DNA of 29,779 nt, from the IMG/VR virus record IMGVR_UViG_3300050821_005403, positions 1-29,779 of that record. One strand, written 5' to 3'. This stretch comes from a virus. This document shows positions 1 through 29,779 of this stretch, one piece after another. A model generated the notes under the pieces. It saw only the letters and a program-made list of their open reading frames with translations. It did no database searches and was not told where the DNA came from. Position 1 is the stretch's first letter. Each line of letters starts with the position of its first letter. The translations under genes and the position numbers were made by a program.

Positions 1-219
1 TACGACGGCACCAGCGGCGCGCGGGACAAGTCCGGTCACGACTGGAACATCGCGCTGCGCACCATGCAGGGCTACCTGGCCGCCGTGCCGGACGCCTCAA
101 GGACGCAGCACATCGGTGATCGCGAGGGCATGTTCTCGAACGCGAGCACGCTCGCCTGGAGCAAGGCCGCATCGTTCCGGCCGCACCGCGACCCCGTCGA
201 GTTCAGGCTTGAGCCATGA
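1..219 (+). CDS. C-terminal part of an unrecognised protein (5' truncated)
   Basis: Frame 1 is open from the window edge to a TGA at 217-219 and gives the last 72 residues of a protein whose start lies outside the window. I see no diagnostic motif; the fragment contains several Trp and His residues and ends FRLEP. Its stop overlaps the ATG of the next small ORF (ATGA, 216-219), which supports real coding and coupled translation. Its place just ahead of a glycosyltransferase/methyltransferase fusion suggests another accessory, perhaps glycan-related, enzyme. That is context only. Confidence 0.6.
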   Translation, partial: YDGTSGARDKSGHDWNIALRTMQGYLAAVPDASRTQHIGDREGMFSNASTLAWSKAASFRPHRDPVEFRLEP

Positions 220-305
220 CGGTGCCGCACATCGACTGGTCGCCGACAGGCAACCCGCTGGTGCCGACCAGGCATCCGGTCTGGGTGTGGTGGTGGTGGC
301 GATGA
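216..305 (+). CDS. 29-residue mini-gene with Trp-rich C-terminus
   Basis: A very short ORF begins at ATG 216, overlapping the previous stop (ATGA), and ends at TGA 303-305, which overlaps the ATG of the next gene (ATGA, 302-305). Coupling at both ends is the main evidence for translation. The peptide starts MTVPHIDW and ends WVWWWWR. It is too short for a domain. Either it is a true micro-peptide, perhaps membrane-interface seeking because of the Trp cluster, or it is only a coupling device carrying ribosomes from gene to gene. No Shine-Dalgarno sequence is obvious for either neighbour, which fits re-initiation. Confidence 0.45.
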   Translation: MTVPHIDWSPTGNPLVPTRHPVWVWWWWR

Positions 306-1711
306 GGCGCATCTGGGACACGCTCCCGTACTGGGACGAGCAGGACATGCTCCGCCTCCACCTGGAGGAGGTCGGCCCGTACGTCCACAAGGTGATCATC
401 ACCGAGGCGCGGACGACCTTCCGGGGCGACCCGAAGCCGCTGTACGTTGACCACGCCGCCTTCGCCGAGTGGGACGACAAGATCATCCACGTGGTCGCGG
501 ACATTCCCGAGACGGACAGCGCGTGGGCACGGGAGTTCGCGCAGCGCGATGCCGCCTGGGGCGCGCTGATCGACGCCGGAGCCGAGCTGGAGGACCTGGT
601 CATCATCGGGGACACCGATGAGATCCCCTCCCTGGGCGCGCTGTCCTGGCGCGGCTGGCCGGTCTGCGCCCTGCAGATGCGCACGACACTGCACGCGGTG
701 GACTGGATCGTGCCGGACTGGTACCGCCTCCCGACGCAGACAGTGCTGGCGACTGTGCGCTGGCTGAAGTCGCAGCACGGACAGCTCGCTAAGGTGCGCC
801 AGGACCGGCAGCCTTACCCGGTACTCCAGAACGGCGGCTGGCACTTCTCCTGGACCGGCGGGCCGGAGAAGATGGCGGACAAGCTCGTCACCGGCACCTC
901 GCACACCGAGATCGCCGGGACGCTGGAGGACGCGCTCATCCGCTCCGGCCTGCGCTACACGCAGGGTGCGAACGGCCCGACCGGAGCCCCGGTCGAGCCC
1001 GCCGTCGTCGATGAGACCTGGCCGCTCATGATCCGCGAGCGGCGCTGCCCGCCTGAGTGGTTCCGGCCGGAAGGCTCGGAGCGCGACTGGGTCCGTCCCG
1101 CCTCTGATGATCCCGCCGAGATCATGGACTTCCTGTGGTCGGGCTGGACGACGGGCGAGCTCGCGTTCGAGGTCGGCGCGAACTGCGGCCAGTCGCTGGA
1201 CAGGCTGCTGCGCAGCTACAGGCGCGTCGTGGCGTTCGAGCCGCTCCCGGCCGCGTACCGCATCGCGGCGCACGTAACCGGCGCGGATGTCCGCAACGCC
1301 GCCGTGTCCGACCGGGACGGCGAGGTGACCCTCACGCTGGAGAACAGTCAGCTGCTGTCCAGCACGCACGAGGGCTACGCCCGGCTCGGCCTGGAGAAGA
1401 ACGACACAGTCACGGTGCCGTGCGTCATGCTCGACACGGTCATGGACGCCGAGGGCGTGCCGGCCTTCGTCAACATGGATGTCGAGGGTCATGAGCTGAG
1501 CGTGCTGCGCGGCGCGCTGCGCCTGCTCGGCAAGAACCGGACCCAGTGGCTGATCGAGTTCCACAGTCAGGAGCAGCAGGAGAAGTGCGCGAAGCTGCTG
1601 GACGACTTCGGCTGTGATGTGCAGATTGTCCGGCATCCGCACTACGCGCCGGGCTCCCAGTTCTATCTCCAGCATGGCTGGCTGAAGGCGGTGCCGAGTG
1701 CCCACAATTAA
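302..1711 (+). CDS. Glycosyltransferase family 17 / FkbM methyltransferase fusion
   Basis: This 469-residue protein combines two enzymes. Residues about 4-230 match the GT17 (beta-1,4-mannosyl-glycoprotein GlcNAc-transferase-like) pattern: TEARTTFRG at 35-43, an acidic GDTDEIPS at 103-110 and GGWHFSW at 178-184. Residues about 285-440 match the FkbM SAM-dependent methyltransferase family: the SAM-binding loop FEVGANCGQS at 289-298, AFEP at 311-314 and NMDVEGHELS at 391-400. A likely role is adding a sugar and methylating a glycan of the virion or host envelope; the substrate is unknown. The frame is open further upstream, but ATG 302 is preferred because the GT17 domain starts at once and it overlaps the previous stop. 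Confidence 0.8.
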   Translation: MRRIWDTLPYWDEQDMLRLHLEEVGPYVHKVIITEARTTFRGDPKPLYVDHAAFAEWDDKIIHVVADIPETDSAWAREFAQRDAAWGALIDAGAELEDLVIIGDTDEIPSLGALSWRGWPVCALQMRTTLHAVDWIVPDWYRLPTQTVLATVRWLKSQHGQLAKVRQDRQPYPVLQNGGWHFSWTGGPEKMADKLVTGTSHTEIAGTLEDALIRSGLRYTQGANGPTGAPVEPAVVDETWPLMIRERRCPPEWFRPEGSERDWVRPASDDPAEIMDFLWSGWTTGELAFEVGANCGQSLDRLLRSYRRVVAFEPLPAAYRIAAHVTGADVRNAAVSDRDGEVTLTLENSQLLSSTHEGYARLGLEKNDTVTVPCVMLDTVMDAEGVPAFVNMDVEGHELSVLRGALRLLGKNRTQWLIEFHSQEQQEKCAKLLDDFGCDVQIVRHPHYAPGSQFYLQHGWLKAVPSAHN

Positions 1712-1979
1712 CCTGCCGCCCGGCAACAAGCGGCTGACCTTCGCCGATGGCAGCGAGCCGGTGAACGCGAACCGTCGCGGTCATGCCGTCGTCACCGACG
1801 CGCAGGCGAAGATGATCAACTCGATGACCGGGAACGGCGAGGGCGGCTTGATCAATGCCCTTGGCGGCGAGTACGGTCCCGGCGCGGTCGGCGGCAGGAT
1901 CTGCTCCTGCGGGCCGACCGTTTTCTACGAGTGGACGAAGACCTGCCCGAAATGCGGCGCGGAGACTGCGCCCCGATGA
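1698..1979 (+). CDS. Small zinc-ribbon protein
   Basis: A 93-residue protein starting at GTG 1698, inside the end of the upstream gene (14-bp overlap), and ending at TGA 1977-1979, which overlaps the next ATG. The last third carries two paired cysteines, CSC (about residues 69-71) and CPKCG (about 85-89), typical of a zinc ribbon. The first two thirds are Gly/Asn-rich with no known motif. It is probably a small zinc-binding accessory protein translated with the glycosyltransferase gene. Specific function not recognised. Confidence 0.7.
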   Translation: MPTINLPPGNKRLTFADGSEPVNANRRGHAVVTDAQAKMINSMTGNGEGGLINALGGEYGPGAVGGRICSCGPTVFYEWTKTCPKCGAETAPR

Positions 1980-2512
1980 TCAGGACGCTCGGCGGCACCG
2001 TCGATGTCCTGCCGGGTGACTTCGCCGCCGTCCGGCTGGAGAGCCCGGTCGGCACTGCGATTCGCGTCGGCGAGCTACTCAACGGCGACGGCTTCCGCGA
2101 CTACGAGCACGCGATCTTCTACGTCGGCGGCAAGGACGATCTGATCCTGGAGGCCGAGCCGGGCAAGCTCGGTGCCCGCCTGGTGCCCTACCACTACGAC
2201 AGCACAGGCGTCCTGTGGTCGAGCCAGAACCCGAGGCTCGGGCTGACAGCGATGCAGCGCGCAGCGGCCCCGCAGATCGCGGACAGGTACAAGGGAGTCC
2301 CGTACTCGTTCCTCGACTACGGCGCGCTGGCGCTGCATCGGCTGCACATTCCCGCGCCTGACCTGAAGGCTTACATCGCGAGCACCGACCACGCAATATG
2401 TTCACAGCTTGTGGACATGTGCCGGTTCACGATGGGCAACCACCTGTTTGCTGACAACCGCTGGTTCGGCTACGTCACTCCTGCGGATCTTGCTGCACTG
2501 ATTCTCGCCTGA
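1976..2512 (+). CDS. Permuted papain-like (YiiX/NlpC-P60 type) protein
   Basis: From ATG 1976 (overlapping the previous stop as ATGA) the product has 178 residues. The order of motifs is that of circularly permuted papain-fold proteins of the YiiX/LRAT group: PGDFAAVR near residue 13, a His in YEHAIFYVG (His45), an acidic strand ILEAEPG (57-63), then the putative nucleophile Cys142 in AICSQLV. This family includes amidases, peptidases and acyltransferases acting on cell-wall or lipid substrates; which activity applies here cannot be told. The frame continues upstream to 1931, but that start would lie deep in the preceding gene. Its 3' end overlaps a convergent minus-strand gene by 38 bp. Confidence 0.7.
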   Translation: MIRTLGGTVDVLPGDFAAVRLESPVGTAIRVGELLNGDGFRDYEHAIFYVGGKDDLILEAEPGKLGARLVPYHYDSTGVLWSSQNPRLGLTAMQRAAAPQIADRYKGVPYSFLDYGALALHRLHIPAPDLKAYIASTDHAICSQLVDMCRFTMGNHLFADNRWFGYVTPADLAALILA

Positions 2513-2633
2513 TCTCCGCGTAGATACACGGGTTACAGATCCGTTCCCGATCCGGCGCGGAGTCCTGAACGACCCTCATGCCCGACCCGCATCGGATGCA
2601 GTGCACGGCGAGGACGACCGGCCGCCTGCTCAC
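2475..2633 (-). CDS. 52-residue CxxC/CxxC zinc-ribbon protein
   Basis: A short minus-strand ORF starting at GTG 2633 (GTGA overlap with the upstream gene's stop at 2630-2632) and ending at TGA 2475-2477, inside the 3' end of the converging plus-strand gene. It encodes CIRCG at about residues 12-16 and CNPC at about 33-36, a compact zinc-ribbon layout in a basic and acidic background. Coupled translation with two upstream genes makes it convincing despite its length. Function unknown; DNA, RNA or protein binding through the zinc site is plausible. Confidence 0.6.
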   Translation of the reverse strand: MSRRPVVLAVHCIRCGSGMRVVQDSAPDRERICNPCIYAEIRRESVQQDPQE

Positions 2634-2833
2634 CCGTGCTCGCGGTGCCGCTCAGCGAAGCTCTCCGCCTCGCTCGCGTCGCTAGTGACGATGTGATGAC
2701 CAGCCCGGCAGGTACAGATGAACTGCTCGCCGGAGCGCGTCACAGCCAGCACCCGGCGCTTAGTCAGGGCGGTCTTCGCCGCCACGACCTCGCGCTCGGG
2801 GGCTAGCTGCGGGTCGTAGAGCTTCCGCGTCAC
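2630..2833 (-). CDS. Small protein of unknown function (67 aa)
   Basis: It begins at GTG 2833, overlapping the stop of the DUF1707-like membrane gene (GTGA at 2830-2833), and gives 67 residues starting MTRKLYDPQL. It contains an FICTCRAGHH segment (about residues 38-47) that could bind a metal through two Cys and two His, and a charged tail ending EREHG-like. The open frame extends further upstream, but that part is antisense-like and overlaps the membrane gene. It is the middle member of a three-gene minus-strand operon. Function not recognised. Confidence 0.6.
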   Translation of the reverse strand: MTRKLYDPQLAPEREVVAAKTALTKRRVLAVTRSGEQFICTCRAGHHIVTSDASEAESFAERHREHG

Positions 2834-3558
2834 TGTGACTTCGTCGCACAGTAGTCGGCGGCCGCCAGGAACCAGATGGCGGAGACCACAATGAGCAGCG
2901 CGCCCGCGACCCACTTAGCGACGGTGTGGTGCCCGCTGAAGAAGACCAGCGCGCTGAACAGTGCCAGCAGGACCGACGGCGGGAAGCTGAAGATCCCGAC
3001 CAGGAGCTTGCGGTGGTCCTTCAGCCACTTGCCCAGGTCCGGCTCGTCAGCGCCGGGGGCCATGGAGCCGTGGTACTTCTTCTCCTGCCGCATCGGCGGC
3101 AGGTCGTCCATGACGGCGGCTAGCTGCTTGGCCGTCCGCGCCTCGTTGACGTAGGCGACCCGGCGGTCGTACTCGCCGTCCTCGCTTTCGAGGAAGTAGC
3201 CGTTCACCTGAAGCTCGGCGAGCCACTCATGCGCGCGTGCCCGGTGCTTGTCCCCGATGCGCTCCTCGGAGATGATCCTGATCTCCTCAGGGAGCTGCTC
3301 GACATCAGACGGCACCTCCGTCTTGCGGATCTTGCGCTTCTCGGTCTCCGCCTTCACCTCGACGGTGCGCGTCTCCGACCTGCTGTAGTTCTGTGCTCCT
3401 GTGCTCATGCCTTCCCTTCCCATGATCTGCGGTACTGCTGTCGGGTACGGCTGGAACCGCCCGGTCGCGATGTCCGAGTCGCTGAGATAGTCGCCAGTCC
3501 AGCTGTCGAACCACCCGCCAGAGGGCATCTTGACGAACCGATCCGTGTAGGACCCCAC
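2830..3558 (-). CDS. DUF1707-like (SHOCT-type) two-helix membrane protein
   Basis: A 242-residue protein from GTG 3558, with AGGAG at 3570-3566 seven bases ahead. Residues about 101-155 (RARAHEWL through LAAVMDDLP) follow the DUF1707 pattern, a short helical domain common in actinomycete membrane proteins. Two membrane helices lie at about 184-208 and 212-234, close to the C-terminus. The N-terminal 60 residues are aromatic and Gly/Pro-rich, and 65-100 are highly charged. It is probably anchored in the host membrane with its large N-terminal part in the cytoplasm. A host-takeover, exclusion or envelope role is possible but not shown. It leads the minus-strand operon running to 2475. Confidence 0.65.
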   Translation of the reverse strand: MGSYTDRFVKMPSGGWFDSWTGDYLSDSDIATGRFQPYPTAVPQIMGREGMSTGAQNYSRSETRTVEVKAETEKRKIRKTEVPSDVEQLPEEIRIISEERIGDKHRARAHEWLAELQVNGYFLESEDGEYDRRVAYVNEARTAKQLAAVMDDLPPMRQEKKYHGSMAPGADEPDLGKWLKDHRKLLVGIFSFPPSVLLALFSALVFFSGHHTVAKWVAGALLIVVSAIWFLAAADYCATKSQ

Positions 3559-3607
3559 AATCGTTCTCCTCTCGTTTCCCTTCTCCAGATAGAAAGGCTA
3601 CACCAAC
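3559..3607. promoter_or_regulatory. Short divergent control region
   Basis: These 49 bases separate the minus-strand membrane gene from the plus-strand gene at 3608. They hold the Shine-Dalgarno of the minus gene (AGGAG, 3570-3566) and GAAAGG about 12 bases before the plus-strand ATG. There is room for only one compact promoter in each direction, with elements reaching into the opposite gene. I could not identify clear -35/-10 pairs. Confidence 0.3.
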
Positions 3608-4288
3608 ATGACCCTGTACGCTCGCGCGGATGTCTCGTACGTCTGCGTTCCCGCTGAGAGCGGAGGCTGCGGCACGCCGCATAGCCGACCCGTGATCAAC
3701 GGGGCACCAGCCCCTCAGTTCGTCCTCAACTGCCAGGCCTGCGAGAACTTCCTGCGCGCCGACATCGCCCGCTCCGGCGGCAGCAAGAAGGTGCGCACCA
3801 TCAACGGCGACTCCGGCCTCGCGCTCAAGGAGCGCTACCTCGGCCTGTGGGGCTCCTCGCCGGACACGGTCCCTGAGGCTCCCGACGACGAGCTCAAGCG
3901 GGAGCACGACGAGCAGGCGATGGTCACCAAGAACGCCGCCAGCCAGACCCAGACCCTCGCCCAGATCGGTGACGCGGTCAAGGGCAACGCCGAGCTGATG
4001 GAGAAGTTCATCGAGCTACAGCTCGCGCTGGCGAAGAACGAGCAGTCGCGCCAGGCGGAGGCGCAGCTCGCCGTGCCGCCTCTCCCTGCCGGTGAGCAGA
4101 AGCGTGCCGAGCCGCGCATGTACGAGTACCAGGTCGGCGGCGTCCTCGCAGCGGAGAACTCCTACACCGCCGAGAGCCGCGCCTGCCAGGACTGCGGCAC
4201 CATGATCGAGCGCCAGCCAGGGCAGAAGGGCGCGCTGCCGTGGCGCTGCCCTGACTGCAAGGCGGCAAAGCGGCGGAAGGCCAGCTAG
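3608..4288 (+). CDS. Protein with N- and C-terminal cysteine clusters; ends in UAG with an in-frame extension
   Basis: A 226-residue protein starting at ATG 3608. The N-terminal 50 residues carry Cys13, Cys21, Cys42 and Cys45. The middle (about 90-150) is acidic, polar and probably helical. The C-terminus has a second zinc ribbon, CQDCG near 193 and CPDC near 214, followed by a basic tail KRRKAS. Its position at the start of a late-gene run ahead of the head-tail adaptor suggests a virion-assembly protein, but I do not recognise the family. It stops at TAG 4286-4288, and the same frame stays open for 64 codons after it (see 4286-4288). Confidence 0.65.
   Translation: MTLYARADVSYVCVPAESGGCGTPHSRPVINGAPAPQFVLNCQACENFLRADIARSGGSKKVRTINGDSGLALKERYLGLWGSSPDTVPEAPDDELKREHDEQAMVTKNAASQTQTLAQIGDAVKGNAELMEKFIELQLALAKNEQSRQAEAQLAVPPLPAGEQKRAEPRMYEYQVGGVLAAENSYTAESRACQDCGTMIERQPGQKGALPWRCPDCKAAKRRKAS
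4286..4288 (+). promoter_or_regulatory. Candidate UAG readthrough site between two in-frame zinc-binding ORFs
   Basis: The TAG ending the 3608 ORF is followed, with no other base between, by an in-frame TTG and 63 further codons up to TGA 4478-4480. Because this genome carries at least one tRNA with a CUA anticodon (7657-7737), reading through would make a fused protein of about 290 residues. The alternative is ordinary initiation at TTG 4289 from GGAAGG at 4275-4280 (8-base spacing). The sequence alone does not decide. Confidence 0.35.
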
Positions 4289-4480
4289 TTGTCGCGGGCG
4301 GCGGGTCTGTGCAGGCTGTGCGGCGGTCCACGCCGTGGCAAGTCCGCCCGGCTCGCCGCCCCCGTCGCTGACTGCGGCCGCTGCGGCGTCGCGATCTGCC
4401 CCCGGCACATGGTCTGGGACACAGATCGTGCGCTCTGCACCAAATGTGCTCGGATACTCGGCAGGGCCAAGCAAGCCTGA
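4289..4480 (+). CDS. Cys-rich zinc-binding domain (63 aa), separate or as a readthrough extension
   Basis: The ORF runs from TTG 4289 to TGA 4478-4480. It is packed with metal ligands: CRLCG near residue 8, CGRCGVAICPRH near 29-40 and CTKCA near 50, a spacing reminiscent of B-box or double zinc-ribbon folds. A basic stretch RRGKSARL lies between the first two clusters. It is in the same frame as the 3608 ORF and directly follows that ORF's UAG, so it is either a translationally coupled small gene with a rare TTG start or a suppressed-stop extension. Array A follows 15 bases downstream. Confidence 0.55.
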   Translation: MSRAAGLCRLCGGPRRGKSARLAAPVADCGRCGVAICPRHMVWDTDRALCTKCARILGRAKQA

Positions 4481-4495
4481 CCCTGCCGAGCTCCT

Positions 4496-4555
4496 CCCTG
4501 CCTCGCCTTGCCGCGCCCTGCCTTGCCCAGCCATACCTTGCCAGGCCATGCCTCG
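4496..4555 (+). repeat. Pentamer array A (CCNNG x12)
   Basis: Twelve consecutive 5-bp units of the form CCNNG fill 4496-4555 without a register break; only one unit (CCATA) departs from the pattern. Positions 3 and 4 vary freely while CC and G are kept, so this is a degenerate pentamer repeat rather than a simple satellite. It fills most of the 106-bp gap between 4480 and the adaptor gene at 4587. Confidence 0.85.
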
Positions 4556-4586
4556 CAGTCGCCGATCTTAGCCGGAAGGGGATGAC

Positions 4587-5537
4587 ATGACCACCCCGAT
4601 TGGTCCTTTGTCACCATATGTCACCCCTGCCATCCTTCAGGCAGCGCCGACCGGAATCTCCTGGGCGAGCATCCCGTCCGGCAGCCAGACCACGCCGGAG
4701 GCGAAGGCAGCCGAGATTTTGAATATTTGTAATCGCGCGACAAGCATGGCGGAAGGCTATACAAACCAGGTCTTGCGCGCCTCGCTGGACACGGAGTTCG
4801 TGCAGGGACCGGACTACTACTCAACGCTCCAGCCAGCGACGGGGAACATCCGGCTTATCTTGCAGAGATGGCCGATCATGAATATCCTGGCCGTCTCCGT
4901 CTCGCCGAACACCTTCCCGCGCTCCTTCACCTCGCTGCCTGCCGGCTACTGGGCGGCGGATGTCCCGGTCCTGGGCGTGTACGGCTCGACCGCTGCAGGC
5001 GGCTCCGCTCAGGGCGGCCAGGCGATCATCATCTCCGGCCAGGCAGGCGGCGGCTGGGATCTCGGCCGCAAGGGCTGGGTGGTCCAGGTCCAGTATGTGT
5101 CCGGCTGGCCGCATACGACCCTCACGGCTGCCGCCAGTCCTGGCGACGTCGTCCTGCAGGTCGATGACTGCACCGGCTGGGCTGTCACGAACGACCTGGG
5201 CGAGACCGGCGCTCGCGGCAGCATCTACGATCCTGGCGGCAACCAGGAGCAGCTGACCGCGACCGCCTCGACCGTGACATCCGGGCCGGGGACGCTGACC
5301 CTGTCCACCCCGGTGCTGTACGCGCACCCGGTCAACACGATGTTCTCCACGCTGCCGACGACGATCCAGTGGGCCTGCGTTCTGTACAGCGCCAGCATCG
5401 CCCTGACTCGCGGCGCGACCGCCACCTCGGTGCACACGATTCCCGGCGGCGGCGCCGGCACCCCGGCACTGCGCGGGCCGGAGTCCCTGCTGGAGGAAGC
5501 TGAGCTGCTCCTGCACTCCTACCGCCGGGTCATCTGA
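4587..5537 (+). CDS. Head-tail adaptor/connector protein
   Basis: A 316-residue protein from ATG 4587, with AAGGGG about 6-10 bases upstream. The N-terminal half (helical AEILNICNRATSM region, then RLILQRWPIMNIL) resembles gp6-type head-tail connectors, which start with packed helices. About residues 177-255 form an inserted beta-rich module that also appears in two other structural proteins here. The C-terminal helix (SLLEEAELLLHSYRRVI) is typical of connectors. It would act at the portal-tail joint. The assignment rests on gene order and local pattern, not on a strong motif. It overlaps the next start (TGATG). Confidence 0.55.
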   Translation: MTTPIGPLSPYVTPAILQAAPTGISWASIPSGSQTTPEAKAAEILNICNRATSMAEGYTNQVLRASLDTEFVQGPDYYSTLQPATGNIRLILQRWPIMNILAVSVSPNTFPRSFTSLPAGYWAADVPVLGVYGSTAAGGSAQGGQAIIISGQAGGGWDLGRKGWVVQVQYVSGWPHTTLTAAASPGDVVLQVDDCTGWAVTNDLGETGARGSIYDPGGNQEQLTATASTVTSGPGTLTLSTPVLYAHPVNTMFSTLPTTIQWACVLYSASIALTRGATATSVHTIPGGGAGTPALRGPESLLEEAELLLHSYRRVI

Positions 5538-5869
5538 TGCGCGCCCGGCACGGCACAAGGCGCAGCACGCGGCACAGCACGCGCCGCGTCGCGCGGCGGA
5601 CTACAGGCGTGCGCGCGGCTGTCTCAGCTCGCCGTCATGCTGCCTCCACGGCCCGCCGCAAGGCGAGTGCCCGCCGTACCACCTCGCCGGGATTCAGGGG
5701 CGACTCGCCGCAGCGGCTCGCCTCCCGGCTGAAGGCCGCGCACAAGAGAGGTCCCGGCCGCCTCCGGCGATCCCGTAACGCGCAGTCCGCGCGCCCGGCC
5801 CGCCCGGCGCGCGGCCGCAGGCTGGCGCACCGCCCAGCGAAGCCGCAGGCGCGGCGGGCACGGAGGTAG
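5537..5869 (+). CDS. Protamine-like Arg-rich basic protein
   Basis: A 110-residue protein from ATG 5537 (overlapping the adaptor's TGA) to TAG 5867-5869. I count 34 Arg, 4 Lys, 5 His, one Asp and no Glu, so it is extremely basic throughout and probably disordered. Motifs are short: RR pairs, ARPARPARG and SR dipeptides. Tight coupling on both sides (TGATG upstream; GGAGG before the next ATG lies in its 3' end) supports expression. It may bind packaged DNA or RNA, or plug the connector. A spurious open frame in GC-rich DNA is the alternative, made less likely by the coupling. Confidence 0.55.
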   Translation: MRARHGTRRSTRHSTRRVARRTTGVRAAVSARRHAASTARRKASARRTTSPGFRGDSPQRLASRLKAAHKRGPGRLRRSRNAQSARPARPARGRRLAHRPAKPQARRARR

Positions 5870-5871
5870 CC

Positions 5872-6417
5872 ATGCCGATAAGCTCGACGCTCAGCTACAT
5901 CAAGAGCCTGCTCGACCAGCTCCCGATGCCTGGCGGCGCGCCCCCGCTGAACTGCTTCATCACGCCATTCCCCGGCTACGACAACCCGACGGCAGCGCCG
6001 ACGGCGTACGTCTGGCCGATGAGCGGCGAGGAGAGCCGGAGCCCGGATCGCGGCGGCTCGGTGCCGCGTGCACTGGTCAAGCCGCAGTGGCCGCAGGGCG
6101 CGGGCATCCCGACGCCGAACTGCGGCATCAAGGCGATCGACCACTCCATCCACCTGTACGTCATCTGGGATCAGGCGAACGACGACGAGCAGGCGGACTC
6201 GTGGTTCCCCGGCATGATCGACGCCATCGCCTGGCAGCTGCGGGTGTCCACTGACCCGGTCGTGATCACCGACCCGTACGACGGCACCGTCTCCTCACTG
6301 ATCGACGTCGGTGAAACATTGCCATACCAGATCACCGTTAGGTACTTGGAAGATCAGCGATATCTCCGATATGACTGCTTGATGCCACTTCCGATCATGG
6401 AGTTGATCCAGTCTTAA
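5872..6417 (+). CDS. Tail-terminator-like / head-tail joining protein
   Basis: A 181-residue protein starting at ATG 5872 behind GGAGG (about 5862-5866), ending TAA. It opens with a helix (SYIKSLLDQL) and continues with beta strands such as IHLYVIWDQ, WQLRVSTDPVVITDP and LPYQITVRYLED. This is the layout of siphoviral tail-terminator and joining proteins, which form rings at the top of the tail. Size and place, between connector and major tail protein, agree. No unique signature, so the call is moderate. Array B follows. Confidence 0.5.
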   Translation: MPISSTLSYIKSLLDQLPMPGGAPPLNCFITPFPGYDNPTAAPTAYVWPMSGEESRSPDRGGSVPRALVKPQWPQGAGIPTPNCGIKAIDHSIHLYVIWDQANDDEQADSWFPGMIDAIAWQLRVSTDPVVITDPYDGTVSSLIDVGETLPYQITVRYLEDQRYLRYDCLMPLPIMELIQS

Positions 6418-6443
6418 ATCCCGATAGACTGGCGTCATTGCCG

Positions 6444-6608
6444 GGCATATGGCTGGGCTAGCTGGGGGCATGGTGTGGCTCGCTCCGGCAGGGCGAGGCA
6501 GGCACGCGGCAGGGCGCGGCGTGGCTAGGCGTGGCAAGGCGAGGCAGGGCAGGGACTCGGCGCGGCGCGGTTCGGCCGGGTACGGCGTGGCAGGCATAGG
6601 GTAGGCGA
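6444..6608 (-). repeat. Pentamer array B (GGCNN on + strand; inverted relative to the others)
   Basis: The whole gap before the methyltransferase gene is made of GGCNN units. From 6508 to 6552 nine units are perfect, a 6-bp unit GGACTC follows (6553-6558), and ten more units, some degenerate, run to 6608, directly against the ATG at 6609. The stretch 6444-6507 is looser, with register slips. This is the reverse complement of the unit in arrays A, C, D and E. Confidence 0.85.
6597..6602 (+). promoter_or_regulatory. Candidate leaderless -10 element (TAGGGT)
   Basis: TAGGGT at 6597-6602 is followed by exactly six bases and then ATG 6609, the spacing of actinomycete leaderless promoters (TANNNT-N6-ATG). 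No convincing -35 box is visible in the array upstream. The same hexamer lies seven bases before the ATG at the inner end of array C. Confidence 0.4.
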
Positions 6609-7301
6609 ATGAGATTCGATGAGTACTGGATTGGTCCCGCCCAGCTTGCGCTGACCGCCGCGCTCGCGCGGTCCACGAACGGGCTGACTGGCGAGGTTAT
6701 CGAGGTCGGCACCTGGCAGGGGCTGTCCGCCATCCCGATCGCCGGTGCCGTCGCGCCCGCGACGCTGCATGTGGTAGACCACTGGCTCGGCGACGCGCCG
6801 GAAGCTGGCGAGTACGGCATTCAGGCGCATCGGGTGGCGCGGGACAACTACGGCGTCTTCCTGTCCAACGTCCGTGAGTCTCGCCTGACGAACATCGAGG
6901 TCCACAAGATGGGCTGGCAGGAGTTCATCACGCTCGACTGGGACGACAAGCCGATCCGGTTCGTCCACATCGACGCCTCGCACACTGCCGATGAGGTCGC
7001 CGGGAACATCAAGGCCTTCCTGCCGTTCGCCGTGCCCGGCGCGGTCTTCTGCGGCGACGACTACGGCTTCGAGCAGGTGCAGGAAGGCGTCGCCCGGCAC
7101 TTCCCGCTGGTGAACTCCAGCGAGGGCAAGCTGTGGTGGACGGTCCTCGGCAGCGAGGAGCCGACGCACTCCTACGCGGCACACGCGCACCCGCTGACCC
7201 GCACTGCCGCCTACCAGCGCGACCTGATGGCGATCCGAGAGATGTTCGTCGTCCCCGTCCGGCAGGCGCTGGAAGACTCAGGCTCCAGCGGCACATACTG
7301 A
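6609..7301 (+). CDS. Class I SAM-dependent methyltransferase
   Basis: A 230-residue protein. The SAM-binding motif is VIEVGTWQGLS (about residues 30-40), an acidic strand end HVVDHW follows at about 55-60, and HIDASHTADEV (about 119-129) fits the Methyltransf_24-type family. The target is not predictable; glycans or small molecules are common for phage versions. It is the only plus-strand gene of the island bounded by arrays B and C, and its start touches array B. No normal Shine-Dalgarno is present; initiation may be leaderless. A hairpin terminator starts one base after its TGA, so it is probably a single-gene unit, like a moron. Confidence 0.7.
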   Translation: MRFDEYWIGPAQLALTAALARSTNGLTGEVIEVGTWQGLSAIPIAGAVAPATLHVVDHWLGDAPEAGEYGIQAHRVARDNYGVFLSNVRESRLTNIEVHKMGWQEFITLDWDDKPIRFVHIDASHTADEVAGNIKAFLPFAVPGAVFCGDDYGFEQVQEGVARHFPLVNSSEGKLWWTVLGSEEPTHSYAAHAHPLTRTAAYQRDLMAIREMFVVPVRQALEDSGSSGTY

Positions 7302-7331
7302 GAAGCCCGGGCTCCGCAGAACCCGGGCTTC
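7302..7331 (+). terminator. Hairpin terminator after the methyltransferase gene
   Basis: A perfect 10-bp inverted repeat, GAAGCCCGGG (7302-7311) with CCCGGGCTTC (7322-7331), and a 10-base loop, directly follows the stop codon. There is no U-tract, as is common in GC-rich actinomycetes. It may also act on minus-strand transcripts arriving from 7365. Confidence 0.7.
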
Positions 7332-7364
7332 CCCCTGGGGGCGTGCACCGCTGTTGATCATAAC

Positions 7365-7556
7365 CTACTTCTTCCGCTTGTCCCGGCGGGACGAGCCAGT
7401 GCAGTGCGTGAGATGAGCGAGGAGGGCCTGGCCGCCGTTCGAAACGCTGCGGCCGCAGCCCCACGGGCACATCCCGCTGGTGCGCTCGACTCCGTGCTTC
7501 TTCAGCCACGCGGCGAGGGTCTGGCTCTTGAGCTTGATGTCGCCTTTGCTCGGCAT
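7365..7556 (-). CDS. Small zinc-finger protein (63 aa)
   Basis: Minus-strand ORF from ATG 7556 to TAG 7365-7367. It encodes a basic helix (LAAWLKKHGVERT), then CPWGCG, HLTHC and a basic tail SSRRDKRKK. The CxxxC...HxxxC spacing fits a C2HC-type finger that could bind nucleic acid. It has the strongest ribosome-binding site in the window, an 11-base match to the 16S rRNA tail (7561-7571). It is the last gene of the minus-strand series following the tRNAs. If UAG were suppressed, 24 codons would be added before a TGA, running through the methyltransferase terminator. Confidence 0.65.
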   Translation of the reverse strand: MPSKGDIKLKSQTLAAWLKKHGVERTSGMCPWGCGRSVSNGGQALLAHLTHCTGSSRRDKRKK

Positions 7557-7560
7557 TTGT

Positions 7561-7571
7561 GATCACCTCCT
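7561..7571 (-). promoter_or_regulatory. Exceptionally strong ribosome-binding site
   Basis: On the minus strand, AGGAGGTGATC is complementary to the full anti-Shine-Dalgarno tail of bacterial 16S rRNA, four bases before ATG 7556. No other gene in the window has a match this long. Confidence 0.75.
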
Positions 7572-7572
7572 C

Positions 7573-7588
7573 TCGCCTAACTAGGCGA
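7573..7588. repeat. Short perfect inverted repeat in the leader of the zinc-finger gene
   Basis: TCGCCTA and TAGGCGA form a perfect 7-bp inverted repeat with a 2-base spacer. It could be an operator or a small RNA hairpin just upstream of the strong ribosome-binding site. It contains the UAG that ends the possible leader peptide at 7577-7615. Confidence 0.4.
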
Positions 7589-7615
7589 TATGGCCGTGAT
7601 CGCGCACGCGCGCAT
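7577..7615 (-). CDS. Possible 12-residue leader peptide ending in UAG
   Basis: On the minus strand GAGAGGAG lies five bases before ATG 7615, giving MRACAITAISPS and then TAG (7577-7579). The stop falls inside the inverted repeat and just before the strong ribosome-binding site of the zinc-finger gene. Such an arrangement could tie expression of that gene to termination at, or suppression of, UAG. It is very short, so chance is a real alternative. Confidence 0.25.
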   Translation of the reverse strand: MRACAITAISPS

Positions 7616-7639
7616 GGCAACTCCTCTCGTTGCAGTGAT

Positions 7640-7655
7640 GAGACCGGATGGTCTC
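7640..7655 (-). terminator. Hairpin directly 3' of the CUA tRNA
   Basis: GAGACC (7640-7645) and GGTCTC (7650-7655) form a 6-bp stem with a 4-base loop. On the minus strand it begins two bases after the tRNA discriminator base, so it may end or help process the tRNA transcript. No U-tract is seen. Confidence 0.4.
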
Positions 7656-7656
7656 G

Positions 7657-7737
7657 CGTCCCCGACGGGAATCGAACCCGTGCCGTCTTAGACGAACCGC
7701 TTTAGAGGCGGTCGCTCAGCCACTGAGCTTCGAGGAC
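7657..7737 (-). tRNA. Class II tRNA with CUA anticodon (putative amber suppressor, Ser-like)
   Basis: Reading down from 7737: acceptor GTCCTCG pairs with CGGGGAC (7664-7658) with one G-U pair; D arm GCTC/GAGC; perfect anticodon stem ACCGC/GCGGT around the 7-base loop CTCTAAA, giving U33 and anticodon CUA; long variable arm with a CGTC-TAA-GACG stem; T arm ACGGG/CCCGT with loop TTCGATT. A long variable arm plus discriminator G73 and a G1-C72 pair is the bacterial tRNA-Ser pattern, and SerRS does not read the anticodon, so serine insertion at UAG is a fair inference. Deviations are A rather than U at position 8 and T at 21. CCA is not encoded. Confidence 0.8.
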
Positions 7738-7742
7738 CAGCG

Positions 7743-7814
7743 AGCCCCTGGCGGGAGTCGAACCCGCGACGCGAAGGTTTAGAGTCAACCGCTCTGCCGC
7801 TGAGCTACAGGGAC
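7743..7814 (-). tRNA. tRNA-like gene with CUA in the anticodon loop but a degenerate anticodon stem
   Basis: Reading down from 7814: acceptor GTCCCTG/CAGGGGC (one G-U), TA at 8-9, D arm GCTC/GAGC, T arm GCGGG/CCCGC with loop TTCGACT. By standard numbering, positions 27-43 read GTTGA-CTCTAAA-CCTTC, so the loop matches the neighbouring tRNA and gives CUA, but only two of five stem pairs form. A shifted fold (GGTT/AACC) would put CUC in the loop without U33. It may be a decayed duplicate, a tRNA whose stem has been altered, or a tRNA-like RNA with another role. Class I variable loop; discriminator T; no CCA. Confidence 0.6.
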
Positions 7815-7818
7815 AATT

Positions 7819-7848
7819 GCCGGCGCGGGCGCTGAGACCCGCGCCGGC
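7819..7848 (-). terminator. 11-bp perfect hairpin between the small gene and the tRNAs
   Basis: GCCGGCGCGGG (7819-7829) and CCCGCGCCGGC (7838-7848) with an 8-base loop form the longest perfect stem in the island. On the minus strand it sits nine bases after the stop of the 67-residue gene and four bases before the first tRNA. It can end the mRNA, or separate mRNA from tRNA by processing. The bases after it are not U-rich. Confidence 0.55.
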
Positions 7849-7857
7849 TCTCGATTC

Positions 7858-8061
7858 TTACGCACTCACAGGCGCGGCGTCAATCCGCTCCCGATGTGCC
7901 TCGTTCGCGACGGCGTCTCGCGCCGCCTTCCACTCGCCTTTCGACAGTGGCTGGCCGTGCAGTTGCTCGTGGACCTTCAGGGCGAACCGCAGGGTCGTGT
8001 TCCGCTTCGTGAGGTAGTCCAGCGCGATGCGCTGGCGCTCCTCCTTCAGGGACCTGGTCAC
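7858..8061 (-). CDS. Small charged helical protein (67 aa)
   Basis: From GTG 8061, immediately after the TGA of the hydrolase gene, with GAGGAGGTGA about seven bases upstream, to TAA 7858-7860. The sequence is highly charged and helical (MTRSLKEERQRIALDYL, then LRFALKVHEQLHG and EWKAARDAVANEAHRE), with no Cys and no membrane segment. It may bind RNA or the hydrolase encoded just before it. Not recognised. An ATG four bases earlier is in another frame and gives a shadow ORF. Confidence 0.6.
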   Translation of the reverse strand: MTRSLKEERQRIALDYLTKRNTTLRFALKVHEQLHGQPLSKGEWKAARDAVANEAHRERIDAAPVSA

Positions 8062-8391
8062 TCATCTCACCTCCTCTCGCTGAGAGAAGGCAAGCGGGTA
8101 CTTCCGGCACAGCCGCTCTGCGCCCTCGCCGGCGAGGGCTATCGCGGTGAGCTGGTTCCCGAGGTCGGGTTCCCGGAACTCCGCAGTGTCCGCGCTGGCG
8201 TAGCCCGCAAGGAACAGGAGATGGGAGAGGTGCTCCTCGTCCGGCACGACGAGCAGCACGACAGTGCAGTCGGGCGGAATCGGATGACCGGAGCAGAAGG
8301 TGATGGCGGCGTGCGCCGCCTGCACTGCCTGGTCACCGGGAGGAAGATCCTCGCGGGTGACGAGATACAGGCGATCAGTTACCTAGAACAT
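8062..8391 (-). CDS. PTH2-type peptidyl-tRNA hydrolase with in-frame UAG as third codon
   Basis: The sequence LYLVTREDLPPG, AVQAAHAAITF, then TVVLLVVPDEEHL and FREPDLGNQLTAIAL fits the PTH2 (Bit1-like) fold, which removes peptides from stalled peptidyl-tRNA. The first strand and the basic loop are encoded upstream of the first usable GTG (8325). Going back in frame, codons are CTG (8370), CGC, GAT, ACT, GTA, then TAG (8385-8383), TTC and ATG (8391). So a full-length enzyme needs UAG readthrough from ATG 8391, a rare CTG start, or a truncated start at GTG 8325 that would remove the first strand. The CUA tRNA genes lie downstream on the same strand. Array C abuts its 5' end. Domain call firm; start unresolved. 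Confidence 0.7.
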
Positions 8392-8395
8392 GGTC

Positions 8396-8645
8396 CTTAC
8401 CCTACCCTACCTCGCCGCGCCGTGCCAAGCCATGCCACGTCCCTGCCCTGCCACACCAGACCCTGCCGTGCCACACCGTACCCCGCCACGTCCCTGCCTT
8501 GCCCCGTCCCGCCCCGGCACGCCTGACCCCGCCACGGCTAATCCCCGCCCGCCCAGCCCCGCACCAGCCCGCCTGGCCGCGCCTAGCCAGACCTTGCCCC
8601 GCGCCTGCCTTGCCTCGCCACGCCGTGCCATGCCCGACCCAGCCC
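8396..8645 (+). repeat. Pentamer array C (CNNGC; longest)
   Basis: About 250 bp made almost entirely of CNNGC-type units (the same repeat as CCNNG in another register), such as CTCGC, CGCGC, CGTGC, CAAGC and CATGC. Six-base units (CACGTC at 8437-8442 and 8488-8493) shift the register. The left end reads CCTAC repeats, which on the minus strand is TAGGGTAGGG, and sits against the hydrolase ATG at 8391; TAGGGT at 8404-8399 is seven bases from that ATG. The right end reaches almost to the next plus-strand gene. Confidence 0.9.
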
Positions 8646-8679
8646 AGTGAGTCCATCCTATCTACCAAATCGGAGTTGT

Positions 8680-8928
8680 GTGGCAGCTGCTTACCCCTAT
8701 CTGGGTGGCATGGAGCTCTGGTACCAGGGCTATCTCGATACAGCTACCGGGAAGATGCTGATCGCTCAGCCGGGCGGCACCTACAGCATGTTCCCGGTGG
8801 ACCCCGGCCTGCCAGTCCCGCCCTCCGACGGCAGGTGGGGCGCTCCGGCTGTACCGCCGGCCGTCGTTCCGGTATCAGTTCCAGCCCCCGCGCCAGCTCC
8901 GGCGCCTGCCCCGCAAGGTGGTGAGTAG
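8680..8928 (+). CDS. Small protein with a PAPAPAP tail, ahead of the major tail protein
   Basis: The frame is open from GTG 8647 to TAG 8926-8928. I prefer GTG 8680 because GGAG at 8672-8675 precedes it and the first 30 bases of the longer form follow the repeat array with no ribosome-binding site; ATG 8710 is another option. About 82 residues: aromatic MELWYQGYLDTATGKM, then a Pro-rich linker and a C-terminal alternating Ala-Pro tract. It may be a small virion or decoration protein; the Ala-Pro tract would be extended and rigid. An in-frame TGA follows the TAG after one codon, overlapping the next ATG. Confidence 0.6.
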   Translation: MAAAYPYLGGMELWYQGYLDTATGKMLIAQPGGTYSMFPVDPGLPVPPSDGRWGAPAVPPAVVPVSVPAPAPAPAPAPQGGE

Positions 8929-8930
8929 TC

Positions 8931-10187
8931 ATGACCATTCCAGCCGTTGGCCTGGTCGCGCCGGCCAGCAAGACCTGGCTCGGGGTAGGCCGAGAGGGAA
9001 CGATGGGACAGGCAGTCCTGCCGGTCCAGACGATTCCGCTGCTGAAGAACTCCTACCAGCCTGAGGATGTCCCGAAGTGGCTGCATGATGAGGCCATCCG
9101 GGGCTCCATGGCTCTGGTCTTCAATGATATTCAGGGCGTCGAGTCCTCGACCTTCTCTTACGGCGGCCCGGCCTTCCTGGACGTCGAGGGCTACTTCATC
9201 GACAACGTGTTCGGCGACCTGTCGTCCACCGCGCAGAACTACACCGGCACGACCACGACCGGAACCATCCCGCTCGCCATCGGCGCTACGGCGCTCGGCG
9301 TCGCGGGCACGGCAGGCTTCCCGACCGGGTTCTACGCGGCGATCGACCAGCCGTTCACCGGACTGACCGAGATCGTCGGCCCGATCACGACCACGGCGGG
9401 CACGATCAGCTTCACCGGCACGCCAACCCGGTTCGCGCACGCCAACGGCGGCACGGTCTCGGCAATCAACCCGGCGAGCGGCGGCCCGTACACGCACACG
9501 TGGAACATCCTGAACAACAGCTCAGGTCAGCCGCCGACGCACACCTTCACCGACTACACCTCGCTGACAACCACGGTCGGAGCCCGATCCTATGTCGGCG
9601 CGGCTGTCGGCGTGCTCGACATCACCGGCAACTCCGAGCAGCTGCTGGAGATGAAGATGACCGGGGACGCGTGGGTCTCCGCGCCAGCCTCGATCGCGCC
9701 GACCAACACTGTCTCCACCGCCATCCCGATCCCGAACTGGCGGTCCACCGTGACCGTCGCCGGCGGTCAGGTCTTCGACGTGGGCGAGTGGTCAGTCAGC
9801 ATCAAGCGGACGCTGCAGATCTACTGGACGGACCAGGGCAACACGCAGAACCCGTACATCATCGCCCGTGGTCCTCTCGACGCGACCGGAACCCTGAACT
9901 ACACAGTCCCGACCGACGAGTCGCCGCTGACGCAGATGCTGTCCAACACCCAGCCCACGCTGCTGATGTCGGTCAACAACGGCCTCGGCACCGCGTCTAC
10001 CAGCTATCTCAGCCTGACCATCGCCTGTCACACTTGCGCCTTCGAGAAGGCCAAGCCGGATCGCGGCGCTGTCCTGGTCGGGTACCAGGACGAATGGCAG
10101 GCAGTGGCGAACTCGACCAACTCCGGCGGCTCAGGCGGGCTCGGGCCGATCACGGTGACCCTGATCAACAACATTCCCACCTACTAG
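8931..10187 (+). CDS. Major tail (tube) protein
   Basis: A 418-residue protein from ATG 8931 to TAG 10185-10187. Its place directly before the frameshifting tail chaperones and its strand-rich, low-Cys sequence are those of a siphoviral tail tube protein. Residues about 105-180 (from GTIPLAIGATALG to ANGGTVSAI) look like an inserted beta module shared with the adaptor and a fibre protein. The C-terminal part (WSVSIKRTLQIYWT, LSLTIACHTCAFEKAKPD) fits the tube-domain end. GGAAGG-like bases are not obvious; GGTGGTGAG at 8919-8927 may serve as ribosome-binding site. A strong hairpin follows the stop by one base, as expected for a very highly expressed gene. Confidence 0.7.
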   Translation: MTIPAVGLVAPASKTWLGVGREGTMGQAVLPVQTIPLLKNSYQPEDVPKWLHDEAIRGSMALVFNDIQGVESSTFSYGGPAFLDVEGYFIDNVFGDLSSTAQNYTGTTTTGTIPLAIGATALGVAGTAGFPTGFYAAIDQPFTGLTEIVGPITTTAGTISFTGTPTRFAHANGGTVSAINPASGGPYTHTWNILNNSSGQPPTHTFTDYTSLTTTVGARSYVGAAVGVLDITGNSEQLLEMKMTGDAWVSAPASIAPTNTVSTAIPIPNWRSTVTVAGGQVFDVGEWSVSIKRTLQIYWTDQGNTQNPYIIARGPLDATGTLNYTVPTDESPLTQMLSNTQPTLLMSVNNGLGTASTSYLSLTIACHTCAFEKAKPDRGAVLVGYQDEWQAVANSTNSGGSGGLGPITVTLINNIPTY

Positions 10188-10217
10188 GAAGGGCGCTGAC
10201 CGGAATCAGCGCCCTTC
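10188..10217 (+). terminator. 12-bp hairpin terminator after the major tail gene
   Basis: GAAGGGCGCTGA (10188-10199) and TCAGCGCCCTTC (10206-10217) are perfect inverted repeats with a 6-base loop. No U-tract follows; array D begins almost at once. It probably reduces transcription into the chaperone and tape-measure genes, giving the usual excess of tube protein. Confidence 0.75.
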
Positions 10218-10220
10218 GCC

Positions 10221-10275
10221 TGCCTCGCCCTGCCTGGCCGGGCCAGACCTAGCCTCGCCTCGCCAGGCCTCGCTA
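10221..10275 (+). repeat. Pentamer array D (NGCCN x11)
   Basis: Eleven 5-bp units in one register, of which nine match NGCCN exactly; the exceptions are GACCT and CGCTA. It lies between the terminator hairpin of the major tail gene and the chaperone gene, with C-rich sequence on the plus strand as in arrays A, C and E. Confidence 0.8.
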
Positions 10276-10307
10276 GATCACATCAGTAAACCATGAGAGG
10301 ACCGCCC

Positions 10308-10894
10308 ATGAAAGTTGATCTCCCGTCCGGCGGATGGGTCGAGCTTCGCGAGAAGCTGATGGCCCAGGATAAGTTCGCCGTCCAGGCCGCCGTGAAGGTC
10401 GAGCTCGACACTGCGACCGGGTTCCAGCACACTGCCGTGGGCTTGGTCAATGATATGAGGAATCAGCTCCTCGTCCTCCTGATCGACGGCTGGTCGTTCA
10501 CCGCCGTCATCCCGAAGGACAACCACGCCGGAGCTCGCATCCTCGGCGAGATTCTGGATCTGGATGATTACAACTGCCTGTCCGAGGCCGTCGAGCCGAT
10601 GCTGCTCCGGGTGGTGACTGGCGGTGCCCCAAACCGACCAGCGCCGTCGGCAAGCTGATCACCGTCATCAGGACTCAGGGACGCCAGGGGCACCTGCCGG
10701 ACGGCATGCCCCGCGAGCACCTGACCCTGCGGTGGTTCGCGAAGACGTACGGCTTCACGGAGAAGCAGACTCGCGAGGAGCTCAGCCTTGACGCGCTGGA
10801 GTGGTGGCCACTGATCGAGGAAGCGATATCCGAGTCCGATCGGATGGAGCGCGAGGCGCAGGAGCGCATGGCCAGGAGGAGTCACCGTGGTTGA
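10308..10894 (+). CDS. Tail assembly chaperones: gpG-like protein and its -1 frameshift gpG-T fusion
   Basis: ATG 10308 with AGAGGA (10296-10301) upstream starts a 116-residue gpG-like protein that ends at TGA 10656-10658. At 10628-10634 the sequence CCCAAAC is read as C-CCA-AAC. Slipping back one base gives CCC-AAA and enters the -1 frame, open to TGA 10892-10894, for a fusion of 109+86 = 195 residues. This is the lambda G/GT arrangement conserved in siphoviruses; both products chaperone the tape measure during tail assembly. The T part is charged and helical (WFAKTYGFTEKQTREEL, LIEEAISESDRME). An ATG at 10706 lies within the fusion and is unlikely to be a separate start. Confidence 0.85.
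10628..10634 (+). promoter_or_regulatory. Programmed -1 frameshift site CCCAAAC
   Basis: The heptamer fits X-XXY-YYZ in the correct phase (C-CCA-AAC). The downstream bases can form a 5-bp hairpin, CCGAC (10634-10638) with GTCGG (10646-10650), which is closer to the slip site than usual, so its help is uncertain. Confidence 0.85.
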
Positions 10895-11390
10895 CGTAGC
10901 CGCACTCCCGGCGTACCTGCAGGACATTCAGCGGCACATCGCCGACGACACCTCAGCCCCGGCCGTGCTGGCGATGGGTCACGTCTACGAGCGCCAGGTG
11001 AAGGCGAACCTTGCCCGCACTGCGCACCCGCCGTTCACCGAGACGCCGTCCCCGCCCGGCTACTTCCCCTCGCTGATGACCGGCGCGCTGCGGCGCTCTG
11101 TCTTCACCTCCGGCCCGTTCGGCGGCGGCATCATCTCGGAGTCCAGCGTCGCGCCGCACATCTTCTACGCAGCGATTCAGGAGTACGGGCACACCATGCA
11201 CGCCCACTCCGCGATCCGGCCGATGACCTGGTACAACAGCGCCAAGGGGCGGACCGGCTGGTGGAGCAAGTACACGGTGCACGTTCCGGCCCGGCCGTAC
11301 ATGCACCCGACGACGGCCGAGGCGATCGCTAACGGCTCGCTGGGAAGGGCGGCGGCGGCGGCGTTTGAGATAGCGGCGTGGGGACGATGA
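10887..11390 (+). CDS. HK97 gp10-like tail/joining protein
   Basis: A 167-residue protein from GTG 10887, with AGGAGG at 10874-10879 seven bases ahead, overlapping the T-part stop. HVYERQVKANLARTAHPPFTE-type helix, GALRRSV, APHIFYAAIQEYGHTMHAHS and RPYMHPTTAEAI give the usual outline of gp10-like (head-tail joining or tail-completion) proteins: an N-terminal helix, RxS near 70-75, the YxxxxEYG segment and a C-terminal RPFxxPA-like motif. Its position after the chaperones rather than before the major tail gene is somewhat unusual. Confidence 0.6.
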   Translation: MVDVAALPAYLQDIQRHIADDTSAPAVLAMGHVYERQVKANLARTAHPPFTETPSPPGYFPSLMTGALRRSVFTSGPFGGGIISESSVAPHIFYAAIQEYGHTMHAHSAIRPMTWYNSAKGRTGWWSKYTVHVPARPYMHPTTAEAIANGSLGRAAAAAFEIAAWGR

Positions 11391-11505
11391 TCTCGCAGTC
11401 GAGGCCGAAATAGCAGCACACGTCGCAGTCGTCCTTGTCGGCATGCGTCACCGCGTGCGCCGCGATCCACCAGGCAGCGTCACCGTCCACATCATCGAAA
11501 TCCAT
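11329..11505 (-). CDS. Possible small antisense Cys-rich protein (58 aa)
   Basis: The 146-bp gap 11391-11536 breaks an otherwise packed operon. On the minus strand an ORF begins at ATG 11505 (MDFDDVDGDAAWWIAAHAV...) with HADKDDCDVCCYFGLDC following, and ends at TAG 11329-11331 inside the 3' end of the gp10-like gene. TAGGCT at 11517-11512 lies exactly six bases before the ATG, the leaderless spacing. The acidic and Cys-rich part looks protein-like; the Pro-rich C-terminus is encoded opposite the other gene. There is no Shine-Dalgarno sequence. Confidence 0.4.
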   Translation of the reverse strand: MDFDDVDGDAAWWIAAHAVTHADKDDCDVCCYFGLDCEIIVPTPLSQTPPPPPFPASR

Positions 11506-11536
11506 GCCGGGAGCCTAGCACCGAAGGTGGTGAGTC

Positions 11537-14500
11537 GTGCCGTCGCTCGACGATGTGACTCAGACTTTTGAGGCCGATGTCGGCCCGTACATCGCCGCGC
11601 TGGAGCTCGCGATCGAGGAGGCGCAGAAGTTCGCCAAGGCCGCGCTGGAGGCGGGGGCTGCCGCTGATGCGTTTGGCGCGGACGCGAAGATCGCCGCCTC
11701 CATGCTGGAGAGCCTGGAGGCGTCCGAGACGCTGCTCATGGGCGTCTCCGAGCTCCTGCGCGGCTCGCTGAACGAGCTTGGCGACGCCGTCCGATCGCTG
11801 GAGCAGTCCGAGATGTACGCCTACGCCGCGACCGAGGCACTCGACCACATCCTCGCCGAGACCGCGCAGCAGACGGCGAGCCTGGCGATGATCGAGCGGC
11901 TCCTGGCGGAGTCACTCGGGGTCGCGACGCGGGCGGCGGCTGCCCAGGCGGCGATGATGAAGCTGCTGCAGGCGGCTCAGGATGGCGCGGGCAAGTCGGC
12001 GCTGGCGAGTGCCGCCGCCACGGCTGCCGCCGGCGGCATCATCGCGCAGTGGTGGTCGCAGTGGGGCTCGGTCGTCCACTGGATCGTGATGGGCACGCTG
12101 GAGATTGCCGCGACGGCGATCCCTGCCCTGATCGCGCTCGGCGCGGCTGCTGCCGCGATGGCGCCGACGTTCACGCACATCGCCGACACCCTCAACTACC
12201 TGCGCACGGCGACAGGCAGCTGGTCCGGCGTGATGGCAGCCTCCGTCGGCCCGCTGCAGGCGGCCGGGGAAGCGACTGTCAAGCTCCGTGCCGCCGTCGC
12301 GCCGGATGCCTATATCATCTTCGGCGCTGCCATCAACGCGCTCAACGCGCACATCGGCGCGTTCTCGCAGGTGGCGCAGCAGGCATCCAGCGTGCTGGCG
12401 GCGTTCGCGACGAAGATCTCGGCCGAGCTGTCCGGCCCGCTCGGCGGCCAGCTGGTGGGCTTCTTCTCGGACTCCGTCCGGTACATGATCGAGTGGGGCC
12501 AGGTTCTCGGCAACATCGGCCACATCTTCATGAACTTCATGAGCGCCTTCTGGGGCACCTCTCACCTGCTGCTGGCCGTGCTCGTGGACATCACGAACGT
12601 GCTCGTCGCCCTGACCGCCAACCCGATCATCGGCTGGCTGATTGGCCTGGCGGGCGCGATGTCGTTCGTGTACCGGTGGGGCAAGCTGCTGTACGACGCG
12701 TTCAAGTGGATGGGCGGGGAAGCGGCGTTCGCCGGGCTGAAGGGCGCGATCGTGTTCGTCCAGGAGCTGGGCGCATCGTTCCTGGAGGCAGCGGCGGAGG
12801 AAGGCGTCTTCGCGGCGACGACCGGGCTGATCCTGACCCTGCTGCCCGAGCTGGCAGTCCTGGGCCTGGCGGTCACTGCGGCGCTGGCGATCTGGGCGAC
12901 CGTGTCCGAGCGGACCAAGAGCTCGACCGACAACCTGATCGCCTCGATCAACAAGATGCCGCCGACGATGGCGAACCTGAACCTGGGCATGCAGCTCATG
13001 CAGGGCAACATCCTCGGCCTGGTGAGCAAGTTCTCCGGCATCGACAAGGGCGTCACCCAGGCGTACAACAGCTTCGGCCGGTTCGGCACCGCCGTGGACA
13101 AGGCAAACCTGCCGCTGGCGCAGAACGCGGCCGACGTCCAGAAGTCGGTGGACGAGATCCGGAAGCTGGCGCAGGAGGGCATCAACCTGGCGACGGCGCT
13201 GGCGCAGACCGGAGCCCGGACCGGGGCGCTCGGCGCGGACATGAACGTGCTGGCGATCCAGACCGCCCTGTCGGACGCGAAGATCAGCCAGCTCAACTCG
13301 GCGATCGACCAGTACATCGGCATCCTGACCAGCGCCACCTCCGGCAACGCGGACTTCATCACCTCGATGGCGAACATCGGCTCGGTCTCGGCGACGACGA
13401 GCAACAACCTCGGCACGAACACTGCCCAGATGAGCCTCAGCACGACGCAGTTCAGCAAGGCGCTGACCCAGATGGGCACAGTCGGCGCGGCCGCCTGGCA
13501 GAACTTCGACCAGGTGCTCACCGGCTCGATGGAGCCGCTGATGGACAACCTGCGGATGATGGGCGTGACCGGGGCTATCACCAGCCAGCAGATGAACCAG
13601 GCCGCCATGTCCATGGCCGTCACGCTGGCGCAGTACGCCGGGAGTAACAAGACCGCGCAGGCGTCGATCCTGGGCTTCCTGGCGGCGCAGGGCCTGACGT
13701 TCCCGAGCTTCCAGAAGTTCCTGCAGGCCGCGAAGGCAAGCGGTGCCGGGCAGAACCAGCTCAACGGCATCGTCAACGCGGGCACGATCGCATTCTCGAA
13801 GCTGTCGCAGATGGCGAAGAACGCCGCGAACGCGATGAACCCGATGGTGGCGAGCGCGATCGACGCGGCGGCGCTGAAGGCGTCCGGCTTCAACGGGAAG
13901 CTGAACAAGCTGCAGACCGACCTGATGAACCACGCCCCGTCGGCGTCCATCGAGGCGGACATGCAGGCCGTCGCCGGCTCCTACCAGACCGCGCTGGGCA
14001 TGGCGGAGCGGACCGGGCAGGGCATGACCACATCCGCCCAGACGACCGCCTCGACCGTGAACCAGAGCTCCTCGAAGATGGCGAGCTCGTTCGACACGGC
14101 GAAGATGCACCAGCTCAACCTGCAGAACCAGGTCATGAGCAGCGGTAGCAGCATCGGCTCGCACGCGCACAGCGCGGCGGGTGCCGTGCAGAACGCCATG
14201 ATCACGATGTCCTCCGCACTGGACACGGCTCGGGCGCACGCGCAGGCGCTCCAGAACTACATCAACGGCATGCACGGCAAGACGATCAATGTCCAGACCG
14301 TGTTCACCCAGACCAGCGGCCCCTCGGTCGGCACCCTGCCTCCTGGCTTCGGCGGTCCCGGCCTGCCCCGCTTCCACGGCGGCATGGCCGGGTACGCAGG
14401 CGGCGGCATCGCGGGCGGCTCAATGGGCTACGACGCCATCCCGGCCTGGCTGACCAAGGGCGAGGGCATCCTGACCAACGCGGCCGTCTCCGCGCTCGGC

Positions 14501-14710
14501 GGCCCGCTGGCAATCCGGGCGCTGAACGACTCGCCCGCGAGAGCGGCCTACGGCGGCAGCGGTGGCGGTGGCGGGGCGACCGCGCTGGGACTGAGCCTCG
14601 TCGTCCGCAACGAGATGAGCGGCCAGGCAGTCAACACCAACCAGCGGCAGGCAACCCTGATCTACAATCGCCGGAATCCCGGCAATAACCTGAGCCTCCG
14701 GACCCGCTGA
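11537..14710 (+). CDS. Tail tape measure protein
   Basis: The longest helical protein here, 1057 residues from GTG 11537 (AAGGTGG upstream). The N-terminal 150 residues are Ala/Glu-rich coiled coil, several hydrophobic helices follow (for example about 175-215 and 415-465), and the C-terminal 120 residues are Gly-rich. This fits a tape measure that sets tail length and enters the host envelope during DNA ejection. Using about 0.15 nm per residue, the tail would be about 160 nm (inference). It overlaps the next start by one base (TGATG). No lysozyme or peptidase motif is evident. Confidence 0.85.
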   Translation: MPSLDDVTQTFEADVGPYIAALELAIEEAQKFAKAALEAGAAADAFGADAKIAASMLESLEASETLLMGVSELLRGSLNELGDAVRSLEQSEMYAYAATEALDHILAETAQQTASLAMIERLLAESLGVATRAAAAQAAMMKLLQAAQDGAGKSALASAAATAAAGGIIAQWWSQWGSVVHWIVMGTLEIAATAIPALIALGAAAAAMAPTFTHIADTLNYLRTATGSWSGVMAASVGPLQAAGEATVKLRAAVAPDAYIIFGAAINALNAHIGAFSQVAQQASSVLAAFATKISAELSGPLGGQLVGFFSDSVRYMIEWGQVLGNIGHIFMNFMSAFWGTSHLLLAVLVDITNVLVALTANPIIGWLIGLAGAMSFVYRWGKLLYDAFKWMGGEAAFAGLKGAIVFVQELGASFLEAAAEEGVFAATTGLILTLLPELAVLGLAVTAALAIWATVSERTKSSTDNLIASINKMPPTMANLNLGMQLMQGNILGLVSKFSGIDKGVTQAYNSFGRFGTAVDKANLPLAQNAADVQKSVDEIRKLAQEGINLATALAQTGARTGALGADMNVLAIQTALSDAKISQLNSAIDQYIGILTSATSGNADFITSMANIGSVSATTSNNLGTNTAQMSLSTTQFSKALTQMGTVGAAAWQNFDQVLTGSMEPLMDNLRMMGVTGAITSQQMNQAAMSMAVTLAQYAGSNKTAQASILGFLAAQGLTFPSFQKFLQAAKASGAGQNQLNGIVNAGTIAFSKLSQMAKNAANAMNPMVASAIDAAALKASGFNGKLNKLQTDLMNHAPSASIEADMQAVAGSYQTALGMAERTGQGMTTSAQTTASTVNQSSSKMASSFDTAKMHQLNLQNQVMSSGSSIGSHAHSAAGAVQNAMITMSSALDTARAHAQALQNYINGMHGKTINVQTVFTQTSGPSVGTLPPGFGGPGLPRFHGGMAGYAGGGIAGGSMGYDAIPAWLTKGEGILTNAAVSALGGPLAIRALNDSPARAAYGGSGGGGGATALGLSLVVRNEMSGQAVNTNQRQATLIYNRRNPGNNLSLRTR

Positions 14711-17700
14711 TGCCCGGCGTTGTCAGCGGATTCTGGAACAGCAGCAACTCGCGTACGCCGACGGCGTACGCGCCAAGCTACCCGTCGGCGCTGCCGCTGG
14801 CGTGCCAGGTGACCAACACGTCCGGGCTGTGGCTGTTCGCGATCGTGTCCTGGCGGCAGGACGCCGGCATCACCGGAGTGCTGGGGTTCCCGTCCACCGT
14901 CAACATCAGCGACGACGCGGGAAACTTCTGGATTCCGGTCCAGTCGGGTCAGCCGGATACCGGGATCGTCCGCAGCGCGGTGTGGATGGCACCAGCCGCG
15001 CGGGCGGCGAACTACGTGTACGTCTCGCCGACCTCAACAGCAGCAGGCGACGCCTACCAGTCGGCCGTGACGCTCCTGGTCATCGAGGTGACGGCGAGCT
15101 GCCCCTGGTACTCGGTCGCCGCCGTGGCCGCGACGGAGACCAACCAGGGCGGCTCCATCACGCTGTCCCAGGCTCCGGCGACCGGGCTGTTCAGCGTCGG
15201 CGTGATCGCCTGGGACAATACCGGCGGCTCGGTGTCCACGACAGCGACGGGCTGGACGGGGCTGACCTCGGTGAACGCCTCCAACGGCACCGACCACACC
15301 GGCGACCTGCAGCAGGACGCCTGGTATGCGACGACTACCGGCTCCACTATGACGCTCTCGGCATCCGGCACGCCGACGATGGACTGGAGCGAGGTGATCA
15401 TCACCGTCCATGGCGTGACCGACATCCTGCCCTTCCCTTACTCCGCCCCGCTGGAGAACTGGCCGATCCTGGTCACCGAGACCGCGTCCGGTCCTGTGCT
15501 GAACCTGAACCCGGCCATGCAGTCCGGTGCGGCCAACTGGTCCGGGCAGAACGCGACGGTCGCCTCGGCTGCGTGGCCGTCCTACCAGCCATGGCCGAAC
15601 TACCAGGCGATCCTCAGCCCGTCGCTGGCGGTGACCCCCACGGCAGCCGGGAACTTCGCCGCTGCCGTCTCCGAGCTGGAGCCGGTGAGCCCGGTGGTGC
15701 TGTACACGGCAGTCGCCTTCATCTACTCGGTGGCTGGCTGGAGCGTCTGCCAGGTTCAGATGAACTGGTACGACAACACCAGGACCTACATCACCACGAC
15801 CGGGCTTTTCGGCGCAGGCGGCCTGCCGGTCAACGTGAGCGCGCCGCCCGGCACCTGGACGCAGATGCAGTTCCCGTACGGCATTAACCCGCCGGTCAAC
15901 GCCGCCTTCGGGCAGGTCGTGGTTGTCGAGCGGTCGCTGACCTACCCGGCCGGCGTCGTGCCCAGCTCGGCGGTCTTCTATGTCGGCTACGCCGGGTTCG
16001 GCCCGTCGGATGCCTACGAGAACGTGGCCTCCGACCACGTCACCTGGACCGACTTGTCGGCGCGGAACTTCAGCCAGAACTCCATCAGCATAAGCCGTGG
16101 CATCCAGTACGAGCAGCAGTCCCTCGAAGCCGGCACGATGACCGTGACACTGGCTAACGAGGACGGCTCGATCATGTTCGGCAATATCCTGTCGTCGTAC
16201 TGGCCGACCATCGGCGACACGGACGTGCCGATCCGGCTGCGCGCCATCGACCCGCTGTCGATCACTCCCTACTACGTACTGTTTTCCGGCTTCACTGACC
16301 AGATCGAGTTCGGCTGGGACGACGGCACCCGGTACGGCTACGCGAAGATCGAGTGCAGCGACGCCTGGTCGCGGCTGACATCGCAGCTGCTTCCGGCCGC
16401 CCAGCAGGAGATCCTGTACGACTCGCCGGGCGGCTTCTGGACATGCAGCGGCTCGGGCGCGAACATCGCGATCGGAGGGGTCACGCCCGTCGCCAACGCG
16501 ACGTCGCCCATCGGCGCCGGCTCCGCCGTCGCCACATTCGGCTCCGATGTCCTGTCCCAGAACCTGCTGGGGAACCAGGGCGCGTCGAACTGGCAGACGA
16601 CCGGAACCGTGACGGCGAGCCCGCTCGGCAACCAGGGCATTGCCCTGACCTACTTCCCGCCGCCAGCCAATCCGCTGCCTCCGGTGTCCGGCGGCATCAC
16701 CCTGGTCTTCTGGATGTCGCCGCAGTCGGCGTCCGCCAGCCAGCCGACGACGAACCTGACGGTGTGCACCTGCTGGGGACCGAGCGCGCCGCTGTGGACC
16801 ATCACGATCAACAACAACTCCGGTCCCGCCTCCAGCACCGCGTCGATCACCGTGTACGACAAGGCCACCTCCGCTGCCACGACCACCTCGATCGGCACGC
16901 TGGAGTTCCTGACGACGGGCAATGCGCCTAACCCCACGCCGTTCACTGTCGCGTTCACGCAGACATCGCTCACCGTCACCGCCAGTGCTGGCTACCCTGG
17001 TGCCTCGGAGACCGTCACGGTGTCCTGTAACCTGGCGGCGACGGCGACCGGATTCTCGTGGGGAGGGAACGGCGGCCCGCTGTACGCGCCGAACATCGGC
17101 GGCACCCCTGGCTTTATGGACATCGCCATCGCGCTGCCCGCCTACTTCACGGGCGTCCTGCCGGCCACCCGGATCTTCTCGCAGACCCAGACCGCGCGGA
17201 CAGCCTGGCCGCTGGAGCTGGACTTGTCCCGGCTGGCCAGGGTTGCCGGGTACGCGGGCGCGACTCCGGTGATCCTGCAGATGCGGGGTCTGGACATCCC
17301 GTTCCCCCCGTCGCCCATCACCCCGGCGAGCGTGGTCACGCCGCCGCCCGACCTGGATCTCGTCACGGCGGAGACGGATACCAGCGGCCAGGTCACGTCC
17401 AGCTACTTCACCAACATCGCGTCCTCGACCCTGGCGTTCATGTTCGTCAGCGGTCCCGGCTCGCTGGTGTACCGCCGCCGCCTGGAGGTCTACGACCGGG
17501 CACTGGCGCAGTGGGCAGTCGGCGAGAACTTCCCGCTGCCACTCAACGCCAACGGCTCGTTCACTAACGGCACGACGGGCTGGAGCGGTGACGACGGCGC
17601 AACCCTGACCGCCGCGTCGCTGCCGTCAGTAAGTCCGTGGTTTGAGTACTGCGCGCTGTTCACCGGCAACGGCTCGACTGCGAACCCCGGCATCGCGTAC

Positions 17701-18648
17701 CTCGCCACCCTCTCGACCTTGCCGGTCACGCCCGGTGACTACTATCAGATGACTGCGCTGGTGTACTCCCCGCAGGGCTGGACTTCGGGGATCGGGCTGA
17801 ACATTGACTGGTACACGTCTGGTGCGAGTTTCATCTCGTCGGTGAGCAGCGTCTTCCCGCCCCTCGCCGCAGGTTCCCTGACCTACCTCAGCACCACCGT
17901 GTCAGCAGGAGAGGCTCCGGCCACGGCCGCGTTCGCTCAGCTGTTCGTGCAGTCCGTCGGCACGCCGGCGACGAACGTGCAGTTCTACGTGGCTGACGTG
18001 CAGTTCATCCAGGTGCCGGTCGTCCCGGCTGGCGGTGCCGGCGCGGCGGTAGCCGAGGTGCCGTACCTGGTGAGCACAAGGCTGTCCTCCGACCGGGCGC
18101 TGCTGTTCAATCAGGCGATCCTGACTCAGTACGGCACGAACACGAACACCACCTACTCGGGAACCGACCTGGTCTTCGTGCCGACATCCGGCGTGCTGGT
18201 CACCATCCAGAGCACTCCGTCGGTCACCGCCCGTGCGGGCGTGCCGTACACCGCGACGATCTACCTGGACAACACGGCGCAGGCGCTGCCGTACTTCCTG
18301 AATGAGCCATCGATGGAGGACTTCGGCAACTGGATCACCCAGACCCTGGACCAGCCGCTTCTGCGGCCGGATCAGGTGACGATCCTCCCGGTCGCCACCG
18401 GCGGCCCGGCCAGGGCCATGGCGCTGCAGGCGGAGATCGGCGACACTGCGACGTACCGCCGCCGCCCGCTCGGTGCGCCGGAGATCCAGATCCTGACCTA
18501 CATCTCAAAGCTGAGCCACGAGATCGACATCGCCAGCGGCAAGTGGGAGACGAAGTACGAGATGTCACCGTTCCCGCAGGGGACCGTCCTGGCGTGCGAT
18601 GACGTGATCCACGGCACGCTGACGGGGGGAAACTACCTTGGCTGGTGA
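14710..18648 (+). CDS. Large minor tail protein with carbohydrate-binding-like modules
   Basis: A 1312-residue protein directly after the tape measure. Residues about 1-240 form a beta domain (IVSWRQDAG, DDAGNFWIPV, DWSEVIITVHG). About 255-440 and about 940-1100 are two related jelly-roll modules of the CBM4/9-like type (NLNPAMQSGAANWSG and NGSFTNGTTGWSG openings, each followed by a Y/W-rich core with NWYDN or NIDWYTSG). Between them, about 455-560 (SISRGIQYEQQSLEAGTM through ECSDAWSRLT) looks like a tail-hub segment, and about 650-810 resembles a LamG-like sandwich. The C-terminus returns to hub-like sequence. It likely combines distal-tail structure with binding of host surface glycans. Confidence 0.7.
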   Translation: MPGVVSGFWNSSNSRTPTAYAPSYPSALPLACQVTNTSGLWLFAIVSWRQDAGITGVLGFPSTVNISDDAGNFWIPVQSGQPDTGIVRSAVWMAPAARAANYVYVSPTSTAAGDAYQSAVTLLVIEVTASCPWYSVAAVAATETNQGGSITLSQAPATGLFSVGVIAWDNTGGSVSTTATGWTGLTSVNASNGTDHTGDLQQDAWYATTTGSTMTLSASGTPTMDWSEVIITVHGVTDILPFPYSAPLENWPILVTETASGPVLNLNPAMQSGAANWSGQNATVASAAWPSYQPWPNYQAILSPSLAVTPTAAGNFAAAVSELEPVSPVVLYTAVAFIYSVAGWSVCQVQMNWYDNTRTYITTTGLFGAGGLPVNVSAPPGTWTQMQFPYGINPPVNAAFGQVVVVERSLTYPAGVVPSSAVFYVGYAGFGPSDAYENVASDHVTWTDLSARNFSQNSISISRGIQYEQQSLEAGTMTVTLANEDGSIMFGNILSSYWPTIGDTDVPIRLRAIDPLSITPYYVLFSGFTDQIEFGWDDGTRYGYAKIECSDAWSRLTSQLLPAAQQEILYDSPGGFWTCSGSGANIAIGGVTPVANATSPIGAGSAVATFGSDVLSQNLLGNQGASNWQTTGTVTASPLGNQGIALTYFPPPANPLPPVSGGITLVFWMSPQSASASQPTTNLTVCTCWGPSAPLWTITINNNSGPASSTASITVYDKATSAATTTSIGTLEFLTTGNAPNPTPFTVAFTQTSLTVTASAGYPGASETVTVSCNLAATATGFSWGGNGGPLYAPNIGGTPGFMDIAIALPAYFTGVLPATRIFSQTQTARTAWPLELDLSRLARVAGYAGATPVILQMRGLDIPFPPSPITPASVVTPPPDLDLVTAETDTSGQVTSSYFTNIASSTLAFMFVSGPGSLVYRRRLEVYDRALAQWAVGENFPLPLNANGSFTNGTTGWSGDDGATLTAASLPSVSPWFEYCALFTGNGSTANPGIAYLATLSTLPVTPGDYYQMTALVYSPQGWTSGIGLNIDWYTSGASFISSVSSVFPPLAAGSLTYLSTTVSAGEAPATAAFAQLFVQSVGTPATNVQFYVADVQFIQVPVVPAGGAGAAVAEVPYLVSTRLSSDRALLFNQAILTQYGTNTNTTYSGTDLVFVPTSGVLVTIQSTPSVTARAGVPYTATIYLDNTAQALPYFLNEPSMEDFGNWITQTLDQPLLRPDQVTILPVATGGPARAMALQAEIGDTATYRRRPLGAPEIQILTYISKLSHEIDIASGKWETKYEMSPFPQGTVLACDDVIHGTLTGGNYLGW

Positions 18649-18651
18649 GGC

Positions 18652-20061
18652 GTGACCACGCCGACTCCCCCGGTTCCCGGCTTCGTCGCGCCGAGCCCGC
18701 GCACCTGGTCGAAGGGCGACATGATCACCACCCCGCGACTGCGCGGGGACATGGCGAACCTCGCCTACCTGTACGCCGGCGGAGCCCGGCCCATGCTGTA
18801 CTCGGTCAATGACCAGTCGCAGGCTCCGGCCGTCGGCTCGGACACGCTGCTGTACATCGGGAACATCGTCCCGCTGAACTCCTGGAACGTGCCGGTCATC
18901 GGCTCCTCAGGAGGCAACCCGTACTACCAGGTGCCCCTCGCCGGGTACTACCTGGTGCAGGGCGACGTGAACTTCGTGGTCGCGGGCAGCCCCGCGTCGT
19001 TCAAGTACGCGATGGGCTTCTCCGCCGTGATCAACGGGGCAGCGTCCATCTCCACGGACGGCGGCGCGGTGCCCAGCTCGACGGCCACCACCGGCAGCTT
19101 CGGCACCGGCATGGCCGGGCTAGAGCTGTTCCAGATGAACACCTTCGCCGCCACTGCCGACACCCTGGCGATGTACTGCTTCACCAATAACACGAACCCG
19201 TTCATCGTGGACCAGGCCGCCTTCATGATCGAGTGGGTCGGGCTGCCCACGTCAGGGCTGACCAGCTACACCGGCCCGTACGGCACGGTGGTGGCGGCGC
19301 CGCAGGCCGCTGCCCTGTTCCCGCCCGGACCCGGCACGACGCAGACGGCGGGCATCACTCCCGGTGCCACCTTCATTAGCGTGGCGAGCAACACCGGGAT
19401 CGTCGTCGGCGGCACGCTCGGGCTCGGCTACATCAACGGCGTCCCGATCCCGCCGGGCAGCACCGGAGCCGGGGTCGCGGCGGAAGCCGTCTCGGTCACC
19501 TCGGTCGCGGGACCGACCATCGGGATCTCGGCCACGGCGTACGGGCACGCCTCGGGTGACCCGGTCGCGGTGCCCGTCTCGGCGGCGTTCCTGAACCAGC
19601 AGTGCCGCGACATCATCCGGTTCCTGGCCTACCCGCCGCTGGTGCGGGCCGTGCCGCAGACGACCCAGTCCATCCCGTCACAGACGTTCCCGTCCGCGAC
19701 GCAGATCACCGGCTTCGCCTCGACCATCGACACGTTCTCCGGCTTCGCGTCCAACGCCTACACGGTGCCCGTCTCCGGCGTCTACCTGGTCTACGGGCAG
19801 GTGTACTGGGCGGGCTCAACGTCCGCGTTCGCGTGCGGCACCGGAGTGTCGATTTCCGGCGGCACCATCCAGTGGGGCACCCTGTTCCGCTACAACGGCG
19901 GCACCGCCCGGACGCTGTGCTCCACCTTCCGGCGCCACATGCGGCTCACGGCCGGGCAGACGATCACCCTGTTCGGGACCCAGAACGTGGGCAGCGCCAT
20001 GAACACGGTCCTGGTGACGGGCAACTCCAGTAAGCTCATCGCGGTCTGGCGGTGCACATGA
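18652..20061 (+). CDS. Tail fibre / receptor-binding protein with C1q-like domains
   Basis: 469 residues from GTG 18652, three bases after the previous stop. Two jelly-roll segments, about 70-195 and 345-469, share the VPLAGYYLVQGDVNF or VPVSGVYLVYGQVYW core and late strands such as LTAGQTITLFGTQN of C1q/TNF-like domains found in phage fibres and head spikes. About 234-310 is the small beta module also seen in the adaptor and tube proteins. Position next to the minor tail gene supports host recognition. Its TGA overlaps the next ATG. Confidence 0.65.
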   Translation: MTTPTPPVPGFVAPSPRTWSKGDMITTPRLRGDMANLAYLYAGGARPMLYSVNDQSQAPAVGSDTLLYIGNIVPLNSWNVPVIGSSGGNPYYQVPLAGYYLVQGDVNFVVAGSPASFKYAMGFSAVINGAASISTDGGAVPSSTATTGSFGTGMAGLELFQMNTFAATADTLAMYCFTNNTNPFIVDQAAFMIEWVGLPTSGLTSYTGPYGTVVAAPQAAALFPPGPGTTQTAGITPGATFISVASNTGIVVGGTLGLGYINGVPIPPGSTGAGVAAEAVSVTSVAGPTIGISATAYGHASGDPVAVPVSAAFLNQQCRDIIRFLAYPPLVRAVPQTTQSIPSQTFPSATQITGFASTIDTFSGFASNAYTVPVSGVYLVYGQVYWAGSTSAFACGTGVSISGGTIQWGTLFRYNGGTARTLCSTFRRHMRLTAGQTITLFGTQNVGSAMNTVLVTGNSSKLIAVWRCT

Positions 20062-20615
20062 CGACCCCGGCTCAGTCCGTCCCTGACTTCATCGCCGGAT
20101 TCGGCCCGCAGCAGGGCGACATGGCGGTCCTGTGGTCGGATGCAGCGGCCTTCTTCCAGCAGCGGGTCGTGTTCCGCGCCTCGCAGACCACGACGGCCAC
20201 GACCCTGCCGTCCACCGGGGTGGTCACGCAGATCCTCTACGACAACATCATCGAGGACCCCCACGCGGGCTGGAACGCAGGCACCAAGTACTGGGTGTGC
20301 CCGGCCGGGTGCCAGGGCTGGTACCAGGTGACCACCACGCTGTACGTCACCGGCTCCGGCGGCCCGGCGCAGGAGATCGTCTGCACCTACGTCCAGACAC
20401 CGAACGGGACCGGGAATCCAGTCAACGGCATTCCCCTTGTCCTGACTGTCATCCCTGCCTCACCTAGCGGCGGGGAGGCTACCGCCTACGTCTACCTGAA
20501 TGCCGGCGACAGCGTTGGCGGCGCTGGCGCTGTCTTCAACTCGTCCCTGAACCTCACGACGGACCTCGTCGCCGGACAGAACAGCACCATCGAGGTCATC
20601 TGGATCAGCTCGTAG
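20058..20615 (+). CDS. Second, shorter C1q-like fibre protein
   Basis: ATG 20058 overlaps the previous stop (ATGA); the product is 185 residues. It begins like its neighbour (TTPAQSVPDFIAGFGPQQGDMAVLW versus VPGFVAPSPRTWSKGDM) and has the same jelly-roll elements: QGWYQVTTTLYVTG, EATAYVYLNAGDSVG and STIEVIWISS. It is probably a paralogous tip or decoration protein arising by duplication. Stop is TAG 20613-20615, with an in-frame TGA seven codons later. Confidence 0.6.
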   Translation: MTTPAQSVPDFIAGFGPQQGDMAVLWSDAAAFFQQRVVFRASQTTTATTLPSTGVVTQILYDNIIEDPHAGWNAGTKYWVCPAGCQGWYQVTTTLYVTGSGGPAQEIVCTYVQTPNGTGNPVNGIPLVLTVIPASPSGGEATAYVYLNAGDSVGGAGAVFNSSLNLTTDLVAGQNSTIEVIWISS

Positions 20616-20646
20616 CCCAGGCCCTGCCATTCCCTGTGAGGCACCG

Positions 20647-20943
20647 TTGGACACTGCCCTGGTCAGCGCGCTGATCAATCTCGGGGCCGGGTTCCTCGTC
20701 GTCCTCCTGATCGTTCTCGGATACCTGGTCCCGAAGCGGAGTGTTGACCGGCTCCTCAAGGAGAACGACGACCTGAAAATCGCGCTTGATCTTGAGCGTC
20801 GCGGGCACGATGAGGCGGCAGGCACAGCAGCCGTCATCCTCCAGTTCCTTACCGCGATGAGGTCGCTGGCGGAGCGTCGCGACGAGCAGCAGGACCGGAA
20901 GGAGTTCCCCTCCGGTGCCCCCGGAAAGGACGCGGAAGTGTGA
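20647..20943 (+). CDS. Single-pass membrane protein with coiled coil
   Basis: 98 residues from TTG 20647, with GTGAGG at 20636-20641. One membrane helix (about residues 5-28, LVSALINLGAGFLVVLLIVLGYLV) is followed by a basic KRS turn and a charged helix (about 35-85). The layout suggests a lysis-cassette membrane protein such as a spanin-like or holin-associated factor; proof is lacking. Overlaps the next gene (GTGA). Confidence 0.6.
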   Translation: MDTALVSALINLGAGFLVVLLIVLGYLVPKRSVDRLLKENDDLKIALDLERRGHDEAAGTAAVILQFLTAMRSLAERRDEQQDRKEFPSGAPGKDAEV

Positions 20944-21140
20944 GATGGCTGCGCCGCAAGCGCACGTACGACAAGCGCGCTCTGGCTGCTGAGGGCGAGG
21001 TGCTGCTGTCGAGGGAGCGGCTTGCGGACACCCGGAAGAACATCGTCGCCCCGTCGAGGGCGGCGGGCCGGCGGAACCAGTTCGCGCAGATCATCCGCGC
21101 TTCACTGATCAACGGGTACCCGAAAGAAAAAGGGGGGTAG
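20940..21140 (+). CDS. Small very basic protein (66 aa)
   Basis: GTG 20940 overlaps the previous TGA. MRWLRRKRTYDKRALAAEG is a basic start; the rest is a charged helix ending KEKGG. It could associate with membrane or nucleic acid. It sits between two membrane-protein genes. TAG 21138-21140 is followed by an in-frame TGA seven codons on. Not recognised. Confidence 0.55.
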   Translation: MRWLRRKRTYDKRALAAEGEVLLSRERLADTRKNIVAPSRAAGRRNQFAQIIRASLINGYPKEKGG

Positions 21141-21142
21141 GC

Positions 21143-21466
21143 ATGCCGCCGCTGTGGCTCCTGAAGGCGATCCTGTGCTTCGTCGTCGCCGGGGATCTGC
21201 TGTTCGTACGGGAGTACTGGGCGGATACGAAGGGCGCGTGGCTGCACGACTCCATCGGCCTGACGCTGATGCTGGAGGCCTTCGCCTTTCTCGGCACGAT
21301 GGCACTGCTCGCGATCGCCAGCTTCATCACCCTGACGCAGCGCACCGCCGAGATCCTCGACTGGATCGAGTTCGGCTTCCTGTTCAGCTGCGGGCTTGTG
21401 TACTGGTGGCGCTCGCTGGTCTTCCGCAGGGAACGAAACCGACTAGGGAACAAGGAGAGCTTATGA
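21143..21466 (+). CDS. Three-helix membrane protein (lysis region)
   Basis: 107 residues from ATG 21143. Hydrophobic segments at about 5-21, 39-64 and 70-88 predict three membrane helices, followed by a basic tail (RRERNRLGNKESL). Directly before the lysin, so it may be a holin or antiholin working with the two-helix protein at 22200-22511. The TGA overlaps the lysin ATG. Confidence 0.6.
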   Translation: MPPLWLLKAILCFVVAGDLLFVREYWADTKGAWLHDSIGLTLMLEAFAFLGTMALLAIASFITLTQRTAEILDWIEFGFLFSCGLVYWWRSLVFRRERNRLGNKESL

Positions 21467-22200
21467 CCATTGTCGTAGCTCACGACGCGATCCACGCTAA
21501 TGTCCCGCACTTGCCAGCCGGCCAGTCGGCGGGCTACACGACGGGCTCGCCGGACATTAAGTGGACTCCCGCCGACTGGGCGGCGCACCCGGTTGCGGTG
21601 CGCATCTGCCAGGATCTCGCCGCGACGGACTCCAGCGCCGATGTCCTCGACGTGGAGCGCGGTGCCGCCACTCCGGCTGACTGCCCTGGCTGGGCAAGGC
21701 GGGCGCAGGCGAGCTTCAACGCCAGGGCGCGGACCGGGCAGCGCGAGCCCGCGATCTACACGTCCCAGTCGAACATCACCACGGTGGTGAACGCGCTCAT
21801 CGCAGGCGGCGTCCATTCCGGCGTCAGCCTGTGGCCGGCAGACTGGAGCATCAGCGAGGGCGAGGCGATCAATGACATCCTCGACGGCTCTGGCCCCTTC
21901 CCGGTCATCGGCATGCAGATCAGCTCGGGCACCTACTACGACACGGACGTGTTCAGTGCTGCCTGGCTAAACCACGTGGCGGGCAGCACGCCGCCGCCGC
22001 CGGCGCTGGTGACCGTCCCGGTCACGTTCGGGCTGGCCGCCCGCATCGCCGTCCAGCACATCAACGCTGCCGGGCTCAGCGCGATCACTGACCCGCTCCG
22101 TGACCCGTCGAAGACCTACGTCTCGACCGGGTCCACGCCGGAGGGCAACAGCAGGGTGCCGAAGGGATCGCGTGTCACCGTGCACGTGCGGGAGACCTGA
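21463..22200 (+). CDS. Endolysin: GH25-like lysozyme domain with C-terminal PASTA-like domain
   Basis: From ATG 21463 (GGAG a few bases upstream) the product has 245 residues. The N-terminal 185 residues look like a GH25-type TIM barrel: DVLDVERG carries the Asp-x-Glu pair expected at the active site, followed by PAIYTSQSN, SLWPADWS and the last strand VIGMQIS...YDTDVF. A Pro-rich linker leads to a C-terminal 60-residue domain (AARIAVQHINAAGL through VPKGSRVTVHV) resembling PASTA domains that bind peptidoglycan. The frame is open upstream, but that segment is in the overlap of the preceding gene. It would cleave host peptidoglycan. Confidence 0.7.
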   Translation: MTIVVAHDAIHANVPHLPAGQSAGYTTGSPDIKWTPADWAAHPVAVRICQDLAATDSSADVLDVERGAATPADCPGWARRAQASFNARARTGQREPAIYTSQSNITTVVNALIAGGVHSGVSLWPADWSISEGEAINDILDGSGPFPVIGMQISSGTYYDTDVFSAAWLNHVAGSTPPPPALVTVPVTFGLAARIAVQHINAAGLSAITDPLRDPSKTYVSTGSTPEGNSRVPKGSRVTVHVRET

Positions 22201-22511
22201 TGAACATCGGCAAGCTCCTGGCGGCCGTCCCTAAGCCGGCGACGGCGGTCGGGTCGTCAGTCTTCATCGTCGCGGTCGTGAACGTCATCCTGGGGCTGCT
22301 CAACGGCTGGCACTGGTGGGCTGCGCAGACCACGACGTTCCAGACCTCCGCTCAGGTGATCCTGGACGTCCTGTTCGGCTACCTGGCGGCCTGGGTCAGC
22401 ATCGTCCGGTCGAAGGGGCAGACGCAGACGCTGGAACTGACGAAGTCGCCGCTGCCGACCTTGCAGCAGGTGCCGGAAGCACCGGTACCGGAAGCGCCTG
22501 CTAAGCTGTAG
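22200..22511 (+). CDS. Holin-like two-helix membrane protein
   Basis: 103 residues from ATG 22200, overlapping the lysin stop (TGATG). Membrane helices at about 16-40 and 48-69 are followed by a polar tail with an EAPVPEAP repeat. Place after the lysin and size fit an actinophage holin that opens the membrane at lysis. Last gene of the late operon; terminator follows. Ends in TAG. Confidence 0.65.
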   Translation: MNIGKLLAAVPKPATAVGSSVFIVAVVNVILGLLNGWHWWAAQTTTFQTSAQVILDVLFGYLAAWVSIVRSKGQTQTLELTKSPLPTLQQVPEAPVPEAPAKL

Positions 22512-22538
22512 CCAGGAGCTTCTCGAAGGACGCCTACG

Positions 22539-22580
22539 AAAAGAGCGCCCCTCCGCATGTAGCGGAGGGGCGCTCTTTTT
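22539..22580 (+). terminator. Strong intrinsic terminator ending the late operon, probably bidirectional
   Basis: AGAGCGCCCCTCCGC (22542-22556) pairs perfectly with GCGGAGGGGCGCTCT (22562-22576) around a 5-base loop, followed by a T run and preceded by an A run, so either strand gives a stem plus U-tract. It separates the converging late operon and minus-strand early genes. It is the only classical U-tract terminator in the window. Confidence 0.9.
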
Positions 22581-22587
22581 GCTGTTG

Positions 22588-22800
22588 CTACAGCTTGCCG
22601 ATGGCGTGAGCGCCCTTGCCGACCACGTGGATGGCGAAGGTCACGATCTCGACGGCCACGAACACGACCGCGACGATCAGGCCGAAGACGATGTGGTCCG
22701 TGGCGAACAGCGCCATGGAGGCACCCACCAGGACGAGCGCGATGAGGCGCATCACGATGTGATGCTTGTGCTCGGCGGGGACAGCAGCAGCGTTACTCAT
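22588..22800 (-). CDS. Small two-helix membrane protein (70 aa)
   Basis: ATG 22800 follows GGAAAGGAACCACC on the minus strand. After a His-rich start (AEHKHHIVMR) two hydrophobic helices (about 18-36 and 38-60) end in GKGAHAIGKL. It is the last gene before the shared terminator. Membrane location is clear; function is not. A longer upstream frame exists but overlaps the next gene. Stop is TAG. Confidence 0.6.
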   Translation of the reverse strand: MSNAAAVPAEHKHHIVMRLIALVLVGASMALFATDHIVFGLIVAVVFVAVEIVTFAIHVVGKGAHAIGKL

Positions 22801-22813
22801 GGTGGTTCCTTTC

Positions 22814-23215
22814 CTATCGGGAAGGGACGAACTCCCTGAGGGACGCGCCGCGCAGGAAGGCGACGCGCTCCTCGTCGTCAAAGTAGAGCGCCGTCCCGTT
22901 ACGCTCGACCTTGTACCAGGCGCTCGACACGCGGCCGAGCGTCGGGTAGTTCCGGGGGATGTCTTCCACGAGCTGGAAGATCATCGACAGTCCGCCGCAC
23001 CACGTCGTGATCGGGTAGTCGATCGCAGCCTCAGGCGCGGGGTTCTTGGTGTCGCGGACATGGATCATGCGGCAGCCGGGCGTCTCGCAGCCCGACGCTT
23101 CCACGCTGTTGCCGGACGGGTTGGACCTGCTGGAGGTACGCGGGTGCGCGCCCTCGCAGTCGCAGTCCACCCAGATGCAGGCACCGGACTCGCAGAAGCT
23201 CGAAACCTTGAACAC
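22814..23215 (-). CDS. DUF397-like protein
   Basis: 133 residues from GTG 23215 (AAAGGGA upstream). The N-terminal half has VSSFCESGACIWVDC and MIHVRDTKNP, which resemble the two halves of the actinomycete DUF397 domain (S...CVEVA / VAVRDSKDP), separated by a Cys-rich insert with a CETPGC turn. The C-terminal part (SAWYKVERNGTALYFDD) is beta-like. DUF397 genes often sit next to regulators in actinomycetes; here it is in an early-gene run. Ends TAG with TAA six codons later. Confidence 0.5.
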   Translation of the reverse strand: MFKVSSFCESGACIWVDCDCEGAHPRTSSRSNPSGNSVEASGCETPGCRMIHVRDTKNPAPEAAIDYPITTWCGGLSMIFQLVEDIPRNYPTLGRVSSAWYKVERNGTALYFDDEERVAFLRGASLREFVPSR

Positions 23216-23250
23216 GGTGTTCCCTTTCGCTAGCGGGCTATCAGGCTACC

Positions 23251-23580
23251 TTACCTGCCCAGGGCGCGCATGTAACCGACGTCGTCAGCCGTCATGGAAT
23301 GCCAGCCAAGCTCGCCGTCGTAGTCGTCGCGTCCCGGCAGCGCGGAGGTGCCCGGCCCGAGCATGCTCGTCAGGTACTGGACGTGGTACTGGTCGCGCCG
23401 GTGGTTGCGGCTGAGGCAGTCGCGCCACCGCCCGGCGCACTTGTGGTTCGTGGCGCTGCGGCGCGCGATCATGCCCGCCAGCCGCTCGGCGCTGGCGTCG
23501 CGGCTCAGCTCGTCCGCGCGCTGATCATCACCTGTCACCTCGACGGTCAGCCCGTCGAGGAATCCGGCGTCTGTGCTCAT
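23251..23580 (-). CDS. Unknown early protein (109 aa)
   Basis: ATG 23580 overlaps the stop of the upstream gene (ATGA), showing coupling. Acidic start (MSTDAGFLDGLTVEVTGDDQRADEL), then a basic middle with NHKCAGRWRDCLSRNHRRDQYHVQYL and a C-terminal MTADDVGYMRALGR. Two Cys and several His in the basic part might bind a metal. I do not recognise the family. Confidence 0.6.
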   Translation of the reverse strand: MSTDAGFLDGLTVEVTGDDQRADELSRDASAERLAGMIARRSATNHKCAGRWRDCLSRNHRRDQYHVQYLTSMLGPGTSALPGRDDYDGELGWHSMTADDVGYMRALGR

Positions 23581-24569
23581 CCCCTGACCCTTCGCAGCGC
23601 CCGCACCTGGTAGGTGAGAGCGTCGATCTCCTTCTGCTTGCCCGCCAGCGCCCTCTCGATGAGCTCGTCACTGACCGGCTGCCGCCGCAGCATCTGGTTC
23701 TCGGCTTCCAGCGCCTCGACCCGTGACACCAGCGCGGCGTTCTCCTCCAGTATAGCCGTGACGGCGTCCCTGAGGTCCGCTGCGGCTCCGATAGCCACTG
23801 GCTGGGTGACTGCCACGGCGTGGGCTTCCCGCACGATACGGGCGGCCTCAGCGTCAGCCTCAGCTTCCACCCCGGCGGTGACGGCCTCGCGGCGGACACC
23901 GAGGCGGGTAGCTGCGCCGATGCTGACGCTGTCGGTCCTGATGCCCTTGACGGCCAGCGCGTCGCACAGCCCGCTGACAGTCAGCGTGGCGTAGCTGGCG
24001 GCGTTCCCGGTCCGCAGCATGCGCAGCAGCTCGGAGATGTGCATCCGGTCCCGGCCATTCAGGCACGCCATGATGTCGGACGGCAGGCTGTCCCCTGCCA
24101 GGCGCAGCGGCTCCGGCTCCGCGTCGCTGAAGGTGACGGGCTGCTGCATCGAAGCGGGCTTCGGCACCGAGCCGTTCCACACCGAGCGCACCCACCAGGT
24201 GGAGCCGGCCCGGCCGCGCCCCATCGCCTCCTGCTCGTACATGTTCTTGGTGTCGGTCAGGTAGGTGTGCAGCGCCTCCCGCACCTCGCAGGAGCGGGCG
24301 TACTCGCCGCTGGACTCATCGGCGGTCATGACCGGCCAGATGAGCTGCTCGATCTCGGTCATCCGGCAGAACAGCGTGACGCCGAGCACCCCGATCTGCC
24401 CCTGGGGTGGCGCGCCCTCCCTGATCGCCCTGGTCAGCGCGGCGCGCCAGAGGGTCCACGCGTTGTCCCTGAGATACTCGCCCTCCGTCAGCGGGAAGCC
24501 ATCCTGGTCGGTGACTCCCGCCCCGGCGGGGATCTCGCCACCGCGTTCGGTAACCCTGATTACAGCCAT
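23577..24569 (-). CDS. Unknown early protein with winged-helix-like and coiled-coil parts
   Basis: 330 residues from ATG 24569, with GGAAAGGA upstream. Residues about 1-150 are unrecognised. About 170-230 (ISELLRMLRTGNAASYATLTVSGL..., then GIRTDSVSIG and RLGVRREAV) have the pattern of a small winged helix, with the LxxLxxxGI and GxRRE turns seen in several DNA-related proteins. About 275-330 is a coiled coil rich in Leu, Glu and Arg. A DNA-binding early function is plausible, not certain. Confidence 0.6.
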   Translation of the reverse strand: MAVIRVTERGGEIPAGAGVTDQDGFPLTEGEYLRDNAWTLWRAALTRAIREGAPPQGQIGVLGVTLFCRMTEIEQLIWPVMTADESSGEYARSCEVREALHTYLTDTKNMYEQEAMGRGRAGSTWWVRSVWNGSVPKPASMQQPVTFSDAEPEPLRLAGDSLPSDIMACLNGRDRMHISELLRMLRTGNAASYATLTVSGLCDALAVKGIRTDSVSIGAATRLGVRREAVTAGVEAEADAEAARIVREAHAVAVTQPVAIGAAADLRDAVTAILEENAALVSRVEALEAENQMLRRQPVSDELIERALAGKQKEIDALTYQVRALRRVRG

Positions 24570-24595
24570 GGTTGTTCCTTTCCGTCAAAGCTAGT

Positions 24596-24621
24596 GTTAA
24601 TCTATCACGCCGTTGTGTCAA
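24596..24621 (-). promoter_or_regulatory. Possible minus-strand promoter (TTGACA box)
   Basis: A consensus -35 TTGACA lies at 24621-24616. The expected -10 position (17 bases on) reads AACACT, only partly like TANNNT, so promoter strength is doubtful. It would drive the genes from 24569 leftward. The gap 24570-24624 holds nothing else apparent. Confidence 0.35.
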
Positions 24622-24624
24622 CGG

Positions 24625-25221
24625 CTAAGCGGCAGTTGAAGGGTCCTCCATTGCCGCCTTAATGAGCGGGTCGTTCTGCGCTGCCACGTGCAGGAGCTTC
24701 TCCGCCGGCCACGACAGCTTCGGCCCGACGATCCGGCGCACCGCCTCGCGGGCGGTAGCCGCCCGCCGTAGCGTGTGCCGGGGGGACTCCACGTCCATCA
24801 TCCCGTCGTACTTCCTGCGGAGCGTCATGATGCGCTCCGCCTCGATGTCCAGCAGCTCCTCGCGCTCCTCGTCCGTCCGGTACTCCCCGGGGTCGATGAT
24901 CCGCATCAGCGGGAACGGGTCCGGCTCGCAGTCCGGGCACGGCAGCGCATCGGGGATCATGTCGGCGATCTTCACTGGCAGGCCGCTGCAGGTGCCGGAG
25001 TTGAGCCGGTGAGCGACCACGGACTGCCCGATGATGTGCGTGACATAGCCGCCCTCCGGCATCCTCAGCAGGGGGCTGGTCTCCTCCTGACCGGGTTCAG
25101 CCCAGTAGAGGTCCATCTCCACCCAGCGCAGGACGCCGTTGCGGTGCGTATCGGAGTGACCGAGGAGGGTACCTGTGAAGACGACCCTGAACAGGCCGTC
25201 CTTGACCGTGTACTGGGTCAT
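24625..25221 (-). CDS. Unknown early protein (198 aa) with CPDCE motif
   Basis: ATG 25221 is preceded by GGAAGG. The first half is beta-rich (FRVVFTGTLLG, RWVEMDLYW), the middle carries CPDCEPDPFP near residue 95, and the C-terminal half is charged helix (EEREELLDIEAERIMTLRRKYDG). A good promoter lies just upstream. First gene of a minus-strand run of five. Not recognised. Stop is TAG. Confidence 0.6.
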   Translation of the reverse strand: MTQYTVKDGLFRVVFTGTLLGHSDTHRNGVLRWVEMDLYWAEPGQEETSPLLRMPEGGYVTHIIGQSVVAHRLNSGTCSGLPVKIADMIPDALPCPDCEPDPFPLMRIIDPGEYRTDEEREELLDIEAERIMTLRRKYDGMMDVESPRHTLRRAATAREAVRRIVGPKLSWPAEKLLHVAAQNDPLIKAAMEDPSTAA

Positions 25222-25257
25222 GATGAGACCTTCCTTTCGTTCCGTCGCTGCGTGTTG

Positions 25258-25286
25258 ATCTTAGCATCAAACGGTCATTCAGCCAA
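25258..25286 (-). promoter_or_regulatory. Sigma70-like promoter for the minus-strand early genes
   Basis: On the minus strand TTGGCT (25286-25281) and TAAGAT (25263-25258) are separated by exactly 17 bases, giving a good -35/-10 pair upstream of ATG 25221. Start of transcription would be near 25251, with a leader of about 30 bases that carries the Shine-Dalgarno. Confidence 0.6.
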
Positions 25287-25310
25287 GCGACGGGATCGCC
25301 TCTTGCCTGG

Positions 25311-25316
25311 TAAAGT
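25311..25316 (+). promoter_or_regulatory. Candidate leaderless -10 element (TAAAGT)
   Basis: TAAAGT is six bases before ATG 25323, so transcription would start at the ATG itself. There is no clear -35 at the right distance. GGGG between them is a poor Shine-Dalgarno, which favours leaderless initiation. Confidence 0.45.
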
Positions 25317-25322
25317 GGGGTC

Positions 25323-26027
25323 ATGAACGAGAAATACGGGAACGAGATAACACGAGACCAGATCGAGAAGATGCTCCTGGAGGCCACCGGCTTCAAGGGA
25401 GACACCGCCGCGCTGGACGCAGTCTTCGTCGTGATCGAGACATGGGCAGCGCAGATGGCGGAGGGGCTGTCCGCCGCGCCCAGTGTCGTCAGGGAAGCTC
25501 ACCTCCATCTGCTGGTACAGCAAGCGGAGCTGCTGCTTGATTCCGGCGGCCGCCTGGCGATGGCGTCCCAGCTGTCGGAGAACGTGATCTTCCTGGCCGG
25601 GCTGACCGAGGGCATGTCGCAGCGCATCGACGGGATCGATGACCGGGCGAAGGCCGCCGATGAGATCACCCGCATGACCGAGGGCTGGGATGATCAGCCG
25701 GAGATCGCGCCGTGGGAGCTGGAGATCATCGAGAAGCCGACGGCGGATGAGGTGGTCACGCCAGTGCTGACCGAGCCGGAGCGGGACATCCTCGCCGACT
25801 GGGAGGCTGAGCTGCTGGCCGGGAAGCTCCCGACTGTGGCGGACGTGATGCCGAAGCGCCGGGCTAAGGCACCGGCCATCGAGAACACCCCGGCGGGACC
25901 GATGCTCCAGTGCACCGGCTGCGGGCAGAAGAAGAAGGCGAACGCGGAGAACTTCTTCCGCAACTCGAAGTCCTCCACCGGGTTCGAGTCGAGGTGCAGG
26001 ACATGCCGCTCAGCCCGAGCGGCATGA
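25323..26027 (+). CDS. Zinc-ribbon protein (234 aa), lone plus-strand early gene
   Basis: Residues 1-140 are mostly helical and acidic (EKMLLEATGF, HLHLLVQQAELLL, RAKAADEITRMTEG). The C-terminus is a zinc ribbon: CTGCGQKKKANAENFFRN, then CRTCRSARAA, a layout often seen at the end of HNH nucleases and small phage DNA-binding proteins. No HNH catalytic core is present. It is transcribed away from 25221 and towards the recombination operon, and its end is followed directly by array E. A regulator of the early genes is possible. Confidence 0.65.
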   Translation: MNEKYGNEITRDQIEKMLLEATGFKGDTAALDAVFVVIETWAAQMAEGLSAAPSVVREAHLHLLVQQAELLLDSGGRLAMASQLSENVIFLAGLTEGMSQRIDGIDDRAKAADEITRMTEGWDDQPEIAPWELEIIEKPTADEVVTPVLTEPERDILADWEAELLAGKLPTVADVMPKRRAKAPAIENTPAGPMLQCTGCGQKKKANAENFFRNSKSSTGFESRCRTCRSARAA

Positions 26028-26028
26028 T

Positions 26029-26250
26029 CCCTGCCTTACCTCGCCTCACCAGGCCACGCCTAGCCATGCCTAGTCCTCGCCCTGCCGCGCCGGGCCATGC
26101 CAGGTCAAACCTAGCCCCGCCGCGCCAAGTCCCTGCCCCGCCTCACCCGGCCTGACCTTGCCTGACCGCGCCGCGCCATGCCTAGCCAAGTCCCTGCCCT
26201 GCCTTGCGCTGTCCCGCCGCGCCATGCCTCGCCGCGCCCGGCTCGCCTGA
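26029..26250 (+). repeat. Pentamer array E (CNNGC/NGCCN)
   Basis: About 220 bp of the same degenerate pentamer, with register shifts. It contains CAAGTC hexamers followed by CCTGCC at 26127-26137 and 26188-26198. It fills the gap between two converging genes and continues about 65 bp into the coding end of the RusA-like gene. Confidence 0.85.
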
Positions 26251-26619
26251 GTCTACCTCCCACGCGACGAGGTCGATGTGCGGAGAGATCCCCGTTGCGA
26301 TCTTGTGCAGCCGGGCGTGCATGTCACTGACCTGCCGGTCGTCCTTGTACAGGATCTTGTTCCCGGCGTCCATGACCGCCTTGGCGTAGTTGTCGGCGTC
26401 GGAGTCCCGCCGCGCGACCCAGAAGTCGAGCTCCAGCGCGACATCGCCCGCCAGGACCGGGATCACGCACCCCTGCTTCAGGGTCGCCTGCCGCAGCAGC
26501 CAGCGCAGCGTCGTCTCGAACTGCTGCGTGCGCTCCGGCGTGTAGACCCGGCCGGAGCCGAACCTCGGGCGGCCCTTCGGCACCGGCGCGACCGCCAGGG
26601 TGCACTCGAACCGGGTCAC
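26182..26619 (-). CDS. rusA: RusA-type Holliday junction resolvase with repeat-encoded tail
   Basis: 145 residues from GTG 26619 (GTGA overlap with the recT stop). RusA features: the N-terminal GRPRF (16-20) with a following YTPERTQQFE helix, and the acidic cluster DSDADNYAKAVMDAG at 72-86 with KDDRQV at 92-97, the family's metal-binding residues. It would cut four-way junctions made during recombination. The domain ends near residue 122; the last 23 residues (SGEPGAARHG...GQGLG) are encoded by array E, and the stop TAG 26182-26184 is inside the array. The ancestral stop seems to have been lost to the repeat. Confidence 0.8.
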   Translation of the reverse strand: MTRFECTLAVAPVPKGRPRFGSGRVYTPERTQQFETTLRWLLRQATLKQGCVIPVLAGDVALELDFWVARRDSDADNYAKAVMDAGNKILYKDDRQVSDMHARLHKIATGISPHIDLVAWEVDSGEPGAARHGAAGQRKAGQGLG

Positions 26620-27557
26620 GCGTCCTCCTTCTTCGCCTCGCGGTGCTCCTCGATCATCGCCAGCAGCCCGGCCGCGTCCCCGGCGAAGCCCTCGACCTCC
26701 GTCGCCACGAACTCAGCCTCATCCGCAGTCAGGACTGTGTCGTCATCGACGGCGCGGTCGATCAGCGCCCTGATCGCGGGGCGCACGCTGTCGCCTGTCT
26801 CCCAGCCAGCCGCCGTGAATGCCTCCGCCACGCGCCTGAGCGCCTCCCTGGAGGCAGGGCCATCCCCGTCCGGGTCAGGCTCTGGCTCCGCGACCAGGGT
26901 CGCCTGGGCGCGGCTGACGGGGCGCGAGCGCATCTCCTCGGGGATGCCCTGCTCCATCTCGGCGGGCTCGTAGACGCCCGCCAGGTCGTTCGGGAACGCC
27001 CGCCGCAGCGCCTTCGCCTCGGCGCACTTCTCCAGCTGCTCGGCGCCCATCTTCCCCCACTGGCCGGTCGGCCGCCCGTCCTTCAGTGGCACGTAGGCGG
27101 AGTAGCGGACGACGCCGGGGAATCGCTCGGCGTCGCGCAGCACGGTGACCTTCGCCGCGAGCGGAGGATCGGTCGCGGAGATCCAGACGGTGCTCCACGC
27201 GCCGCCCTTGTCTGCCCACTCGCTGTCCTCGTAGGAGATTGTGCAGCCTTCGCGCCGGGCGGCACGCCGGGCGATGACACGGAAGCCGTCGATGCCCACC
27301 TGGATCGTCCAGCGCCCGTCCCGCTTGATGAAGTAAATCTGCCGGGAGAACGGGTCGAGCCCCGTCCGTTGCGAGTAGTGGAAGAAGATCGCCAGGTCGG
27401 CCTTCGACGCTCCGGTCACGCCGAGCTGCGACAGCGCCGCCAGCTGCTTGGCGTCCCAGAAGTCCTGATCCTCCCTGATCGCCAGCACTGCTCCCGGCTG
27501 GTGCTGCGCCTCGCCGCTGCGCTCGGCCACGGCCTGGCCGATGGTCTTAGCTGCCAT
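26616..27557 (-). CDS. recT: RecT/Bet-family single-strand annealing protein
   Basis: 313 residues from ATG 27557, with GAGAGGA upstream; it overlaps the end of the exonuclease gene. Family features: DLAIFFHYSQRTGLDPFSRQIYFI (split pattern typical of Bet/RecT), IQVGIDGFRVIARR, SATDPPLAAKVTV and the EQLEKCAEAKALRRAFPNDLAGVYEPAEM block. It anneals single strands produced by the exonuclease. The last 80 residues are acidic and variable. Gene order YqaJ-RecT-RusA makes a complete recombination set. Confidence 0.85.
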   Translation of the reverse strand: MAAKTIGQAVAERSGEAQHQPGAVLAIREDQDFWDAKQLAALSQLGVTGASKADLAIFFHYSQRTGLDPFSRQIYFIKRDGRWTIQVGIDGFRVIARRAARREGCTISYEDSEWADKGGAWSTVWISATDPPLAAKVTVLRDAERFPGVVRYSAYVPLKDGRPTGQWGKMGAEQLEKCAEAKALRRAFPNDLAGVYEPAEMEQGIPEEMRSRPVSRAQATLVAEPEPDPDGDGPASREALRRVAEAFTAAGWETGDSVRPAIRALIDRAVDDDTVLTADEAEFVATEVEGFAGDAAGLLAMIEEHREAKKEDA

Positions 27558-28512
27558 TTTCCTCTCCCTCACGCTTCATGATCAGCTTGTCCACGGCGTA
27601 GGCCCGATGCGGGATGACCCTGGCGGGCACGTCGTACCGCTGCCGTGTGGCGACGACGTTACCAGCGGGGTCGGACACTACGCGGCCGTTCCCCAGGCGC
27701 TGCCGGATCTCGTTCTCGGCGAGCTTGTAGCGCTCCTTCGCCAGGTTCAGGGAAGCGTGAGCCCTCCGGTACCGGGTCGCCAGCCTGACCGGAATCGTGA
27801 CCTCGCGATCCACGATGTCCGGATGCAGCTGCTTCAGTGCATGGCTGGTGGCCTCGGTCCAGTCCACGTCCGGCGGATCGCCCTCGGCAATGCGCCGGAG
27901 GAACTCCTCCGCCGCCGCGATCATGAGCTCGATGTCCGCCTCGGCGGCCGCGTCGAGCGTCACCTCGTACGAGCGGACAGTCCGGCTCTGGAGGAACAGG
28001 CAGGCGACCCACGCCCGCTCCACGCCCATGACGTGCATCTGCCACAGCACCTGGCAGCGGTACCGGACGGGGATCTCGTCGGTGCCGCCGTCGCCCCACT
28101 CGTCCTTCGAGTTGCTGGTCTTGGCTTCGAGCACGGCGGTCAGGCTGTCGCCCCACTCGCTGTACCCGTGCTCGTCATCGAAGACGAGCCGATCCGGCGT
28201 CGCGAGCATCCACGGGTGCTCCGCATGAGCCCACAGCGTCAGCCCGTCACCGGCGACGACCATCTCAGGGTGCTGCTCAGCAAACCGCTGGCAGACAAAG
28301 TCCTCCAGATACCGGCCGAGCGCCATCGCGTCGTCGTCCCGGTCATCCTCGCCGATCTCGCCGCGCTTGGTGAGGTACAGGGCAAGCGGCGATCCCCACT
28401 GCCCGGGCACCAGCCCCAGGATGATCGCGATTTCCGATGCGGTGATTCCCGTCCTGCGATGCTCCAGCCATGCCTCCCGGCCGGCATCGCTTCCGAGCAC
28501 TAGCTTTGCCAT
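27547..28512 (-). CDS. YqaJ-type viral recombinase exonuclease
   Basis: 321 residues from ATG 28512; the frame is open to 28542, but that part overlaps the upstream gene. Motifs: EAWLEHRRTGITASEIAIILG near the start, GRYLED (Glu70), the catalytic TPDRLV (Asp107) and LEAKTS (Glu129, Lys131), and RCQVLWQMHVMG near 152, in the order of the lambda exonuclease/YqaJ fold. It would resect double-strand ends for RecT. The stop TAA overlaps the recT start. Confidence 0.85.
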   Translation of the reverse strand: MAKLVLGSDAGREAWLEHRRTGITASEIAIILGLVPGQWGSPLALYLTKRGEIGEDDRDDDAMALGRYLEDFVCQRFAEQHPEMVVAGDGLTLWAHAEHPWMLATPDRLVFDDEHGYSEWGDSLTAVLEAKTSNSKDEWGDGGTDEIPVRYRCQVLWQMHVMGVERAWVACLFLQSRTVRSYEVTLDAAAEADIELMIAAAEEFLRRIAEGDPPDVDWTEATSHALKQLHPDIVDREVTIPVRLATRYRRAHASLNLAKERYKLAENEIRQRLGNGRVVSDPAGNVVATRQRYDVPARVIPHRAYAVDKLIMKREGEENGS

Positions 28513-28522
28513 GCAGGGGACG

Positions 28523-28918
28523 CTACGCCTGCCCTCTGACATTCTCTAGCTGATTCGCCAGCATGGTGAAGATATCGAGCTCTGGCTGGAACAGGGAGCC
28601 GCCGAGGCTGATCTCGCTGATGACACCGCCGGTAATCCTGCCCATCGGAGCGGCCGGGTCGCGGGTGATGACAGGCCAGGCGATGCCGAGGCTGAACGCA
28701 GCAGTGGTGCCCTTAGCTGCCAGGGCTGCGGCGCGGGCACCGAACACCCGGCCGCGAACCCTGGTCACGTCGCCGTCCTGCCAGACTTGGTCCGCGATGC
28801 CGTCCGGCGGCATCATGCCGCCGGTGTGCCACCGCCACGTCGAGGCGGCGATGCAGAGCCACTGCGGGTCGAGGATCTGCCCGTCCTCATCCGCCGTGCC
28901 GTCGCCGAGCTGCCCCAT
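28523..28918 (-). CDS. Protein resembling the C-terminal part of phage prohead proteases (131 aa)
   Basis: I choose ATG 28918 because GGGAGAGG lies eight bases ahead; ATG 28978 is also possible but overlaps the preceding gene more. The sequence GRITGGVISEISLGGSLF near the end resembles the GxIxEISLV region of HK97-type prohead proteases, and DGDVTRVRGRVF may be a strand. A true maturation protease would not be expected in a recombination operon, and I cannot see a full catalytic set, so the resemblance may be only partial. Ends in TAG. Confidence 0.5.
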   Translation of the reverse strand: MGQLGDGTADEDGQILDPQWLCIAASTWRWHTGGMMPPDGIADQVWQDGDVTRVRGRVFGARAAALAAKGTTAAFSLGIAWPVITRDPAAPMGRITGGVISEISLGGSLFQPELDIFTMLANQLENVRGQA

Positions 28919-29114
28919 GATGTAAACCTCTCCCGGCCCGGCGATCGCCACGGCAGCGACCAGGCGCTGGCTCAGCATTCAGCTTCCTCCCGCACCAGAT
29001 GCAGTAGGCGTCCGCCTCCAGCGACCAGGCGAAATGGACCGGGACATGAGAGGCCCAGCCGAAGCGGCAGAACTTCGTCAGGCTCACCAGCCTTGCCCGC
29101 CACGGGAACCTCAT
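28887..29114 (-). CDS. Small protein with CIWCG motif (75 aa)
   Basis: ATG 29114 overlaps the stop of the previous 43-residue gene (ATGA), which supports the start. Sequence: MRFPWRARLVSLTKFC with basic and aromatic residues, then EADAYCIWCGRKL, a single CxxC that could pair with the upstream Cys. The last 25 residues are Arg/Gly-rich and lie in the overlap with the next gene. Unknown function. Confidence 0.5.
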   Translation of the reverse strand: MRFPWRARLVSLTKFCRFGWASHVPVHFAWSLEADAYCIWCGRKLNAEPAPGRCRGDRRAGRGLHHGAARRRHGG

Positions 29115-29242
29115 GCCGCCATCCGGCGGGCGATCTCCATGCGCCGCCAGAACGGGTAGGTCACCGGCGGCAGGTCGTCAGCCCGGCCGGGAATCCAGGG
29201 ATTCGGCGGCGCGAGCCAGCGACCACAGCCGGGGCACCTCAC
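29111..29242 (-). CDS. 43-residue CPGCG protein
   Basis: A tiny gene from GTG 29242 (GTGA overlap with the upstream stop) to TGA 29111-29113 (ATGA overlap with the next start). It begins MRCPGCGRWLAPPNPWIPGR and ends with a basic helix (FWRRMEIARRMAA). Coupled on both sides, so probably real. A single CxxC half-site suggests a zinc-linked dimer or a partner protein. Confidence 0.55.
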   Translation of the reverse strand: MRCPGCGRWLAPPNPWIPGRADDLPPVTYPFWRRMEIARRMAA

Positions 29243-29442
29243 AGCTTCGCCAGCGCGCAGACCGAGTCCACCTGCTTGCGGAGCCAGTCCAGGTCAGTCT
29301 CCGGCTTCGGCGGCGGGTTCGGGCTGAACGAGGTGTCGTTCACGTACTGCGACGGAGAGGTGATGACATACTGCGGATAGATGCTGCTACTGGTGGTGGT
29401 GAGAGTGTTGTAGTACCAGTTCGGCGGGTCATAGGCGACCAT
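29239..29442 (-). CDS. Small Tyr/Ser/Pro-rich protein (67 aa)
   Basis: ATG 29442 overlaps the previous stop (TGATG), with GGAG five bases ahead. Residues 1-50 are aromatic and polar (DPPNWYYNTLTTTSSS, then QYVITSPSQYVNDTSF); the C-terminal DLDWLRKQVDSVCALAKL is a helix. Low-complexity composition is unlike its neighbours and looks more like a structural or adaptor peptide. Not recognised. Confidence 0.55.
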   Translation of the reverse strand: MVAYDPPNWYYNTLTTTSSSIYPQYVITSPSQYVNDTSFSPNPPPKPETDLDWLRKQVDSVCALAKL

Positions 29443-29779
29443 CAGGACTCCTTCGCCGCCCGCCCGCCAAGCCGGGCTGGCGTGGACAAGTTAACGTCGA
29501 TGACCGGCAGCCGCTCCATGAGCCCGGCGACGATCTGCTTCAGCCCCTGCATCTCGTTCATCATCTGCTGGCGCTGGAACTGCATCTCGTCGGCGAACCG
29601 GGTCTTGTCGGCGGTCAGGTTCTCCTCGCGGATCTTGAGCACGGCAGCATGCTGCGCCATCGCCGCCTGCTTCTCCTGGTTCTCGGTGTCCTGAGTCAGC
29701 TGCCTGCGGAGCAGCCCGACGGAGTGCTCGGTCTCGCGCTTCTCGCGGTCGCTGTCCTCCTTGATCCGGTCCACCGCGA
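29442..29779 (-). CDS. Coiled-coil protein, partial at window edge
   Basis: A GTG at 29774 could be the start, but the frame is open to the edge, so the gene may begin outside. About 110 residues: a long charged heptad-like helix with many Glu, Arg and Gln (REKRETEHSVGLLRRQL, then DEMQFQRQQMMNEMQGL), followed by a short tail LGGRAAKES. No enzymatic motif. It could be an assembly scaffold, a membrane-associated coiled coil or an early accessory protein. Confidence 0.5.
   Translation of the reverse strand, partial: AVDRIKEDSDREKRETEHSVGLLRRQLTQDTENQEKQAAMAQHAAVLKIREENLTADKTRFADEMQFQRQQMMNEMQGLKQIVAGLMERLPVIDVNLSTPARLGGRAAKES

What the first reader, a model, noticed from the sequence alone, without database searches (positions are those of the whole stretch)
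7657..7814. Adjacent tRNA genes with CUA anticodon loops, one a clean class II amber suppressor
The gene at 7657-7737 folds well (perfect 5-bp anticodon stem, U33, CUA, long variable arm, G73, G1-C72), so it should read UAG and is likely charged with serine. Its neighbour has the same CTCTAAA loop but only two of five anticodon-stem pairs. A suppressor tRNA plus a degenerate partner inside a phage late region suggests a role in decoding UAG at chosen genes or in countering host changes.
Basis: partly seen in the sequence, partly recalled or inferred. Interest (0 to 1): 0.85.

Follow-up and report, generated by a model that had tools for sequence, protein, structure and literature searches.

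The report
Amber-gated hydrolase with its suppressor tRNAs
This soil phage carries two transfer RNAs built to read the UAG stop signal, and close beside them a gene for a peptidyl-tRNA hydrolase that has a UAG as its third codon, so the enzyme can probably be made only if those tRNAs work; the same two-part switch recurs in many other phages, including ones already grown in laboratories.

Summary
Both tRNA genes are real, on the minus strand, with CUA anticodons. Gene A (7657-7737) is clean; gene B (7743-7814) has a broken anticodon stem. In the one close relative with the pair, both are again CUA, but there B is clean and A is worn. TAG is an ordinary stop elsewhere in this phage. Charging with serine is not supported.

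Two genes upstream on the same strand lies the probable target: a PTH2-type peptidyl-tRNA hydrolase (8062-8391) that reads ATG TTC TAG GTA... No start codon follows until codon 20 after the UAG, inside the conserved fold. The relative has ATG TAG GTT... Searching outward, I found 53 distinct phage PTH2 genes with a UAG shortly after the start; the next base is always A or G. Of 41 such loci picked by PTH2 sequence, 35 have a CUA tRNA within about 3 kb, against 9 of 38 others (P=3e-8); all 44 tRNA-bearing loci have them on the same strand. Mycobacterium phages Alice and Myrna, Tenacibaculum phage pT24 and Xanthomonas phage XacN1 show the pattern.

Best reading: a suppressor-tRNA/PTH2 module in which the hydrolase is made only while UAG suppression works. 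Readthrough is inferred, not measured.

The parts
7657..7737 (-). tRNA gene A, anticodon CUA, clean cloverleaf, short extra arm, G73
   Evidence: ortholog in L003
7743..7814 (-). tRNA gene B, anticodon CUA, U73, anticodon stem 2/5 pairs (degenerate here, clean in L003)
8062..8391 (-). PTH2-type peptidyl-tRNA hydrolase read through UAG: ATG TTC TAG then 106 codons to TGA; no ATG/GTG/TTG in the first 19 codons after the TAG
   Evidence: PTH2 by family profile and predicted fold
8383..8385 (-). in-frame UAG 'gate' at codon 3 of the hydrolase gene, followed by G (purine +4)
8394..8398 (-). Shine-Dalgarno-like AAGGA upstream of the ATG at 8391-8389
   Evidence: sequence upstream of the ATG as printed
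7858..8061 (-). 67-aa conserved companion gene between the hydrolase and the tRNAs; homologs in L003 and in L125, another phage with a CUA tRNA and a gated PTH2
7365..7556 (-). 63-aa Cys/His-rich small protein downstream of the tRNAs, conserved in L003; part of the same minus-strand block, role unknown
10185..10187 (+). example of TAG as true stop: end of the tail-tube gene, at or before which all homologs end; backup TGA after three codons

Best explanation
The two CUA tRNAs are amber suppressors that belong to a two-part module with the PTH2-type hydrolase gene beside them. SHOWN by sequence: the hydrolase ORF has an ATG, one codon, then UAG, then the rest of the gene with no usable start; the same layout (ATG, 0-8 codons, UAG, purine, PTH2) recurs in dozens of diverse phages and goes with CUA tRNAs on the same strand. 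INFERRED: the suppressor tRNA reads the UAG, so the hydrolase is made only when suppressor tRNA is present, charged and able to beat release factor 1. INFERRED, less sure: the hydrolase then cleans up peptidyl-tRNA that drops off ribosomes during slow or failed UAG decoding (drop-off is frequent just after the start codon), so the phage makes this protective enzyme only when it suppresses UAG. The start-proximal UAG is the sensor. I hold the readthrough step about 85% likely and the clean-up purpose about 45%, with feedback on the suppressor itself as the main alternative.
For: (1) Window ATG TTC TAG GTA ACT GAT CGC CTG TAT CTC..., L003 ATG TAG GTT CAT GAG CGC CTG TAC CTC.... Over the first 18 codons after the TAG, 7 codons are identical, 7 differ synonymously and 4 change the amino acid; the first internal start is GTG at codon 20 in both, which would remove the first beta strand (residues 4-10) and invariant R10, D12 and Q18. 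(2) PTH2-type genes in loci chosen only for a CUA tRNA, plus window and L003: 20 gated by TAG, 0 by TAA or TGA, 16 with a normal start. (3) Loci chosen by PTH2 sequence: 41 of 79 TAG-gated (one TAA, one TGA); 35 of the 41 have a CUA tRNA nearby against 9 of 38, Fisher P 2.6e-8; all 44 loci with CUA tRNAs have them on the PTH2 strand. (4) 53 distinct gated genes, base after UAG A 30, G 23, C 0, T 0; a 3' purine is the classic context for efficient amber suppression (established knowledge). (5) 36 of 48 CUA-tRNA contigs of 44 kb or more have a PTH2-like gene against 1 of 43 CUA-less family relatives. (6) Cultured phages: Alice and Cane17 ATG TAG GTG..., Myrna GTG TAG GTG..., each with a CUA tRNA within about 300 bases; pT24 ATG AAA TAG... 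with a CUA-type tRNA sequence about 2.6 kb upstream; XacN1 ORF364 ATG AAG TAG just before the annotated start, with CUA-type matches in pairs at both ends of the genome. (7) PTH2 identity: PF01981 on two gated members (1e-11, 4e-8), profile match to archaeal Pth2 2zv3 (1e-10), predicted fold pLDDT 93 with Pth2 structures as top hits. (8) Early-elongation drop-off and its recycling by peptidyl-tRNA hydrolase: PMC10192219.
Against: No protein or tRNA was measured. The window's own hydrolase does not reach the Pfam cut-off by itself, and the lysine of the canonical 'GK' motif is absent, so its activity is inferred. Six of 41 gated loci show no CUA tRNA in reach; a pattern search of their contigs found none, including two long ones. 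In the mycobacteriophages a GTG follows the TAG directly, and in XacN1 an ATG follows five codons later, so those could start downstream. 16 PTH2 genes in CUA loci have no gate, so the gate is common but not required. TAG is used as a stop by about 30% of called window genes, no rarer than in relatives, which argues against strong general suppression. The sequences are related, so the P values overstate independence, and the second sample was seeded with gated sequences.
Confidence: 0.73

Rival explanations
1. The UAG is a real stop of a tiny leader ORF (ATG-x-TAG) and the hydrolase starts by re-initiation at the next codon, often ATT, GTT, GTA or GTG, as a non-canonical start. The tRNAs would be unrelated passengers.
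For: The codon after the TAG is often a near-start codon (ATT 20, GTT 10, GTA 6, ATA 3, GTG 1 of 53); in Alice and Myrna it is GTG.
Against: Other codons occur there too (GGC, AGC, ACT, ACA, GAA, AAC). Re-initiation has no need of TAG, yet 41 of 43 gates are TAG, nor of CUA tRNAs on the same strand (44 of 44). Leader and gene are in one frame in the gated cases.
Confidence: 0.08
2. Feedback limiter: the hydrolase, made only by suppression, strips (peptidyl- or aminoacyl-) suppressor tRNA and so caps UAG readthrough at a level the phage can stand.
For: The circuit shape (enzyme acting on tRNA, expressed only through that tRNA) fits; TAG remains a working stop in the phage; active-site differences from canonical PTH2 allow an altered substrate.
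Against: No activity data; limiting suppression could be had by weak tRNAs alone.
Confidence: 0.25
3. Anti-host suppressor: the tRNAs mainly spoil host genes by reading through host UAG stops; the phage shields itself with backup stops.
For: TAG-ended genes in window and L003 have a TAA/TGA within 12 codons in 5 of 13 cases against 26 of 226 in CUA-less relatives (P 0.016), as reported for zeta crAss-like phages with unused CUA tRNAs (PMC12386605).
Against: Small numbers; does not explain the gated hydrolase. May be true as well.
Confidence: 0.2
4. Decaying tRNA remnants with no decoding role.
For: Gene B here and gene A in L003 are degenerate.
Against: Each phage keeps one clean copy; all four keep CUA and paired acceptor stems despite divergence; the block is co-linear in both phages.
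Confidence: 0.05

Closest known systems
Phage suppressor tRNAs and UAG recoding (crAss-like and related phages, translation table 15)
   Same: Phage-encoded CUA tRNAs predicted to decode in-frame UAG in phage genes (PMC7886860; PMC9523058).
   Different: Here TAG stays a stop in all other genes tested; the UAG sits in one dedicated gene within codons 2-10. No paper found in the held library links these tRNAs to a hydrolase gated by UAG.
CUA tRNAs without recoding in zeta crAss-like phages
   Same: Suppressor tRNA present, no general recoding, TAG stops followed by backup stops (PMC12386605).
   Different: That paper leaves the purpose open; no gated gene was reported in the passages read.
PTH2 in jumbo phages
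   Same: PTH2 in large phages, proposed for ribosome rescue (PMC7824862).
   Different: UAG gating and pairing with CUA tRNAs were not described in the passages found.
Release factor 2 (prfB) autoregulation
   Same: A translation factor whose own gene is interrupted near the start by a stop codon that reports on the system it serves (established knowledge, not tested here).
   Different: RF2 uses UGA and frameshifting; here UAG and a suppressor tRNA, in phages.

Membership tests
Amber suppressor tRNA | tRNA fold with CUA anticodon, U33, purine 37 | tested here: met
   A. B: anticodon present but stem broken.
Amber suppressor tRNA | in-frame UAG target that needs it | tested here: met
   PTH2 gene at 8062-8391; readthrough itself not measured
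Amber suppressor tRNA | charged and reads UAG in cells | not testable with these tools
   needs tRNA sequencing and a reporter
Genetic code 15 phage | TAG used as sense in many genes | tested here: not met
   TAG ends coincide with homologs' ends in the conserved genes; coding cover unchanged when TAG is read (0.93/0.93)
tRNA-Ser (class II) | body and long arm like Ser tRNAs | tested here: not met
   nearest Thr/Lys/Arg; Ser 16.5 vs 28.5; arm absent in the ortholog
tRNA-Pyl | PylRS-specific body and pyl genes | not tested
   ARAGORN's 'Pyl' label rests on the anticodon only
PTH2 (PF01981) | family profile match | tested here: inconclusive
   window protein below threshold alone; gated homologs 1e-11 and 4e-8; alignment profile finds Pth2 structures at 1e-10
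PTH2 (PF01981) | PTH2 fold | tested here: met
   pLDDT 93; 2zv3, 3erj, 1q7s, 1wn2 top hits, TM (query) 0.65-0.75
PTH2 (PF01981) | peptidyl-tRNA hydrolysis | not testable with these tools
   RxD, Q, H and T positions kept, canonical GK lysine not

The most novel reading that the evidence does not exclude
A widespread, undescribed phage control circuit: a suppressor tRNA and a hydrolase gene locked by the very stop codon that tRNA reads. The lock may even follow the suppressor: L339 has a TAA-gated PTH2 beside two tRNAs with enlarged anticodon loops that contain UUA.
Probability: 0.6. Interest if true: 0.92.

Novelty: new variant of a known kind. Interest (0 to 1): 0.86.

Why it matters
Papers report phages with amber suppressor tRNAs and no gene that seems to need them; the XacN1 authors state they could not identify a target (PMC5852040). 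A UAG-gated hydrolase next to or near such tRNAs offers a concrete, testable target in many phages, including cultured ones on M. smegmatis. It would show how a standard-code phage can use a suppressor for one gene without recoding the rest, and hints why phages carry PTH2 at all. It also shows a blind spot: annotation starts these genes late (pT24, XacN1, Alice) or cuts off the first strand.

Tried and rejected
Readthrough of 3608-4288 (TAG) into the zinc-ribbon ORF 4289-4480: rejected, since L003 and L004 both have TGA directly before the ribbon ORF, which begins with TTG. General TAG recoding: rejected. Serine identity from the extra arm: rejected. Host search of bacterial genomes by tail-tube protein: no relative; by PTH2: one Thermoplasmatales MAG contig, not followed. 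Near DNA matches to named phages: none. Exact tRNA pattern from the window in viral contigs: none. Opal case Atu_ph07 (UCA suppressor, archaeal-type Pth): the frame read at the annotated start did not show a PTH2-like sequence, so the check is inconclusive. Scan for other gated ORFs in CUA loci: no overall TAG excess outside PTH2 (19 TAG, 23 TGA, 7 TAA). A first, unrestricted readthrough homology scan was useless because off-frame conservation in GC-rich DNA gives many false hits.

Full report
WHAT IS THERE. The window is a 29.8-kb linear virus fragment of 67% GC with no near DNA match to named phages. On the minus strand, inside an otherwise plus-strand late region, lie two tRNA genes with CUA anticodons. 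A (7657-7737) is clean. B (7743-7814) pairs only 2 of 5 bases in the anticodon stem.

RELATIVES. Protein searches brought in L003 (tail tube 88% identical) and L004 (70%), and then about 80 loci of a large soil-phage family. Only L003 has tRNAs at this site, again two, again both CUA. In L003 the B copy is clean and the A copy is worn. Relatives that carry up to 37 tRNAs have no CUA one in the arrays read. The tRNAs sit in a block (methyltransferase, small Cys/His protein, tRNAs, 67-aa protein, hydrolase) that window and L003 share as a whole and the others lack: the interval between tail-completion homolog and tail tube is mostly 50-1300 bases elsewhere and 2.2-2.5 kb here.

IS TAG A SENSE CODON HERE? 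No. TAG ends about 30% of called window genes, as in CUA-less relatives. At the tail tube and other conserved genes the homologs end where the TAG is, and stop identity drifts between relatives. Genes that end in TAG in window and L003 do have a second stop close by more often than in CUA-less relatives (5/13 against 26/226 within 12 codons, Fisher P 0.016, Mann-Whitney P 0.006). This hints at some real readthrough, but the numbers are small and the test was exploratory.

THE TARGET. A protein comparison of the genes around the tRNAs gave an unexpected result: the ORF listed as 8062-8325 matched proteins in a dozen loci that had been picked only because they contain a CUA tRNA. Its listed start is wrong. 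The frame is open further upstream except for one UAG: ATG TTC TAG GTA ACT GAT CGC CTG TAT CTC GTC ACC CGC... In L003 it reads ATG TAG GTT CAT GAG CGC CTG TAC CTC.... No ATG, GTG or TTG occurs in the first 19 codons after the UAG in either phage, and in the first 18 of them the two phages have 7 identical codons, 7 synonymous and 4 amino-acid changes. The stretch encodes the first strand of a PTH2-type peptidyl-tRNA hydrolase.

THE PATTERN IS GENERAL. Among loci chosen by CUA tRNA, plus window and L003, 20 PTH2 genes are interrupted by TAG just after the start, none by TAA or TGA, and 16 have an ordinary start. Among 79 loci chosen by PTH2 sequence, 41 are TAG-gated, and 35 of these have a CUA tRNA in reach against 9 of 38 others. 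Every one of the 44 loci with CUA tRNAs has them on the hydrolase strand, at a median of about 550 bases. 53 distinct gated genes all have A or G after the UAG. In 48 long CUA-bearing contigs, 36 have a PTH2-like gene; of 30 such loci read, 20 are gated, 9 are not and one is partial. Of 43 CUA-less family relatives one has a PTH2, ungated. Named phages show it too: Alice and Cane17, Myrna, pT24 and XacN1. Limits: the loci are related to each other, the second sample was seeded with gated sequences, the relatives are not a matched control, and six gated loci have no CUA tRNA that I could find.

TWO tRNAs. A second CUA tRNA is common: 14 of the 44 PTH2 loci with a CUA tRNA have two, and XacN1 has two per terminal repeat (PMC5852040). 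The pair is therefore not peculiar to this window. In window and L003 one copy of each pair has decayed, a different one in each, so the two look redundant.

HOW IT PROBABLY WORKS. Shown: sequence layout, association and conservation. Inferred: the tRNA reads the UAG and so switches on the hydrolase. Inferred with less weight: the hydrolase recycles peptidyl-tRNA lost at slowly decoded UAGs. Drop-off is frequent in the first codons and is recycled by peptidyl-tRNA hydrolase (PMC10192219), which would also explain why the UAG lies at codons 2-10. A feedback role on the suppressor is the main alternative.

WHAT IS KNOWN. Suppressor tRNAs in phages and UAG recoding are known, as are CUA tRNAs without an evident target and PTH2 in jumbo phages. 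I found no text in the held library that joins them; a main paper on phage stop-codon recoding (Borges et al. 2022, known to me from memory) is not held, so prior mention cannot be excluded. I therefore rate the tRNAs as a known kind and the gated module as a new variant of suppressor-dependent phage gene expression.

Noticed in passing
L339:2940-3000 (upstream of the PTH2 core) and L339:3485-3778: PTH2 gated by TAA instead of TAG (ATG AAA AAA GCA TTA GAC AAC CAG TAA GTA...), beside two tRNAs with 9-base anticodon loops containing UUA: possibly an ochre version of the module.
   Followed up: partly
L290, L298, L306-L308, L317, L320: Ungated PTH2 genes followed by tRNAs with UCA-like loops and a broken 31-39 pair (4-bp anticodon stem), perhaps opal suppressors.
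   Followed up: partly
L301, L305, L326, L338, L353: PTH2 genes next to tRNAs with enlarged anticodon loops (called 'aat', 'aaa', 'ata'), maybe unusual decoders.
   Followed up: no
L022:5710, L035:12216, L045:3385, L096:1590: A second gene family (CKEVVFHFNK.HL.D.TIPMWVLK.HGETYYVNHV) with a TAG 4-5 codons after its ATG in CUA-tRNA phages.
   Followed up: partly
L050:1658 and L062:4950: Further TAG-gated genes that look like PTH2 variants missed by the profile.
   Followed up: partly
L388, L389 (Prevotella phages Lak-A1, Lak-B9): PTH2 with a UUA-anticodon tRNA about 0.6-0.7 kb upstream on the same strand.
   Followed up: partly
window 4286-4480: Small zinc-ribbon gene starting with TTG directly after the preceding gene's stop, conserved in L003 and L004: looks like stop-start coupling.
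   Followed up: yes
window 116-1711: Glycosyltransferase family 17 domain fused to an FkbM methyltransferase domain at the start of the late region.
   Followed up: no
window 8400-8650: C-rich, low-complexity repeats between the minus-strand block and the tail genes.
   Followed up: no
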